From assembly GCA_014695325.1 (NCBI GenBank), contig JACJNZ010000039.1, positions 620,001 to 684,000 of the forward strand: a DNA stretch of 64,000 bases, written 5' to 3'. Below the pieces are notes generated by a model. The model worked only from the letters and a program-made list of their open reading frames with translations. It was not told where the DNA came from and searched no databases. Origin of the DNA: Cyanobacteria bacterium FACHB-502 (lineage in GTDB: Bacteria > Cyanobacteriota > Cyanobacteriia > Elainellales > Elainellaceae). Position numbers and translations under genes: made by a program. This document shows positions 1-64,000 of the stretch, piece by piece (the stretch's first letter is position 1; every line of letters begins with the position of its first letter).

Positions 1-516
1 AAAGGTACGGACGATCGCCTGCAAAATAGCACGGTAATCCAGCGATTCGCGAATGGCAGACATGACCTCATTCAGGGCAGATTCACGTCGCAGGGAACGA
101 TGCAGTTCGGCAGTTCTTTGTTTGACAACCTGATAAATTTCGCCCGCCTGCTGCACCGTTTGCCGCAGTTCCTCTGGGTCCCAGGGCTTGGTGATGTATT
201 TAAAGACCTTGCTGCAATTGATAGCTCCAACCAGATCCTGCACATCGCTATAGCCTGTGAGCAGGATTCGCATCGTATCGGGAAAGCGATCGACTGTTTT
301 GCTCAAAAAATCGGTGCCGTTCATTCGCGGCATTCGCTGATCAGAAATAATCACCGCCATTTCGCCCGCTTCGTCCAGCAGTTGAAGGGCTTCTAGCGCA
401 CTATTTGCCCGATACACCGTAAACGATCGCCGAAAGGTGCGATCCAGCAAATCAAGATTATCGGATTCATCATCCACAATCATTAACGGCAGCTTACCCG
501 ACGCAGAATGAGTCAT
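1..516 (-). CDS. Response regulator (receiver domain), 3' end outside window
   Basis: The first 172 codons of a minus-strand gene that runs off the left edge. Residues 8-125 form a CheY-like receiver: IVDDES supplies the acidic pair, D60 in IISDQRMP is the predicted phospho-acceptor, T88 in LLTGYSD the switch residue, and K110 in ITKPW the conserved lysine. The DQRMP and KPWD signatures are typical of receivers joined to HD-GYP, cyclase or GAF output modules. After a short coiled helix the sequence ends with a segment resembling the start of a GAF domain (ESALNEVMSAIRESLD). The output domain is therefore unseen. It is probably a phosphorelay or second-messenger regulator; its partner kinase is unknown. 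Confidence 0.85.
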   Translation of the reverse strand, partial: MTHSASGKLPLMIVDDESDNLDLLDRTFRRSFTVYRANSALEALQLLDEAGEMAVIISDQRMPRMNGTDFLSKTVDRFPDTMRILLTGYSDVQDLVGAINCSKVFKYITKPWDPEELRQTVQQAGEIYQVVKQRTAELHRSLRRESALNEVMSAIRESLDYRAILQAIVRTF

Positions 517-721
517 GAAATCAGGACACAAAATGGAAACTTAACTGCGATTGTGCCCAGGATTAGTCCAGCACTAACACCAGCACGAACAGAGCGAGGT
601 CAGGGTTTCATGGCTGCTCTTGAAATCGCTGTCCCTTGAACTCTGCTGGCAACCGTATGGGATAATGCTAAACAATCTAAAAAATGGGACAGTCGGGTTG
701 TCTGGGGTCTCCTGATAGGGT

Positions 722-827
722 CTATAGCAATCCTTTATGGAGGTTGAACAGGGTGCAGGCATTCTACCCCTGCGCGGGAACAAGGCTTCTACACCCTCTG
801 TTCAAAGCTATGATGTGAACGCTATAG
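722..827. repeat. Long imperfect stem-loop in ilvE leader
   Basis: Outer arms CTATAGC (722-728) and GCTATAG (821-827) are exact complements. Inside them TTGAACA (744-750) pairs with TGTTCAA (799-805) and GGGTG (751-755) pairs with CACCC (792-796), leaving a two-base bulge. An apical hairpin GCAGG/CCTGC lies at 755-773. The element ends about 18 bases before the ilvE start codon. It could be a leader hairpin or a small MITE-like repeat. The 12-mer at 722-733 recurs inverted at 20443-20454, which favours a dispersed repeat. Confidence 0.5.
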
Positions 828-845
828 GAGTTAGGGTTTAGGACG

Positions 846-1760
846 ATGCACAACTTTTTGCCGATCGCATATTTTCAAAACCAATTTGTGCCGTTTACCG
901 ATGCGAAGATTTCGATCGCAACGCATGCGTTGCACTACGGTACAGGCGCGTTCGGCGGGCTGCGCGGCATTCCTGATCCCCAAAATCCTGATCAAGTGCT
1001 GCTGTTTCGGCTCGATCGCCACTGTCAACGCCTCAGCAACAGTGCTCGCTTCCTGCACTACGACCTTCCCGCCGATAAAATTCAGAGTATCATTATCGAT
1101 TTCGTTAGAAAGAATCAGCCGCGCACTTCGTTTTATATTCGTCCGTTTGTTTACACTTCTGATCTGGGCATTGCCCCTCGCCTGCACAATATTGACAAAG
1201 ACTTTTTTGTGTACGGCTTAGAGTTGGGCGATTACCTGTCCCCCGAAGGGGTGACCTGTCGGATTAGCTCATGGCATCGTCAGGAAGACCGCAGCCTGCC
1301 TCTGCGCGGCAAAGTGAGCGGTGCGTATATCACCTCCTCCCTGGCAAAAACCGAAGCAGTGGATTCTGGCTTTGATGAGGCCATTTTACTCAACTCTCAG
1401 GGCAAAGTCAGCGAAGCATCTGGCATGAATATCTTCGTAGTGCGAAATGGAACCATTATTTCTCCTGGCTTCGATCAGGACATCCTGGAGGGTATTACCC
1501 GCGATAGCGTGCTGACGATCGCCCGTAATTTTGGCATTCCCGTCGTTGAACGACCGGTTGATAAAACTGAACTGTTCATCGCTGATGAAGTCTTCCTGAG
1601 CGGCACGGCTGCAAAAGTTGCGCCTGTCTCCAGAATCGAAAACTATAAGCTGCCTGTCGATCGCCCCATCACCCTGAAACTAAGAGAAAAACTGACTGCC
1701 ATCACTGAAAATCGCGCTCCAGAGTATCAAGATTGGGTGTTTCCGGTTTCGATCGCGTGA
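846..1760 (+). CDS. ilvE: Branched-chain amino acid aminotransferase
   Basis: A 304-residue fold-type IV PLP aminotransferase that interconverts leucine, isoleucine and valine with their 2-oxo acids in the cytoplasm. The family motifs are present: YGTGAFGGLRG near the N-terminus, catalytic lysine K156 in RGKVSGAY, the conserved SEASGMNIFVV and LEGITRDSVL stretches, and SGTAAKVAPV near the C-terminus. The length is normal for the family. The ATG follows a self-complementary leader. The pathway partner acetolactate synthase is in this window but 46 kb away, so there is no ilv operon. D-amino acid transaminase is a less likely alternative because the branched-chain signatures fit better. Confidence 0.93.
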   Translation: MHNFLPIAYFQNQFVPFTDAKISIATHALHYGTGAFGGLRGIPDPQNPDQVLLFRLDRHCQRLSNSARFLHYDLPADKIQSIIIDFVRKNQPRTSFYIRPFVYTSDLGIAPRLHNIDKDFFVYGLELGDYLSPEGVTCRISSWHRQEDRSLPLRGKVSGAYITSSLAKTEAVDSGFDEAILLNSQGKVSEASGMNIFVVRNGTIISPGFDQDILEGITRDSVLTIARNFGIPVVERPVDKTELFIADEVFLSGTAAKVAPVSRIENYKLPVDRPITLKLREKLTAITENRAPEYQDWVFPVSIA

Positions 1761-1794
1761 TTGTTATGAATCCTGACCGCTATCGAAGCAGCGT

Positions 1795-2193
1795 ATGGAT
1801 GGGCATATGGATGACAGCCTCCAACAGCAGAGCTTTGAGTTTGCCCTTAGCATTGTCCGGCTCTACAAAAAGCTCCAGGCAAGACAAGAGCTAATCATTT
1901 CCCCTCAGTTGCTTAGAAGCGGGACGCGCATTGGCTTGTTGATTGAAGAAGCTTTTGTGGCTCCAGTTCCGCAGCAGTCAAAACAAATCGATATTGCCAA
2001 GCAGGAAGCTCGTGAAACCTACTACTGGCTCCGGCTCCTGCAAGCGTCTCGATTAGCCGATGTAGATGTTACACCAGAGATCACGCAAGTCAAGCAGCTA
2101 TTGCATTTGATCGCGGAGCGTGAATCCCCAAGGGAGTCCTCCGGGAAATCCTCAAGCAAGTCCTCAAGCAAATCCTTGACAACGGGAAATTAA
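1795..2193 (+). CDS. Four-helix bundle protein (23S rRNA IVS-type family)
   Basis: A 132-residue, almost wholly helical protein of the S23/four-helix-bundle family, which was first found in 23S rRNA intervening sequences but is often free-standing in cyanobacteria. Visible family marks are FEFALSIVRLYKKL, SPQLLRSGTRIGLLIEEA and EARETYYWLRLL. The molecular function is unknown. The C-terminal 20 residues are a Ser/Lys-rich tail made by repeated CAAGTCCTCAAG-like codons. A second ATG four codons downstream (1807) is an equally possible start. The gene begins 34 bases after ilvE on the same strand and may be read from the same transcript. Confidence 0.85.
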   Translation: MDGHMDDSLQQQSFEFALSIVRLYKKLQARQELIISPQLLRSGTRIGLLIEEAFVAPVPQQSKQIDIAKQEARETYYWLRLLQASRLADVDVTPEITQVKQLLHLIAERESPRESSGKSSSKSSSKSLTTGN

Positions 2194-2496
2194 CTCATTT
2201 CACGTCATTTAATACACTTAATACAATGGGTTTTCGTCTTGCGGGAAAGCAATTCTATTAGATTGGGTTTAATGTTGTGCTTTGCCTTGGATTCTGTTTC
2301 CGGCTAAACCAGGAATGATCAAATAAAATCTGATGATAAAAAAGGTAGACAACTTGAGATACGAATGGAAAAGGTTCAAGGCTGCCACGGTTGATTATTC
2401 CTAGAATGCTTAGAAGATTGAAGGCACCTGCATCTTTTCTGCTAATTTGAGACTAATTTGGGTAATGATTAAGCCCACGTTGCAGGAGGGAGGCTC
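2194..2496. other. Spacer without recognised features
   Basis: An AT-rich gap upstream of the PPC-FKBP gene. No convincing ORF, promoter hexamer pair or hairpin was seen. A ribosome binding site (GGAGGGAGG, about 2485) lies just before the next start codon. Confidence 0.5.
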
Positions 2497-3564
2497 ATGG
2501 CAAAGAATTCGGGAAGTGCAAAAGATCCGGGAAGTACCTTAGGCCGTGCGCGATTGCTGGCGATCGGTAATACGTCCACCAGTGTCAAACAAAGCCTTAG
2601 CTCCAAAGATTTGATTGACGTCTGGAGATTGGAGATCGGTACGAGAAGCAGCTTCAGTGTCTCGTTGCGGGATTTGGGGCGAGGGGCAAATGCGGACTTG
2701 TTTCTGGTTAATCAAAACGGTCGTGCTTTCGCTTCCTCCAGAAAAAGCGGGCGCAAAGTGGAAAATTTGAATGATATTTCGCTGGAGCCGGGAACTTACT
2801 ACGTGCGCGTGCAGCTCAAGCGAAAGAGCAATGATACCCGCTATCGGCTGACCGCTTCGGAGACTCCGCAGGGCGATCGTTTCGGCAATTCTTTTGAGGC
2901 TGCAACGCCGCTGGTAGGCGCAGTAACAAACAGCATCAGCGATTTTGTCGGCAACAGCGATCCGACCGATTACATCCGGTTCAGGCTGCCTGCGCCAGGA
3001 ACGATGAACTTGACTTTGACCGGGCTCAGTAGCGATGCCACTCTGGAACTGTTCGATCGCAACCGTAACTCGATCGGGGTTTCTGCCAATCCTGGAACTG
3101 CAACCGAAGCTCTGTCCCAGCGCCTCATTGACTACGGTTCGACTTATTACATCCGCGTTGCCCAAACTCCCGGCAGCGAAACTCCTTTTACGCTCAACTA
3201 CAGCTTGACGTTCGATACCCCGATTACCAGTCCATCTGGGTTGCGGTATGTCGATCTGGTGAACGGTTCCGGGGCAACGCCTCAGCGGGGGCAAACCGTA
3301 GTCGTCAACTATACGGGTACACTGGTGGACGGCACAAAGTTTGATAGCTCGTTCGATCGCAATCGTCCCTTTGAGTTTCAATTGGGCGCGGGGCGAGTCA
3401 TTTCGGGCTGGGAAGAGGGCATCAGTACGATGCAGGTGGGCAGTCGGCGGCAGCTCATTATTCCACCCAATCTAGCCTACGGGTCGCAGGGCATTCCGGG
3501 GGTGATTCCGCCCAACGCGACGTTGATTTTCGATGTGGAGCTGCTGCGCGTGATTCCGGTTTAA
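2497..3564 (+). CDS. PPC-domain protein with C-terminal FKBP peptidyl-prolyl isomerase
   Basis: 355 residues in three parts. Residues about 30-125 and 130-240 look like two bacterial pre-peptidase C-terminal (PPC) beta-sandwich domains, with the recurring pattern ending in [10 protein letters not shown] and [11 protein letters not shown]. Residues 245-355 are a complete FKBP domain: [49 protein letters not shown] and [14 protein letters not shown], including the rotamase-pocket aromatics. No signal peptide is apparent although PPC domains are normally found in secreted proteins. A strong Shine-Dalgarno (GGAGG) supports the start. Proline isomerisation is expected; the PPC modules may bind protein or surface partners. 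Confidence 0.88.
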
Positions 3565-3568
3565 CCGC

Positions 3569-5725
3569 TTATGCCTGAGCCAATTTGCCGCTGAACTTGC
3601 CCCGGAGTTTCCCGGTGACGATCGCCGTGACTTCTGTCAGCAGATTAGTGGGGTCGATCGGCTTTGAAAGGTGCTGCTGAAATCCGGCAGAGAGAATTTG
3701 GGTGCGGTCTTCGATTCTAGAATAGGCAGTCAGGGCAATGGCAGGAATGGCAGAACCGCGAGTGCGAACTTGTTGAATCAGAGAGTAGCCGTCCTGTTCC
3801 GGCATCCCAATATCGCTGATCAGCAAATCGGGTTCGGCAGCGTTGAGCGCAGTCAGGGCAGTTTCGACGGAATCGGCAGTTGTAACGTTCGCGCCCGCTT
3901 CCCTTAGCAGAAAGGTGAGGAACTGACGGGCATCTGGCTCATCGTCTACAACCAGCACTTTTAAGCCGTCCAGTCGGGAAGGAGCCGATTGGCTCTCAGT
4001 TTCCCCAAAAGCCGATCGCCCCGCTGGAGAGCCAGGGGAAGTGGACTGAAGCAGGGGAAGCCGCACCGTAAACTTCGCACCCTGATTTTCGCCGAGACTG
4101 TCTACCTCGATCGTGCCGTGATGCTGTTCGACCAGATGTCGCACGATTGCCAAGCCCAGCCCCAATCCGCTGTGAGATCGGGTGGTGGTGCTGTCTGCCT
4201 GCCGGAACCGCTCAAACACATAGGGCAAAAACTCTGCACTGATGCCCACTCCGGTATCGATCACCTCGATCACGGCACAGCGATCGGACTCAAAGAAGAC
4301 TTTTGCCTTTGAACTCGGAATCTGAAGGGTTTGCTTCAGACGGTCAGGAAGCAGTTCGACTGCCAGCCGCAGGGTAACTTCTCCCTTCTCAGGCGTGAAT
4401 TTCACTGCGTTAGTAAGCAAATTCCAGATAATCTGCTGGAGCCGTATCGAGTCGCCCCAGACCTGAGTGGCGGTGGTTTCAAATTGGGGAATAAGCGCGA
4501 TCGACTTTGAGGCGGCAACAGGCTGAACAGAGTTTAGGGCGGCTTCTGCGATCGGCTTGAGCAGGGTTGGAACACAGTTAAGCTGAAGTTTGCCGCGAAT
4601 AATTCGCGAAACGTCGAGAATGTCATCAATGAGCTGTGCCTGCGAGGTGGCGTTGCGCTCGATGATTTCTAGGGCGCGATGCGTGATTGATTCGTCGTAT
4701 TTGCGTGTGCGAAGCAACTTTGACCAGCCCAGCATGGCATTCAGCGGAGTTCGCAGTTCGTGGGACAAAATGGCGAGAAACTCATCTTTCATTCGGTTAC
4801 TAGCTTCAGCTTCCTGACGGGCTGCCTGCTCACGAATGATTTGTGCCTGGATGGCTTCTGCCTGCTTTTGGTCGGTAATGTCTTCGATCGTCCCCACATA
4901 GCCGATCATCTCTCCCTGATCTGACAGGAGAGGAGCAGAGCGTACATAGCCCCAGCGCGCGGTGGTTTCAGCAGCCCGACCTGATTGATCCACTTGATGT
5001 TGATCCGCTTGATAATGATCGGGATGAGTCGTCTGAAATCGGAACTGTTCCGTATATTCCTCTGGCTCTTGCAGATGCATCGTCCAGCTTGCCGCAACCC
5101 GTTCGCGATCGTCAGGATGAACTGTCGGAAGCCAGCCCTGCTCCAAAGAAGCTGCCTCACTCAAGCCGCAGATATCTCGAAAACGCGGATTGGCATAGGT
5201 GCAGCGTCCTGCGGTGTCAGTGATAAACACACCCACAGGCGAACAGGTACTCAGCAAGCGAAACCGTTCTTCAGTTACCCGCAGCTCCGCATTCATGACT
5301 TTAAGCCGTTCGGTCTGCTGTCGCAGTGCTTCTGTTTTTTTGAACAGATCGACAAAGACTGCCACTTTAGAATTGAGAATTGCCGGATCGATCGGCTTAA
5401 TCAGGTAATCGACCGCGCCCAGCGCATAACCCTTGAACATAAACTGCTCGTTGTTGCTAAATGCCGTCAGAAAGATAATCGGCGTTTGGCGCGATCGGGT
5501 ACGGTTGCGAATCAGTGTCGCGGTCTCAAACCCATCCAGATCAGGCATCTGGACATCGAGCAAAATGACGGCAAAATCTTGATTGAGCAAACAGCGCAAT
5601 GCCTCTGCCCCAGAGTGCGCCCGTACCAGATTTTCTCCTAAAGGCTCTAACAACGCCTCCAGTGCCAGCAGATTTTCCGGCTGATCATCAACAAGCAAAA
5701 TGTTTACGCTGGACTCAAGCGGCAT
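3569..5725 (-). CDS. Hybrid histidine kinase, REC-PAS-HisKA-HATPase-REC
   Basis: 718 residues, with no membrane segments. The N-terminal receiver (1-125) has D57 in LLDVQMP as phospho-acceptor. A PAS domain with PAC motif follows (150-290). The dimerisation domain has H322 in SHELRTPLN. The ATPase shows N439 (N box), DTGVGI (G1) and GLGLGLA (G2). A second receiver occupies 588-705 with D638 in ISDIGMP. All phosphorelay residues are intact, so it should autophosphorylate and pass phosphate to its own C-terminal receiver. It starts 13 bases after the cheB stop, so it is the third gene of a cheR-cheB-kinase operon. This is a soluble sensory relay; the signal is unknown. Confidence 0.93.
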
Positions 5726-5738
5726 AGCTTAGCTCGGG

Positions 5739-6302
5739 TTAAGAATCGCAGAGGCGAACGAGACAGGGAGCAATTTGCTCAAGGGGTAAGATCCAGTCTA
5801 CCGAAACAGAGGCAATCGCAGCTTTGGGCATAATTGAGCTTGCGGCAGTTTGCGGGTCTTGCACAACGGTCACACCCCCCTTGGCTTTCACTTGTACTAA
5901 ACCTCTTGCACCGTCCTGATTCGCACCCGTCATCACTACGCCAATTAAGTCACGGTGATAAACCTCTGCCGCAGACTCGAACAACACATCGATCGACGGA
6001 CGGGCATAAGAGACAGGATCATCAGTTGACAGGGAAAAGTGTCCGGGTTCGACGAGCAAATGATAGTCCGCAGGCGCGAGGTAGATCTGTCCAGGCTGGA
6101 TTTCGTCTTTGTCTTCAACTTCCCGAATCAACAAGGAAACATACTGCTGCAAATAGCAACTCAAGGTATAGTCTGACTCCTTATGACGATGCTGCACGAT
6201 CGCAACGGGTACTGAAAAGTCTCCTGGTAAACTTCCTAACACAGTTCGTAGTGCGGATAATCCCCCCAAAGAAGTACCCATGACGATCAGCCCCGCCGTC
6301 AT
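5739..6302 (-). CDS. cheB: CheB-type methylesterase, catalytic domain only
   Basis: 187 residues covering just the CheB methylesterase/deamidase domain, which removes methyl groups from glutamates of chemoreceptors. The catalytic triad is identifiable: S11 in MGTSLGG, H38 in VQHRH and D130 in TGANQDGARG. The usual N-terminal receiver is missing, so activity cannot be phospho-gated in cis; the receivers of the adjacent hybrid kinase could do this in trans (inference). Its start codon overlaps the cheR stop by one base (TAATG), a sign of coupled translation. No methyl-accepting receptor gene is in the window. Such cassettes in cyanobacteria are often linked to non-chemotactic signalling. Confidence 0.9.
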   Translation of the reverse strand: MTAGLIVMGTSLGGLSALRTVLGSLPGDFSVPVAIVQHRHKESDYTLSCYLQQYVSLLIREVEDKDEIQPGQIYLAPADYHLLVEPGHFSLSTDDPVSYARPSIDVLFESAAEVYHRDLIGVVMTGANQDGARGLVQVKAKGGVTVVQDPQTAASSIMPKAAIASVSVDWILPLEQIAPCLVRLCDS

Positions 6303-7129
6303 TAATTCCGCCTCCGGTATAGTTTCTGCCCCTGGGCAACTTCTTCATAATCTGCCTCATGGGGGGTAAAACGAATTGATTCCTGTTTGCCCAAGCCTAA
6401 GATGCCAAACTTACACAAGCTGTTATAAAAAAGCTGATGCACCTGCTGCTGAAGAGTGGAATTAAAATAGATTAAAACATTGCGGCACAAAATGACATTA
6501 AATTCATTAAACGATCCATCAGTTACAAGATTATGTTGAGCAAACACCAGATGTTCTTTTAAAGACGATCGAAAGATAGCATTTTTATAATCGGCAGTAT
6601 AGTATTCGGAAAATGATTGCTTGCCGCCTGCTTTCAGGTAAAGCTGCGTATATTCCTGCATCTTATCTAAGGTAAAAATCCCAGTGCGGGCAGTTTGTAG
6701 CACCTGCTCGTTGGTATCGGTGGCATAGACGCGGCAGCGATGATAAATGCCCTCTTCCTGCAAGAGAATTGCCATTGAGTAAACTTCCTGCCCGGTTGAG
6801 CAGCCCGCGTGCCAGATGCGGATAAACGGATAGGTTTTCAGCAGTGGCACTACCTGTTCGCGAAAGGCAACATAAAAGCTGGGATCGCGAAACATACTCG
6901 TTGTGTTTACCGTTAGCCCCAGCAGCAATCGATCGAGACAGGTGCGATCGTGCAAAATCTTTGCTTGCAGTGCCGAAACCGTGGGCAACCCCTCACTGTG
7001 CAAAAAGTGACGAACTCGCCGCTTCAGAGACGATGGTGCATAGTTACGGAAATCATACCCGTAGTAGCGATAGATCGCTTCAAGCAGCAGTTGAACCTCA
7101 ATATCCTCCAGGCTGGCAGGAGTCGTCAT
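6302..7129 (-). CDS. cheR: CheR-type protein-glutamate methyltransferase
   Basis: 275 residues from the ATG chosen here (MTTPASLEDIE). A GTG further upstream at 7234 would add 35 poorly family-like residues. The small N-terminal helical domain contains YGYDFRNYAPSSLKRR. The SAM-binding domain shows RIWHAGCSTGQEVYSMAILL (the glycine-rich motif), VYATDTNEQVL (acidic ribose contact) and FNVILCRNVLIYF, all classic CheR signatures. It transfers methyl from SAM to receptor glutamates. It is the first gene of the cheR-cheB-hybrid kinase operon, and overlaps cheB by one base. No chemoreceptor is nearby, so the substrate is unknown. Confidence 0.92.
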   Translation of the reverse strand: MTTPASLEDIEVQLLLEAIYRYYGYDFRNYAPSSLKRRVRHFLHSEGLPTVSALQAKILHDRTCLDRLLLGLTVNTTSMFRDPSFYVAFREQVVPLLKTYPFIRIWHAGCSTGQEVYSMAILLQEEGIYHRCRVYATDTNEQVLQTARTGIFTLDKMQEYTQLYLKAGGKQSFSEYYTADYKNAIFRSSLKEHLVFAQHNLVTDGSFNEFNVILCRNVLIYFNSTLQQQVHQLFYNSLCKFGILGLGKQESIRFTPHEADYEEVAQGQKLYRRRN

Positions 7130-7374
7130 GAAGATGGTTGAAAACACGGCGAGAAATCGATGAGTGATAGTTGCGTAGTCTTTAGTCTGTCGATCGCTCT
7201 CCCAAAAGTCGACGTTCTCAAAGTATATTTTCACTCTACCGAAAGTCTGGCATTCCTCACAAACCTTACCCCTTACCGCTGCCCCTTCCTACTTCCTCCT
7301 TACCGCCTCACCATTTGCTCATCAACTCATCCACCCCTCAACCAACCCAGCCACACCCGCAACAGGGAAATTCA

Positions 7375-7527
7375 CTACTCTGTATCCATAGGCTTCGTCA
7401 TATTGTCCGCGGCTGCCGCTTCGATGCACTTTTCTCGATCGACCTGCATTGCTTTTGCCGCGAGCGCGATGATTGGCAAATTGCAAAACCCATTAAATTT
7501 ACGGGTGGTGCGGATAGACAATAAATC
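7375..7527 (-). pseudogene. Decayed response-regulator receiver domain fragment
   Basis: A 50-codon open stretch on the minus strand, ending in a stop at 7375, reads as the last third of a CheY-like receiver: LPIIALAAKAMQVDREKCI then EAAAADNMTKPMDTE. This matches the beta4-alpha4-beta5 region (ALTAKAM, DREKCIEAGASDY, KPVDTE) of receivers in cyanobacterial hybrid kinases, with several consensus residues changed. There is no start codon and no phospho-acceptor half. It lies directly upstream of cheR, where a hybrid kinase gene usually sits in such cassettes, so it is probably the remnant of a lost fourth gene. The rest of 7235-7745 is non-coding. Confidence 0.6.
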
Positions 7528-7657
7528 CGATCGTGCGAATGGCGGTTAGCCCAAGCGCAAAGGCAAGGGCAATCTTTGTGCGAATTTTGCAGCAACGCAG
7601 CATGAAAACGCTAGATGCAAAAGTGAAAGCGCAAACGCAGCAGTTCATTTGCAAATG

Positions 7658-7684
7658 AAAAATCGGGAGCCTGAAACCCCCGAT
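7658..7684 (-). terminator. Rho-independent terminator of the ctp gene
   Basis: On the minus strand ATCGGG (7684-7679) pairs with CCCGAT (7667-7662), with a loop of 11 bases, and is followed by a run of T. It lies about 60 bases past the stop of the carboxyl-terminal protease. A perfect 16-bp palindrome, TTCATTTGCAAATGAA, adjoins it at 7644-7659. Confidence 0.6.
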
Positions 7685-7745
7685 CAACTGTTGCTGCAAT
7701 AATGCAGACGCAAAAAAGCAGATACAAAAAACAGACGCAGACGGA

Positions 7746-9044
7746 TTAAGGTTGTGTTGCAGCCGTGTTTTGATTGCCCTGCTGAGACTGAGCAATTCTT
7801 TGATTGAGTGCCTCAAGCGACTTGGTGTACTGAAGGTCGTTTTCTGTACCAATTTCGTTATCTGCACCAAAGAGTTTGACGCGCTGCTCGTCGGTGAGTT
7901 CGATCTTGATATCGGGTTCAATGCCCGATTTGTTAATGTCGCGTCCGCTTGGCGTGAGATACTTAGCAACCGTCACCGCCAGTCCAGAACCATCGCCCAG
8001 ACCGCGCACCGACTGCACCAGTCCCTTGCCAAACGTCTTGCTGCCCACAAGAACTGCTCGCTTATTGTCTTGCAGTGCGCCAGAAAGAATTTCGCTGGCA
8101 CTGGCAGAACCGCCGTCTACGATGACTACGAGCGGCTTATCGGTAAGGGCTGTGCCGTTTGCCCGCTCTTGCTCTGAAATGCCCTGGCGATCGACCGTCG
8201 AAACGATGATGCCGTCGTTCATCCACATCCGGGAAATATCAATGCTGGAGTAGAGCAATCCGCCGGGGTTAATCCGCAGATCGAGCACATAGCCGTCTAC
8301 TTTCTTTGACTCCAGGTCTTCGATCGCCGATCGCATTTCATCTGCGGCGTTTGCGCTGAACTGGTTCAGGCGGATATAGCCAATTTGCTTGCCGTCTTCC
8401 TGCCGCACCTCAGCCCGCACCGGATGGATTTCGATGCGATCGCGCTTCAGCGTATATTCTTTTTCCTCGCCACCCCGACGAATTGTAAGCCGAACTTCAG
8501 TTCCCACAGGTCCACGAATCAGGGTGACCGCCTGATTGGTGTCCATTCCCTCAGTGCTTTTCTCGTCGATTTTGACGATCACATCTCGCGCCATAATTCC
8601 GGCTTCAAAGGCAGGCGAATTTTCGATCGGTGAGACAACAATTAGTTCTTTGGTTTCTTCGTCCTGCGAAAGCTGAATCCCAACCCCGGTAAGCTCACCA
8701 GAGGTATCGATCTGCATATTGCGGAACTCTTGCGGGTCCATAAAGCGGGTGTAGGGATCATCCAGCTTTTCCAGCATTTCGCGGATCGCGGTATATGCCT
8801 CTTCACGGCTGCTGTAAGCCCGACCCAGGTACTCTTTCCGCACTGCCCGCCAGTCTACCTGGTTAAACGTTCCGTCTACATAATTGCGATCGATCAGCTG
8901 CCAAACTTCATCGACCAGCTCTTTGGGGCTTTCCTGAAAAAAGGCTTGTCCCTGAGACAGATGCAGTCCTGCACCCGTCACCGTTACCGCCGTCACTGCT
9001 GCTGCTGTTGCGCCGAGGAGGAGACCACGCTTTGTAATTGCCAT
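7746..9044 (-). CDS. Carboxyl-terminal processing protease (S41 family)
   Basis: A 432-residue Ser/Lys protease of the Tsp/CtpA family. The ATG at 9044 (MAITKRGLLLGA) is preferred over one 16 codons upstream because it gives a short basic start followed by a hydrophobic export segment, placing the enzyme in the periplasm or thylakoid lumen. A PDZ domain (TGVGIQLS to about IRGPVGT) precedes the catalytic core. The nucleophile is the first Ser of SASEIL and the general base is the Lys of SKTFGKGLVQ, 25 residues apart as in E. coli Tsp and plant D1 protease. Family members mature photosystem II D1 or trim envelope proteins; the paralogue cannot be assigned. Alternating Gln/Asn dominates the tail. 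Confidence 0.92.
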   Translation of the reverse strand: MAITKRGLLLGATAAAVTAVTVTGAGLHLSQGQAFFQESPKELVDEVWQLIDRNYVDGTFNQVDWRAVRKEYLGRAYSSREEAYTAIREMLEKLDDPYTRFMDPQEFRNMQIDTSGELTGVGIQLSQDEETKELIVVSPIENSPAFEAGIMARDVIVKIDEKSTEGMDTNQAVTLIRGPVGTEVRLTIRRGGEEKEYTLKRDRIEIHPVRAEVRQEDGKQIGYIRLNQFSANAADEMRSAIEDLESKKVDGYVLDLRINPGGLLYSSIDISRMWMNDGIIVSTVDRQGISEQERANGTALTDKPLVVIVDGGSASASEILSGALQDNKRAVLVGSKTFGKGLVQSVRGLGDGSGLAVTVAKYLTPSGRDINKSGIEPDIKIELTDEQRVKLFGADNEIGTENDLQYTKSLEALNQRIAQSQQGNQNTAATQP

Positions 9045-9188
9045 AATCTGGGTTGAACCGAAGGGAATAGACTGTAGGGCAGGTACGCCCAATCTAGCAC
9101 AGGGTCACGGGAGCAGGCGTAAAAATTTTGTGATCCACTGTTCTGAAAAACCAAATTGATTCTCGGCTTGGTGAGCCCCAAAAGAGAG

Positions 9189-10421
9189 CTAGGGATCAAC
9201 CCAGCAGCCATCTGCCTTAATCAAATTAATCAGCTCTTCGACCCCCTGCTCTTCAGGGACTCGCTTGATTTCTTCGCGTCCGCGATACAGGGCAATGTAG
9301 CCTGCCTGTTTACCCACATAGCCGTAGTCCGCATCTGCCATTTCGCCAGGACCGTTGACAATGCAGCCCATGACGGCAATATTGAGTCCAGTCAGGTGAT
9401 TAGTGGCTTCTCGGACTTTGTGCAGCACTTCTTCCAGGTTAAACAGCGTGCGACCACAAGACGGGCAGGCAACATACTCCACCATCGTGCGTCGCAGCCC
9501 CAGGGCTTGCAGAATGCTGTAGCATACCGGAATTTCCTTTTCGGGAGCTTCGGTCAGCGACACCCGGATCGTATCGCCAATGCCTTCTGCCAGGAGCGTG
9601 CCGATCCCCGCTGTGGATTTGATGCGTCCGTATTCACCGTCGCCCGCTTCCGTAACGCCCAGATGCAGGGGGTAATCCATACCCAGTTCATCCATGCGCT
9701 GCACCATGAGCCGATTTGCCGCAATCATCACGGGCACTTTCGAGGCTTTCAGAGAAATCTCAATATTGTAAAAATCCAGCGATTCGCAGATCCGAATAAA
9801 CTCTAGCGCGGATTCCACCATGCCCTCAGGCGTGTCGCCGTAGGTAAACAGCATTCGCTCTGCCAGCGACCCGTGGTTGACCCCGATCCGCATCGATTTG
9901 TTTTGCTCGCGCAGGCTGATCACCAGCGGTTCCAGCGTTTCGCGAATTCGATCGCCAATCTCATCAAATTCGGTTTTGGTGTATTCGGTGCGATCGAGCC
10001 GAGGTTTCTCAAACACATACAAACCCGGATTAATCCGCACATTATCCACATGCTTTGCGGCTTCCAGGGCAATCTTGAGTCCGTTGTGATGCACGTCCGC
10101 CACTAAGGGCACAGGCTGGTAAGAGGCAAACAGCTTGCTGCGAATCTCTTCCATCGCTTTGGCGTGAGCCATACTGGGCACAGTGACGCGCACAATCTCA
10201 CAGCCGATCTCGTGCAGTCGCCGGATTGCCGCCACCGACCCCTCGATATCCAGGGTGTCTTCGTTGATCATTGACTGCACCGCAACCGGATTCCCGCCGC
10301 CGATCGTGATGCTGCCAACAGGAACTGCGCGGGTTTTGCGTCGCCGAATCGTGCCGTCGGTAGAGAGACAAATCGACGAAGCGGAAGAATTAGAAGCAAC
10401 CGGATTAGGAAGCGTTTGCAT
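9189..10421 (-). CDS. ispG: 4-hydroxy-3-methylbut-2-enyl diphosphate synthase
   Basis: The 410-residue GcpE/IspG enzyme of the MEP isoprenoid pathway, converting MEcPP to HMBPP with electrons from ferredoxin in cyanobacteria. The N-terminal TIM barrel is visible ([39 protein letters not shown]). The C-terminal 4Fe-4S domain has the cluster cysteines in ACPSCGRT and GCIVNGPGE. The length is that of the short bacterial form without the plant insert. It feeds carotenoid, phytol and quinone synthesis. It sits 144 bases upstream of the protease gene on the same strand; co-transcription is possible but not shown. Confidence 0.96.
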
Positions 10422-10576
10422 ACCTTATTTATTTAAAGCTTTTATTTCAAGTCAAAGGATGCGGAGTTGTCTAAGTCCAGAGTGCCATAGATCGGGGACG
10501 ATCGGGTGGTGAGCTAAAACACATCTTGACTCGATGAGCAAACTTTATGAGCAAACTTTATGAGCAAACTTTGTGG

Positions 10577-11254
10577 CTAATCACGCTTCAGCCAAAATGC
10601 CCGAATTCCCGCTTTTTTTGCGCCTTCATAATCTTCTTGGAAGCTATCGCCAATATGCCAGGCGCGATCAGCTGAAACTCCATGTTTGGCAAGCGCAGCT
10701 TGAAATACAGCCACTTCTGGCTTGGCGGCCCCCACTTCAGTTGAGATCGTAACCGAGGCAAAGTAATCCGCTAGTCCAAGAACATCCAGCACCGGATACA
10801 GGCGCGAATCAAAATTAGACAGGACGCCCAGCGTTATGCCTTCCCGCTGCCAGTAGTCGAGAGCCTGCCGCACCTCGTCATAAACAAACCAGGGCTCGGC
10901 GGTCTTAAAGTAGTTGTACAGGACTGAGAAGAATTCCTGGAAGTTGGTAAACTGCTCGATCGCCCCTACCTGAGCAAAAGCCTGATAGGCGATCGACTCC
11001 CACCAGGCATACTCTTTTTGAGGAATCTGCGCTGGGGGAACTCCCGGAAACGCCATCCGCGAAGCCGCCTTAAAGCTCTGAAAAAATGCCTGATTCAACA
11101 GAGCGGCATCAGTGGCTACGCCAAACGAACGGGCGATCGATCCATAGATTTCGCCCACACTGCCCCGCACCCCGAACAGCGTTCCGACAGCATCCAGAAA
11201 AATGACTTGCGGACGAGGTTCCAGAGTTAACCGAGAAGGCAGTGAGGAAGGCAT
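10577..11254 (-). CDS. HAD-superfamily hydrolase
   Basis: A 225-residue phosphatase-like protein of the HAD subfamily IA. Motif I is VIFLDAVGTLFG; the second aspartate of the usual DxDGT is replaced by valine (DAVGT), which is common in the REG-2-like/HDHD3 branch. Motif II is TLGVLSNFDSRL, motif III the lysine in GAAKPEVAVF and motif IV IGDSFQEDYEGAKKAGI. A helical cap lies between residues 20 and 100. The substrate is unknown. It begins 6 bases after the type II NADH dehydrogenase gene, so the two are probably one transcript. Loss of the motif I general acid may lower phosphatase activity. Confidence 0.85.
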   Translation of the reverse strand: MPSSLPSRLTLEPRPQVIFLDAVGTLFGVRGSVGEIYGSIARSFGVATDAALLNQAFFQSFKAASRMAFPGVPPAQIPQKEYAWWESIAYQAFAQVGAIEQFTNFQEFFSVLYNYFKTAEPWFVYDEVRQALDYWQREGITLGVLSNFDSRLYPVLDVLGLADYFASVTISTEVGAAKPEVAVFQAALAKHGVSADRAWHIGDSFQEDYEGAKKAGIRAFWLKRD

Positions 11255-11260
11255 GAGAAA

Positions 11261-12451
11261 TCAGGGCAACAGCAATTGCCGCAGCGGTTGGGCAATCCAG
11301 TTTAACCCGACTTTGAGCTGGTGATCGAGCGTTGGCATCCGGTAGAGGTAGACTAGCCGCCGGGCAATGTAGGCAAAGGGACCATTCAGTCGAATTCCTA
11401 ACCCGGTCAGCGTTGCGTCATCCTTGCCCAGGGTCATCATTTCGCCGAGTGCCTGATAGCGGAAGGGCAGCAGCGGTCGTCCGGTGATACTTGCCCAAAC
11501 ATTCCATCCAGCACATTCTGCCTGCTGAAACGCTGCCTGAGCCGTACCGGGAACAAGCTGACCCTCAGCATCTCGACATTCCACCGAGTCGCCCAATGCG
11601 AAAATCTCAGAATGGTCGATCGATTGCAACTGAGCATTCACCACAAGCAGCCCGCGCTCATTGTGCTTGAGCGGCAAATTTTGCACCACGTCGCTAACCC
11701 GAGTTCCCACCGTCCAAAGCACCACGTCCACGGGCAAATCATCCGTTTGTCCGCGATAGTCCAGCACGATCGACTCCGCAGAAATTGATTTCACCTGTGT
11801 TTCCAGGTCGATCCAGACCTTGCGATCGCTGAGTGCCTTTTGCGCCATTTCCCGGTTATATTCCGGCGAGGTTTTGAGAATCTGCTCGGTCGCTTCGATC
11901 AGCCGCAGTCGTCCCCGATCGCCCAAGCGTTCCGCCAGTTTGCAGGCAAGCTCCACCCCTGCATAGCCGCCTCCCACGATCGCCACCCGAATTTTTTCTC
12001 TGTCTGACTCTTCAAGCGATCGCAGCCGTTCTTCCAACCGATAGACATCCGCCAGCGTCCGAAACGGAATGGCAGATTCTGCCACGCCCGGAGCCAGATC
12101 AAGCGGCGTTTCACCGCCCATCGCCAGCACCAAATAATCGTAGGACAACGCTGCCGCATCTTGAAGCTGAACCTGTTTCGCCTCAACATCTACCCCTGCC
12201 ACGGCTTCTTGCAGAAAGCGAATGCCTGTATTTGCCAACAGTTCACTGTAAGGCGGCGCGATTTCCCAGGTTTGCAGTTCGCCTGTTAACAGTTCGTAGA
12301 GCAACGGCGAAAACAAAAATCGATCGCGCTGATCAATCAGAACAATTTCCGGCTTCTCAGACGGATTCCAGGGCAACTGGCTCAGGCGCAGCGCGGTGTA
12401 GAGTCCGCCAAAGCCCCCTCCTAGAATGCAAATGCGGGTCGGTTGAGTCAT
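11261..12451 (-). CDS. Type II NAD(P)H dehydrogenase (NDH-2)
   Basis: A 396-residue flavoprotein from the ATG at 12451 (MTQPTRICIL); an upstream start at 12502 would add 17 unlikely residues. The FAD-binding motif is ILGGGFGGLYTALRL and the NAD(P)H-binding motif VAIVGGGYAGVELACKLAE, with the late FAD contact at SEIFALGDSVEC. The layout is that of NDH-2 (Ndb) enzymes, which pass electrons from NADH to plastoquinone without pumping protons and help sense redox state. The C-terminal region (PFAYIARRLVYLYRMPT) is amphipathic, as expected for membrane attachment. It is followed at once by the HAD gene. Confidence 0.9.
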   Translation of the reverse strand: MTQPTRICILGGGFGGLYTALRLSQLPWNPSEKPEIVLIDQRDRFLFSPLLYELLTGELQTWEIAPPYSELLANTGIRFLQEAVAGVDVEAKQVQLQDAAALSYDYLVLAMGGETPLDLAPGVAESAIPFRTLADVYRLEERLRSLEESDREKIRVAIVGGGYAGVELACKLAERLGDRGRLRLIEATEQILKTSPEYNREMAQKALSDRKVWIDLETQVKSISAESIVLDYRGQTDDLPVDVVLWTVGTRVSDVVQNLPLKHNERGLLVVNAQLQSIDHSEIFALGDSVECRDAEGQLVPGTAQAAFQQAECAGWNVWASITGRPLLPFRYQALGEMMTLGKDDATLTGLGIRLNGPFAYIARRLVYLYRMPTLDHQLKVGLNWIAQPLRQLLLP

Positions 12452-12745
12452 GACTGGTAAGACGAGGCAACTGTTTTTATTGTAACGATAACTTTCAGCC
12501 ATTCCTGAGACGGGTTTCCGCCCGTCGAAGATCAGGAGACGCGATCGAATAAATGTGGCGATCGAGAGAGGGAAAAAGTTTCAGGATTTTCTATGCTGAG
12601 GACATTCAGTTGAAGATATTCGATCGATATTCGCCCTTATCAACGCGATTAATTTAAAATTTCTATTCATCTTTGAACTTCTTAGAATTTTAACTTCGGC
12701 AATAATCCCAATTCATCCTTCAACTTCTAACAACTTTCAACTTTT

Positions 12746-13117
12746 ATGCAAGCCAATTCCGCAAATTCTTCCAGTCAGTCTAATCCTCGTTCAGGCGCGA
12801 TCGATTGCAGTAACCCGCAAACGCAGCAGGAAATGAATCAGTGCGCAGCGCAAGGTTATGAAAACGCCGATCGCGAACTGCAAGCAATGTACCAGCAAAT
12901 GCAGGGGCAAATGAGTGACAACGCCCGATCTCAGCTTGAAACCGCTCAAAAAGAATGGGTTGAGTTTCGTACGGCAGAGTGCCACCTCGAAGCAAAAGCC
13001 AATGAAGGGGGCTCGATGTATCCGACGGTGTTGTATCGCTGTATGGAACGAGTAACTCGCGATCGAATGAAGCAACTTCAGGAACAGGTTAATGTAAAGC
13101 GGCAAATTGTAAATTGA
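12746..13117 (+). CDS. DUF1311/LprI-like protein
   Basis: A 123-residue member of the DUF1311 (LprI-type) family: IDCSNPQTQQEMNQCAAQGYENADRELQ is split over the conserved first Cys pair, followed by MYQQM, QKEWVEFRTAECHLEA and LYRCMERVTRDR. Four cysteines fit the two disulfides expected in an exported protein. Family members are periplasmic, and a few inhibit lysozyme. No signal peptide is visible here, and an in-frame stop (TAA at 12728-12730) shortly before the ATG rules out a longer N-terminus. It is either non-exported or has lost its signal. Role unknown. Confidence 0.75.
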   Translation: MQANSANSSSQSNPRSGAIDCSNPQTQQEMNQCAAQGYENADRELQAMYQQMQGQMSDNARSQLETAQKEWVEFRTAECHLEAKANEGGSMYPTVLYRCMERVTRDRMKQLQEQVNVKRQIVN

Positions 13118-13320
13118 TCAGAAACCAATTGAAATGCGGTTATTCCGTTTTAGAAGGGCGTTTAACCAGTTAGTATGATGAAGAATGATGAGTCCCTCCT
13201 ACAAAATAGGTTCTCCTACAAATAGGAGATTGGGGAGCGAATGCAGCACTCTGATTTCTTTCAAATCTGAATTTGTCTAAAGTACGCTCTGAGCGGGCGA
13301 GGGTGAGTCGCCCATTCAAT

Positions 13321-13599
13321 TTACTGTTCGCCTGGCGTACTTTCTTCTGCCTCCTGAAAAATATCAGGGCGCAAGTCACGCGCGTCGCTTAGCGTTTGGG
13401 GAGCAACGGCAGGATTTCCCAATAGCGTCACTGGGTCTACTGTATAGCCGCCTTTGTACACCAGATCCTCCGCTGGATTGACAATATCAGACTGATGAGG
13501 CTGGTTGTCAGACTGCTGACTCACCTCACCCACCTGCTGCCGCACTTCGGCTGAATCCTGTTGCTCGGTAGAAGGGGAATTAATTGATTCAGGGTTCAT
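13321..13599 (-). CDS. Small hypothetical protein, acidic and Gln/Ser-rich
   Basis: A 92-residue open frame that I do not recognise. The first half is low-complexity and polar (many Q, S, E), and the second half is more ordered (DLVYKGGYTVDPVTLLGN then LSDARDLRPDIF). There are no cysteines, membrane segments or signal peptide. The ATG is preceded by a purine-rich stretch (AGAAAGACG). It stands alone between two spacers. It is kept as a probable gene because composition and codon use resemble neighbouring genes. Confidence 0.5.
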   Translation of the reverse strand: MNPESINSPSTEQQDSAEVRQQVGEVSQQSDNQPHQSDIVNPAEDLVYKGGYTVDPVTLLGNPAVAPQTLSDARDLRPDIFQEAEESTPGEQ

Positions 13600-13641
13600 C
13601 GTCTTTCTTGTTTGTAGAAATTTGTAGAAATAGGTGCACTA

Positions 13642-13776
13642 TTAGTGATGTAATTTAACGTCGCGAGATACTTGCTGCATCCGCCAAATTGGGTGAGTTG
13701 GAACAGATTCAAATCCGGCATTGGCGAGCCAGCGATCGAGATCTCCGGCTGCATAATCGCTGATATAGGGTTCAGA
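13642..13776 (-). pseudogene. Remnant of a SAM-dependent methyltransferase C-terminus
   Basis: The minus strand is open for about 43 codons to a stop at 13642 and reads EPYISDYAAGDLDRWLANAG then FESVPTHPIWRMQQVSRDVK. This resembles the C-terminal strand-helix-strand of class I methyltransferases (EPYY...DL..LL..AGF......TQVV.G.K). An in-frame TAA stands immediately upstream and there is no start codon or SAM-binding motif. It is a fragment of a decayed gene. The assignment rests on the motif pattern only. Confidence 0.4.
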
Positions 13777-13983
13777 TTAAATTTGCTCAGGCTGAAGCAA
13801 CCAACTCAAATTAGTTTGGTCTAAACAAAACTGCTGCAAGCCCAGGCAGATAGAGCCTAATGAGCTGGAAAGCGGTTTATCCTCTGCTGAAAGATAGTGT
13901 TCAATTAGTAATTTGATGTTTAATCGATCGCGTCGTTTTGAAGGGTATTCTGCTTGGTCACATCCAATCAGAAGGAGTTTTCA
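13777..13983 (-). pseudogene. Second decayed coding stretch of unknown family
   Basis: Immediately upstream of the methyltransferase remnant, in another frame, the minus strand is open for about 68 codons from a TGA to a TAA at 13777. The reading includes LLIGCDQAEYPSKRRDRLN and LSWLLQPEQI and looks protein-like, but has no ATG or GTG start. It could be an upstream part of the same dead gene after a frameshift, or a separate fragment. No family was recognised. Confidence 0.25.
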
Positions 13984-14046
13984 AAGTGCAAACGGCGATC
14001 GAATCACCCCGCCCATTCAGATTGTTTAGCAAGACTGAATTTCAAT

Positions 14047-14064
14047 AAAAAAAGGGGTTTCCCC
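14047..14064 (-). terminator. Terminator of the HPF/cold-shock gene
   Basis: On the minus strand a short GGGG-AAA-CCCC hairpin (14064-14054) is followed by seven T. It lies about 40 bases after the stop codon of the hibernation factor gene. The stem is only four pairs, so efficiency is uncertain. Confidence 0.5.
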
Positions 14065-14105
14065 CTAATCAAATTAAAAGTGAATGGTTTAAGCGTTCCT
14101 GAACA

Positions 14106-14738
14106 TTAAGACTGCCAGCCGAGCGGCGGTTCGACAAGCTGCTCTTCAGCCTTACCTGCTCTTGCTCCGGGTTTATCGACAATTTGAACGCTCGTTGCCT
14201 GCAAGCCCTTGTCGCCATCGGTCGCGCTATATCTCACTCCGGTTCCGATCTGAATACGATCGAAATCATCATGCAGAACACTGTTGCGATGGAAATAAAC
14301 TTCTTCTGCACCAGTCAGATCTTTAATAAAGCCGTAGCCGTCTTCGTGAAATACTTTTGTCACCAAAGCCGTGACTTCAGTTGCATCATTATGGTCTTTT
14401 GATTGCTCATGTTCGCGCTGTTGTTTGGTGAGCTTGCGAATTTGAGTTTCCATTTTGCTAAATGCATCTCGAATCACAGCATCTAGCTTGACGTACTGGT
14501 TTTCTTCGCTCGGATGGCAATCTGCCACTAGTTCATGATTCGGCGGAATTGTCAGATCGATCCGAACGCGATAGGGAGAGCCACTGCGGGGACGATCGTT
14601 GATTTTTTCAATCGCGATGTGGCAGCCATTGATGTAATCGCACATCCGTTCTAGCTTGGCAAGTTTCTCCTCCACGAGGGTTTGAACTGCATCGGTTTTT
14701 TCAACGTCACGGTAAGTAATTTCGGGTGGAACCTTCAT
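14106..14738 (-). CDS. Ribosome hibernation factor (HPF/RaiA) fused to a cold-shock domain
   Basis: A 210-residue two-domain protein. Residues 1-105 form the HPF/YfiA fold: ITYRDVEKTDAVQTLVEEKLAKLE, HIAIEKINDRP and YRVRIDLTIPPNHELVADC. Residues 122-190 form a cold-shock OB-fold with the RNP-like motifs DGYGFI and EEVYFHRNSV. The HPF half blocks the decoding centre of resting 30S subunits; the cold-shock half would bind single-stranded RNA. The standard long HPF has a dimerising C-terminal domain instead, so this form should not make 100S dimers the usual way (inference). Cyanobacteria carry LrtA separately, so this may be a stress-specific paralogue. Confidence 0.88.
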   Translation of the reverse strand: MKVPPEITYRDVEKTDAVQTLVEEKLAKLERMCDYINGCHIAIEKINDRPRSGSPYRVRIDLTIPPNHELVADCHPSEENQYVKLDAVIRDAFSKMETQIRKLTKQQREHEQSKDHNDATEVTALVTKVFHEDGYGFIKDLTGAEEVYFHRNSVLHDDFDRIQIGTGVRYSATDGDKGLQATSVQIVDKPGARAGKAEEQLVEPPLGWQS

Positions 14739-16764
<2,026 letters not shown>

Positions 16765-16772
16765 GAGTTTGG

Positions 16773-17053
16773 GGGTGTTTTGATAGGGTTAGCTACGGTG
16801 TAGAAACAAGCGATGTGAAGCAGTTTCCCCAGGGTGGTAATCGAGTTTGCTCAGTCGTACCTGACGAACCACCCATAGCCTCCAGGAAACTAAACCTGTT
16901 CAAGGTCCCCTCTTGCTCTTTTAGAGCGGCAGGTTAAAAGTTGGGGGAGTTAAGGAACTGCAAGGACTGAAACAAAGCTCAGAATTAGCAGGCTAAGAGC
17001 GGTCGTTGTTCCCTAGCATCCACATAATTCCCTGGCAGCCCCACAAAACACCC
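16773..17053 (+). ncRNA. Candidate structured RNA or non-autonomous element after eno
   Basis: Arms GGGTGTTTTG (16773-16782) and CAAAACACCC (17044-17053) are perfect complements 281 bases end to end, extended by GGGTT (16786-16790)/AGCCC (17037-17041). Inside lie three further stems. The first is AGTTTCC (16822-16828)/GGAAACT (16885-16891) enclosing GGGTGGT/ACCACCC (16832-16838, 16868-16874). The second is AACCTG/CAGGTT (16893-16898, 16930-16935) enclosing GCTCT/AGAGC. The third is GGAAC/GTTCC (16954-16958, 17008-17012). A 12-bp palindrome CCTTCTAGAAGG overlaps the right end. The conserved cores of rnpB, tmRNA and SRP RNA were not found. The strand is assumed from eno. A MITE is the main alternative. 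Confidence 0.4.
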
Positions 17054-17213
17054 TTCTAGAAGGACACACTCCGCCTAATTTTGCTTCCTGATATAGATTT
17101 CTTCCGCGTTGGACGATCGCACAATAGGTTTAATCAAATTTTTCTTTTACCTATAGTAAATTTTGATTGAACCGATTGGTTGTGGTTGCCCTGCTGAATT
17201 GCGGAGATAAATT

Positions 17214-18071
17214 ATGCGTTGGGATTTTGGTCGGCGAAGCCGAAATGTAGAGGATCGGCGCGGAATAGGAGGGGGTGCAGGTGTACCGATCGTAGGAGGC
17301 GGTATTGGTGCAGTGCTGCTGGCATTGGTGGTTGCTTTGCTGGGTGGCGATCCGAGCGCGATTTTTGAGCAGGCTCAGAGCCCAAGCACCGTTCAAACCA
17401 ATCGACCCCTCGAGCCCGGACAGGATCAGCAGGCTGAGTTTACCTCTGTAGTATTAGCCAGCACTGAAGACACCTGGGGCGCGTTGTTTCAGCAATCGGG
17501 TGAACAGTATGTTGAGCCAAAGCTCGTGCTGTTTAATGATGCGGTTCGATCTGCCTGCGGCACAGCAGAATCGGCAATGGGTCCGTTTTACTGTCCGCGT
17601 GACCAGTCGGTTTATATTGATTTAAGCTTTTTCAACGAGATGCGAACTCGTCTAGGTGCGCCCGGTGACTTTGCTCAGGCGTATGTCATCGCGCACGAGG
17701 TGGGGCATCATGTGCAGAACTTGCTTGGGATTTCCAATCAAATACGGAGCCTCCAGCAGCAGGTCGGAGAACGAGAGGCAAATCAACTTTCGGTGCGGCA
17801 AGAGCTTCAGGCAGACTGCTTTGCCGGAGTTTGGGCACACCACGCCGATCGCAATCAGATTGGCATTGCCCTCGAACAGGGTGACATCGAAGAAGGATTA
17901 AATGCCGCCAGCGCGATCGGCGACGATCACCTGCAAGAGCGATCAAGAGGCTACTCGGTTCCAGACTCTTTTACCCACGGCAGCTCAGCACAGCGTGTCC
18001 GCTGGTTTGAACAAGGCTTGCAAACGGGTGAGCCCGACCAGTGCAATACGTTTGAGGTGGCAAACCCGTAA
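17214..18071 (+). CDS. Neutral zinc metallopeptidase (YpfJ-like)
   Basis: A 285-residue member of the putative neutral zinc metallopeptidase family. The N-terminus (MRWDFGRRSRNVEDRRG) is the family signature and is followed by a Gly-rich membrane segment at about residues 25-45, giving a single-anchor protein with the enzyme domain outside. The zincin motif HEVGHH lies at 161-166 and the downstream acidic ligand region at LQADCFAGVWAHH. SACG and FYCPRDQSVYIDL are also typical. The substrates of this family are not established. It is followed by a hairpin terminator facing rpsF. Confidence 0.9.
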   Translation: MRWDFGRRSRNVEDRRGIGGGAGVPIVGGGIGAVLLALVVALLGGDPSAIFEQAQSPSTVQTNRPLEPGQDQQAEFTSVVLASTEDTWGALFQQSGEQYVEPKLVLFNDAVRSACGTAESAMGPFYCPRDQSVYIDLSFFNEMRTRLGAPGDFAQAYVIAHEVGHHVQNLLGISNQIRSLQQQVGEREANQLSVRQELQADCFAGVWAHHADRNQIGIALEQGDIEEGLNAASAIGDDHLQERSRGYSVPDSFTHGSSAQRVRWFEQGLQTGEPDQCNTFEVANP

Positions 18072-18083
18072 ATCTAGATCAAA

Positions 18084-18111
18084 CACAAAAAAAGGTGGGA
18101 ATGACCCACCT
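18084..18111 (-). terminator. Terminator of rpsF
   Basis: AGGTGGG (18093-18099) and CCCACCT (18105-18111) form a seven-pair stem with a five-base loop. On the minus strand the stem is followed by seven T, so it ends the rpsF transcript. Lying between convergent genes, it may also slow transcripts of the metallopeptidase. Confidence 0.8.
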
Positions 18112-18147
18112 CACAGATTTGTATCTTTATATCAGGGTGAGCTAGCC

Positions 18148-18465
18148 TTACGCTTCGACCGCTTCAGACTCGACGACAGGGGCATCTACTTTGATGGTCA
18201 GGAAGCGTACCACTTCATCGCTCAGGCGCATGGCTCGCTCCATAGCAGCAACGGCGGCTCCACTGCTGCTATAGTTCATTTGCACATAAACTCCCTCACG
18301 CTGCTTATTGATCGGGTATGCCAAACGGCGCTTGCCGCGATGCTGGGTGTCCAGACCTTGTGCGCCCTGCTCGGTCAAAATTCCTTGATATCTGGCGATC
18401 GCCTGATCGACCACTTCATCTCCCAGATCAGACCGGAGGATGTACATCGTTTCGTAGTAATTCAT
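18148..18465 (-). CDS. rpsF: 30S ribosomal protein S6
   Basis: A 105-residue small-subunit protein that binds the central domain of 16S rRNA with S18. The family start [19 protein letters not shown], the core [29 protein letters not shown] and the C-terminal [11 protein letters not shown] are all present. The tail is short and acidic (VVESEAVEA) with no poly-Glu extension. A good Shine-Dalgarno (AAGGAGA) precedes the ATG. It stands alone rather than in an rpsF-ssb-rpsR operon, as is usual in cyanobacteria. Confidence 0.96.
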
Positions 18466-18644
18466 GACAAGAAAGTCTCCTTATGGACAATGGCTGCTGC
18501 TGCAAAACCCTCTAATCGCATGGCGACCTAGATTGGCGACGATGGAGCTGAAACGGAAGAAAATCTTTTCAACTTCACCGATCGGGTATTGCAATCAGAA
18601 GCAAGGATTTACAATCATATACCAGTTAAGAACAGTCTCCTATT

Positions 18645-19460
18645 ATGGCACAACGCTTCGTCCGGGTTCAAACAACGACTGGGCAGCTTTATTACGGTTT
18701 GCTGCATCTCGATCGCCGGGTGCAGGTTTTAGATGCTCCTCCCTGGCTGAAAGGGCAACCGACTGACCAGGAGCTTGAACCTGAAACCTATATTTTGCTG
18801 GCTCCCTGCGCTCCTTCCAAAATTGTAGCGGTTGGAAAAAATTACCAGAAGCATGCTGCCGAAATGGGCGGAGAAGTTCCGAAAGAGCCACTGCTGTTTC
18901 TCAAGCCTTCGACCACGCTCACCGCACCCGACGGCATGATTTACTACCCGCCTCAGTCGCAAAGAGTCGATTACGAAGGAGAACTCGCTCTGGTGGTCGG
19001 CGATCGGTGTTTTTACTGCACTCCCGAAGAAGCCCGCAGCAAGATTTGGGGCTATACGATCGCCAATGATGTAACTGCCCGCGACTTGCAGCGAAAAGAT
19101 GGACAGTGGACCCGGGCAAAGGGATTTGATACGTTTTGTCCCTTAGGTCCGTGGATTGTGCGGGAACTGAGCGGCGCGGCGCGGCTCCAGACATTCCTCA
19201 ACGACAGCGAAACGCCCGTTCAGTCGGCGACGGTTGCCGAGATGGTGTTTGCGCCAGAAGTGCTGGTGTCTTATATCAGTCAGGTGATGACGCTGCTGCC
19301 AGGCGACGTGATCTTGACCGGAACGCCCGAAGGGGTGGGGGCTTTGCAATCCGGCGATCGGGTAAGGATTGAGATTGAAGGCATTGGCTCTCTTGAAAAC
19401 AAGGTTGCCGTCCGAGAGCCTGCTCCGATTGGGGCGAAAGCTCAGCAACTCCAGGAATAG
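18645..19460 (+). CDS. Fumarylacetoacetate hydrolase family protein
   Basis: A 271-residue FAH-superfamily enzyme. The core motifs are KIVAVGKNYQKHAAEMG, the metal-binding VDYEGELALVVG and NDVTARDLQRKDGQW, and the C-terminal PGDVILTGTPEGVG. Members hydrolyse acylpyruvates, decarboxylate or tautomerise oxaloacetate, or act on aromatic ring-cleavage products; the single-domain cyanobacterial type is most often described as an acylpyruvase or oxaloacetate tautomerase. The exact substrate cannot be told from sequence. No aromatic degradation genes are nearby. The promoter must lie in the 179-base gap shared with rpsF. Confidence 0.9.
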   Translation: MAQRFVRVQTTTGQLYYGLLHLDRRVQVLDAPPWLKGQPTDQELEPETYILLAPCAPSKIVAVGKNYQKHAAEMGGEVPKEPLLFLKPSTTLTAPDGMIYYPPQSQRVDYEGELALVVGDRCFYCTPEEARSKIWGYTIANDVTARDLQRKDGQWTRAKGFDTFCPLGPWIVRELSGAARLQTFLNDSETPVQSATVAEMVFAPEVLVSYISQVMTLLPGDVILTGTPEGVGALQSGDRVRIEIEGIGSLENKVAVREPAPIGAKAQQLQE

Positions 19461-19553
19461 CCGAGACGAGTTAGTGAGCCGAATTACCGAGCCGAATTGC
19501 CGGGCAGAATTTTAGAGAGGTGTTCACCCTCAATCGGCTTACCAACTCTGTAG

Positions 19554-20033
19554 CTAGCGAACCTGCATATGAACTGCGTTCGACAGCGACGGAATTTCGG
19601 CATATCGTCCCAGAGCGGTCTGCACTACAGAAAAGATAACGGCTGCCATCGCGCCCAGGAAGATCACGTTAAACAGGGTTTCCAGAATCAGTCCGCCGCC
19701 CAGCACAGGTTGCAGCAGATATTGAATCACGATGCTGCACAGGATCAGCACGATGTCGATCAAGATTGCCTGCATTGCGTTGAAGCGGATAAAGTGATTG
19801 ATGTTCTCATTCCGCACCACGCCAAAGTAAAGCCCAAAGAACACGATCAGCCCCGCAAAGGGAATCGCGCCATACAAACTGACGATCGGCAAGAGCGGCA
19901 CTAGAACAACGCTAAGTGCAGGAAACTGAGTGAAAAAAGGCACTCCAAAAGCCAGGGCTTCAATCAGCGGCAGCAGGTAAGGTAAGCAGGCAAAAATGCG
20001 ATCGGTTGGACTCGTGGAACTGCGCCAGCTCAT
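19554..20033 (-). CDS. Tic20-family membrane protein
   Basis: A 159-residue integral membrane protein from the ATG at 20033, which has a GGGAG ribosome site; an upstream start would add 31 unlikely residues. Four hydrophobic helices are visible: LPYLLPLIEALAFGVPF, VVLVPLLPIVSLYGAIPFAG, ILIDIVLILCSIVIQYLL and IFLGAMAAVIFSVVQTAL. The loop RNENINHFIRFNAMQAILIDI is the Tic20 signature. Chloroplast Tic20 is a protein import channel component; the role of cyanobacterial homologues is not settled. The gene is a marker for a cyanobacterial origin. Confidence 0.88.
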   Translation of the reverse strand: MSWRSSTSPTDRIFACLPYLLPLIEALAFGVPFFTQFPALSVVLVPLLPIVSLYGAIPFAGLIVFFGLYFGVVRNENINHFIRFNAMQAILIDIVLILCSIVIQYLLQPVLGGGLILETLFNVIFLGAMAAVIFSVVQTALGRYAEIPSLSNAVHMQVR

Positions 20034-20174
20034 GATATTTCTCCCAATATTTTTTCCCAGGATGGGGGGTTCTATGCAACATTTGATAAGCATAGAATAG
20101 CGTAATTCCCCTGGCGACGCTCTCACTCCTGGGTTGGGGCGACCTTCTACTTTGGCAGGCAGATCATTAAGCCG

Positions 20175-20372
20175 CTAGTGAATATCAGCAATCCGAAATC
20201 CCATCTGGCATTCGTATTGATTGGGCTGTCCCTGCTCTTGTTTACCAACTGCCCAACCACATCGGAGCTTTCCCTGCTGCCAGCGTGGTTGTCCGCCCTG
20301 ATCTGCCATCAAGCAAGTCGGACAAACCTGCTGGGGCGAAACGAGCTGATTTTCCATGAGGATGACTAGCAT
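20175..20372 (-). CDS. Small Cys-rich (zinc ribbon-like) cyanobacterial protein
   Basis: A 65-residue protein starting at an ATG with an ideal GGAGG seven bases upstream; longer starts lack this. Cysteines occur as VCPTCLM, LRCGW and YECQM, a spacing that suggests a small zinc-binding fold. The end MGFRIADIH and the centre QPRWQQGKLRCG look like a conserved cyanobacterial family that I cannot name. It has no membrane segment. Function unknown. Confidence 0.65.
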   Translation of the reverse strand: MLVILMENQLVSPQQVCPTCLMADQGGQPRWQQGKLRCGWAVGKQEQGQPNQYECQMGFRIADIH

Positions 20373-20414
20373 AGGACTTCCTCCACAGGCTGAGCTTTGC
20401 CCGTGAGTATGCAC

Positions 20415-20782
20415 GGTAGCTTTATTCTATGTCAGGCTTCCCGGATTGCTATAGCAATTGATACGCCTTGTGAAGGAGTTTCATTAATTTCAACATTTTT
20501 TTAAACTAACCGTTTTAAGAAGAGGTTTGAAAAGGATCAGAAAGTGCGGCCTTACCCCTTAAATCCCGCAGCCTTGGGGGCCTTTGAATTCCCTAAAGCA
20601 AGCGAAGTTTCCCCCAGAATCATCCTGTCAGGGGGCAGTTCGTGAAAAGCAGCATTTTTGAGCCATCCCCTCACCTTTTGACTTTGGGTCAATTCTTTGC
20701 AAAATCAAAACTCATCCCTACCACCGTAGGAATCCTTAGCCCGTCTGAATATGATGTGCAGGCGACCCTGTAAGGAATTTCT
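20415..20782. other. Spacer with dispersed repeat fragments
   Basis: It contains GGATTGCTATAG (20443-20454), an inverted copy of the 12-mer at the left end of the ilvE leader element, centred on the palindrome TTGCTATAGCAA. The stretch 20555-20640 has alternating CCCC/GGGGG tracts (for example CCTTGGGGGCC and TTTCCCCCAG), as in degenerate cyanobacterial intergenic repeats. No gene was seen. Confidence 0.4.
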
Positions 20783-21361
20783 ATGTCAAATGATCCGCAA
20801 ACGAATGATGCTCAAACCCTCCCAAATGCAATTCTGCGGGCATTTGCAGAACCGGAGCCAGAAGCAGTTTTTGTTGCCCTGTTGCCTGCTTTGTGCGAGG
20901 TGCTAAACGTCGATCGCTGCTTTTTGCTGCTTCGCAATCCCGATACGCGCATTCATCGGGTGATTTGCTGGCGGCGCGATCCAAACCTGCCGGATACCAG
21001 TACTGATGGCTGGCAGCCCGAAGATGAATGGGAAAAGGACGATCCGATGTTTGCAGCGGCACTGGCAACTCAGCCCAGTATTTTTATCGAGGATATTGAG
21101 ACGGCAAGCCCCGATCGCCTGAACCGCGACTTTGAGCGGCAGTATCTTGGGCATCGTGCCTTGGTTCACGCCCACGTTTGTCAGAATCAGCAGCTTTGGG
21201 GCATTTTACAGCCTGCGGTGTTTGGGCATCCCAGAATGTGGAGCAAAGCCGATCGCGAGACAATCGATCGAGTTGTCGAAATGCTTATTCCGATCGTGGT
21301 AGAATCTGTGAAAGCTGCTGCTCCACAGGCGATTAACAGTAGCGATGTGAAGAAGTTCTGA
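20783..21361 (+). CDS. GAF domain protein
   Basis: 192 residues, essentially one GAF domain (about 20-180): AILRAFAEPEPEAVFVALLP then LCEVLNVDRCFLLLRNP starts it, ALVHAHVCQNQQLWGILQP forms the central strands and WSKADRETIDRVVEML the closing helix. The chromophore cysteine of cyanobacteriochromes (in a CH or CF context after the central helix) is not evident, so it probably binds a small ligand rather than a bilin. No output domain is attached. The gene has its own ribosome site (AAGGAATT). Confidence 0.8.
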   Translation: MSNDPQTNDAQTLPNAILRAFAEPEPEAVFVALLPALCEVLNVDRCFLLLRNPDTRIHRVICWRRDPNLPDTSTDGWQPEDEWEKDDPMFAAALATQPSIFIEDIETASPDRLNRDFERQYLGHRALVHAHVCQNQQLWGILQPAVFGHPRMWSKADRETIDRVVEMLIPIVVESVKAAAPQAINSSDVKKF

Positions 21362-21456
21362 AGAATTCGCAAAAAAAAACGATCTTTAGTCATAAAATTT
21401 ACCGGAAGTTTACAGAAGCCTCCGTATTAGGGACTAGTACTTTCAGAGGAATCAGC

Positions 21457-21672
21457 ATGGTCTTTTATCTGATTGGAGCTACGCTCACCTTTGGTCTGCT
21501 GCTTAGCGCATTCCTGAAAGATGAGTCCACCTCAAATTCAGACCTTTCTTCCTGGATTGTTGTCCTGGTCGGTTCCCTGCTCTGGTTTATTTGCCTACCC
21601 TCTGTCATTTACAAGAGGGTTGCCACGGTTCGCCGTCTGCTGGCTCCGGTCTTTTCAGGTCAGACTGCGTAA
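21457..21672 (+). CDS. Small two-helix membrane protein
   Basis: 71 residues with two membrane segments, VFYLIGATLTFGLLLSAFL and SSWIVVLVGSLLWFICLPSV, joined by a short polar acidic loop and ending in a basic tail (YKRVATVRRLL). Size and pattern fit a conserved small cyanobacterial membrane protein of unknown function. AGAGGAAT before the ATG is a fair ribosome site. Confidence 0.65.
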   Translation: MVFYLIGATLTFGLLLSAFLKDESTSNSDLSSWIVVLVGSLLWFICLPSVIYKRVATVRRLLAPVFSGQTA

Positions 21673-21759
21673 TCAAACTGCTTTGCCGTACGATTCCTCA
21701 CTGTCCAGCTACAATACCCGTAGCTCAACAAAGCGTTGACTCCTGAGGACAGTTGTGGA

Positions 21760-22917
21760 ATGCCTTTCACTCGTCGAAACACGTTACGACTGCTGGGTTT
21801 AGCTGGAATTAGCGGAATTTCTGCCTGTATTCAGCAGGCGGCGACCAGTCAACTTCCTGAGCCTACACCCTCTGCTCCGCCCACGGCTTCCCCAACTTTA
21901 GGAGAAACGGCGGTGCGTCGCCTGACCCAGCAGGGTATTTTTGCCCCTCCACGCGGGGATACTCGAATTTTGGTGATCAGCGATTTGAACAGTCAATATG
22001 GCTCAACGGACTATGAGCCAGAAGTCGATCGCGTGATTGCCCTTGCTCCTGACTGGCAGCCGGATCTGGTGCTGTGCGGCGGCGATATGGTGGCAGGACA
22101 AAAAGCTTCACTCACTCGATCGCAAATTCAGGCGATGTGGAATGCGTTTGATCAGCACGTCAGCGCCCCCCTGCGGCAAGCAAACATTCCCTTTGGCTTT
22201 ACGATCGGCAACCACGACGCCTCTGGAGCCCGATCGAACGGAAACTTTTTGTTTGCTCAAGAGCGCGATCTGGCGGCAGCATACTGGAATAATCCGCGCC
22301 ACAATCCTGGACTTCAGTTTGTCGATCGCGCCAGATACCCGTTCTACTATTCCTTTCAGCAAAACGACATTTTCTTTCTGGTCTGGGATGCTTCTACGTC
22401 CCAGATTCCTGACGATCAGCTGACCTGGGCAGAGCGCAGTTTGGCATCGAGTCAGTCTCAAGCGGCGAAGCTAAGAATTGCGGTCGGGCATCTGCCCCTG
22501 TATGCGGTGGCGATCGGGCGCGATCGACCGGGTGAGTATCTGGATGGAGCCGATCGCCTGCGAACAATGCTGGAAAGATATGGCGTCCATACCTATATCA
22601 GCGGACACAACCACGCTTACTTTCCGGGCTATGTGGGCAAGCTGCAAACGCTCCACAGCGGGTTATTAGGAAGCGGAGCGCGGCAATTGTTAAACGGCAA
22701 CTCGCCCATGATCAAGACGGTCACGGTCATCGACGTCAATCTAAATCAGGCTGAGACCACCTACACGACTTATGATGCGAAAACAATGCAGGTCGTCGAT
22801 CAGCATCGCCTGCCCCGACTCATTGATAGTCCAACTGCAAAGATTCTGAGGCGAGATGTGCAGTGGGCTGATTTGTCTGGGGCGGAAAGGGCGAGTCGGT
22901 ATGCGCCGAGGTCTTAG
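21760..22917 (+). CDS. Exported metallophosphoesterase
   Basis: A 385-residue calcineurin-like phosphoesterase. The ATG at 21760 is preferred to a TTG upstream because it begins with a Tat-like signal (FTRRNTLRLLGLAG) ending in a lipobox-like ISAC, so it is probably an exported lipoprotein. All metal motifs are present in order: ILVISDLN, LCGGDMV, IGNHDASG, VGHLPLY and SGHNHAYF. Pro/Thr-rich residues 25-55 form a linker. The substrate could be a phosphomonoester or a nucleotide; nothing nearby indicates which. Confidence 0.88.
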   Translation: MPFTRRNTLRLLGLAGISGISACIQQAATSQLPEPTPSAPPTASPTLGETAVRRLTQQGIFAPPRGDTRILVISDLNSQYGSTDYEPEVDRVIALAPDWQPDLVLCGGDMVAGQKASLTRSQIQAMWNAFDQHVSAPLRQANIPFGFTIGNHDASGARSNGNFLFAQERDLAAAYWNNPRHNPGLQFVDRARYPFYYSFQQNDIFFLVWDASTSQIPDDQLTWAERSLASSQSQAAKLRIAVGHLPLYAVAIGRDRPGEYLDGADRLRTMLERYGVHTYISGHNHAYFPGYVGKLQTLHSGLLGSGARQLLNGNSPMIKTVTVIDVNLNQAETTYTTYDAKTMQVVDQHRLPRLIDSPTAKILRRDVQWADLSGAERASRYAPRS

Positions 22918-23151
22918 AGAAGGTTTATCAGTAGAAACTGGTCAGCAAAAATCTGCCAGTGGAAAGGTAAGTATCAGTGAAAAGGTAGGTATGAGAAGCC
23001 TCTAAGATTCCCCGACCTCCTAAAAGGGAAAACCGAATCGTTGTAGGTAGTCCTTTTGCAACCGGAAGTCCTGACGGCTCAACGTTCCCTTTTGCAGGGA
23101 GATTACGGGGATCTCTATTGCTTGAGGAGCTTGATCGCTTAAAGTGCAATT
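22918..23151. other. Spacer with degenerate intergenic repeat
   Basis: No gene is supported here. The part 22985-23130 carries CCTCCTAAAAGGGAAAACC and CCCTTTTGCAGGGAGATTA, short imperfect inverted tracts like the C/G-tract repeats at 20555-20640 and 45665-45760. This suggests a worn dispersed repeat. Confidence 0.35.
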
Positions 23152-23295
23152 CTACTCAATCTCAGCCTGACGCTTGCGAAGCGAGGCAATCATCTGCTGG
23201 CGCACAAGCTTTGCCCACTGATCGAAGTCAAATTCGCCGTTTGCAGGGGTAGCAGCTTGAGAAGACGACTGCGAGGAATTTAAATGGGCTTTCAT
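23152..23295 (-). CDS. 47-residue microprotein
   Basis: A 47-codon gene. The N-terminal 20 residues are polar and Ser/Gln-rich. The C-terminal part FDFDQWAKLVRQQMIASLRK forms a likely amphipathic helix and resembles small conserved cyanobacterial proteins of the pattern FDF-W-A-VK-QMIA-LRKR. GGAG lies nine bases before the ATG. There is no signal or cysteine. Function unknown. The conservation claim rests on memory of the pattern. Confidence 0.6.
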   Translation of the reverse strand: MKAHLNSSQSSSQAATPANGEFDFDQWAKLVRQQMIASLRKRQAEIE

Positions 23296-23692
23296 ATGGG
23301 CTATCTCCAGAAACACTGATTAATAGGGTCAATCGCGTCACTCACGATTCTAGATGACCTTCTGCAGAAGTCAAAAAGTTCCGTATCTACCGTTACAGAA
23401 ACTTAAAGGAAATGATAGGGATTGCGAATCCTCCCCATAGACGATTTTAAGCGGATTTTCAGTGTTTTGAGGGATGCGAAAGCCCCTTGCGTAATTTCCA
23501 CTGGGTTTAACTTGAACTTCATAAAGCGAATGTCACAGGGGTCTGCAAATCATGACGATGTGATTTATTACACGTACCCGGTGAACCAGGATCACACGGC
23601 TGCGCATCCCCAATTCCCTTCACGTGATAGATGTTGACCGACCGCCCGGTCGCTAGACTGTTTGGGTTATTTTTACGCAGGCGATCGTTATT
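23296..23692. other. Spacer upstream of cytochrome gene
   Basis: A 397-base gap between divergent genes. It holds the operator and promoter described separately at 23634-23659. A 71-codon frame starting with TTG (23422) has no ribosome site or recognisable sequence and is not called. Confidence 0.5.
23634..23659 (+). promoter_or_regulatory. TetR-type operator overlapping promoter of the di-haem cytochrome
   Basis: The inverted repeat CGACCG-CC-CGGTCG (23639-23652) begins within a TTGACC -35-like hexamer (23634-23639). The extended form GACCGACCG..CGGTCG is typical of operators bound by TetR/AcrR family repressors. Its centre lies about 47 bases before the cytochrome start codon. No tetR gene is in the window, so the regulator would act in trans. 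Confidence 0.5.
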
Positions 23693-25732
23693 ATGCGGCT
23701 GGGTCGAATTGCAGTTTTACTGTCTTTCATTGGGTTAATCGGACTGCTGGGGTACGGGGTGGAGTTATCGCTGCCGCGCAGGGGTCCCAGTTTGAATAAA
23801 ACACTCACGCCGATTACAACCCTGGCTCCTGCTGGAATTGGCTCTTATGATGTGCTGGGAATCGTGGTCGATCGCCCGGAAGCCGAACAGCTTTTGCAAA
23901 CCGAGGCAGGTCAGCAGCAGCTCAGCCGCGAAAATGGCGCGATCGAAGTTACGCAGGATTTGATCGACCTGGGACGCAAGGCGTTTTACACGGAAACTTT
24001 TGGCAACGAGTATTTCTTTACCGACGTGATGGGGGCAATCGACGGCGGCATTAACCTGGTGAATCTCAGTCGGGCAATCGTCGCGCTGGGCGGCAAGGCA
24101 ACCACGAATCTTCAAGTCAAGCTCGATCGCGATTACACCGTGGGTGGCAGAGCCTTTCCCAAAGGCACAGTGCTGAATACAGGTCTGGATGTTCCGGCAG
24201 GGTCGCTGATTCCAGTTGGAATGGAAATTCATAAAAAAGGAGGCAAAGTTCAGGTTGGCATTACTTGTGCAGCTTGCCATGCGGCGGTTGATCAGCGATC
24301 GGGCTTAGTGATTGAGGGTGCACCCAACATCGATCTAGATTCGGGACTGCTGCTGGCGTTTGCGACCAACTCAGCGGCAATGTTTCGGCAAACGGGAGTG
24401 AATCCACTCAAACTGCCCGGCGGAGAGCATACCTACATCAATGCCGCAGGCAAAACAGCGAAGCTAGTGGACGCAAAAGCCTTTGAAGATGCCGTAGACG
24501 CAGACTTTCTTTCCTGGGCACCCGGTAACTTTGACTCTTCGCCCGATAACGTCGACAACCCGGCACAGAATCCCTCGTCTTATACCCACGAGGCGTATCC
24601 CTATGGCTGGAGCGGCTTTTCATCGATCGGCTGGTTCCACGGACTGACGACGCTGAATAACAATGTTCACGCGACAAATTCCGACCCGTCTACGGCTCTC
24701 GAAGCCAGTTTACCGCTGCTGGGCATTGATAAAGAAACCTATCTTGGCTCGATGCTGCAAAATGCCGCGAACCCAAAGTTTCGGTTGCCAAAAGGAGCAA
24801 AGCCCTCTGAATTTTTCGATCAAATTGACCCGACTCCAGGCGAACCGGGGATGAATCAGGTGATTCGGATGCCGGGATTTCCAAAAGGTTCGCTGTTTGC
24901 GATCGATGGATTGATGGCAAGCTCGCCGGGTCTACCTGTAGGTGAGCAGCTCAACGGAATGTCGGCTTATCAAAATACGCTGGCTCCACCCCCTCACGAA
25001 TCTGATGCAGATAGCGAAACCCTGCAACGAGGCGCAAAAGTCTTTACCGAGGCGGGTTGCATTAGCTGCCACAGCGGACGCTACTTTAATAATCATCAAG
25101 TGATTGGTGAAATTGAAATCAAGGGTCAACCGTCTCGCGCTAAAGCGCTGGCAAAAATACCGGGGATTTTCACCGAGCCAAAAACCTACCCGCCGAGCCT
25201 CAGAGTTCCCCTACCTGCCGATCCGCCCGTGCTGAAAGTGCCAACCGAGATTGCGCCATTAGCCGATCGCGAGCTTGCCTTTGCCCAAAACAATCCGGCA
25301 GGCGGCTACAAAGTGCAACACCTGATCGGGCTGTATTTGAGTGCGCCCTATCTGCATGACGGTGGCGTGGCTGCAACCCAGGCAGCGATCGCCCCTAACG
25401 AAGACGGCTGGTATCAGGTGGTAGAACCAGAAGAAATGGGACTGGCAGGAACCTGGATGCGGCGTGTTGAACCCGACCCGGAAGCCAGTCTGCGGGTGCT
25501 GGTCGATCGCAACCTGCGCGAGGCAGCAGTGCAGGCAAACCGCAAGAATGAAGCCTTGCAAAACATTCACTCCGACGGCAGCGGACATAACTACTGGGTC
25601 GATCGCAAAGCCGGATTCACACCCGAAGACCAAACCGCGATCGTGCAGTTTATGCTGGCGATCGATGATGATCCGGCAGTTCTCCCTACCAAAGAGGGAG
25701 AGCCGATCGTCGCGACGAATGGGGGACTTTGA
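23693..25732 (+). CDS. Di-haem c-type cytochrome, RoxA/peroxidase-like
   Basis: A 679-residue exported protein. An N-terminal hydrophobic segment (IAVLLSFIGLIGLLGYGV) acts as signal or anchor. Two covalent haem sites are visible: C192-A-A-C-H196 and C456-I-S-C-H460. Total length, the position of the first haem site near residue 190 and a second site followed by a long C-terminal domain with HLIGLYLSAPYLHDGGVAA recall the di-haem cytochrome peroxidase superfamily, including rubber oxygenase RoxA. The HDG motif may mark the distal Met/His ligand region. It could oxidise an unknown periplasmic substrate or serve as an electron carrier. A TetR-type operator overlaps its promoter. Confidence 0.8.
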   Translation: MRLGRIAVLLSFIGLIGLLGYGVELSLPRRGPSLNKTLTPITTLAPAGIGSYDVLGIVVDRPEAEQLLQTEAGQQQLSRENGAIEVTQDLIDLGRKAFYTETFGNEYFFTDVMGAIDGGINLVNLSRAIVALGGKATTNLQVKLDRDYTVGGRAFPKGTVLNTGLDVPAGSLIPVGMEIHKKGGKVQVGITCAACHAAVDQRSGLVIEGAPNIDLDSGLLLAFATNSAAMFRQTGVNPLKLPGGEHTYINAAGKTAKLVDAKAFEDAVDADFLSWAPGNFDSSPDNVDNPAQNPSSYTHEAYPYGWSGFSSIGWFHGLTTLNNNVHATNSDPSTALEASLPLLGIDKETYLGSMLQNAANPKFRLPKGAKPSEFFDQIDPTPGEPGMNQVIRMPGFPKGSLFAIDGLMASSPGLPVGEQLNGMSAYQNTLAPPPHESDADSETLQRGAKVFTEAGCISCHSGRYFNNHQVIGEIEIKGQPSRAKALAKIPGIFTEPKTYPPSLRVPLPADPPVLKVPTEIAPLADRELAFAQNNPAGGYKVQHLIGLYLSAPYLHDGGVAATQAAIAPNEDGWYQVVEPEEMGLAGTWMRRVEPDPEASLRVLVDRNLREAAVQANRKNEALQNIHSDGSGHNYWVDRKAGFTPEDQTAIVQFMLAIDDDPAVLPTKEGEPIVATNGGL

Positions 25733-25873
25733 AAGGAGGGGCTAGTTTTTGAGGGTTTGAGGTAGACCGATCGCCTTCTAACCCCCAAAATTTGCCTTCT
25801 AAACTCAACCGATCGCCTTTGGCACTCGACATTTTCTGATCTGGATATGAACGATCGCCATTGGCACTGGATA

Positions 25874-26083
25874 CATTGGCGATATGAGTCAATACATTGC
25901 TTCTTGCACCCGATTCATTGCCAGTTGCACTCAATGCATTGCTTCTGTGACCCGATCCATTGCCTTTGTCGCTCGACGCATTGCTAATTGCACCCGATCC
26001 ATTGCTTCTGCAAGGCAATACATTGTGATTTGCACTCGATTCTTTGCTTCCTGAGCCTGGCGTATTGGCTCTGATGCTCGAAG
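25874..26083. repeat. 21-bp tandem repeat array (10 units)
   Basis: Ten consecutive 21-bp units, each starting CATTG or a close variant, at 25874, 25895, 25916 and so on to 26063. The consensus is CATTGCTTCT followed by TGCACCCGATC, with units differing at several positions but never in length. Less regular copies extend left to about 25800. Because 21 is a multiple of three, the minus strand stays open across the array and encodes a Ser/Asn/Gly-rich heptad, but there is no credible start. There are no spacers, so it is a minisatellite and not CRISPR. It ends 63 bases before the ATPase gene. Confidence 0.85.
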
Positions 26084-26146
26084 CATCAACATAGCAGCCT
26101 TTATTAGTTTCTCAGTAGGATTAAGGAACGATCGAGGCTGCTGACC

Positions 26147-27484
26147 ATGAGCGACGTACTAACCCGAATTTATAACTCGTTTGATCCAGATAATCCTTTG
26201 CCTGCAAATGATCCAGCCTATGTCGAGTGTGGCGAGGTGCGCGGCGAGAATAACATTTTGAAGGATTTGGGAAATGGCATCCGACGATCGGAGGACAAAG
26301 CAACCTGTCAGCTTTATGTGGGGCATCGGGGGGCGGGAAAGTCTACTGAATTACTGCGGTTGAAGCAAGATCTTGAAGAGAAGGGCTGCTTTGTCGTGTA
26401 TTTCGCGGCGGATGCGGAGGACGTTGACCCGGAAGATGCAGAATACGTGGATGTTTTGCTCGCCTGTACGCGCCATTTGCTAGAGGAATTAAAAGCTGCG
26501 GACGCTCAGCCTCTACGAAGCTGGTTGCGCGATCGATGGCGATCGTTAGAAGACCTGATGCTCACCGAAATTTCTTTTGATGAGCTGAAGGCAGAGGCGC
26601 AGTTAAGCCAGTTTGGTAAACTCAGCACCGCAATTCGGGCAACGCCCACAGAGCGACAGAAGATCCGGCAGCAGGTTAATCCTCATACTCCATCACTGAT
26701 TGATGCGCTGAATCAGTTTATTGCCGACGCGAAGAAGAAACTGCCAAATGGAAAAACGCAGCTTGTGGTGATTGCGGATAACCTCGATCGGATTGTGCCA
26801 ATTCCTGACGCTACTGGACGCACGAATCACGATCACATCTTCTTGGAGCGCAGCGGACAGCTCAAAGCGTTGAAGTGCCATTTAATCTACACCGTTCCAA
26901 TCTCGATGTTCTATTCCAGTCGAGCTAACGACTTGAAAGACACCTATGGCAATGCTCAAGTGCTGCCCATGATTATGGTGAGAACAAAGGAGGGATCCAT
27001 TCACCCGTCTGGATTTGAGAAAATAAAAGAGGTGATTGTTCGACGGATTCGGGCAGCAACAGCAGGGACAACATATGAGCAAGCCTCTATTGACCAAGAA
27101 ATCCTTGAAAGTGCGGAGGTAATCGAGCAACTGTGCTTGATGAGCGGTGGGCATATTCGAGAATTAGTTCGCTTGTGTAAAGAGGCAAGCAACAATGTTG
27201 ATGAACTACCCATTACGGCAAAAGCAGCGCGAAGAGCAATTACCGTAGTGCGAGACACGTATCGACGGACAGTTCAAAGCAACCAGTGGGCATTGCTTGC
27301 AAATGTAGCGGTAAATTATCGATGCCCCCATGATGAGGCATATCGAGAGCTGTTGTATTCACGCTGCATCCTGGAATATCGCTACTTTGATGATGACGAC
27401 GAGATGCAGTGCTGGTACGATGTTCACCCTCTAATTAAAGGCATTGACGAGTTTAAGTCGGCACTTCAAAAAGTAAAGCAGTAG
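26147..27484 (+). CDS. P-loop ATPase (AAA/STAND-like) of an ATPase-TPR pair
   Basis: 445 residues. Walker A is GHRGAGKS (59-66, with K65) and Walker B LVVIADNLDRI (206-216). The sensor region is CHLIYTVPISM and a C-terminal helical winged-helix-like lid follows (SGGHIRELVRLCKEA). The N-terminus (RIYNSFDPDNPLPANDPAYV) is a conserved lead. The architecture fits a self-contained AAA or STAND-like switch ATPase without its own sensor or effector. It starts close after a 21-bp repeat array and is followed 9 bases later by a TPR protein, which is its likely partner. Biochemical role unknown; conflict or stress sensing is a guess. Confidence 0.85.
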   Translation: MSDVLTRIYNSFDPDNPLPANDPAYVECGEVRGENNILKDLGNGIRRSEDKATCQLYVGHRGAGKSTELLRLKQDLEEKGCFVVYFAADAEDVDPEDAEYVDVLLACTRHLLEELKAADAQPLRSWLRDRWRSLEDLMLTEISFDELKAEAQLSQFGKLSTAIRATPTERQKIRQQVNPHTPSLIDALNQFIADAKKKLPNGKTQLVVIADNLDRIVPIPDATGRTNHDHIFLERSGQLKALKCHLIYTVPISMFYSSRANDLKDTYGNAQVLPMIMVRTKEGSIHPSGFEKIKEVIVRRIRAATAGTTYEQASIDQEILESAEVIEQLCLMSGGHIRELVRLCKEASNNVDELPITAKAARRAITVVRDTYRRTVQSNQWALLANVAVNYRCPHDEAYRELLYSRCILEYRYFDDDDEMQCWYDVHPLIKGIDEFKSALQKVKQ

Positions 27485-27493
27485 AGAAACCCT

Positions 27494-28669
27494 ATGACTG
27501 CAAATTCGATCGATTGGGACGAGGATTTACCCAGCACTCCAGCAGAAGAATATCAAGCACTCGTCCGGGCACTTCGTAGAATCGAGGGTTTCGGCATTAT
27601 TTTCGTGCGCTGCAACGATGCTGATGAGGAAAGCCTGATTCGTCAGGTAAAAGCAGACCTGCCCCATAAAACGATCGATCAATTGCAGCTCACTGCAGAC
27701 AGCACGAACTTTTATGAAGCAGTAGAAAGCCTGCCCAACTACAAGCAAACCAACATCCTGTTTGTACGTGGACTGAAACACTCCCTCTACGCCTATGAAC
27801 AAACCAAGCAGATCTTACGCTGGAGGGCTGATGAAACTCATTCCTATAGCTGGAAGGGTGTCCCAAAAATTCTTGCCAACCTGAATCAACAGCGCGATCG
27901 ATTCCGCGATGACTTCAAAATCTGCTTCGTTTTCCTGTTACCTCTCTTTGCCATCAAATACCTGATCCATCGCGCCCCTGATTTCTATGATTGGCGATCA
28001 GGCATCTTCGAGTTTCCGATGGAGAAGGACACGCTCGATCGAGAGGTCTATCGGGTCTGGTTGGAAGGAGATTACAATGACTACCTTATCTGGACAGATG
28101 CTCAACGCTATCGCAAACTTGCCGAAATCCAAAACCTCCTGGAAGAACCACAACTCCCTCTAGATGGGAAAGTAAATCTACTTTCTGAACTAGCTGTGCT
28201 TTCTCAAGCAGCCGGAGAACACAAAAGTGTTCTTCACACATGGGATGAGGTATTAAGACTCAAACCCGATTTAGGTGTAGCTTGGAGCAACCGAGGGCTT
28301 GCCCTCGCTAAATTAGGACGCTATGAAGAAGCAATTGGTTCCTGGGGCAAAGCAATCGAATTCAAACCGGACTCTTACGAAGCCTGGTACAACCGAGGCA
28401 TTGCCCTGGTGAATCTAGAACGCTATGAGGAAGCGATCGACTCCTGGAACAAAGCACTCAAACTCAAACCGGACTATCACAAAGCCTGGAACAACAAAGC
28501 CTGTTGTTATTCGTTGTGGAATCAAGTGGATAAGGCGATCGAATCTCTACAACAAGCGATCGAGCTTAATCCTAAATATCGGGAAATGGCTAAAACAGAT
28601 TCAGACTTTGACAACATTCGATCGGACGATCGATTCAAAGCACTAATCGAAGATTCCGATTCAGAGTGA
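27494..28669 (+). CDS. TPR protein with degenerate NTPase-like N-terminus
   Basis: 391 residues. Residues 25-180 have the strand order of a P-loop domain (GFGIIFVRCN, then NILFVRGL, then DDFKICFVFLLPLFAIKYLI) but no GxxGxGK(S/T) and no DE Walker B, so nucleotide hydrolysis is not expected. Residues about 240-365 carry three to four TPR units (AWSNRGLALAKLGRYEEAI, AWYNRGIALVNLERYEEAI, AWNNKACCYSLWNQVDKAI) and the end has the TPR-linked motif DSDFDNIRSDDRFKAL. It is translated 9 bases after the ATPase gene. It probably couples partner recognition by TPRs to the ATPase (inference). Confidence 0.82.
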   Translation: MTANSIDWDEDLPSTPAEEYQALVRALRRIEGFGIIFVRCNDADEESLIRQVKADLPHKTIDQLQLTADSTNFYEAVESLPNYKQTNILFVRGLKHSLYAYEQTKQILRWRADETHSYSWKGVPKILANLNQQRDRFRDDFKICFVFLLPLFAIKYLIHRAPDFYDWRSGIFEFPMEKDTLDREVYRVWLEGDYNDYLIWTDAQRYRKLAEIQNLLEEPQLPLDGKVNLLSELAVLSQAAGEHKSVLHTWDEVLRLKPDLGVAWSNRGLALAKLGRYEEAIGSWGKAIEFKPDSYEAWYNRGIALVNLERYEEAIDSWNKALKLKPDYHKAWNNKACCYSLWNQVDKAIESLQQAIELNPKYREMAKTDSDFDNIRSDDRFKALIEDSDSE

Positions 28670-28694
28670 GGCGATCGACTAAGGAGAATTCACG

Positions 28695-29348
28695 ATGGTT
28701 AACCCCGTTCCAATCCTGCAAACGATCGCGCTTGAAACCTGGATTCCGGCTGCCTGGGAAGACTTTTTGACCTTTGCAGATGATCCGACGCTGGTGGGCG
28801 GCAGGTTTTATTACGACCAGGGTGAGATGAGGATTGAGATGAGTCCATTGGGTTCGGCGCACGGTCAGGATAATTCGATCGTTCTCACAGTCGTTAATCT
28901 CTATGCCACGGTCAAAGCGATTCCGATCAAAAGCTTCATCAATACGACGTTTCGGAAAGCAGGACTGCGGGAATTCCAGCCTGATCTGGCGTTTTATATG
29001 GGTGAACCTGGCGAGGCTGTGACGTTTCCAGCCCGATCGAACGCTGCAGTAGACCTCAACGAATTTGACCCGCCCTCACTGGTGATTGAAATTGTTGCCT
29101 CTTCGCTAGAAGACGACTGCACGCGCAAACAGCCACTTTATCAGCGAGCAGGCATTCGAGAATATTGGGTGGTGGATGTGAATGTGAGCCAGGTGATTGC
29201 CGTTGAGCCTAGCAAGGCAACCCAACTCCGCCGATCGCAGGTTTTACCTGGACTAGAAATTGATTGGGTCGATTCTGCCCTGAAACGTGCCCAGACCGAA
29301 GACGATGGTGCGGTGAGCCGATGGTTTCTTGGGCTGCTGACGCAGTGA
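28695..29348 (+). CDS. Uma2-family putative endonuclease (DUF820)
   Basis: A 217-residue PD-(D/E)XK-fold protein. The nuclease residues are seen in FQPDLAFYMG (Asp), SLVIEIVASSLEDD (Glu) and the lysine in CTRKQPLYQRAGIREYWVVD. Uma2 proteins are hugely expanded in cyanobacteria, often single, and their targets are unknown. It follows the TPR gene by 25 bases with a good AAGGAG ribosome site, so it may belong to the same transcript. A 9-bp inverted repeat after its stop could end the unit. Confidence 0.88.
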   Translation: MVNPVPILQTIALETWIPAAWEDFLTFADDPTLVGGRFYYDQGEMRIEMSPLGSAHGQDNSIVLTVVNLYATVKAIPIKSFINTTFRKAGLREFQPDLAFYMGEPGEAVTFPARSNAAVDLNEFDPPSLVIEIVASSLEDDCTRKQPLYQRAGIREYWVVDVNVSQVIAVEPSKATQLRRSQVLPGLEIDWVDSALKRAQTEDDGAVSRWFLGLLTQ

Positions 29349-29380
29349 TTGGGTCGATCGCCCTTCGCCCTTATACCAAG

Positions 29381-29420
29381 TTCTCGCTTCTCAATCACTC
29401 AAAGTGTCCCTAAGCGAGAA
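29381..29420 (+). terminator. Hairpin after the ATPase-TPR-Uma2 unit
   Basis: TTCTCGCTT (29381-29389) and AAGCGAGAA (29412-29420) are perfect complements separated by 22 bases. There is no T-run after the stem, so it may be a transcript-end stabiliser instead of a classical terminator. Confidence 0.4.
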
Positions 29421-29552
29421 ATAAAGGCTTTGACGTGAGCCTCAGCTAACGGGGGCGTTGTAGGGCTTTTACGATTTCTCAAACTTCCTCCCAAATTCCT
29501 AGAATCGCGATAATAGAGAAAGAAGAGGACTCCGGGCAGGGAAACAGGACTG

Positions 29553-30566
29553 ATGAAACTATCAAAGAAGAATCTAGATCAGCGGCTCGATCATCTCTAC
29601 GACGTAATTATTGTCGGCGGTGGCATGGGCGGACTCTCCGCAGCAATCTATCTTCAGCGATATCGCCTCTCCTGTCTGATTATCGAAAAGGGCAAAGGGC
29701 GATCGTTCTGGATGCAAGAACTGCGAAACTATCTTGGTTTGCCGCCGGAAACCCCCGGACGCGACGTGATTCAGCACGGGCAGGAACACGCCCTGATGCT
29801 GGGGGCAGATCATTTGCGTGGCTTTGTGGAGGAAGTGCGCGATGAAGGCGAAACCTTTACCGTGAAGGTCAGGGTGGGCAAGGAAGACAGTATCTACCCT
29901 GTGTTTCGATCGAAGTATGTCATCGCCGCGAGCGGCATTATGGATCATTTGCCAAAGCTGGAGAAGATGCAAAATGTCTTTGATTTCGCGGGCTATAATC
30001 TGCACGTCTGCCTGATCTGCGATGGCTACGAAATGGCAGATAAGCAGTGTGGTCTCTTCGTGGGCACTGAAGGAGCAATCAATACCGCATTTGTGCTGAA
30101 CTGGTTTACGCCTTATGTCACCGTCTTTACCAACGGTTTGTTTGAAGTGGGCGACGAGATGCGGCACAAGCTGAAGGAACATGGCTTTCCGCTCGTTGAA
30201 ACGCCAATCACACAGCTTTTGGGGCACGACCACGAAATGACCGGGGTTGAGCTAGAAGACGGGAAGATCATTCCGCTTGAAACAGGGCTGGTCGCAATGG
30301 GATCGCATTACTATAATGAGTACCTCAAGGGACTCGACCTGGAGTGGAAAGGCAGCAATCTGGTAACAGATTCCATGTGCCGCACCTCCCATCCGCGTCT
30401 GTTTGCGATCGGCGATCTTAAAGAAGGCATCAATCAAGTGTCAATTGCCGTCGCAGATGGTACATTAGCGGCAACAGCAATCTGGCGGGACATTCGCAGG
30501 GCTGCTCCGCCGCGTCGCTGGGAAGAACACTTGGTTGGGGAAAACCCCATGGTTGAGACGACCTAA
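29553..30566 (+). CDS. Thioredoxin reductase-like flavoprotein
   Basis: A 337-residue FAD/NAD(P)-dependent oxidoreductase. The FAD motif is VIIVGGGMGGLSAAIYL; the redox pair is C153-L-I-C156 in VCLICDGYEM, in the place of the CATC pair of thioredoxin reductase; the late FAD contact is HPRLFAIGDLKEG. The NAD(P)H-binding segment QCGLFVGTEGAINTAFVL lacks a clean GxGxxA and HRRxxxR pattern. It may therefore use another electron donor, as reported for some cyanobacterial thioredoxin reductase relatives. The partner is not encoded nearby. It is followed 30 bases later by a coiled-coil protein. Confidence 0.82.
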   Translation: MKLSKKNLDQRLDHLYDVIIVGGGMGGLSAAIYLQRYRLSCLIIEKGKGRSFWMQELRNYLGLPPETPGRDVIQHGQEHALMLGADHLRGFVEEVRDEGETFTVKVRVGKEDSIYPVFRSKYVIAASGIMDHLPKLEKMQNVFDFAGYNLHVCLICDGYEMADKQCGLFVGTEGAINTAFVLNWFTPYVTVFTNGLFEVGDEMRHKLKEHGFPLVETPITQLLGHDHEMTGVELEDGKIIPLETGLVAMGSHYYNEYLKGLDLEWKGSNLVTDSMCRTSHPRLFAIGDLKEGINQVSIAVADGTLAATAIWRDIRRAAPPRRWEEHLVGENPMVETT

Positions 30567-30596
30567 TAACAACGCGATCTGATTTGGAGCAAGACT

Positions 30597-31142
30597 GTGA
30601 CACGAACTGATACCCTCACCATTCCCGAACTGCAATCGGAAGTTGCCCATCTGCGCGATGAACTCCAGATGCGCGACCAGCTTGTGCAGCAGCTTTCACA
30701 AGAACTTTTCCGCTTGGTAAAAGGGAATGCTGCAACGACTCCGACTCCCGCTGTTTCTGAGCGGCAGCAAGCCGAAATCCGCGCCCTTCGTGAACAGGTG
30801 CAGGGCTTTGAGCAGCAGGCAATGTTCTACCAGGAGCAGCTTTCCGCCAAAGATACGGAGATTTATCAGTTGCGGCAGTCCGGTCGTGAAATGACCGATC
30901 GCGCCCGAATGCTGGAACAGGTGGTCGAAGAACTGCCCCGGATTTACAAAGAGAAGTTTGAGCAGCGTCTCGCGCCGATTAAGGAAAAAGTCGCGCTGAT
31001 TCAGCAGGAGAACCGTCGCCTGCACGCCGAACTTCAGAGCGTCAGCTATCGCCTTGCGGTCAGAAGTCGTCGTGTGAGTCATTTAGATTTGCCGAGCTTC
31101 CCTCGGATGGGCGCAACGCTGCCTGATCTGAGCAACGTCTAA
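30597..31142 (+). CDS. Coiled-coil protein
   Basis: 181 residues from a GTG start behind TTGGAGC. Two long heptad stretches (about 8-42 and 55-145; for example ELQSEVAHLRDELQMRDQLV and IREKEKV-like repeats such as APIKEKVALIQQENRRLHAE) predict a parallel coiled coil, broken by a Thr/Pro segment. The last 30 residues are basic, then hydrophobic. I cannot name the family, though such proteins are widespread in cyanobacteria. It follows the flavoprotein gene closely and may share its mRNA. Confidence 0.7.
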   Translation: MTRTDTLTIPELQSEVAHLRDELQMRDQLVQQLSQELFRLVKGNAATTPTPAVSERQQAEIRALREQVQGFEQQAMFYQEQLSAKDTEIYQLRQSGREMTDRARMLEQVVEELPRIYKEKFEQRLAPIKEKVALIQQENRRLHAELQSVSYRLAVRSRRVSHLDLPSFPRMGATLPDLSNV

Positions 31143-31191
31143 TTCCAGTTCCCTCCAGAACTGTGAGTTACCTCTGTGGATTACCCCTCTC

Positions 31192-31271
31192 TTGTGGGAT
31201 GGCATCAGAACTTCTGGCGCGGAAGATAGCCCGTCTGCTGGTCTGAGCGAGCGAAGACCTCCATCCCACAA
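31192..31271. repeat. 80-bp stem-loop with 11-bp perfect arms
   Basis: TTGTGGGATGG (31192-31202) pairs exactly with CCATCCCACAA (31261-31271). Inside, GGTCT/AGACC (31240-31244, 31255-31259) forms a second stem stacked on the right arm. It lies 50 bases after the coiled-coil gene and is followed by AAAAG, with no T-run on the plus strand. On the minus strand TTTTT precedes it. It could be a palindromic repeat element or a structured RNA. Confidence 0.5.
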
Positions 31272-31332
31272 AAAGACAGGCCGTACACAAGAAGACAAAC
31301 GATAAACGGATAGTTTCTCAGCTTAGAAATTG

Positions 31333-31989
31333 GTGCATGTCCTGCTCATAATCGATCCGCTGCCTGCTGATCAGGATGATTTGCAGGCCCAGTCTATTTC
31401 TGCGATCGAACAGGCGATCGAACAATTTCCCGTTTCTACGGAGTCTTCAGTTTCGATCGTTTGTAGCGATCAGCCGATCGCACTTCAACCCGCAGATCTG
31501 CTCTGTCCGCTAACGCTCAACCTACCGGATTCCCTGGACTGGAAGGGTCAGGCAATTTATAAAGTCTGTCGAGACGTAGAGGGATTACGCGATCGCGTCC
31601 AGCAGGCACTTCTGGTTCCGATCGCGACAGGAGAATTCTGGTTGCCGATCGTCCTGACGGCAAAAGGCGCACTTTACGCCGAAGCCATCTGTCGTGAAAA
31701 TTCTCGCTACTATCAGCCGCTCCATTTGCCCGATCTGCACCGTCAGGCTCTTTATCGCCTCGCCCATCGCCTTTTGCAGGAACTGAACGCGCCGCCGTCG
31801 GTTTACCTGCTTCAGTTTGGTTGGACAGATGGGCAGATTGGCTTCGATCGCCTGTATCCCTTTCCGGCAGAAGCGGCGATTGCTAGTCTGAAGGTTCAAA
31901 CCCCAGATCTTTTTGCCTGTCACTGGCAATGCTTAACGTCTCAGCCAATTTTCGATGTGTACATTCCAGGGAATGTGGTGTGGCGATGA
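31333..31989 (+). CDS. Conserved hypothetical protein
   Basis: 218 residues from GTG (a TTG one codon earlier is equally possible). No signal or membrane segment. The sequence has an alpha/beta look (HVLLIIDPLPADQDD, GEFWLPIVLTAKGALYAEAI) and a Tyr/Arg-rich central helix (LPDLHRQALYRLAHRLLQEL), ending in a region with SVYLLQFGWTDGQIGFDRLYP. I do not recognise the family, but composition and codon use match neighbours and it resembles proteins restricted to cyanobacteria. DedA follows on the same strand. Confidence 0.7.
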   Translation: MHVLLIIDPLPADQDDLQAQSISAIEQAIEQFPVSTESSVSIVCSDQPIALQPADLLCPLTLNLPDSLDWKGQAIYKVCRDVEGLRDRVQQALLVPIATGEFWLPIVLTAKGALYAEAICRENSRYYQPLHLPDLHRQALYRLAHRLLQELNAPPSVYLLQFGWTDGQIGFDRLYPFPAEAAIASLKVQTPDLFACHWQCLTSQPIFDVYIPGNVVWR

Positions 31990-32119
31990 GAAGCACTTCT
32001 CTCGTAGGAGTAATCGCCCTTCGCGAATTGACACGATCGCTGATATTACGTCAAGATGGGAATCATTAAAGGCTGTCACAAATCTTTGTAAAGTCCTATT
32101 TCTAAGGTTACTCATTACC

Positions 32120-32749
32120 GTGGAACTGATTCCCCTGGAAACCATCCAGAACATCGCTCACGAATACGGCTACTGGGCAGTGTTCGGCGGCATTCTCCTC
32201 GAAAATACAGGGATTCCTATTCCCGGTGAAACGATTACTCTCGTCGGCGGCTTTCTGGCAGGCAGCGGTGAGCTGGATTTTTGGCTGGTGCTGGCAAGTG
32301 CGCTAGGCGGAGCGATCCTCGGCGACAACTTTGGCTACTGGGTTGGGTATTACGGCGGCTGGTCGCTTGTAACTCGTGTGGGTAGACTGTTCCGCATCAA
32401 GGAAGAACAGCTTATCAGCGTCCGCGATCAGTTTGCTCAGAACGCTGCCAAAGCTGTAATTTTTGGTCGATTTGTCGCACTGCTTCGCATCTTTGCCGGA
32501 CCCTTAGCAGGAACGGTAAGAATGCCCTATGCGCAGTTTCTTCTCTGCAACCTCGTTGGTGCAAGCATCTGGGCAGGTGTCACCATTACCGCCGCCTACT
32601 TTGCCGGAAGGCTAATTGCCCTGGAAACCCTGGTGCAGTGGATGTCTCAGTTTGCCGCTGTCGTCGTGGCGATCGTCGTTGCCTGGTTTGCCCTCTCCTA
32701 CTGGCTGGAGCATCGCAAGTTTGGCAAAGGTCTGGAGCAGCAGGATTGA
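32120..32749 (+). CDS. DedA/SNARE-associated (VTT) family membrane protein
   Basis: A 209-residue polytopic protein starting from GTG at 32120. An earlier start would overlap the upstream gene and add a non-family N-terminus. Motifs of the DedA family are clear: GGILLENTGIPIPGETITLVGGFLAG, then GGAILGDNFGYWVGYYGG, FGRFVALLRIFAGPLAGTVRM, and hydrophobic C-terminal helices. DedA/VTT proteins act in lipid scrambling or flipping (for example undecaprenyl phosphate recycling) at the cytoplasmic membrane and depend on proton motive force. The specific lipid is unknown. Confidence 0.9.
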   Translation: MELIPLETIQNIAHEYGYWAVFGGILLENTGIPIPGETITLVGGFLAGSGELDFWLVLASALGGAILGDNFGYWVGYYGGWSLVTRVGRLFRIKEEQLISVRDQFAQNAAKAVIFGRFVALLRIFAGPLAGTVRMPYAQFLLCNLVGASIWAGVTITAAYFAGRLIALETLVQWMSQFAAVVVAIVVAWFALSYWLEHRKFGKGLEQQD

Positions 32750-32752
32750 GGT

Positions 32753-32950
32753 GAGCGGATAGGGGATAAGGAGATAGGGGATGAGAGCAGGATGATTGCT
32801 CTATCCAAACTACACTGACTGGTAAGCGTCTCGCTGATGTCTAAGTGACAGGAGTTCCTTTCTGTTCATTCAACGATCGCTCACCTTAACGAACAAACCT
32901 ACCTCCTTCTACCCACTTACCCATCACTCACCTACCCATCCCCCCATCCA
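32753..32950. repeat. Purine- and pyrimidine-rich short repeat tracts
   Basis: Plus-strand GGATAGGGGATAAGGAGATA and pyrimidine tracts with CCTACC, CCCATC and CCACTC flank the 3' ends of dedA and argG. Such GGGGAT-type short repeats also occur at 34320-34365 and 63022-63060. They lie between convergent or at divergent gene ends. No coding potential. Confidence 0.4.
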
Positions 32951-32955
32951 CTCAT

Positions 32956-34200
32956 CTACCCTTCAAGCTTTACTTGCCCCGTCGTTGCCAGCACCCGCGC
33001 ACTCACGCCAAAGACGCGCAGCAGTCCTTCGGAGTCGGAGTGGTTGTAGTCACCCACGCCTTCCATTGAGGCATTTTCTTCGGAGTATAGGGAGTGGGGC
33101 GTGTCGGTTGCGGCGATGAAAGAGAGCGTTCCTTTGTAAAGGGAGACGGTGATAGTTCCGGTTGCCAGAGCAGCGGTGCGATCGAGCGCTTGCTGTGCCA
33201 TCTGGGTCGCGAGATCGAACCAGTAGCCTTGGTAGATCTGTCTGGCAACCAGGAGCGAAAGCTGATCGTAAAATTCGCGGGCGCGGCGGTCGAGAATAAG
33301 CTGCAACAGATAGGCATAGCAGGTTCCTAGAATCTCAACGCCAGGGCTTTCGTACACACCGCGAGACTTGATGCCGACAAAGCGGTTTTCCACCAAGTGC
33401 GTACCGATGCCAATGCCGTGCTTGCCGCCGATCGCGTTTGCCCGAAGGAAGGCTTCCACCAGATTGACCGACTGACCGTTAATAGACACCGGACGACCCG
33501 CCTCAAACCGCACTGTGAATTCTTCGGGCTGATCGAGAGCAGCGATCGGATAGCAGCCCATAATCGGCTTGACAAACTGAGCCGGAGTCGTGAGCGATTC
33601 CAGCATTCCCGATTCGTGAGTCAGCCCCAGCAGGTTAGCATCGGTGGAATAGGGCTTGTCTTTAGTAGCAGTTACGCTCAACCCGTTATCCTGACAGAAA
33701 TCGATCATTTCGCTGCGTCCAGGGAAGCGTGCCAGGAAAGATTCGTCTCGCCAAGGCGCATACACCTCAAACTCAGGAGCCAGCATATTTGTAATCAGTT
33801 GGAACCGCACCTGATCGTTACCGCGTCCGGTTGCGCCGTGGCTAAAGATCGTCAGTCCACGCTGCTTCATTTCGCGAATCATCGCTTCGGTCAGCACACA
33901 GCGAGCGATACCTGTAGTGTTCCAGTAGCGTCCCTCGTAGCACGCCTGCGCCTGGATTACCTGAAGCCCCGCTTCGGCAATTCCTTCTCGGCAAGGCAGC
34001 AGCACAAATTCTGAAGCTCCCGCTGCCAGCATTCGCTTTTCAATATCCGCCGGATTATCCTCGTCGGGCTGTCCCAAATCGGCCGTAAAGCAAACCACGT
34101 TCACGCCCTGATCCGTCAGCCATCGCGTAATCGTGCAGCTATCGAGTCCACCTGATCCTGCAAAGGCGATCGTCTTTCCCTGTAAGTCTTGCGCTTTCAT
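32956..34200 (-). CDS. argG: Argininosuccinate synthase, divergent subfamily
   Basis: A 414-residue ATP-dependent ligase joining citrulline and aspartate in arginine synthesis. The ATG at 34200 follows a GAGAGA site; an earlier start adds 14 residues. The PP-loop is AFAGSGGLDSCTITRWL instead of the usual AYSGGLDTS, and GATGRGNDQVRF is the substrate loop, with KPYSTDANLLGLTHESG further on. The form differs from the ~400-residue type common in cyanobacteria (LAYSGGVDTSV). It may be the sole enzyme or a paralogue with altered substrate, but the active-site blocks are recognisable. No other arg gene adjoins. Confidence 0.85.
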   Translation of the reverse strand: MKAQDLQGKTIAFAGSGGLDSCTITRWLTDQGVNVVCFTADLGQPDEDNPADIEKRMLAAGASEFVLLPCREGIAEAGLQVIQAQACYEGRYWNTTGIARCVLTEAMIREMKQRGLTIFSHGATGRGNDQVRFQLITNMLAPEFEVYAPWRDESFLARFPGRSEMIDFCQDNGLSVTATKDKPYSTDANLLGLTHESGMLESLTTPAQFVKPIMGCYPIAALDQPEEFTVRFEAGRPVSINGQSVNLVEAFLRANAIGGKHGIGIGTHLVENRFVGIKSRGVYESPGVEILGTCYAYLLQLILDRRAREFYDQLSLLVARQIYQGYWFDLATQMAQQALDRTAALATGTITVSLYKGTLSFIAATDTPHSLYSEENASMEGVGDYNHSDSEGLLRVFGVSARVLATTGQVKLEG

Positions 34201-34411
34201 GTCGTTTTTCTCTCTCAGCCAACCTCCAGACCGGGAGAACAAAACCCCGATCGGGCAAACATCATATTATCGGCTGAATGGTTCCCATTTTGTTCGGGGA
34301 CAACCGATTGTTAGAGAATGATGGCATGAGAGGAGGTAGGTGAGTGGGTAAGTAGGGCTTTTTAGGCTGCTTGAACTGTAGTTAGATGGACAATTTCTTC
34401 TATTAGACTTT

Positions 34412-35023
34412 ATGGGATTTGTAGTAGAAGCCTGGTTTCACAATACTGCACCTGAAATTGCGGCTAAGATGCTTCGCGATGGTCTCGCTACTGGAGGGTT
34501 TACTCCGGTCAAGGTGCCACCTTCTCAGAAAGACTCTTGGAATCGCGTAGCACTCTATCAACATAAAGTGTATGCCGCACTAACACCTCAAACTGAGAAT
34601 CACTTGGTTGCGACAGTCAAGTCCGCGATAAGTTGGGATGAAGGGTACTCAGCATTCGAGCAAGTCTTTATTTATCTCCTTAATCATCACCAAAACGTCG
34701 AGCTTGCAGAGTTGTTGCTTTCAACGCGAAATCCTGAACCCTACCCTTTCCTAACGCACTCATTTAATCGAGGATCGTTTCCGCCAACAATCGTCAATCA
34801 CAATGAAAATACAATTACTCAAAGAGGCGAGGGTAATTATTGGATGAAGTGGGGGCCAGAACTTCACTTCATTGCTGACAAGGTCTTTAAACGAACTCAA
34901 GTAGATGTAGCTAGCTTTGCTCATAGCCTGGCTGCTGCAATCATTCCTCTAAAGGGAGGTTCGCTACTCGATTGTGGCTGGACAAGAGAGTTTGCACTTC
35001 CCAAACACTTAAGCTCGATCTAA
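34412..35023 (+). CDS. Hypothetical protein of unknown family
   Basis: 203 residues, not recognised. There is no signal, membrane segment or cysteine cluster (one Cys near the end). Recognisable stretches are VVEAWFHNTAPEIAAKMLRD, AISWDEGYSAFEQVFIYLLN and LHFIADKVFKRTQVDVASFA. The gene has few CGATCG motifs and a more AT-rich codon choice than its neighbours, which could indicate recent acquisition. It stands alone between argG and a glycosyltransferase, without a clear ribosome site. Confidence 0.6.
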   Translation: MGFVVEAWFHNTAPEIAAKMLRDGLATGGFTPVKVPPSQKDSWNRVALYQHKVYAALTPQTENHLVATVKSAISWDEGYSAFEQVFIYLLNHHQNVELAELLLSTRNPEPYPFLTHSFNRGSFPPTIVNHNENTITQRGEGNYWMKWGPELHFIADKVFKRTQVDVASFAHSLAAAIIPLKGGSLLDCGWTREFALPKHLSSI

Positions 35024-35232
35024 TCACTCCAATTTCATAATTTGGTTTGTCTATTCACTCACCCGTCCACACCTCTACAGAGAACTTTTTGACGGTTAAG
35101 CGGGTCAACGATAGGATGCAGTCAGAGCACTGCTCATTCTGGATGCTTAAAAAAACCGTCCTCGACGGAAAGTGTTCTAAAGCGCATCAACCCCCAGATT
35201 GTTCAAAAATATCGTTCAAAAAGATTGCTGCC

Positions 35233-36171
35233 GTGTTTTTTAGCGTTGTCATTCCCACTTATAACCGTCTGCCGATTCTGGAGAAATGCCTGTGGGCACT
35301 GGAAAATCAGATGATTCCGGCTGATAGTCCGATCGCTGGCTATGAAATCGTCGTCGTGGATGATGGCTCAACCGATCGCACTGTGGAATGGCTGCAAACC
35401 CATCAGGCAGAGCTGCCCCATGTGCGGCTATTTCAGCAAAATCATCAGGGACCGTCTGCCGCGAGAAATCTGGGTGTTCGTGAGGCAAAGGGCGACACGA
35501 TTATTTTTATTGACAGCGATCTGGTAGTGCTGGAAGGATTTCTTCAAGCTCATGCCATTGCCCTCACTGAGGCAGAGAAAAACCTGGGAACCGATCGCGT
35601 CTTTACCTATGGCAGCGTGATCAACACCTGCGATTTCGACGATCCGACTTCAGAGCCATTCAAGATTACGGACTTTTCGGCGGCGTATTTTGCAACCGGG
35701 AATGTGGCGATCGACCGAAAATGGCTGGAAGAAGCTGGACTGTTTGACACGCGCTTTCAGCTTTACGGCTGGGAAGATTTGGAGCTGGGCGTTCGGCTAA
35801 AACAGCTGGGGCTAAAGCTGATCAAGTGTCCTGAAGCGGCAGGCTATCACTGGCATCCGCCGTTTAGCTTGAGCCAGTTGCCCAATTTGATAGACAAGGA
35901 AATTCAGCGGGGACGGATGGGGGTGTTGTTTTACCAAAAGCATCCGACCTGGGAAGTGCGAATGATGATTCAGATGACCTGGATTCATCGGCTGTTGTGG
36001 GGTTTGCTGTCTCTGGGTGGCACACTGAACGAAAAAACAATGGCTCCCCTGCTGCAATGGCTGATCGATCGCGGTAAGCCTCAGCTTGCTCTGGAAATCG
36101 CCCGGATTTTTCTTAACTGGTACAACGTACGCGGCGTGTATGCTGCCTATGCGGAGATGCAGCAAAGTTAA
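35233..36171 (+). CDS. Family 2 glycosyltransferase
   Basis: 312 residues from the GTG preferred here, because the GT-A fold begins at once with FFSVVIPTYNRLPILEKCL. A more distal start at 35047 would add 62 residues without family similarity. Motifs: VVVDDGSTDRTVEWL (nucleotide site), GPSAARNLGVREAKGDTIIFIDSDLVV (metal-binding DSD) and GWEDLELGVRLKQLG (catalytic base region, ED). It transfers a sugar from a nucleotide donor to an unknown acceptor; cyanobacterial homologues serve exopolysaccharide or glycolipid synthesis. No polysaccharide cluster surrounds it. Confidence 0.87.
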   Translation: MFFSVVIPTYNRLPILEKCLWALENQMIPADSPIAGYEIVVVDDGSTDRTVEWLQTHQAELPHVRLFQQNHQGPSAARNLGVREAKGDTIIFIDSDLVVLEGFLQAHAIALTEAEKNLGTDRVFTYGSVINTCDFDDPTSEPFKITDFSAAYFATGNVAIDRKWLEEAGLFDTRFQLYGWEDLELGVRLKQLGLKLIKCPEAAGYHWHPPFSLSQLPNLIDKEIQRGRMGVLFYQKHPTWEVRMMIQMTWIHRLLWGLLSLGGTLNEKTMAPLLQWLIDRGKPQLALEIARIFLNWYNVRGVYAAYAEMQQS

Positions 36172-36273
36172 AAATTTAACCTGCTCATAACTTATGTAAA
36201 TCTCCCCTTTACATACAGGAATAAATTCCGCAGATTGGTGAAATCTACGATTTCGCTGTGATGCTTTTAATCT

Positions 36274-37632
36274 ATGATCAGAGCTTTTTTGGTGCAGGCG
36301 GTGCTGCTGTGGCTGCTGCTGCCCTATCCTGCTTTTGCTGCTCCGATGTCCACTCCACCGCCCTTTGAGGTCGTGGCTGCGGCAAAAAACCATTTTCTGC
36401 CGGATGACACAGCTTTTACGACCCCTCAACCCCGCATTGAAGTTGCCCGGATTCGATCGGCGATTATGCCTGGTGTGATTTTGGGTGGACGCTATGACGG
36501 AATTTTGAACCTGTTGCAGGATCGATACACAGCAAGCGGAGAAATCGACACCCGCCTGGAAAATGCTGCCCGATCGCTCATCGAAGACGAACTCATGCAG
36601 GCAGGCTATCCTGTCGCTGCCAGTTCGAGCCGATCGCCCTTTGCAGATCAGCTTGTCGATAACCCGGAACCGGGACAATTTTTGATCGGCGGTACAATTA
36701 CCGAAGTTAAGCTCAATTCCTACAGTTCACTGCTGGGCGAAAAAACGCAGGACGAGCGCACCATTCGCTGGGAACTGTTCGATCGCACTGCCGGAAAAGT
36801 AATCTACCGTCAGACCGTGACCGGACGCGCCGAGGCAGAAGGCGTAGACAACCCTGCCGCCACCTATGAAGCAATTCGCAACAGTTTTAAGGGGTTGCTG
36901 ACCCAGGCTGATCTTGCCGATTTCCTGTCTCAGCCCACGATCGCCAATCTACCCATAACGGTTCCTACCCGCTACGAAATTGCGGCAGTTTCTAGCTCAG
37001 AAACGCCCCTTTCCACAGAACAGATTGTCAGTCGATCGATTCCCTCGATCGTGCAAATTCGCACCCCAGAAGGACGGGGAACGGGTTTTGTAGTTGATGC
37101 TTCCGGCTTGATCATGACCAATCATCATGTTGTTGGGTCTGCCCATACGGTGCAAGCCGACCTGTATGACGGTTCAACCCATAAAGCACAGGTGATCAAG
37201 CGAGATGCAGCTCTGGATGTCGCGTTGCTGCGTTTGGAAGCAGATGCCGCAGATTTGATGAGTTTGCCTGTGTGCCCTGTGTCGGTCAAAGTAGGGGAAG
37301 ACGTGGTGGCCATCGGCAATCCGCTAGCACTCTCCAACAGCGTGACGCAGGGCGTGGTCAGCGGCATTCGCACCCGCAAAGCGCACCATTTGATCCAGAC
37401 CGATGCAGCAGTTAATCCCGGCAACAGCGGTGGTCCCTTGCTAAACCGATACGGTGCGGTGATTGGCATTGTCACTGAAAAAATTGCCAGTCGTGGCATT
37501 GAAGGGTTAGGATTTGCGCTCCCGATCGCCGAATCGCTCGATCGCCTCAATGTCAAAATTCACCCCACTCAAACAGCCCTGAATTCCTGCGGGAGTTCAA
37601 CGATGCTGGCTGTCAATCAGATACCGCAGTAA
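36274..37632 (+). CDS. Exported trypsin-like protease with novel N-terminal domain, no PDZ
   Basis: 452 residues. A signal peptide ends about residue 23 (LLPYPAFAAP). Residues 50-225 form a separate alpha/beta domain (VARIRSAIMPGVILGGRYDG, LIGGTITEVKLNSY, WELFDRTAGKVIYRQTVTGR) that recalls CsgG-like envelope proteins. Residues 250-430 are an S1C protease domain with the triad H285 (MTNHHVV), D315 (DVALLRL) and S385 (NPGNSGGP). HtrA relatives in cyanobacteria (HhoA, HhoB, HtrA) carry a PDZ domain; here it is absent. Periplasmic quality control is likely. A terminator follows. Confidence 0.87.
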   Translation: MIRAFLVQAVLLWLLLPYPAFAAPMSTPPPFEVVAAAKNHFLPDDTAFTTPQPRIEVARIRSAIMPGVILGGRYDGILNLLQDRYTASGEIDTRLENAARSLIEDELMQAGYPVAASSSRSPFADQLVDNPEPGQFLIGGTITEVKLNSYSSLLGEKTQDERTIRWELFDRTAGKVIYRQTVTGRAEAEGVDNPAATYEAIRNSFKGLLTQADLADFLSQPTIANLPITVPTRYEIAAVSSSETPLSTEQIVSRSIPSIVQIRTPEGRGTGFVVDASGLIMTNHHVVGSAHTVQADLYDGSTHKAQVIKRDAALDVALLRLEADAADLMSLPVCPVSVKVGEDVVAIGNPLALSNSVTQGVVSGIRTRKAHHLIQTDAAVNPGNSGGPLLNRYGAVIGIVTEKIASRGIEGLGFALPIAESLDRLNVKIHPTQTALNSCGSSTMLAVNQIPQ

Positions 37633-37674
37633 CGACAGTAACAAGGTCAAAGCTATGAATCGCCCTGATTTCAA

Positions 37675-37708
37675 CCCCTTTCCCAGCCTGGGCGAGGGGC
37701 TTTATTTA
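37675..37708 (+). terminator. Terminator after the trypsin-like protease
   Basis: CCCC (37675-37678) pairs with GGGG (37696-37699) and CCCAG with the TGGG inside, forming an interrupted stem, followed by the T-rich CTTTATTTA. It lies 43 bases past the stop codon. Confidence 0.6.
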
Positions 37709-37768
37709 TGACATAATCGATCGTCTCTACTTCGTTCATTGTTTTGTCTACCTGCGTTTAAAGCTTTT

Positions 37769-38392
37769 ATGTCCCTTTCCTGCCAGCAACTTCTTCAGAA
37801 GTATCCCGATCTTTGGCGAGATGCAACCGTTCATCCATTCCTGATGCAGTGCCAAACAGGAGAAATTCAGCCGCATCAATTCAACACCTGGCTGGTACAG
37901 GATTATTTGTTTGTGCTGGAGTTCACGCGGTTCGCGGCGACGCTAATTACCTGGTCACCGATCGCTCACTTCGACGTATTGCTAAGCGGTCTAACGGTAC
38001 TGCAAGACGAGCTAAATTGGTTTCGCAAAAAGGCTTCAGAGCGTCAGCTCAATCTGGATACGCCTAGGCAGCCCACTTGTCAGACCTACTGCGCCTTTAT
38101 GGTCAACATGGGAACGGCTCCCTATGCGGCAATGGCAACGGCTTTCTGGGCGATCGAACTGGCGTATAACCAGGGGTGGCAGCTCCCCGGCAAAATGCCC
38201 GAACCTTATACTGAATTTGCCGATCGCTGGGGCAATCCGGGCTTTACGGAATATGTAAAACTGCTGGAACACCAGGCAGACGAAATGCTGCGATCGGCAT
38301 CTGAAGAAGTGCAGCAGCAGGCAGAACTCGCATTTATCAAAGTCGCACAGCTTGAAAAGGACTTTTGGCAAATGGCATTTGCAGCAGTCTAG
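37769..38392 (+). CDS. tenA: TenA family protein (thiamine salvage-like)
   Basis: A 207-residue all-helical TenA/THI-4 protein from the ATG at 37769; an upstream TTG adds ten residues. Family marks are HPFLMQCQTGEIQPHQFNTWLVQDYLF, VLQDELNWF and WGNPGFTEYVKLLEHQAD. TenA enzymes hydrolyse aminomethyl-HMP or thiamine breakdown products. The active-site cysteine of the TenA_C class would lie in the stretch AAMATAFWAIELAYNQGW, where none is found. It is therefore closer to the TenA_E class or has another substrate. No thiamine genes or TPP riboswitch are near. Confidence 0.82.
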   Translation: MSLSCQQLLQKYPDLWRDATVHPFLMQCQTGEIQPHQFNTWLVQDYLFVLEFTRFAATLITWSPIAHFDVLLSGLTVLQDELNWFRKKASERQLNLDTPRQPTCQTYCAFMVNMGTAPYAAMATAFWAIELAYNQGWQLPGKMPEPYTEFADRWGNPGFTEYVKLLEHQADEMLRSASEEVQQQAELAFIKVAQLEKDFWQMAFAAV

Positions 38393-38406
38393 AGGCGATT
38401 TAAGTA

Positions 38407-38898
38407 TTACTGGTTAGCTTCAATTTCCTGTTTACCGCCTTTGCCCTCACAGATATTTTTAATCGATTCGAGAGCTTTCCCGATTCCTTCATTGATTGCA
38501 GATTCAAAACTGCCTTCGGGCGATTGTTCTGCCATCTTCTGCGCCATCTCTGCGGGAGGTGCGTAGTGAATATGCACTGTGACCTTGCACTGTTCACGGT
38601 CTCCGTCAACTTCCATCCAGCCGCCGTAGTCATTCTCGCCATCTGAACCCCATTCAATTCGTTTACTGAGGCGATCGATGCGGAAATGGCCATCGGAGTC
38701 ATAGGAATGTCCACCTGCCTGTCCCTGAGTGCGAACGCGCTCGCCTTCCTGGGGTTGGGCACTGCGAACGGTGGGCAAATACTTCGGCAGATTGTTCACG
38801 TCTGCCATAAAATCAAACACATTATCGGCGGGAGCGGCGATTGTCGTAGACTGCTCAAACTCGGTGGTGCGAACGGTGCGAGGATTGCTTGAAGTCAT
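38407..38898 (-). CDS. SRPBCC-fold (polyketide cyclase/dehydrase-like) protein
   Basis: 163 residues from the ATG at 38898 with a GGAAGAG site; the 24-codon upstream extension is not family-like. The START/Bet v1 fold is suggested by FEQSTTIAAPADNVFDFMAD, VNNLPKYLPTVRSAQPQEG and IEWGSDGENDYGGWMEVDG. Residues near the end are helical (EGIGKALESIKNIC). Such proteins bind hydrophobic ligands, but the ligand is unknown. It is convergent with tenA. Confidence 0.8.
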   Translation of the reverse strand: MTSSNPRTVRTTEFEQSTTIAAPADNVFDFMADVNNLPKYLPTVRSAQPQEGERVRTQGQAGGHSYDSDGHFRIDRLSKRIEWGSDGENDYGGWMEVDGDREQCKVTVHIHYAPPAEMAQKMAEQSPEGSFESAINEGIGKALESIKNICEGKGGKQEIEANQ

Positions 38899-39145
38899 AG
38901 CTCTTCCACTCAGGATCAGAACAGTTCGGGCATTGCGAAGCGAATGAAGCCAATGCTTCCATAAAATCAATGCCTGAACCCAATACGCCTCGATCCTAAA
39001 GAGCCTGCCAATCTGAAGCCTCTTACTTTAGGGGTACTGCTGAAACGTGCTCCTGAGACGTACCCCCCAAAAGGTATTCCTGAAAGGTACTCTCGCATCG
39101 CTTTCCACAAGATACGGAATGATTTCGGATAGAGATACCTGAGCT

Positions 39146-40255
39146 TCAGGACAGCGTCATTGTCCCCGGTTCCAGACGCGCAGTTCTGGATGCTCCCTGA
39201 ATGAGCTGTTTCATCTGCGCTACAAATGACCTGGTTTTAAAGTATTCCAGGTAAGCTTCTCGAGCATTACTAACGATTCGTGCTGCTGCTTCTGGGTTTT
39301 GCAAATAATATCGACACTGATGCTCTAGATCAGAAAAATCCCACGCGATCGGCACATAGGTTTCTCCAGGAATAAATAGGTTCGGCTGGACATCAAGATG
39401 CTCCATCGAAGGTTTGAGCAGCAGGCAGTCATAGCAAATGGCTTCAAAATCTCGCCAGCAAGACTCTCCCCAGCCAAAGGGACTGAAGACAATCCGGCTT
39501 TGCTGGAGCTCGCGAAAATATTGGCGTTGAGATACTTCTTTACTTTTATCACTGCTGCCATTGCTCACGACACGATAATCAGCAGACAGAGGAGCGAGAG
39601 CATCCAATGCCGATAAGCGATACTTGTAATACCAGCTATCTTTTTCAGGGCTGAGGGACATTCGGCAGAAAATATCAATTGTTTTCGCTTTAGGTCGAAA
39701 GAGCCAGCGGGGACGTTGGAGGAGTCTCTTAAACGATTTGGATGTTCCTAAACTCCAGCCTGTCTTGATCTGAGATGCATATCCCCGAGGTGCAATTGAG
39801 CCGACGTGCCAGTTTCCTAGCTTGTAATGCTGCTGCTGTACCAGATATTGCGTGAGAACTGAGCCACCTATCAGATCTTGGGTATAAAGGGACTGATCCT
39901 GATACCGCTGACGTTTAACAAACCCGTCTACATGGGGCAATACGCTCAGAAAGCGGCTACTTGCCTGGGCAAATGGATCAACAAAGAAAAGTTTTGCGTA
40001 GGGCTTTTGCTGACGCAGGTTTCGGATAAGGGTTTCAACGACTTCGGGCTGTTCTCGCCAGCTTGGCATCAGAAAGAAAATGTCTGACCGATCGCCCAAG
40101 CACAAATTCACCGCTTCGTTCAAGGTTGGAACATTTTTAATAGCAACCTCTAACCCTAGCTCTTGTCTTAATTCACGTTTGTAATAAAGAAAGGGTTCTT
40201 GCTGAGCCGTAGCAATCTTATCGTTTGTATAACCAACGAATAACGCAGATTTCAT
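39146..40255 (-). CDS. Putative glycosyltransferase (exostosin-like)
   Basis: 369 residues from the ATG at 40255; a start nine codons upstream is equally possible. The C-terminal part is group 1/exostosin-like: IVFSPFGWGESCWRDFEAIC then YDCLLLKPSMEHLDVQPNLF, and ETYVPIAWDFSDLEHQCRYY before a NPEAAARIVSNAREAY helix, as in GT47/GT4-type nucleotide-sugar binding domains. The N-terminal half (about 1-180) is poorly conserved. Substrate unknown. It has no operon partner. Confidence 0.72.
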   Translation of the reverse strand: MKSALFVGYTNDKIATAQQEPFLYYKRELRQELGLEVAIKNVPTLNEAVNLCLGDRSDIFFLMPSWREQPEVVETLIRNLRQQKPYAKLFFVDPFAQASSRFLSVLPHVDGFVKRQRYQDQSLYTQDLIGGSVLTQYLVQQQHYKLGNWHVGSIAPRGYASQIKTGWSLGTSKSFKRLLQRPRWLFRPKAKTIDIFCRMSLSPEKDSWYYKYRLSALDALAPLSADYRVVSNGSSDKSKEVSQRQYFRELQQSRIVFSPFGWGESCWRDFEAICYDCLLLKPSMEHLDVQPNLFIPGETYVPIAWDFSDLEHQCRYYLQNPEAAARIVSNAREAYLEYFKTRSFVAQMKQLIQGASRTARLEPGTMTLS

Positions 40256-40507
40256 GGTGGAGAACCCTTTGGTAACGTGCATAGCTTAGGCGAATTTTGA
40301 TGAGCAGTCTATAAAGCTTAAGAGAATTTTTTGTAAGGAGAATCTGATCGGAACGGTAGCTCGAATTGCGTCAAGCGGTAGTTGCTCAAATGGATATCGG
40401 TTGAGTAGACTGGGCTGTTGAATCTTACTAAGCTCAGGAGAGGGAATGTACCTGGGATCGTTCGACTTCCGGGGGCGAATTCCCCGTAACGCGCCTACTC
40501 CTGCTCC

Positions 40508-40543
40508 ACAAAAAAAGGGGCGAGGCTTTGCCTCGGAACCCCT
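40508..40543 (-). terminator. Terminator of polA-remA unit
   Basis: CGAGGC/GCCTCG (40521-40526, 40530-40535) with a three-base loop is enclosed by AGGGG/CCCCT. On the minus strand it is followed by at least seven T. It lies 88 bases past the stop of the RemA-like gene. Confidence 0.85.
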
Positions 40544-40630
40544 GCTCTAGCAATGGCTTTAGCGATTGTTGAAATTCAGAATTATTGAAATTCACACCCC
40601 GCAAATGCTGCTCAACTGCCCGATCCGAAA

Positions 40631-40987
40631 CTATGCTTCCAGCACACGCTGAATCCGACGCTCAAGCTGGTCAAGATCGAGTCCGCCTTCGTCGCGGCTA
40701 ATTCGCCGAACCGTAGAATTAACCTTCGACAAATCCTGCAACAGGTCAGTCAGGATCTCCTGCTGCTGGCGAGACTGAATCACTTCACGCGGCTCCTGTA
40801 CCAGATCGCGGACGATCGTATCTTCGGCACGAGATGCCACGATCGGGTCAGGCTGCCCTTCAAGATAAACAAACGTCCGCCGTCCGGGTCCACGCTCCTC
40901 TTCCACGGGCTGAAGCGATGTCACCTGATCCGATCGCACATACTTCCCAAACCCTAAATGCACCAATACGGATGATTGAATCTTCAT
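40631..40987 (-). CDS. RemA-like (DUF370-type) conserved cyanobacterial protein
   Basis: 118 residues. The first part, VLVHLGFGKYVRSDQVTSLQ then RRTFVYLEGQPDPIVASRAEDTI, aligns by eye with RemA/DUF370 (IHIGFGNVVxANRVIAI, RRTRAVIITDSGHVILS). RemA of Bacillus is a DNA-binding ring that activates biofilm matrix genes. The C-terminal half (VIQSRQQQEILTDLLQDLSK then VRRISRDEGGLDLDQLERRI) is helical and not found in RemA. It is downstream of polA by 121 bases with a terminator behind it. DNA-binding regulation is an inference. Confidence 0.65.
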   Translation of the reverse strand: MKIQSSVLVHLGFGKYVRSDQVTSLQPVEEERGPGRRTFVYLEGQPDPIVASRAEDTIVRDLVQEPREVIQSRQQQEILTDLLQDLSKVNSTVRRISRDEGGLDLDQLERRIQRVLEA

Positions 40988-41108
40988 ACTGCTTGTGCCT
41001 ACTGCTACCTCTACTCTCTATGGTAGACAATTTGCAGAATCGGTAGGATCAAGAGTAGAAGCGGGTTTTACGGCATTTCAGGTAGTGGTTTACACGGGAT
41101 TTTGAAGG

Positions 41109-44069
41109 TTATTTCGCATCCATCCAGTTTTTTCCTGCTTTTACTTCAACGCGCAACGGCACATCGAGCTGCACCGCGGATTCCATCGTGTCTTTAATCT
41201 GAGGCTGAAGTTCTTCCCAGGTATCGGGGTGAATTTCAAACACCAGTTCGTCGTGAACTTGCAGCAGCAGGTGTGCTTTGTCCTGGTAGCCGCGCAGCAA
41301 GTCGTGCAGCTTGACCATTGCAATTTTGATAATGTCTGCACTCGATCCTTGAATTGGGGCATTCGCAGCCGCCCGCATCAGCTGAGCATCGTACTGATCG
41401 CGCAGCCGGATTTGATCCAGGTCGATCTTTGCCGGATCTTTGCCTTTTAATCGCTTCAGGCTATCGCTGCCGAAGTTGAAGTAGCGGCGACGACCCTTGA
41501 TCGTGGTGACGTAGCCTCGCCCGATCGCCTCCTGCTGCATTTGCTGCAAATAGGCAAACACTTTGGGATACCGCTGGTTAAAGCGATCGATAAACACCCG
41601 CGCATCGCTGGTCGAGAAACCGGATTCTCGCGCAAATCGTGAGGCACCCATGCCGTAGATCACGCCGAAGTTGATCACCTTTGCCAGCCGTCGTTCTTCG
41701 GGGGTGATGTCATCTTTCTCGAATAGAAGCTGGGCTGTCAGAGTGTGAACGTCGCGATCGTTTTGATACGTCTCTAGCAGCACGGGTTCGCGGCTCAGGT
41801 GTGCCAGAATTCGCAGTTCGATCTGGGAATAGTCAGCAGCAACCATCAGCCAGTTCGGTTCGGGAATAAAGGCGGCGCGAATTTGGCGGCTAAAGGCAGT
41901 GCGAATGGGGATGTTTTGCAGGTTGGGATTGGAAGAAGAAAGTCGTCCGGTGGTGGTAACTGCCTGATTAAAATCGGTGTGCACCCTGCCCGTACTGGGA
42001 TGCACCAGCGTCGGCAGCGAATCCACGTAGGTAGACTTCAGCTTCGTTAAAGTCCGGTGTTCGATCATGGCATCGACAACGGGGTGATCGCCCTGAAGTT
42101 TTTCCAGCGTAGCAGCGTCGGTAGAGTAGCCCGTTTTAGTTTTGCGCGACTTTTTGCGATCGAGTCCCAGCCCATTAAACAGCAGATCGCTGAGCTGCTT
42201 GGGTGAACCGAGGCTAAACTTTTGTCCTGCCGCTTCATAGGCACGCAGTTCGATCGCTGCTAGGTCGGTTTCGAGCTTTTCGGAAAACTGTTTTAGATAG
42301 TCCGTATCGATGCGAATACCTGTCCATTCCATGTCTGCCAGCACGGGTTCGAGCGGCACTTCTACTTCGCGTAATAGGCGATCGAGTTCGGGGTAGTCGT
42401 GCAGTTCGGCGCGCAGTTTAGACACAAGTTGATAAGTGATGTAAGCGTCTGTGCCGCAATAGTCTGCAACTGGCTCTACTTCTAAATCAGCAATGTTCTT
42501 GCCCTTTGGAACTAAATCCTCGTATCCCAGAGACGTCAAGCTCAAGTAGCGAATCCCCAGGTCGCTCAGTTTATGGCTCTGCTCCGGGTTAATTACATAG
42601 CTTGCTAGCATCGTGTCAAACACCACGCCTCGAAGCTCGATGCCCTGTTTTCGCAGCACAAGGCGATCGTACTTCGTGTTCTGAAGCACCTTGGGATAGT
42701 CTGTATTTTCCAAAATCGATCGCAGCGACTCTAGAGCCAATTTTTGGTCGAGATTTCCTCCCGATCGATGCCCCAGCGGAATGTAGGCAACATCGTCCGC
42801 CTTTTCGCCCCAGCAGCAGCCAATCCCGACCAGCTCGGAATCCAGCGGATCGATTGCGGTTGTTTCCGTGTCCCAAGCAACGAACTGATTTGGATTGGTG
42901 AATTGTTGGAGGCGATCGACCAGCGATTTTAATTTTTCTGGGGTATCGATGATGTGCGGTTGCACGATCGCCGATTTCATTTGCTGGCTTTCAGCGGTTT
43001 CTTCTGCGCTAAAGAACCACATATCATCAGTTTCGGGTGCATCAAACAGGCTAGAGTTACCTTTGCCGGGAGCAAGCCTGGCGTTTGCAATTTCTGGATC
43101 AGCAGAATGGCGATTGGCGGGATCAGTATTCTCCGCAGTTGGATCGTTGAGAAGTCGCTGAATCTTATTTAGATTGCCGAGAAATTGACGGAACTCCAGC
43201 TTTTCCAATATGGGGACGATCGCCTCTGGCTCAAACCCGTGCAGCTTGAAATCTTCCAGCGAGACATCGAGCGGCACGTCCAGGTGAATCTGCGCCATAT
43301 ACTGCGAGTGCAGCGCGGCATCTCTGCCTTCTTCTAATTTCTTTTTCGTTGCGCCTTTAATCTCGTCTAGCGAGGCATAAATGCGATCGAGCGAACCATA
43401 GGTACCTAGCAAACTGGCAGCCGTCTTTTCACCAATGCCCTTCACGCCTGGAATGTTGTCTGAAGGATCGCCGCAGAGTGCCTTAAAGTCCACAATCTGC
43501 GAGGGCAAAATCCCCATCTTATCCTTCACCTGATCCACCCCAAATTCCTTTGGCGGTGGCGTACCTTTGCCAAACGTGGTACTCAGATACAGCACCGTCA
43601 CCGACTGAGCGGGGTCAACCAACTGAAATAAATCGCGATCGCCCGACAAAATCTTCACCCGCCACCCTTCTGAAGCCGCCCGTCGCGCCAGCGTCCCAAT
43701 CACATCATCTGCTTCGTAGCCCGGTGCAGTGACGATCGGCAGATTCATTGCCGTCAACAGTTCCCGCAGATTGTGCATATCAGGAATAAAATCTTCGGGC
43801 GTGTCTGGTCTGCCTGCCTTATAGGTTTCGTCTGCCTCATGCCGAAAGGTCGGATCGCCCAGGTCAAAGGCAACTGCAATGTGATCTGGCTTTTCTGCCT
43901 CGATCGTATCCATCAGAGCTTTCAGAAAGCCGTAGGACACGCTGGTCGGAATTCCGGTCGAAGTTCGCAAGCCACCATCTCGCCCTTTGGCATGGGCAAA
44001 ATAGGCGCGAAACGCGAGGGAATGTCCGTCAATCAGAATAATTTTGGGCTGGGAGGTGGCAGAAGACAT
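41109..44069 (-). CDS. polA: DNA polymerase I
   Basis: A 986-residue repair and Okazaki-processing polymerase with all three activities. The 5'-nuclease domain (1-300) has ILIDGHSLAFRAYFA and GDRDLFQLV with DYKALCGDPSDN-type metal residues (FKALCGDPSDNIPGVKG). The 3'-5' exonuclease (about 360-550) keeps the DTE motif in VAWDTETTAIDPLDSELVG, and YCGTDAYITYQL as ExoIII. The polymerase shows motif A VAADYSQIELRILAHL, motif B RRLAKVINFGVIYGMG and motif C LLLQVHDELVFEI. Exonuclease residues are intact, so proofreading is predicted. It is probably co-transcribed with the RemA-like gene. Confidence 0.97.
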   Translation of the reverse strand: MSSATSQPKIILIDGHSLAFRAYFAHAKGRDGGLRTSTGIPTSVSYGFLKALMDTIEAEKPDHIAVAFDLGDPTFRHEADETYKAGRPDTPEDFIPDMHNLRELLTAMNLPIVTAPGYEADDVIGTLARRAASEGWRVKILSGDRDLFQLVDPAQSVTVLYLSTTFGKGTPPPKEFGVDQVKDKMGILPSQIVDFKALCGDPSDNIPGVKGIGEKTAASLLGTYGSLDRIYASLDEIKGATKKKLEEGRDAALHSQYMAQIHLDVPLDVSLEDFKLHGFEPEAIVPILEKLEFRQFLGNLNKIQRLLNDPTAENTDPANRHSADPEIANARLAPGKGNSSLFDAPETDDMWFFSAEETAESQQMKSAIVQPHIIDTPEKLKSLVDRLQQFTNPNQFVAWDTETTAIDPLDSELVGIGCCWGEKADDVAYIPLGHRSGGNLDQKLALESLRSILENTDYPKVLQNTKYDRLVLRKQGIELRGVVFDTMLASYVINPEQSHKLSDLGIRYLSLTSLGYEDLVPKGKNIADLEVEPVADYCGTDAYITYQLVSKLRAELHDYPELDRLLREVEVPLEPVLADMEWTGIRIDTDYLKQFSEKLETDLAAIELRAYEAAGQKFSLGSPKQLSDLLFNGLGLDRKKSRKTKTGYSTDAATLEKLQGDHPVVDAMIEHRTLTKLKSTYVDSLPTLVHPSTGRVHTDFNQAVTTTGRLSSSNPNLQNIPIRTAFSRQIRAAFIPEPNWLMVAADYSQIELRILAHLSREPVLLETYQNDRDVHTLTAQLLFEKDDITPEERRLAKVINFGVIYGMGASRFARESGFSTSDARVFIDRFNQRYPKVFAYLQQMQQEAIGRGYVTTIKGRRRYFNFGSDSLKRLKGKDPAKIDLDQIRLRDQYDAQLMRAAANAPIQGSSADIIKIAMVKLHDLLRGYQDKAHLLLQVHDELVFEIHPDTWEELQPQIKDTMESAVQLDVPLRVEVKAGKNWMDAK

Positions 44070-44149
44070 GATGAGGGCGGGTCGGATGTGGGGAGCAGGG
44101 AAGCAGGGAGTGAGAAGGACAGAAGGGCGATCGTGAGTTTATCAGATTG

Positions 44150-44585
44150 AGTCAGGGTGGACGAAGTTTTTCTTTTTTCGAGGCTTCTTAATGCTGCCTA
44201 GATTTTACTTTGGTGAGTTCGATCGCGTTTGCCCAGTATCGAAAGTCTCAAGTTTTGCAGGAGGCGATCAGGTGAGATCAGTCCTACGCCAATAATACAA
44301 ATGTTCTGTATTCAGAATAGCGAAACTGGTCAGGGATTTCAGGGTATTGAAGGGTGATTGGACAATTACCTGATTCCCTCAGGATCTGAGTCCTATGTCC
44401 CAATCGCAGTTGTTGAGACACTCAACCAATCACCGCTTTGTGCCTGACCGATCGCATAAACGTCAAACTTGGGTAAATCAGAACCAGCGATACGCGCTAA
44501 TTTCTACTCAAACCTGGTGTGCTTTACAATAAAAGTTTTGCGATCGCCTTCCCTATTCCCCATTTCCTCTACTGCCGAACAGACC
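44150..44585. other. Spacer between divergent polA and hisC
   Basis: 436 bases with no gene, promoter pair or strong stem that I could support. GGTCAGG (44331) and CCTGACC (44443) are complementary but 100 bases apart. An upstream in-frame start for hisC at 44469 is not used. Confidence 0.4.
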
Positions 44586-45647
44586 ATGAGCTACTTTCGC
44601 ACTGCCGTTGACCAGATGACGGGCTACATTCCCGGTGAACAACCCAAACCCGGTACGCCCATTATTAAACTCAACACCAATGAAAACCCCTATCCCCCTT
44701 CTCCTCAGGCGATCGAGGCTCTGCGTCAACTCGACGGTGAATGGCTGCGCCGCTATCCTGATCCGTTTGCGAAAGAGTTTTGTCGGGCAGTGAGTGAAGC
44801 TCTGAGTGTGCCGCCAGACTGGGTGATTGTGGGCAACGGCAGTGACGAGATTTTGAACGTGCTGATTCGTGCCTGTGCCGAGGGGGGCGATCGCAAAGTC
44901 ATTTACCCAATGCCCACCTATGTGCTCTATCAAACTTTGGCGGCAATGCAGCCTGCGGCAGTGGTCGAAGTTCCCTATCCTGAAGACTTTTCGCTGCCGA
45001 TCGAGGCTTTAGCAGAAGCAAAGGGAGCCATCACGTTTATCGCGTCGCCCAATAGTCCGTCGGGTCATACTGTGCCGCTGGATGATTTGCGGAAGCTAGC
45101 TCAGCAGGTTTCTGGGGTGCTGGTCGTGGATGAGGCGTATGTGGATTTTGCAGAATCTTCTGCGCTGCCGCTTGTGTCGGAGTTTGACAATGTATTGGTT
45201 CTCCGTACCCTATCGAAGGGCTACTCGTTGGCAGGATTGCGAATGGGATTTGGCATTGCCCAACCGTCGCTTTTAAAAGGACTCTTCAAAATTAAAGACA
45301 GCTACAACATTGATGCCATTGCCACGATCGTCGGAGCTGCCGCAATGCGCGATCAGGCTTACAAAAATGCCTGTGCCGAAAAGGTAAAAGCTTCTCGCGC
45401 TCAGCTCACAACCGACTTAAAGCATCTCGGCTTCACCGTGCTGGACTCCCAGGCAAACTTTGTCCTGGCAACGCCGCCCACTTCACCGCAAACCAACGCC
45501 GAACAGCTTTATCTGGCACTCAAGGCGCGAGGCATTCTGGTGCGCTACTTTAAGCAGCCCGGATTGGAAGACAAACTGAGGATCACGATCGGAACCGACG
45601 AGCAAAACCAAACGCTCATTGAAGCCCTGATTAGTCTACTGAAATAG
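44586..45647 (+). CDS. hisC: Histidinol-phosphate aminotransferase
   Basis: A 353-residue fold-type I PLP enzyme from the ATG at 44586. It converts imidazole acetol-phosphate to histidinol-phosphate. Conserved blocks are IKLNTNENPYPPSPQAIEAL, IVGNGSDEILNVL (phosphate-binding), ASPNSPSGHTVP, VVDEAYVDFAE and the Schiff-base lysine K211 in LRTLSKGYSLAGLRMGFGIA. The length is standard. It stands alone, as his genes usually do in cyanobacteria. A role in aromatic amino acid transamination is possible since HisC paralogues occur. Confidence 0.92.
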   Translation: MSYFRTAVDQMTGYIPGEQPKPGTPIIKLNTNENPYPPSPQAIEALRQLDGEWLRRYPDPFAKEFCRAVSEALSVPPDWVIVGNGSDEILNVLIRACAEGGDRKVIYPMPTYVLYQTLAAMQPAAVVEVPYPEDFSLPIEALAEAKGAITFIASPNSPSGHTVPLDDLRKLAQQVSGVLVVDEAYVDFAESSALPLVSEFDNVLVLRTLSKGYSLAGLRMGFGIAQPSLLKGLFKIKDSYNIDAIATIVGAAAMRDQAYKNACAEKVKASRAQLTTDLKHLGFTVLDSQANFVLATPPTSPQTNAEQLYLALKARGILVRYFKQPGLEDKLRITIGTDEQNQTLIEALISLLK

Positions 45648-45803
45648 CAAGAATTCAGGAATTCAGGGAGCCTCATGATATGAAACGGAGCCTTCTCCAA
45701 TCCTCAAAGTTCCTCTCCTTAAAGTTCCTCAATTCGGCGGGATTTAGGGAGCAATGCAATCGCTCGAACACTCCTCCCACCCCTTCCCAAGTTCCGGTGG
45801 CTC

Positions 45804-46667
45804 ATGCGGAATGAGCAAATTATCCCCTGGCTGTTTTTGGCTCCTGCCCTGCTGCTGCTCGGTATTTTTGTCCTATATCCGATCGCCTATCTGGTCTATC
45901 TCAGCTTTACGACGGGCAGCTTCACGCGGGCAGGGGTTCACTGGGTTGGAGTGCAGAACTACGCAAGGCTGATCACTGATTCTGATTTCTGGCAGATCGT
46001 CGGCAACACGGTTTACTTTACGATCGCCACTGTCATTCCCAGCCTGGTGCTTCCTTTAGGACTGGCAGTGCTGCTCAATCGCCTGATGCCTATAGGTTTG
46101 CGGGATGCGCTGCGAACGGCTTATTTCATTCCCTCGGTAACGTCGATCGCCGCAGTTGGATTGGGATTTCGCTGGCTATTTCAGACCGATGGAGCAGTGA
46201 ATCACTTTCTGGGCTGGTTTGGCATCAATGCCGTACCCTGGCTGAGCAGTCCGGTTTGGGCAATGCCCGTGCTGATTCTCCTAAGCGTTTGGAAGCAGAT
46301 TGGCTTTAATCTGGTGGTATTTCTGGCAGGGCTGCAAAACATTCCTCAGAGTCGCTACGAAGCCGCCGAGCTGGATGGCGCAAACGACTGGCAGCAGTTC
46401 TGGTATATCACCCTGCCCGGACTGCGATCGACCCTGATTTTTGCTGCCACCACCACCGTGATTTTTACGCTCCGCAGCTTCGAGCAGCCCTACATCATGA
46501 CCGGTGGCGGTCCACTTAATTCCACAAATCTGCTGGTGTTTTATTTGTACGAGCAAGCATTTGCTCAGTTTGATTTTGGCTACGCCGCCGCAATCACGAT
46601 CGGGTTACTGCTGGTGACGCTGGGGCTAGTTTATTTTCAGGTACGTGGCTCGCAGGCGAGCGAGTAA
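45804..46667 (+). CDS. Sugar ABC transporter permease (MalF/UgpA type)
   Basis: 287 residues with six predicted helices and the EAA loop EAAELDGANDWQQFWYITLP that contacts the ATPase. The N-terminus (LFLAPALLLLGIFVLYPIAYLVYLSF) and end (YEQAFAQFDFGYAAAITIGLLLVTLGLVYF) are those of carbohydrate uptake permeases of the MalF class. The usual partners (binding protein, second permease of MalG type, ATPase) are not within the window on either side, so it must work with components encoded elsewhere. The substrate is unknown; glucosylglycerol or trehalose uptake would be typical for cyanobacteria. Confidence 0.88.
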   Translation: MRNEQIIPWLFLAPALLLLGIFVLYPIAYLVYLSFTTGSFTRAGVHWVGVQNYARLITDSDFWQIVGNTVYFTIATVIPSLVLPLGLAVLLNRLMPIGLRDALRTAYFIPSVTSIAAVGLGFRWLFQTDGAVNHFLGWFGINAVPWLSSPVWAMPVLILLSVWKQIGFNLVVFLAGLQNIPQSRYEAAELDGANDWQQFWYITLPGLRSTLIFAATTTVIFTLRSFEQPYIMTGGGPLNSTNLLVFYLYEQAFAQFDFGYAAAITIGLLLVTLGLVYFQVRGSQASE

Positions 46668-46690
46668 TCACTGACTGATAAAACAAAGAC

Positions 46691-46715
46691 CCCCGACTCC
46701 TGTAAGAAATCGGGG
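46691..46715. terminator. Hairpin between permease and ilvB 3' ends
   Basis: CCCCGA (46691-46696) and TCGGGG (46710-46715) form a six-pair stem with a 13-base loop between two convergent genes. T-runs are weak on both sides, so it is a probable but not certain bidirectional terminator. Confidence 0.5.
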
Positions 46716-46821
46716 ATCAGATGTTTGAAAAGCCCTAAATTTTACCTTCTTTTGGACTTTCAAAGTTTCCCAAGATTGGGAGATTTAGGAGGCGACGCAG
46801 CACCGTAATGTGCCCTTTAGC

Positions 46822-48711
46822 CTAAATCTTTGTGCCGCACTCCGGGCAGAATTTGCTATCGGGCAGATTCTTCGTACCGCAGTTGACACAGAGCGTTGGC
46901 TCAGCTTGCTGTTCAGAGGGGGCAGGCTTGGGTAAACCTACCATCTGAGCATTGCTCTTGCCCGGAGCCACCATCGGGTAGCAGTTTTCGTCGCGCTTGA
47001 CTCGCACATCGAGCAGTACCGGCCCCGGATATGCCAGCATCGCGGCAATTCCATCCTCTAGCTCAGATCGATCGCGAATGATCATGCCTTTCACGCCAAA
47101 GGCTTCTGCCAGCTTGACGAAATCGGGCATTCCCGGCTGCATATCCGACGAAGAGTACCGCTCGCCGTAAAAGGCTTCCTGCCACTGCCGCACCATGCCC
47201 TGCCAGCCGTTGTTGATGATCACCGTTTTCACGGCAATGCCAAACTGCGCCAGTGTTCCCAGTTCCTGACAATTCATCTGGAAGCTAGCATCGCCGCTGA
47301 TGCAAATGACCTGCTCGTTGGGCAGTGCTACTTTCGCCCCCATTGCCGCCGGCATTCCAAAGCCCATCGTGCCCAAACCTGCACTCGAAATCCAGCGGCG
47401 TGGACCGTTCTTGAGAAACTGAGCCGCCCACATTTGATGCTGCCCCACGTCGGTGGTGTAGTAAGCATCAGGAGCCTGCCGCCCGACTTCAGCGATCACT
47501 TCCTGGGGCGAGATTGCCTCTGGGTAGGAAGGCACGATCAGCGGATAGTCCTGCCGCCAGCGATCGATTCGGTGTAGCCATTCCTGGGTTTGATTCGAGT
47601 TTGCCGGAGTGCCGTCTTCGCTGCCGCGCTGAAGCAGGTCAAGCAAAACCGTTCGCACATCGCCCACGATCGGCACATCAGGAATGCGGTTTTTGCCCAC
47701 CTCTGCTGGGTCAATGTCAATGTGGATCACTTTCGCCCGGGAGGCAAATTCATCGAGCTTGCCCGTAACGCGATCGTCAAACCGTGCCCCTACCGCAATC
47801 AGCAGATCACACTCTGTCACGGCAAAGTTTGCGTAGGCAGTGCCGTGCATTCCCAGCATTCCCACTGAGAGCGGGTGATGCTCGTCAAATGCGCCAATGC
47901 CCATCAGCGTTGTGGTAACTGGGATGCTGTAGCGTTCTGCCAGTTCCTTGATTTCTCCGTGGGCACCAGAGGCGATTGCCCCACCCCCGACATACAACAG
48001 CGGACGACGCGCTTCCCGAATTAGCCTTAATGCTTGATTGACTTGGCGCGGGTTGCCCTTCACCGTCGGACGATAGCCCGGCAGCCTCACATCGCTCGGA
48101 TCAATCGGAACATAGTCGAACTTCATGAGTGCCACATCTTTCGGCACATCCACCAGCACCGGACCCGGACGACCCGTACTGGCAATGTGAAAAGCTTCAG
48201 CGATAATGCGCCCCATATCTGCCGGATCGCGCACCACATAGGAATGCTTGACGATCGGCAGCGTAATTCCGTAGATATCGGTTTCCTGAAACGCATCTGT
48301 CCCGATCGCGCTCAGCGGAACCTGCCCCGTGATAACCACCAGTGGAATCGAATCCATTTGAGCAGTCGCGATCCCAGTCACTAGGTTCGTTGCTCCCGGT
48401 CCCGATGTCGCAAAACAAACGCCGACTTTGCCTGTGGCGCGGGCATAGCCATCTGCCGCGTGAGCAGCCCCCTGCTCGTGACGAACCAGAATATGCTGCA
48501 CATGTCCGGCAGTTTCTGCCCGATATAGCTCGTCATAAATTGGCAGAATCGCCCCACCGGGATAACCGAAAATGTGGCTCACGCCTTGTCGTCTGAGGCT
48601 GTCAATCAGCGCAAAGGCTCCAGTGGCTTCAATAGGCTTGGTTTGAGCGGCGGAACGGATCGTTTGAGCGATCGTGGCGGCTTGAGAGGGTACAGGGAGA
48701 ACTTTACCCAT
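46822..48711 (-). CDS. ilvB: Acetolactate synthase large subunit with C-terminal zinc ribbon
   Basis: A 629-residue ThDP enzyme making acetolactate or acetohydroxybutyrate for Val/Leu/Ile synthesis. The N-terminal block [13 protein letters not shown] and [19 protein letters not shown] include the catalytic Glu; the ThDP-Mg motif is [20 protein letters not shown] through IINN; the FAD-domain is in the middle. The usual end is extended by a short linker and CVNCGTKN...FCPECGTKI, with C608, C611, C622 and C625 forming a four-Cys zinc ribbon. The small regulatory subunit (ilvN) is not adjacent. The ribbon is unusual for this enzyme and could mediate protein contact. Confidence 0.93.
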
Positions 48712-49044
48712 AAAGATGAATTCTGTATCTGCTGTTGCAATTAGGAATAATTAATTTAGTCTAATTCCGAAAGGGGATTCCTGTCGAGGCTCCAGCAGCA
48801 GAATAAATTTATGCTAGATTGGCGCAATTGCAGGAATTGTCAAGCCTACAGGCCTCTGCCGCAGATCGGTCGCTGGGTAATCGGTCAGGATTTGATAACG
48901 CAAGCAAGGACATGGCTCTAGACTGGATAAGAAGATTTACTCCTTGATAAATCCATTCAATCGCTAGAGTCGATACACTGGCAGAGAGTGACTCTTTGGA
49001 GCGTGAGGGTCACCGTCCGAGCGTAACTTTATCAGAGCGTCCCT
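48712..49044. other. Spacer upstream of ilvB
   Basis: About 330 bases between the divergent ilvB and J-domain genes. AT-rich near the ilvB start (TAATTAATTTAGTCTAATTC, about 48750), which is the likely promoter region. No gene or strong hairpin was seen up to the direct repeat at 49045. Confidence 0.4.
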
Positions 49045-49092
49045 TTGTCGAAGACAAAACAGCGCAGCTTGTCGAAGACAAAACAGCGCAGC
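49045..49092. repeat. Perfect 24-bp tandem duplication, each unit with a hairpin
   Basis: Two identical 24-bp units (49045-49068 and 49069-49092). Each contains TTGTC-GAA-GACAA, a five-pair stem with a three-base loop, followed by AACAGCGCAGC. The pair lies 20 bases before the J-domain gene start, so both hairpins would be in its leader. It could be a recent duplication or a binding site pair. Confidence 0.75.
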
Positions 49093-49111
49093 CGCTAAAC
49101 CAGTAAGAGTG

Positions 49112-50092
49112 ATGTTGAAAGGAATGGGTGACCTGGATCGCTACTATAGAGTTCTTGAATTGGAGCCTGGCGCGTCTCTAGAAGAGGTGAACCAGGCTTA
49201 TCGAGATCTGGTCTTCATTTGGCATCCCGATCGCATTCCCAAAGACAATCCTCGACTCCAGGAAAAGGCACAGGAGAAAATTAAAGAAATTAACCAGGCG
49301 CGGGATTTGCTGCGTTCCCAACGGCAGAATGAGCGACAGAACGACAAAGCCCAGCCCAAGTCCTCGCCTGCTCGCCCCCCTTCTCCGCCCAAGCCTTCTG
49401 CCCAGTCGGCTCCACCTCGCTACTATTACTACCAGCCGCCGCCCCGTCCTCATGCCAATCCGGCAGCAAGCAATAGTTCAAGTTCAGCCCGATCGGATTC
49501 TCAGTCACACCGATCGAATCCACAGTCGCATCAGCCGCCGCAATCCCATCAGCCGCCACAGTCGCATCAGTCGCCGCATCAGCAATCTCATCAGCAAACC
49601 TATCGTCCGAGCGGCTATCCGCCTAATCCGCAGTCCTATCGCTCCTATCAGCCGTCTCGTCCTGCGACACCGCCCCCACCCTCATCAAGCTATCAGTCAC
49701 CGCCTCGATCGCAGCCGCGTTCCCAGTCTCCGGACCTGAGCGGAACCGATTTGAGCGGGGCAGATCTGAAAGAAAAGGATCTGGCTGGGCGCAATTTGAG
49801 CCGGGCAAATCTCAGCGGCGCAAATCTCAGCGATGCGTTTCTGCACCGGATTAACCTGTCAGGCGCAAACCTCAGCGGCGCAAATTTGTTTCGGGCAAAC
49901 CTGCTAGAGGCAGACTTGACTAACGCCAACCTGGAAGGCGCGAACTTGATCGGGGCAGACCTCAGCGGGGCAGACTTGAGCGGGGCAAATTTGCGAGGAG
50001 CTAAAATCGCCGTCTCCGATCGCCTGATGGTAAAGCTCACCGGAACCCGGCTTCAGGGCGCAACAATGCCAGATGGCACGGTTCGTTCCTGA
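49112..50092 (+). CDS. J-domain protein with pentapeptide repeats
   Basis: 326 residues from the ATG at 49112 (a GTG lies just before). Residues 4-68 form a DnaJ J-domain with the HPD triad in IWHPDRIPKDN, expected to stimulate a DnaK ATPase. Residues about 72-205 are a low-complexity Ser/Pro/Gln/Tyr linker with QSHQPP repeats. Residues 208-325 are pentapeptide repeats of the A(D/N)LSG type, forming a right-handed beta-helix. The combination suggests a chaperone adaptor that presents a beta-helical platform (inference). Repetitive codons in the linker point to slippage. There is no zinc finger or DnaJ C-terminal domain. Confidence 0.88.
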   Translation: MLKGMGDLDRYYRVLELEPGASLEEVNQAYRDLVFIWHPDRIPKDNPRLQEKAQEKIKEINQARDLLRSQRQNERQNDKAQPKSSPARPPSPPKPSAQSAPPRYYYYQPPPRPHANPAASNSSSSARSDSQSHRSNPQSHQPPQSHQPPQSHQSPHQQSHQQTYRPSGYPPNPQSYRSYQPSRPATPPPPSSSYQSPPRSQPRSQSPDLSGTDLSGADLKEKDLAGRNLSRANLSGANLSDAFLHRINLSGANLSGANLFRANLLEADLTNANLEGANLIGADLSGADLSGANLRGAKIAVSDRLMVKLTGTRLQGATMPDGTVRS

Positions 50093-50726
50093 TACTGCAA
50101 AATTTAGAAACCCGGATTATTTAAGAGACACCCTTATTCAAGAGCGCATTTATTTATTTAAGAGGCGCACTTAACAAGAGATGCACAAGAGACGCAAGAA
50201 CATTTGCGTCAGCAGTCCTGGCTCTACACGGCCGTTAGGTCACTGAGGCTGATTGGCTTTAGGGGGCTTTGAAGCCAGGATGAAAGGCAGTTTCTCCGAA
50301 GTCCGCAGGCAATTGCAGCCGTTCTTTAGCTTTGGTTCTCTGGTTCGGAGTGTTTGCTTGCCTGACTCTAAATCTTTGCGAAGCTGCAATATTTAGTAAT
50401 GCGTTTGCAGGAACTTTATGGTAATTTAACTATATTTGAAACTTGTCTCATCAAAAGTTTACGGTCCAGGTTTTAGGTCGGTGGTTTGCATTCACCGCGA
50501 GGTAAGCCAAGAGTTTGGGGTAAAGCCCTAGCGAGCAGAACTACTCCCGCTACTCTGGAAGCTATCCCTTGTCTGATTGCACCAGCGACTTATTGACAGG
50601 TGTGAGCGATCGGTGAATGGCAGGGCAGGGTGCATGAATGGATTTTATTAGGGTGTAATCGCCAATCGCGAAAGCGGCAGTATTTGGCGGCATTTTCTGT
50701 CAACTCTTGTCCCTTTTGAATCAGGG
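50093..50726. other. Long spacer with possible structured RNA
   Basis: 634 bases with no credible ORF. In 50441-50601 ACTTGTC pairs with GACAGGT, CCAAGAGT (50507-50514) pairs with ACTCTGG (50552-50558) apart from a bulge, and GGTG/CACC (50480-50496) forms a hairpin. The overall size, about 160 nt with closing ends, suits a small RNA. The evidence is weak, as no family motif was seen. Confidence 0.25.
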
Positions 50727-51122
50727 ATGGACATTGTGGAGCGTGACAAGATTTCCATGGGTCAACCTACCTCAAATCTGCTGTTCAGCACCATTCCGCC
50801 TGAACGGATTGGAATCAGTGGCGAGTACGACTACCACGGTTTAGCAAAGCGAGTCACCGCTACCCTGAAGCAACACTTTGAATTGGACGAAATTCAGGGG
50901 CTTCGGGTCACGCAGCGGGGCGCAGTTGTCGTCATTCTGGGCGCGATCGTCAATCAGTGGCTTCTCATCCGCCTGGTTCGGGTAGCAATGGGTGTGAGCG
51001 GAGCAGCGGACGTGGAAGTTAATGGCGTCAGCGTTGGGTATAGCCTGCGGTATTACCTGGAGGTCAAACCTTCACGCGCCGGATTGGGAAAGCTCGTTGG
51101 CGCGATGAACCATTCCCTTTAG
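50727..51122 (+). CDS. BON-like domain protein
   Basis: 131 residues. The central part LAKRVTATLKQHFELDEIQG then LRVTQRGAVVVILGAIVNQW, LLIRLVRVAMGVSGAADVEV and NGVSVG has the helix-strand-strand-helix-strand pattern of BON domains, in which a helix precedes a GAVVVxG strand. BON domains bind phospholipids or proteins. There is no signal peptide or lipobox, so this copy is probably cytoplasmic. A second start MGQPTSN (50757) is possible. Function unknown. Confidence 0.6.
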   Translation: MDIVERDKISMGQPTSNLLFSTIPPERIGISGEYDYHGLAKRVTATLKQHFELDEIQGLRVTQRGAVVVILGAIVNQWLLIRLVRVAMGVSGAADVEVNGVSVGYSLRYYLEVKPSRAGLGKLVGAMNHSL

Positions 51123-51144
51123 CCTTTGTAGCCTTTTAAGCAAA

Positions 51145-51642
51145 TCAGGAATTAGCAATCAGGAACTCCAGCCCGTAGGCGGCTTTAAGGTCGCAGGTAT
51201 CGTGATCCACAAGGTTGGTGTCGCTGAGTTCCAGATTGTAAAAATCAATCCACTCTGGGTCGAAATAGGGGCCGGCGTGCCAGGTTCCCACGTTCAGCTT
51301 GATAAAGCAGTTTCCCGGAATGTGAAAGGCAGCGATCGCTTCCGGCAAGGGGCAGGTGGCTGAACCTGGTGACGCGACCGCAATCAGCCAGGGTTTACCT
51401 TCGAGCGAGCCAAGGCATTGGGTACATTGTTGGTGGCGGGTAATGCGAGAAAACTTTCGTCCCCGCTGCTGTAGCCGCATAATGTAAAACCGAGGAATTC
51501 CCCGATCGAGCTGAAGCTGAGCATCTGCTGCGTCGTACGCGTTTCCGTCCTGGCTGGCAAAAATTACCTGACCATAGGGTCGAAATGCTTCGGCAGTAAT
51601 AGGTTGAGCAATCAGAGATTCCAGGGAAACCGATGAAGACAT
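51145..51642 (-). CDS. allA: Ureidoglycolate lyase
   Basis: A 165-residue cupin-like AllA. It splits ureidoglycolate to glyoxylate and urea in purine (allantoin) breakdown. Family marks are AQPITAEAFRPYGQVIFA, FYIMRLQQRGRKFSRITRHQQCTQCLGSLEG, FHIPGNCFIKLNVGTWHAGPYFD and YNLELSDTNLVDHDTCDL, with the conserved His of TWHAGP. PuuE allantoinase lies 8 kb to the right; allantoate amidohydrolase is not in the window. Start MSSSVSLESL at 51642 is chosen as the only ATG before the family core. Confidence 0.87.
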   Translation of the reverse strand: MSSSVSLESLIAQPITAEAFRPYGQVIFASQDGNAYDAADAQLQLDRGIPRFYIMRLQQRGRKFSRITRHQQCTQCLGSLEGKPWLIAVASPGSATCPLPEAIAAFHIPGNCFIKLNVGTWHAGPYFDPEWIDFYNLELSDTNLVDHDTCDLKAAYGLEFLIANS

Positions 51643-51800
51643 GGCTCAGGCACTGCTTTAACAGGCTACGACAGCATAATTTTCACAGTACGCCAATCTC
51701 AGCAAAATTTCAAAGCTCGATCGCTTTGCAGTTTCCCCAGGGGCAAGCGACCTGGAAATCGTCCTATAAATTGTCCTGTAAAGAAAAGTGGTTCGCACCC

Positions 51801-52703
51801 CTACCGACTCCGATTCTGCCAGTCCCTCGCCACTTGGTCGATGCCATAAAACCGCTGCCAGAAGCGATCGACCTGCTTCGTAGACAGCACCTTAGTCATC
51901 AGGTTCACCAGAAAGTGACCGCCCGTAGCGGCAATGTAGCGGGGCTGGGGCTGGCGATCGGTCAGCGCACGAATAATTACTTCGGCAACCTGTTCGGAAG
52001 TCCAGGCACGACGATCGACCTGCTGATCGAGCTGTTCGAGTTTCTGAAAAGCCGCACGGTAGGGGGTGTCGAGCGGGTTAGCGATCGTTTCCAGCACGCC
52101 CTGATTAATCACGCCAAAAAACTCAGTGCGAACGGGTCCAGGCTCAACTACGCTGACCTGAATATTAAACGGCTCCAGTTCCATTCGCAGCGCGTCGCTC
52201 AATGCCTCCAGAGCAAATTTTGATGCGCTATAGAGCCCACCAAAGGGAAAGGTAATGCGTCCGCCAAGGGAGCTGATATTCACAATTCTGCCGCCGCCCT
52301 GCTCGCGCATCGTGGGAATCAGCGTTCGGGTCAGTGCCAGAGGACCGAGAACATTGACCTCAAACTGTCGCTTGGCTGCTGCTGCCGGAATTAGCTCGCT
52401 CGGTCCCATTTGTCCATATCCGGCATTGTTGACCAGCGCATCCACTCGTCCATAGTGAGCCAGTACCGTTTCGGCTAATGCAGTGACTTGCTCGGTTACC
52501 TGAATGTCGGTTGGAACGGTTAGCACTTCTGCGCCTGCAGCTCGACCACGATCGGCAACTTCCTCCAGCTTGTCTTTACTGCGAGCTGCGATCGCCAGAC
52601 GAATTCCCGGATGTCTCTCTGCCAGGACGATCGCCAGAGCTGCACCAATGCCAGCCGACGCACCAGTAATCAGGACAACTTGTTGGGCGAGAGGAGAAGT
52701 CAT
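51801..52703 (-). CDS. Short-chain dehydrogenase/reductase
   Basis: A 300-residue classical SDR. The NAD(P) motif is TGASAGIGAALA with R41 after the second strand (AIAARSK), which favours NADPH. NNAGYG and the catalytic set S144/S145, Y158 and K162 (YSASK) are intact. Sequence features after the core (VSVVEPGPVRTEFF) match the class. Length is longer than the 250-residue minimum because of a C-terminal extension. Substrate unknown. The gene stands alone. Confidence 0.9.
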   Translation of the reverse strand: MTSPLAQQVVLITGASAGIGAALAIVLAERHPGIRLAIAARSKDKLEEVADRGRAAGAEVLTVPTDIQVTEQVTALAETVLAHYGRVDALVNNAGYGQMGPSELIPAAAAKRQFEVNVLGPLALTRTLIPTMREQGGGRIVNISSLGGRITFPFGGLYSASKFALEALSDALRMELEPFNIQVSVVEPGPVRTEFFGVINQGVLETIANPLDTPYRAAFQKLEQLDQQVDRRAWTSEQVAEVIIRALTDRQPQPRYIAATGGHFLVNLMTKVLSTKQVDRFWQRFYGIDQVARDWQNRSR

Positions 52704-52895
52704 GGTAGGGATGATAAATAAAGAAATAAAAGGCAGAAATCAAAAATGAAACAAAAGGAATCAAAAATGAGATTAATTGACTATAGCCGCTGAAGCTTTA
52801 AAAACCGTCTTTCAACTGATATAAGCCCATCGTCATAAGCAAAATAACGATTCGCAAAATCACAATCAGCAAAACAACCAGGAAGAAACGATCGC

Positions 52896-53546
52896 GTGAG
52901 CAGTCCCTTTATTTACTTGCATGGTTTTGCATCCAGTCCCCGATCGGCAAAGGCTCAGGATTTGCGCGATCGATTTCAGGCATTTGGCATTGCGCTGATC
53001 ACACCTGACCTGAATCAGCCTGACTTTGCCCAGCTTACCCTGAGCCGCCAGCTTGAGCAGGTTGCCGCCCTTTTGCCGATCGATCAGCCCGTCACAATCA
53101 TTGGTTCCAGCTTTGGTGGACTTACGGCTGTCTGGCTTGCCGAGCGACATCCGCAGATTGAGCGGTTAATTTTGCTGGCTCCAGCGTTTCAGTTTTTGGC
53201 GCAGTGGCTTCCCCAACTAGGCGAGTCTACCGTGCAGCAGTGGCAGGCGCAGAATTTCCTCGGGGTCTACCACCATGCCGAACAAAAAATGCTGCCCCTA
53301 ACGTATTCGTTTGTTGCCGATCTCAAACAGTATGACGATGCTCAGCTTCAGCGATCGGTTCCCACTCTGCTCCTGCACGGAACCCAGGACGACGTGATTT
53401 CGATTCAGGCAAGCCGAGACTATGCCAAAAGGCGATCGAAAGTGCGGCTGATCGAACTGGACAGCGACCATGGCCTGGGCAATGTGACCGACGAGATCTG
53501 GAAGGCAATCTGTGGATTTTGCCAGTTGCCCTCAGCGAGTGTTTGA
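52896..53546 (+). CDS. YqiA/YcfP-like alpha/beta hydrolase
   Basis: 216 residues from a GTG with GGAAG upstream. The family start FIYLHGFASSPRSAKAQDL gives an oxyanion HGF, the nucleophile is S72 in GSSFGG, and the acid and base are in TLLLHGTQDDVISIQ and SDHGLGN. YqiA homologues are esterases of uncertain physiological substrate. The gene is convergent with the TPR gene and 24 bases from its 3' end. Confidence 0.87.
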   Translation: MSSPFIYLHGFASSPRSAKAQDLRDRFQAFGIALITPDLNQPDFAQLTLSRQLEQVAALLPIDQPVTIIGSSFGGLTAVWLAERHPQIERLILLAPAFQFLAQWLPQLGESTVQQWQAQNFLGVYHHAEQKMLPLTYSFVADLKQYDDAQLQRSVPTLLLHGTQDDVISIQASRDYAKRRSKVRLIELDSDHGLGNVTDEIWKAICGFCQLPSASV

Positions 53547-53569
53547 GCCGTCACGGGTTTGAACCGTCG

Positions 53570-54610
53570 CTAAGGAGCTAGAAGGGTAGCGTTAGGATAG
53601 CGGTTTGCTTTTTCATAATCCCCGATCGCCTGACAGGCGGCTTTCAAGCTGAGAATGGCCTGCTGCTGCTGGCGGCTATTTTTCAGCACTCCTAAAACGG
53701 TGATGCGCTGCTCATAAAACTCGATCGCGAGGCGATGATGTCCCAGGCTGTCATGAATAATGGCAAGACTATCAAGGGTTTGCTCTTCGAGATCTAAATC
53801 GCTCAGGCTGCGGGCGATCGCAAGCCGCTGATGATGATAAGCAATCGCTTTGAGAGCATCGCCCATGCGGTAGCAGGCACTGGCAAGATTGCGAAGAATT
53901 TGCGCTTCGGTATGGCGATTGGGAAGCTGGCGGGCGATCGTGAGTAAATGCTCGTAGCAAATGACGGTTTCCACAAAGTTGCCAACGGCATGGTGGGCAT
54001 TGCCCATGTTGCGGAGTACCTGTCCTTCGACCTGCAAATCCTGAAGCTCGCGGGCGATCGCTAAGCCCTGCTCGTAGGAGTCGATGGCGCGAGCATAGTC
54101 CCCCGCCGCTTTGTATGCCATACCGAGATTGTTCAGGGCTGCCATTTCGCCGCGCCGATCGCCGATTTCTTTCGCGACATCCAGGCTTTGATGCTTGTAG
54201 AAAATCGCTCTGCTATAGTCTTCCAGGTGGCGGTAAGCGTTTCCGAGGCTTGCAAGTGCTTGCCGCTCCGTCGGGCGGTCTTCGATCTGGCGAGCAATGG
54301 CTAAGCTCTGGTGGGAACAGGCGATCGCCTCTGGATAGTTGCTGAGTCCGTAATAGGTCAAGCCCATGCCTCCCAATACGCGCCCTTCTCCCTGGAGATC
54401 TTGAAGAGCACGATACATCCCCAGAGCTTGCTGGAAGGTTTTGAGGGCTGGCTGAAACTCGCGAAGCTGGTATTGCTCGATGCCTTTTTCAAGCAGGCAG
54501 TCGGCTCCGGTTTTACACGAGTCAAGCGATTGGGCAAATGTTGACTGAACGTTTAAAACCCGTTCGGATAAGGGAACGTAAGTCCCGTGCTGCTCATCAA
54601 ATGGTTTCAT
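53570..54610 (-). CDS. Tandem TPR protein (LGN/rapsyn-like)
   Basis: 346 residues, nearly all TPR. About seven 40-residue units follow the pattern YxxxLxIAxxxxDRxxEAxxLxxLGNAYxxLGDYxxAI, for example YSRAIFYKHQSLDVAKEIGD, RRGEMAALNNLGMAYKAAGD and YARAIDSYEQGLAIARELQD. Units of 40 rather than 34 residues are of the TPR_12/LGN type that bind extended peptides. No catalytic domain. An N-terminal lead (LLEKGIEQYQLREFQPAL) starts the array. A scaffold role is likely. Confidence 0.85.
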   Translation of the reverse strand: MKPFDEQHGTYVPLSERVLNVQSTFAQSLDSCKTGADCLLEKGIEQYQLREFQPALKTFQQALGMYRALQDLQGEGRVLGGMGLTYYGLSNYPEAIACSHQSLAIARQIEDRPTERQALASLGNAYRHLEDYSRAIFYKHQSLDVAKEIGDRRGEMAALNNLGMAYKAAGDYARAIDSYEQGLAIARELQDLQVEGQVLRNMGNAHHAVGNFVETVICYEHLLTIARQLPNRHTEAQILRNLASACYRMGDALKAIAYHHQRLAIARSLSDLDLEEQTLDSLAIIHDSLGHHRLAIEFYEQRITVLGVLKNSRQQQQAILSLKAACQAIGDYEKANRYPNATLLAP

Positions 54611-54946
54611 TGAAATTGCCCTTCACGCTCAAGAGATAGCAGATTCACTGCCGAAATAAACAACCTGTCGCTCGTAGATGCAGCAAAGACTAAAACAGAG
54701 CCAGGGAACAGAAGATTGTCCGCAAGAGGGTTTAGCAGAGATCCTGTCAGCAGAACGGCTTGAAAGGATGATCTTGCACAACTCACAACTATCTTTGATC
54801 TAAATAAGAAGACCTCAAAAAACCCACGGTGGATGTTCTGAATTTCCCGTCCTCTTTCATGAAGCGGAGGAATTGGGCTAAGCATAAATACGGATGAAAG
54901 CGATCGACTCGGCTGAAATGCTAGGCTGAAAGGAACTAATGCCCCA
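54611..54946. other. Spacer between divergent TPR and radical SAM genes
   Basis: 336 bases with no gene I can support. A 92-codon frame on the minus strand (54607-54885) lacks a ribosome site and family resemblance and overlaps the TPR start. Promoters for both genes presumably lie here. Confidence 0.4.
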
Positions 54947-56590
54947 TTGTCAAATCAACCTGTGACTGTTTTTGCTGCTGAACGGCTCCTGTTTACGCCT
55001 GCGGCTCCTGCCCTGGATGCGATTCCGCTCATTTTTGCTTTTCCAAACGAATATAGTGTTGGTATCACCAGCCTGGGCTATCAGGTGGTCTGGGCAACAC
55101 TGGCAGCGCGTTCTGATCTGGCAGTGGCGCGGCTATTTACCGACCTGCACGAACCCCTGCCCACTGACCCAGAACTGCTAGGATTCTCAGTATCCTGGGA
55201 GCTAGATTATGTGAATATTCTAGGGCTGCTGGAGTCGCTGCAAGTTCCGATTCGCGCTGCCGATCGCACCGATGCCGATCCGCTGATTTTTGGCGGCGGA
55301 CCCGTGCTAACTGCGAACCCAGAACCCTTTGCTGACTTTTTTGATGTGGTGCTGCTGGGCGATGGAGAGCTGTTGCTAGAGGCGTTTATCGATGCCTATC
55401 AGCAAGTCCGTACTGCCGATCGCGCTACCCAGTTACGTCATTTGGCGCAGGTTCCGGGAATTTACGTTCCTAGCCTGTATCACGTCACCTATGAGTCTCC
55501 AGATGGACTGATTCAAGCGATCGAGCCAATTGCCGCTGATATTCCGTCAATCGTCCAGAAGCAGACTTATCGGGGCAATACACTGTCTGCCTCAACGATC
55601 GTTACTGAGAAAGCCGCCTGGGAAAATATCTACATGGTGGAAGTGGTGCGGAGTTGCCCGGAGATGTGCCGCTTCTGCCTTGCCAGCTATTTAACCCTGC
55701 CCTTCCGAACGGCAAATCTGGAAGAATCTCTGATTCCGGCGATCGATCGTGGGCTACAAGTCACCGATCGTCTGGGCTTACTGGGAGCCTCAGTCACACA
55801 GCACCCCGAATTTGAAGCGTTGTTAAACCACCTGGATCAGCCTCAGTATGATTCGGTACGGGTCAGCATTTCCTCGGTGCGTACGAATACGGTGACACCC
55901 AAATTGGCACAAGCCCTGGTGAAGCACGATACGCGCTCGATCACCATTGCCGTCGAAAGCGGCAGCGATCGTATTCGACGCGTGATCAACAAAAAGCTAG
56001 AAACCGACGAGATTCTTCAGGCGGCGCAAAACGCCAAAGCTGGAGGACTGAGCGCAATGAAGCTTTACGGCATGGTCGGCATTCCCACGGAGGAACCCGA
56101 AGACCTGGAGCAGACCGTTTCCCTGATGCGAACCCTGCAAAAATCCACGCCCGGATTGCGGCTCACCCTGGGATGCAGTACCTTTGTGCCCAAGTCGCAC
56201 ACGCCGTTTCAGTGGCATGGGGTAAATCCCGATGCAGAAAAGCGGCTCAAACTGCTGCAAAAACAGCTTCGTCCTCACGGGATTGATTTTCGTCCTGAAA
56301 GCTATAACTGGTCAGTAATTCAAGCTCTGATTTCAAGAGGCGATCGGCGGCTATCGGGCTTGCTGGAGCGAGTGCGGCACTATGGTGATTCTCTGGGCAG
56401 CTACCGACGGGTGTTTAAGGAAATGAAAGGACAGTTGCCCGACTTGAGTTTCTACGTTCATGCAGATTGGTCAACTGAGCAGATCCTTCCCTGGCAGCAT
56501 CTTCAGGGTCCGCTTCCGCTGGCAACGCTAATCAAGCACCGAGAAAGCGCGATCGAGGCAGCAGGTTTACCCTTCCTTCAGCCTGCTTAA
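54947..56590 (+). CDS. Radical SAM protein with B12-binding-like N-terminus
   Basis: 547 residues from TTG (no in-frame ATG lies near; ATG at 54939 is out of frame). Residues 30-190 resemble a cobalamin-binding domain (LIFAFPNEYSVGITSLGYQV, LGFSVSWELDYVNILGLLES, PLIFGGGPVLTANPEPFADF). The radical SAM cluster motif is C-PEM-C-RF-C in VRSCPEMCRFCLA, followed by SVTQHPEF and AVESGSDRIRRVINK blocks. It resembles the YgiQ/TIGR03960-like B12 radical SAM group. Probably modifies tRNA, a peptide or a small molecule; substrate unknown. Confidence 0.85.
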   Translation: MSNQPVTVFAAERLLFTPAAPALDAIPLIFAFPNEYSVGITSLGYQVVWATLAARSDLAVARLFTDLHEPLPTDPELLGFSVSWELDYVNILGLLESLQVPIRAADRTDADPLIFGGGPVLTANPEPFADFFDVVLLGDGELLLEAFIDAYQQVRTADRATQLRHLAQVPGIYVPSLYHVTYESPDGLIQAIEPIAADIPSIVQKQTYRGNTLSASTIVTEKAAWENIYMVEVVRSCPEMCRFCLASYLTLPFRTANLEESLIPAIDRGLQVTDRLGLLGASVTQHPEFEALLNHLDQPQYDSVRVSISSVRTNTVTPKLAQALVKHDTRSITIAVESGSDRIRRVINKKLETDEILQAAQNAKAGGLSAMKLYGMVGIPTEEPEDLEQTVSLMRTLQKSTPGLRLTLGCSTFVPKSHTPFQWHGVNPDAEKRLKLLQKQLRPHGIDFRPESYNWSVIQALISRGDRRLSGLLERVRHYGDSLGSYRRVFKEMKGQLPDLSFYVHADWSTEQILPWQHLQGPLPLATLIKHRESAIEAAGLPFLQPA

Positions 56591-56947
56591 TTGAAAAGAT
56601 TGAAAAGGATGTTTGAAAGTCTGTATTGACCCCCTGAAACCACCCCTGACTCTTCAATTCGGGTTATTGGTACCCATTGGTTATTAGTACCTATCAGTTC
56701 CTGAGCAGGTGTTTGGAGTTTTGCCACTGCTCAAACCACCTTCAAACTCCTGACTTCCCTTTTCTGCCTTCTACTTCCATGCATGAGCCGATCGATAGAG
56801 ATTCCCTGACCCTCAGCGAATCTTAATCAACCCGCGCCACTCCGTAAAGACTCGACGAGTCCGGATCGATCACATCACGAATTTTCAGTAGAGATGCTTA
56901 CAATTTCAGTGGAATTTTCCGCTTAAATGCAGCAGGATCAGGCGCAC
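56591..56947. other. Spacer with small repeats
   Basis: No gene seen. A 16-base imperfect direct repeat (GGTTATTGGTACCCAT, TGGTTATTAGTACCTA) lies at about 56663-56695, and GGAGTTT and AAACTCC (about 56718-56752) can form a seven-pair stem. Purpose unclear. Confidence 0.3.
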
Positions 56948-57976
56948 ATGAACAGTATTGGCGTTGTGGCGATCGGTCGTAATGAGGGAGAACGGCTGAT
57001 ACGCTGTCTCAATTCCTTGATTGCCCAACTTCCCGCAGGCACGCCGATCGTCTATGTTGACTCAGGTTCTACAGACGGCAGTGTAGCAGCCGCTCAAGCT
57101 CTGGGCGTGCAGGTGGTCGAACTGGATATGACGATTCCCTTCACGATGGCACGCGGGCGCAATGCTGGATTTCGCTATTTGATCGAGCACTGTCCTGAGA
57201 TTCAGTACGTGCAGTTTATTGACGGTGACTGCGAACTGATCGAAGGCTGGATCGAGCAAGCCGTTTCTTTTCTCGATAGCAATCCGCAGCTCGCGATCGT
57301 CACAGGACGGCGGATAGAGCGATATCCAGAAGCTTCGATTTATAACCTGCTGGCAGATCTGGAGTGGAATACACCCGTCGGGGAAGCAACTGAATGCGGC
57401 GGCGATATTCTGGCGCGAGCCAGTGCAATTCGAGAAGTGAATGGCTATAACGAAAGCCTGATTGCCGGAGAAGAGCCGGATATGTGTATGCGGCTGCGGC
57501 AAAAGGGATGGAAAATCTGGCGGATTGATGTGAAGATGACGCTGCACGATGCGGCGATGACCCGCTTTAGCCAGTGGTGGAAGCGATCGGTGCGGGGAGG
57601 CTGGGCGGCAGCAGCGGGGGCAGCCATGCACGGTCGCTCACCAGAAAAGTTCCGAGTCAAAGAATGCCGTAGTGGCTGGCTCTGGGGCGCAATTGTGCCG
57701 AGTCTGGCGATCGGGCTTGTTCCTATCACGCAGGGCTTTAGTCTCATGCTGCTGCTGGGCTACCCCTACCAGATGTGGCGCATTTATCGCTATCGGCGCA
57801 ATTTTGGAGATCAACCCGCGGCAGCGCGAATCTATAGCAGGTTCTGTGTGCTGTCCAAGTTTCCTCAGGCGATCGGGCAATTCAAGTACTGGCTGCAACG
57901 GTGGCAGGGGAAACAGGCAACGCTGATTGAGTACAAGGCTGCCCCACAGGTGGCGAAGTATCAGGCAGAGGTGTAA
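56948..57976 (+). CDS. Family 2 glycosyltransferase with C-terminal membrane segments
   Basis: 342 residues from the ATG at 56948, with AGGA 10 bases before; an in-frame ATG seven codons upstream lacks any site. The GT-A fold: IGVVAIGRNEGERLIRCLNSL, IVYVDSGSTDGS, ARGRNAGFRYLIEHCP then YVQFIDGDCELI (metal DxD) and GGDILARASAIREVNGYNES with EEPDMCMRLRQKG as catalytic region. Residues 230-300 have a hydrophobic pair (LWGAIVPSLAIGLVPI, GFSLMLLLGYPYQMW). It probably makes a surface glycan or glycolipid. Confidence 0.87.
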   Translation: MNSIGVVAIGRNEGERLIRCLNSLIAQLPAGTPIVYVDSGSTDGSVAAAQALGVQVVELDMTIPFTMARGRNAGFRYLIEHCPEIQYVQFIDGDCELIEGWIEQAVSFLDSNPQLAIVTGRRIERYPEASIYNLLADLEWNTPVGEATECGGDILARASAIREVNGYNESLIAGEEPDMCMRLRQKGWKIWRIDVKMTLHDAAMTRFSQWWKRSVRGGWAAAAGAAMHGRSPEKFRVKECRSGWLWGAIVPSLAIGLVPITQGFSLMLLLGYPYQMWRIYRYRRNFGDQPAAARIYSRFCVLSKFPQAIGQFKYWLQRWQGKQATLIEYKAAPQVAKYQAEV

Positions 57977-58224
57977 AGAGGTCGGTAGATAGGTGAATAG
58001 GAGCGGTCGATCGGAGGCGTTCTGGTTCCTTGGCAGACTGAGCATTCGTGAAGATGGATCTCATAAATCCGACATTCAACATCTCCTCGGCGTGATCGCC
58101 CTGCCAAAATTCTGAGGCGTTTCCTAACCGCAGCAAGCAAACTTGCCCTTGTTTTAGGAACTGCCTGAGGAAATCCAGCCAAACTCCCGATCGACTTTTA
58201 ATCGACTTTTACCAGATGCGCTGG

Positions 58225-59139
58225 TTAAGGCAACGGAAGGAGGTTCTGTCCCTGGAAGTTTGCCCCGGTTTCTGTTACCCAGCCTTCGCGGGGCGAGCCG
58301 TTAATGCTGGTGTAGCGCACTAGCCGCCAAGAGCGAGTGTTAAAGTTCTGCTGGCGAGGTGGGGCGACATCTGTAACGGTTGAACCCCCTGCTGGACCAT
58401 CTATTTGACCGTTTATCGTCTGAAATTCTCCGCCTGGAGATGTGCGGGCAGCCAAACCTGTAGACGGTACAACCCGGTAGGAACGTCCGGTGGGAGTCGG
58501 GGTGGGGCTGGGAGACGGACCCGCATTACAGTCGGTTAATAGAGTTGAGGTTGGCACGTAGCCAAGCTGGGGTGCGCTAATCTGCACATACTGTACTCCT
58601 CCGGAACTGTTGTAAGCAATAACTCCTGTGAGCGTAATTCGGGTAAAGGGTTGAATTGTTCTGACAAACGTATTGCGGGTCACGTCCGCAGAGAGATTGA
58701 TCGGTTGGGAACCGCTCGATCGACAAACTCCAATGAAACTGGCACGCTCATAAAGCTGAGGTTCGCCTGCACGGGGAGCTGCTGCGGGGGCTACTGGAGC
58801 CGGAGATGGGGTTGGAGCCGGAGCCTGAGCGGGAGCCGGACGAGTTTGAGCCGGAGCGGGAGTTTGAGCCGGAGCGGGAGCCGGGGCAGGGCGGGTTTGA
58901 GCCGGAGCGGGAGTTTGAGCCGGGGCAGGAGCCGGAGCTGGGGCAGGAACCGGAGTGGGAGCCGGAGTAGAAGTCTGAGCGATCGTCGCTTCACTGGCTG
59001 GAACAGAGCTGACCGCTGCTGGAGTAACGCTACCTAGCTCGATCGTTGTTGCCTGGGCAACTGGAGCAGTGAGTCCTCCGGTGGCAGCAAGCGAAAGCAC
59101 AATCCCGGCTCTTCTGAAGGTTTTTTTCGTCAAGCGCAT
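58225..59139 (-). CDS. Exported protein with Pro/Ala repeats and SH3-like domain
   Basis: 304 residues from the ATG at 59139, eight or nine bases after GAGGAG. A signal peptide (KKTFRRAGIVLSLAATGGLT) precedes a low-complexity region (about 58-120) of repeated PAPAQTPAPAQTRPAPAPA units, then a domain of about 90 residues (LYERASFIGVCRSSGSQPIN, TRITLTGVIAYNSSGGVQYV) and a bacterial SH3-type repeat (SYRVVPSTGLAARTSPGGEF). It is a wall- or sheath-binding protein by analogy. Repeat number is likely to vary between strains. Function unknown. Confidence 0.78.
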   Translation of the reverse strand: MRLTKKTFRRAGIVLSLAATGGLTAPVAQATTIELGSVTPAAVSSVPASEATIAQTSTPAPTPVPAPAPAPAPAQTPAPAQTRPAPAPAPAQTPAPAQTRPAPAQAPAPTPSPAPVAPAAAPRAGEPQLYERASFIGVCRSSGSQPINLSADVTRNTFVRTIQPFTRITLTGVIAYNSSGGVQYVQISAPQLGYVPTSTLLTDCNAGPSPSPTPTPTGRSYRVVPSTGLAARTSPGGEFQTINGQIDGPAGGSTVTDVAPPRQQNFNTRSWRLVRYTSINGSPREGWVTETGANFQGQNLLPLP

Positions 59140-59325
59140 TTTAATACACTCCTCTAACACAGAAAATCTGCTGGAAGTCTATCACGTTGCCCAGGGGGTC
59201 GAATTATTGCTTTTTGATGACGAGGAAATTTGGTTCTCTTGCAGTTGAAAGACTGCCAAAGTATCTTCGGATCGGCGTAACAGTAAACGGCTCAAGACAT
59301 CACTCAAGGGATTGCCTGACTCGAT

Positions 59326-60255
59326 ATGCAAAATTTTTATCCCAGCGACTCCTATCCCAGAGATATGGTGGGTTACGGGCGCACTCCTCCCCATCCCCAA
59401 TGGCAAAATCAGGCGCGAATTGCCGTTCAGTTTGTGATCAACTACGAAGAAGGCGGCGAAAACTGCATTTTGCACGGCGATCCAGCTTCAGAAGCCTTTC
59501 TGTCTGAAACGATCGGCGCAACACCGCTGATGGGAGTTCGCAATCTGAATATGGAGTCGGTCTATGAGTACGGCAGTCGGGCGGGCTTTTGGCGGCTGCA
59601 TCGGCTATTTACCGATCGCCAGCTTCCGGTCACGGTTTATGGAGTGGCAATGGCACTGGAGCGAAATCCCGAAGCGGTTGCGGCAATGCTGGAAGCAGAC
59701 TGGGAAATTGCCAGCCACGGCTATCGCTGGATCGACTATCAGTATTTTGGCGAGGAAACCGAGCGAGAACATCTCAAAAAGGCGATCGAGATTCATACTC
59801 GCGTCACAGGCAGTCGTCCTCTCGGCTGGTACACGGGTCGCATCAGCCCCAACACACGCCGACTCGTCGTGGAAGAAGGCGGTTTTCTCTACGATGCAGA
59901 CAGCTACGCCGACGATTTGCCCTACTGGAACAATGACTACGGCAAATCGCATCTGGTTATTCCCTACACGTTGGATGCCAACGATATGCGGTTTGGGACG
60001 TATCAGGGTTTTAATTCTGGCGATCAGTTTTTTGCCTACCTGCGCGATGCCTTTGACACCCTTTATGCTGAAGGCGAAACTGCTCCCAAAATGATGAGCG
60101 TTGGGCTTCACTGTCGATTGGTCGGTAGGCCCGGACGGGCGGCTGCGCTGGCAAGATTCCTGGACTATGTGCAAAAGCACGATCGCGTCTGGATTTGTCG
60201 TCGCATCGAGATTGCGCGTCACTGGCATCAGCACCATCCGCCGACTCAGCTTTAG
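59326..60255 (+). CDS. puuE: PuuE-type allantoinase (polysaccharide deacetylase fold)
   Basis: A 309-residue member of the chitin deacetylase-like PuuE family, a cofactor-light allantoinase found in bacteria lacking AllB/Dal1. Family signatures: MVGYGRTPPHPQW, AVQFVINYEEGGENCILHGD, ASEAFLSETIG, SVYEYGSRAGFWRL, IASHGYRWIDYQ, TGSRPLGWYTGRISPNTRRL, and SVGLHCRLVGRPGRAAAL. It hydrolyses allantoin to allantoate. Together with ureidoglycolate lyase 8 kb away it suggests use of purine nitrogen. A hairpin follows about 40 bases after the stop. Confidence 0.92.
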   Translation: MQNFYPSDSYPRDMVGYGRTPPHPQWQNQARIAVQFVINYEEGGENCILHGDPASEAFLSETIGATPLMGVRNLNMESVYEYGSRAGFWRLHRLFTDRQLPVTVYGVAMALERNPEAVAAMLEADWEIASHGYRWIDYQYFGEETEREHLKKAIEIHTRVTGSRPLGWYTGRISPNTRRLVVEEGGFLYDADSYADDLPYWNNDYGKSHLVIPYTLDANDMRFGTYQGFNSGDQFFAYLRDAFDTLYAEGETAPKMMSVGLHCRLVGRPGRAAALARFLDYVQKHDRVWICRRIEIARHWHQHHPPTQL

Positions 60256-60293
60256 AATTCAGCCTTAGGAAAAATCACCAGGATAGAAAGCGC

Positions 60294-60328
60294 GGCTCAG
60301 GCGTTAGCAAAACTCATGCACCTGAGCC
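60294..60328 (+). terminator. Stem-loop after puuE
   Basis: GGCTCAGG (60294-60301) and CCTGAGCC (60321-60328) are perfect complements with a 19-base loop, 39 bases past the puuE stop. No U-run follows, so it may instead protect the mRNA end. Confidence 0.5.
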
Positions 60329-60961
60329 CTGCCTCGCGTTATCATTACCATCGTCATGCCTGCTTCGGGTCGCTGTCGCAGGGTGGCAAGCACTTCTCTC
60401 CCCACGAAGCGCAAACAAGAAGTGAAGTTGAAGTGACACTGCATCCAAAATAAGCAGAATATCAAACTTTATTTAAGCTTTATCCAAGCTTCTGCCAGTA
60501 GACGCTCTACCTTGCTAACTCACATCTTCTGACACACAATGTAAGCAGTTTACAAAATTTTTCTCCTCTCAAAAAGCAGCGAAAAATTCTGTTTGCAAAC
60601 CTTTTCTAAAGCAGCAATTTATTTTTCGGTTCGTCAAAGCTGTAGAGAGTACTGTACGGAATAAGCAGCACAATTGAATGCTCAGAACAGCATGATTAGC
60701 TACTAAAAGCGATCGAATGCAGTTACCAGGATAAAGATCAAACAGCCGAATTTCTATTACCAAAGATAGACTAAAGCTCTACCAAAAGGTTGATATTTTT
60801 AATAATCCCCCGATTGCTGGTCGCCCAATTTCAACAAAGTCGATACACTTTTGTTCTTATCGAATGTATCGCTTGGTAAACAATTGACTTAGCGATAGTT
60901 CCGGCATTCAATTCCCTGAATTCTTTTCATTCTCATCAGTTCGGGTTTAGGAGAAAATTTG
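60329..60961. other. AT-rich spacer upstream of ABC binding protein
   Basis: About 630 bases with no gene that I can support. From 60430 it is clearly more AT-rich than the window average. The pair CGATACA (60841-60847) and TGTATCG (60865-60871) makes a seven-base inverted repeat that could be an operator. The promoter is listed separately at 60884-60912. Confidence 0.45.
60884..60912 (+). promoter_or_regulatory. Sigma-70-type promoter of the amino acid binding protein
   Basis: TTGACT (60884-60889), a 17-base spacer, then TTCAAT (60907-60912), about 50 bases ahead of the start codon. The -35 box is good, and the -10 box is weak. The inverted repeat CGATACA/TGTATCG just upstream may be its control site. 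Confidence 0.4.
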
Positions 60962-61807
60962 ATGATAGTACGCATTACGCGATCACGTTTTTTGCGACAG
61001 CTTACTCTGAGCATTTTAGGCTTGGTTTGTGCCCTGACCTTTGCAGCTTGCGGCGGCGAATCACCAACGGCAACGGTGGGCAATCCAGCAGGCGGAACAG
61101 GGGAAGCAGCAACCACCCTGCGCGTTGGCACGGAGCCAGCCTTTCCTCCATTTGAGTCTCAGGGAACCGATGGCAACCTGGAAGGATTCTCGATCGACCT
61201 GATGAATGCAGTCGCCGAGGAAGCAGGCGTTCAGGTAGAGTTTCAAAGCCTTCCTTTTGACGGGCTAGTTCCGGCACTGCAAGCAGGAACCATTGATGCT
61301 GCCATTAGCTCAATGACCATTACTGCAGAACGGGCGCAGGCAATTTCTTTCTCGCGTCCCTACTTTAAGGCAGGGCTGGCGATCGCAGTTCAAGACGATA
61401 GCAGCGATGTCACTTCGCTTGATTCACTTCGCAATAAGAAAATTGCAGTTCAGCTCGGCACAACGGGCGCACAGGAGGCACAAAAGATTGAGGGCGCACA
61501 GGTTCGCAGCTTTGACTCTGCTCCGCTTGCCCTTCAGGAACTTGCAAACGGAAACGTAGATGCAGTGATCAACGATGCGCCAGTCACCCTATACGCGATC
61601 AAGAGCGGCAATATTCCCGGTATCAAGGTCGCAGGTACGCTGCTGACTGAGGAGTATTACGGCATTGCTTTGCCCAAAAACTCGCCTAACGCAGAAAAGA
61701 TAAATACGGCACTGAACACGTTGCTTACAAACGGTAAGTACAACGAGATCTACCAGAAGTGGTTCGGCAGCGAGCCGCCAACCTTGCCCGAAGCTGCTCC
61801 TATCTAA
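60962..61807 (+). CDS. Polar amino acid ABC transporter substrate-binding lipoprotein
   Basis: 281 residues from the ATG at 60962, with GGAG eight bases before it. The signal peptide ends in a lipobox LTFAAC, so Cys30 is predicted to be lipidated. The remainder is an SBP family 3 protein: LRVGTEPAFPPFES, LEGFSIDLMNAVAEEAGV, DGLVPALQAGTIDAAISSMT, ITAERAQAISFSRPY then NVDAVINDAPVTLYAIKSGN. It captures a polar amino acid such as Gln, Glu, Arg or His in the periplasm. Permease and ATPase genes are not in the window. A terminator follows its stop. Confidence 0.93.
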   Translation: MIVRITRSRFLRQLTLSILGLVCALTFAACGGESPTATVGNPAGGTGEAATTLRVGTEPAFPPFESQGTDGNLEGFSIDLMNAVAEEAGVQVEFQSLPFDGLVPALQAGTIDAAISSMTITAERAQAISFSRPYFKAGLAIAVQDDSSDVTSLDSLRNKKIAVQLGTTGAQEAQKIEGAQVRSFDSAPLALQELANGNVDAVINDAPVTLYAIKSGNIPGIKVAGTLLTEEYYGIALPKNSPNAEKINTALNTLLTNGKYNEIYQKWFGSEPPTLPEAAPI

Positions 61808-61826
61808 GCGAGGCTCGAGCTTTTTC

Positions 61827-61868
61827 CAGAGCTGTCCTAGCCGTGCTCTAAGGTGATAGACAGCTCTG
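61827..61868 (+). terminator. Terminator between binding protein and galK
   Basis: CAGAGCTGTC (61827-61836) pairs exactly with GACAGCTCTG (61859-61868) in a ten-pair stem, followed by TTTATC. It lies 20 bases after the plus-strand gene and between convergent genes. Confidence 0.75.
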
Positions 61869-61937
61869 TTTATCTGTTGAACTTAATCTCTTAAACTTAT
61901 CTGTTGAACAGACATCTGCGTAGTCGCCTGCATTCCA

Positions 61938-63020
61938 TTACCGAATCGATCGATCGCTTTCAGGAACCAGGATCTTTCCTTGAAATCCCTGCTGCTGGTA
62001 TTTTTCGAGGGTTTGGTGAGCGATCGTCTCAGCCTGTCCCGGCTGCACCAGGGCAACACAGGCTCCGCCAAATCCGGCTCCAGTCAGACGTGCACCAAAA
62101 ACTCCTGGCGTTTGCTGAAGGATTGCCACAAGCTGATCCAGTCCCGGAACCGACACCTCGTAGTCATCCCGCAAACTGGCGTGAGAGGCATTCATCAGTT
62201 CTCCAAAGCGATCGGCAGAAACACCCTGTTTAGCTTCCAGAACGCGATTGTTTTCCGTCACCACATGGCGGGCACGACGGCGCAGCGGTTCTGGTAAGGA
62301 TTCTACAGTTGCGGGGTCGCTAATATCGCGGAGTGCTTTAACACCAAGCTGTTTAGCCGCTGCTTCGCATTCTGCCCGTCGCTGATTGTAGCCGCTGCCT
62401 GCTAGCGTTCGGGGAATGCCGCTATCGATTACCAGGATTTCGCTGTTTTCGGGTAAATCGAGAATCTGGCGATCGAGGCTGCGCGTATCCAGAAACAGCA
62501 TGTGAACCGGATCGGCAAGGCTGGACGCCATTTGATCCATAATGCCGCATTGCACCCCGGCATAGTGAATTTCGGCTTGCTGGCCGAGCTGGGCAATTTG
62601 CACGTCATCGAGTTTCAGATTCAGGAGCGATCGCAGTCCGCGCAGCATCGCTACTTCCAAAGCCGCACTGCTAGAAAGTCCAGAGCCGATCGGCACATCC
62701 GAGGCAACAAACACATTGAGCGGCGGCACGGAGATTCCGGTTTCTTCGAGCGATCGAATACAACCCACCAGATAGCGAGCAAATTCAGCAGGCGTCGTGC
62801 CTGAAGGCTGCCAATCAACCTGCTCTTTCAGCTCATGAGAATAAAAATGAAACGCCTGGTCTGCGCTGTATCCTAACTGCACGATCGTCTGCTGCGGGAT
62901 TGCCGTCGGCAGGACAAAGCCATCGTTATAGTCAGTATGCTCTCCCAGCAGGTTGACTCGTCCGGGGGCAGCCGCTTCGACTTCAAGAGGGGTAGAGAAA
63001 ATGGATTTGAAATCGGACAT
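61938..63020 (-). CDS. galK: Galactokinase
   Basis: A 360-residue GHMP kinase phosphorylating galactose at C1. The galactokinase signature [19 protein letters not shown], the GHMP phosphate loop [16 protein letters not shown], catalytic region [13 protein letters not shown] with the Asp of DTRSLDRQ, and the C-terminal [16 protein letters not shown] are all there. The length is slightly short of the 380-residue norm, which does not affect any motif. The other Leloir genes (galE, galT) are not in the window. Start ATG at 63020 is preceded by weak site GAGGGG. Confidence 0.93.
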
Positions 63021-63059
63021 GGAGGGGTGGATGAGGGGATGGGTGAGGGGATAAGGGGG

Positions 63060-64000
63060 TTAGAGTTCTAAGGGAAGGGGTCTGGAGCGATCGTGGACTG
63101 GGATGCTTACCCAGCGAGGGTCAAGGGTGAGGTTTTCCAGAGTTCCATCAGGGTGGATCAGGAAGGTGTCTTCGACTTTGGCAGCAGGGAGGCTTGGGTT
63201 CCAGGCGATCGTCATATTGGCAGCGAGTTGGTCAGTAGTCGTTGGGGTGGCGACAACTTCGCGGGAGAGATAGCCTGTGGTGCCGCCCTGGTGGTGTTTC
63301 AAAATACCGTCGGGATAGCCGTGCTGTTCGTAGGTTTGCTTGAGCGTCTGGTAAACCTGATTCAGAGGGGTCTCGGGCTTAGACAGATCGAGGGCGACAG
63401 CTTCAATTTCGCGCACTTGGCGATGGCGGTTTTGCTCTTCCTCAGATAGTTTTCCGAAGGAAATAAAGCGGGTGAGGTTGGCGTATAGCCCAAAGCCTCG
63501 CGCACAAAAAACCATCATTGCCCGGTGTCCGATCGCTTCTCCGGTGGGAACGGCATGGCGATACAGCGGCAAGCGTCGCTCTCCGGCAACCAGCGTCAGG
63601 GTGGGGTGAAGTCCTCTTGCCCACATTGCTTTTGCGCCTGCGCCTGCTAATTCATACTCAGTCCAGTCGGGCTGTGCCTGCTGCATTGCTTCGGTCATCG
63701 CTTCGCTGGCGAGTCGTCCGACTTGACGATAGCGATCGATCTCACCGGGCAATAAAATCCGCTTTTGCTGAATCAGGGAATGGGGTAAGGGAAACTCGCC
63801 CGACGCGGGACAATCGCTAATAACTTTGCCGCCTCCAGTCACCTCCTGGATAAAGGCTTTTTGCGGTTCCTCATCTGCCCAGGGACTTGCCTCAACCTGG
63901 TAGATATTTCCAGACAGTTCCTCGTCTTTGAGTCGCTGCGCTTCAATTTCGTTGGTGAGAATGTACGCGCCATTTTGCGTGATCAGCACATCCGCAACAC
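63060..64000 (-). CDS. M24-family peptidase, N-terminus outside window
   Basis: The last 313 codons of a minus-strand gene. The frame stays open to the window edge (VADVLITQNGAYILTNEIEA), so a GTG at 63989 is not the true start. The region 90-300 has the pita-bread fold of Xaa-Pro aminopeptidase/creatinase relatives: EYELAGAGAKAMWARGLHPT, HRAMMVFCARGFGLYANLTR and HHQGGTTGYLSREVV, with the HxGG of the family and a final WNPSLPAAKVEDTFLI. Several canonical metal-binding residues are altered, so peptidase activity cannot be assumed. Such proteins are common in cyanobacteria. Confidence 0.8.
   Translation of the reverse strand, partial: VADVLITQNGAYILTNEIEAQRLKDEELSGNIYQVEASPWADEEPQKAFIQEVTGGGKVISDCPASGEFPLPHSLIQQKRILLPGEIDRYRQVGRLASEAMTEAMQQAQPDWTEYELAGAGAKAMWARGLHPTLTLVAGERRLPLYRHAVPTGEAIGHRAMMVFCARGFGLYANLTRFISFGKLSEEEQNRHRQVREIEAVALDLSKPETPLNQVYQTLKQTYEQHGYPDGILKHHQGGTTGYLSREVVATPTTTDQLAANMTIAWNPSLPAAKVEDTFLIHPDGTLENLTLDPRWVSIPVHDRSRPLPLEL

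Follow-up and report, generated by a model that had tools for sequence, protein, structure and literature searches.

Results

Our analysis concerned a 281-nt segment (16773-17053) in a 64,000-nt stretch of the genome of Cyanobacteria bacterium FACHB-502, the whole of which we refer to as the window. The segment lies between eno and a gene for a putative neutral zinc metallopeptidase, both on the + strand. As originally noticed, it begins directly past eno: the last base of the eno stop is 16764, and the segment runs from 16773. The features of the locus are as follows.

15487-16764, + strand: eno (enolase), upstream neighbour; an ORF with Pfam matches to Enolase_N and Enolase_C
16773-16782, + strand: left outer arm GGGTGTTTTG, probably part of a chance inverted repeat, judging from chance-level counts
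16808-16847, + strand: piece A, one member of a roughly 35-nt dispersed repeat family (GCGATGCGAAGCAGTTTCCCC...GGGGTAATCG), matched by a profile built from 29 other copies (E 5.4e-8)
16843-16980, + strand: piece B, putative full extent of a decayed MITE-like repeat, with ends GAGTTTGCTCAGTC / GACTGAAACAAAGCTC forming an imperfect inverted repeat
16879-16955, + strand: part of piece B matched by a profile built from 21 other copies (E 1.5e-16)
16915-16927, + strand: palindromic core of piece B, GCTCTTTTAGAGC, seen in the fold and with pairs kept among copies
17044-17053, + strand: right outer arm CAAAACACCC, probably the partner in the chance inverted repeat, on the same counts
17214-18071, + strand: putative neutral zinc metallopeptidase gene, downstream neighbour; an ORF with a Pfam match to Zn_peptidase

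The first start listed for the eno ORF is a TTG at 15433; the ATG at 15487 was picked by eye. Identity between the enolase and its match is 77-95% for seven relatives (G001, G006, G048, G028, G014, G013 and G020) and 58-65% for the remaining matches listed. Six relatives have two enolase matches, and two enolase lineages seem to coexist in the group. When genome contigs were scanned for the metallopeptidase, the best locus was 68% identical. Upstream of the metallopeptidase gene stands a palindrome (17127-17174; TTTAATCAAATTT ... AAATTTTGATTGAA) that is kept in G001, the other genus member compared, where the two arms have changed in a matching way; it is perhaps an operator or a hairpin.

Fold of the segment and its outer arms

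Folded as RNA, 16773-17053 reaches -94.1 kcal/mol, a level matched by 2 of 200 shuffles (z -2.75); on repetition z was -2.63 with 100 shuffles and -2.17 with 25. The segment therefore folds somewhat better than its shuffles. The pairing first noticed by eye is present: GGGTGTTTTG (16773-16782) pairs fully with CAAAACACCC (17044-17053) in ten exact closing pairs, and the inner stems appear in the minimum-energy fold, among them a 7-bp hairpin around GCTCTTTTAGAGC. Among 227 tiles of 281 nt from the window (25 shuffles each), one had a lower z and 22 lay at or below the segment's energy. By z the segment is thus near the top of the window, which is unusual, yet it had been picked by hand. The sole tile with a lower z, 63507-63787, folds at -110.4 kcal/mol (z -2.89, 25 shuffles).

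We then took the segment apart. Without the 10-bp arms its z is -1.05; piece B alone (16846-16982) gives 0.11, and the two halves joined without piece B give -2.02, values indicating that much of the excess stability comes from the outer pairing. That so much of it rests there, and not on the repeats, counts against reading the segment as repeat debris.

Outer pairing of this kind is supplied by chance many times per window. Exact 10-mer inverted repeats whose arm starts lie 30-300 nt apart number 30 in the window, as against 13-21 in ten Markov sequences; arms of this sort are therefore frequent, and the real window has somewhat more of them than the Markov model. When inexact inverted repeats were scored with 60-nt ends and a span of 300, the score of the outer pair was reached in 17 of 3180 tiles from the window (one of them its own) and in 19 of 3180 from a single Markov sequence. 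The supposition that arms and nested stems would seldom arise together by chance is thus unconfirmed, the arms being at chance level. A further pair, GGAGT/ACTCC (16764-16768 / 17068-17072), is located outside the arms.

Genome-wide, the arm sequence shows no enrichment (19 matches with at most 3 mismatches vs 25 for a reversed-pattern control), and no second place in the genome has both arms at a gap of 245-275. Compared with the ends of the B repeat family, the arms show 3 and 4 mismatches, inside the control range. Given the chance-level pairing, the failure to recur as a spaced pair and the lack of enrichment, we rejected the outer arms as MITE ends; they are probably a chance inverted repeat.

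Two dispersed repeats within the segment

Searching the FACHB-502 genome with 16740-17080 yielded 14 non-self matches at E < 0.01, all of them to piece A or piece B, and weaker matches, up to E 10, on a few further parts. Two stretches, 16765-16809 (about 45 nt) and 16981-17078 (98 nt), had no convincing match to anything searched.

A piece A probe matched at least 40 places in its own genome (the best 40 of 139 candidates, all matching). Eighteen of 30 piece A loci fall in ORFs of at least 150 aa, about like random positions (149 of 220). Piece A is a repeat occurring in genes and between genes, unrelated to piece B. A second copy in the window lies at 31979-32020 (E 1.9e-6).

Piece B belongs to another dispersed family, for which a probe made from one copy gave at least 35 matches, the probe and the window copy counted, among the best 40 of 141 candidates. 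A profile that excludes the window copy finds its best match within the 64 kb at 16879-16955 (E 1.5e-16). Three more diverged matches to this profile occur at 45682-45781 (+ strand, E 1.5e-6), 20519-20646 (- strand, E 6.4e-5) and 46741-46807 (+ strand, E 7.4e-5). The family lies mostly outside genes: 1 of 25 B loci, the window's included, is inside an ORF of at least 150 aa, vs 149 of 220 random positions. Five pairs of the core GCTCTTTTAGAGC are kept in 20 of 22 copies, again with the window's included, and in copy L150 a core pair is kept through a change on both sides.

The window's piece B is about 140 nt long and has no transposase gene. Its left end was equalled by 10 of 2000 shuffles, measured against a consensus picked after the copies had been seen; its right end, equalled by 815 of 2000, is not significant. 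The ends were guessed by aligning three copies one at a time with the segment, the L196 alignment being meaningless (score 3), and 16843-16980 is the presumed extent of the window copy. Piece B looks like a decayed MITE.

Family ends and an IS4/5-type insertion sequence

The better B copies (L135, L139/L197, L196 and others) end in GAGGNTGTTTGAA-type inverted repeats. With up to 2 mismatches the left end GAGGNTGTTTGAA is found in 6 of 21 other B copies; among control stretches, which were scored for this end alone, the figure is 18 of 300. For the right end, TTCAAACANCCTC, the best match lies 63-67 nt past the hairpin core in 15 of the 21.

An exact search for GAGGNTGTTTGAAAA led to five places, all with the inverted partner. 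Four of these mark the ends of elements that are 94, 276, 180 and 161 bp long, the 161-bp element being B copy L139 and the 276-bp element L194. By eye, the 180- and 94-bp elements have a B-like inner sequence in common, which is mostly missing from the 276-bp element. The fifth place bounds a 910-bp element (L195, 1501-2410) with ends GAGGTTGTTTGAAAAG / GAGGACGTTTGAAAAG. This element holds two overlapping ORFs in different frames on the - strand (1534-1926 and 1923-2402) and matches Pfam DUF4096 ('putative transposase of IS4/5 family') and DDE_Tnp_1; a transposase split in this way is as expected from programmed frameshifting or from decay. Because the family ends are common to the B copies and the 910-bp insertion sequence, the B copies look like non-autonomous elements related to one of this type.

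Elements with these ends also fold well. With 100 shuffles each, z was -2.45 for L135, -1.57 for L139, -3.17 for L196, -4.09 for L193 and -1.73 for L194, so self-complementarity is usual for elements bounded in this way.

Target site duplications, proposed originally as a mark of a MITE, were not convincing in any of the seven elements with both ends read. An identical flanking trinucleotide occurs in 0 of 7, and TA stands on both sides of L154 alone; T-N-A adjoins 10 of 14 element ends, a raw, uncontrolled count. As no target duplication was demonstrated, we term piece B MITE-like and not a proven MITE.

Comparison with relatives

Two genomes of the genus were compared, that of FACHB-502 and G001. 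The G001 eno, 95% identical in protein, is followed by the metallopeptidase gene as in the window, and the segment is absent from the spacer between them. Homology ends at the eno stop and restarts 120 nt on in G001 and 314 nt on in the window. Between its two genes G001 has some 115 nt of other sequence and hence no clean empty site, and with one other genome of the genus compared, gain in FACHB-502 and loss in G001 are indistinguishable. Conservation after orthologous eno with compensatory changes, which a functional RNA had been expected to show, was therefore not seen in the sole genome compared that has the same gene pair. In the G001 spacer there is a single terminator-like hairpin carrying a T run, against 0.4 expected from shuffles, and in the window spacer there is none (0.7 expected).

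More widely, no second whole copy was found in the genome itself, in 60 genomes of relatives, in 36 family genomes or in the two of the genus, FACHB-502 being counted within each of these sets. The expectation of copies elsewhere in the genome thus holds for pieces A and B, which are dispersed, and fails for the whole segment. At E 1e-4 or better, matches among the 36 family genomes came from FACHB-502 and G001 alone, in G001 only at piece B. Three family genomes (G009, G018 and G032) match solely at or near piece A (E 1.5e-4 to 6e-4); these matches come from the search of the 60 relatives and are not listed under the stricter limit used for the family genomes. The B-family probe matched 3 of 291 class genomes, with the best 2 candidates taken per genome: FACHB-502, G001 and one more of the family. 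No record of the plasmid collection matched the segment.

Search for known RNAs and signals

Scanned with Rfam 15 at the gathering score, the whole window gave no match, the segment included. Relaxing the limit to E 10 over 16600-17250 gave four weak matches, all at 17109-17193 and outside the segment; they fall on the 17127-17174 palindrome, are to plant or animal microRNA models and are surely chance. A simple consensus scan of 16700-17300 found no promoter- or terminator-like sites.

Discussion

We propose, at a probability of roughly 0.87, that the segment is spacer DNA with decayed copies of two dispersed repeats, one of them MITE-like. It would be a non-conserved intergenic stretch containing these copies. 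Piece B would most likely be the degenerate form of a non-autonomous miniature transposon that an IS4/5-type transposase recognising GAGGNTGTTTGAAAAG-type ends once mobilised, and the palindromic core of piece B would supply part of the segment's stems. Piece A would be a copy of a separate short repeat set against piece B, and the 10-bp arms around the two would be an inverted repeat due to chance. The segment as a whole presumably has no role as an RNA. Of the original suggestion of a MITE, the kind of element survives in the inner piece B, and the anatomy does not, since the 10-bp ends are at chance level.

Two other explanations deserve weighing against these decayed repeats. The whole 281-nt segment might be one decayed MITE with the 10-bp arms as its terminal inverted repeats and with A and B inserted or belonging to its interior. 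Its arms are exact and imperfect pairing continues inward from them, the fold weakens once they are removed, GGGGGTGTTTTG is similar to the ends of some family copies (for example GAGGGTGTTTTAA in L157), and other elements with family ends are as long as 276 bp (L194). Yet the arms score no better than chance (17/3180 real vs 19/3180 Markov tiles), recur nowhere else in the genome as a pair at a gap of 245-275 and do not exceed the reversed-pattern control in sequence. Their 3 and 4 mismatches to the family ends are within the control range, and no identical flanks were seen by eye. We consider a single MITE of this length improbable.

Alternatively, selection might act on the segment as a structured RNA gene or as a 3' untranslated element of eno serving in processing, stability or termination. 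Its z of -2.75, set among the 227 window tiles, is the second lowest, and the segment follows eno immediately. Since the terminator-like hairpin of the sister spacer has no counterpart in the window spacer, the eno message may be ended here by something else. Of 22 copies of family B, 20 keep the core hairpin pairs, one of them by a two-sided change; such retention of a palindrome, however, is also expected of a MITE or of a DNA palindrome. The segment is, moreover, missing from the sister spacer, has no second whole copy among the 36 family genomes and no Rfam match, and consists in part of dispersed repeats present at unrelated places. For the same absences from Rfam, from the G001 spacer and from the family genomes, and with no promoter- or terminator-like site in the consensus scan of 16700-17300, the originally proposed novel RNA or eno 3' regulator is unsupported, the reading as an eno regulator included. 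The structured-RNA reading draws little support from beyond the fold itself, and we regard an RNA under selection as highly improbable. Also very doubtful, if a shade less so, is a combination in which repeat debris replaced the terminator-like hairpin seen after eno in G001 and the hairpin array, a co-opted MITE-like copy, now serves as the 3' end or stabiliser of the eno mRNA.

The two dispersed repeats can be set beside known elements. Small dispersed repeats of cyanobacteria were reportedly treated by Elhai and co-workers in 2008; piece A resembles these in being short, of high copy number and both genic and intergenic, a likeness of kind. The 910-bp element of L195, with the family's GAGGNTGTTTGAAAAG-type ends, resembles IS4/5-type insertion sequences carrying DUF4096 and DDE_Tnp_1; unlike these, the window copy of piece B has no transposase and measures about 140 nt. 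For Anabaena sp. 90, 147 MITEs of 77-541 bp are reported, 132 of the 147 intergenic; they were classed as type II, having no similarity to insertion-sequence ends of the same genome (PMC3542288). The piece B family is like them in being short, non-coding, multicopy and mostly intergenic, with a palindromic fold and terminal inverted repeats. It is unlike them in that the ends of its better copies are common to an insertion sequence of their own genome, and the window copy, for its part, is decayed and without clear ends. The Nezha MITE is likewise a cyanobacterial miniature inverted-repeat element, a comparison drawn from the title of a reference in PMC10969869. The accessible papers on cyanobacterial MITEs and small repeats hold no description of family B that we could find, and a text search of the accessible literature for the hairpin letters of the piece B core returned no occurrence.

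The segment is thus most likely ordinary mobile-repeat debris, and the earlier observation of it was real but over-read: palindromic repeats in a cyanobacterial spacer can pass for a long structured RNA when read by eye. For FACHB-502, the analysis links a dispersed repeat family of the genome to an IS4/5-type insertion sequence by their like ends; the finding is otherwise routine. If it were true that the repeats end or protect the eno message, the locus would offer a modest case of mobile DNA put to a new use by co-option.
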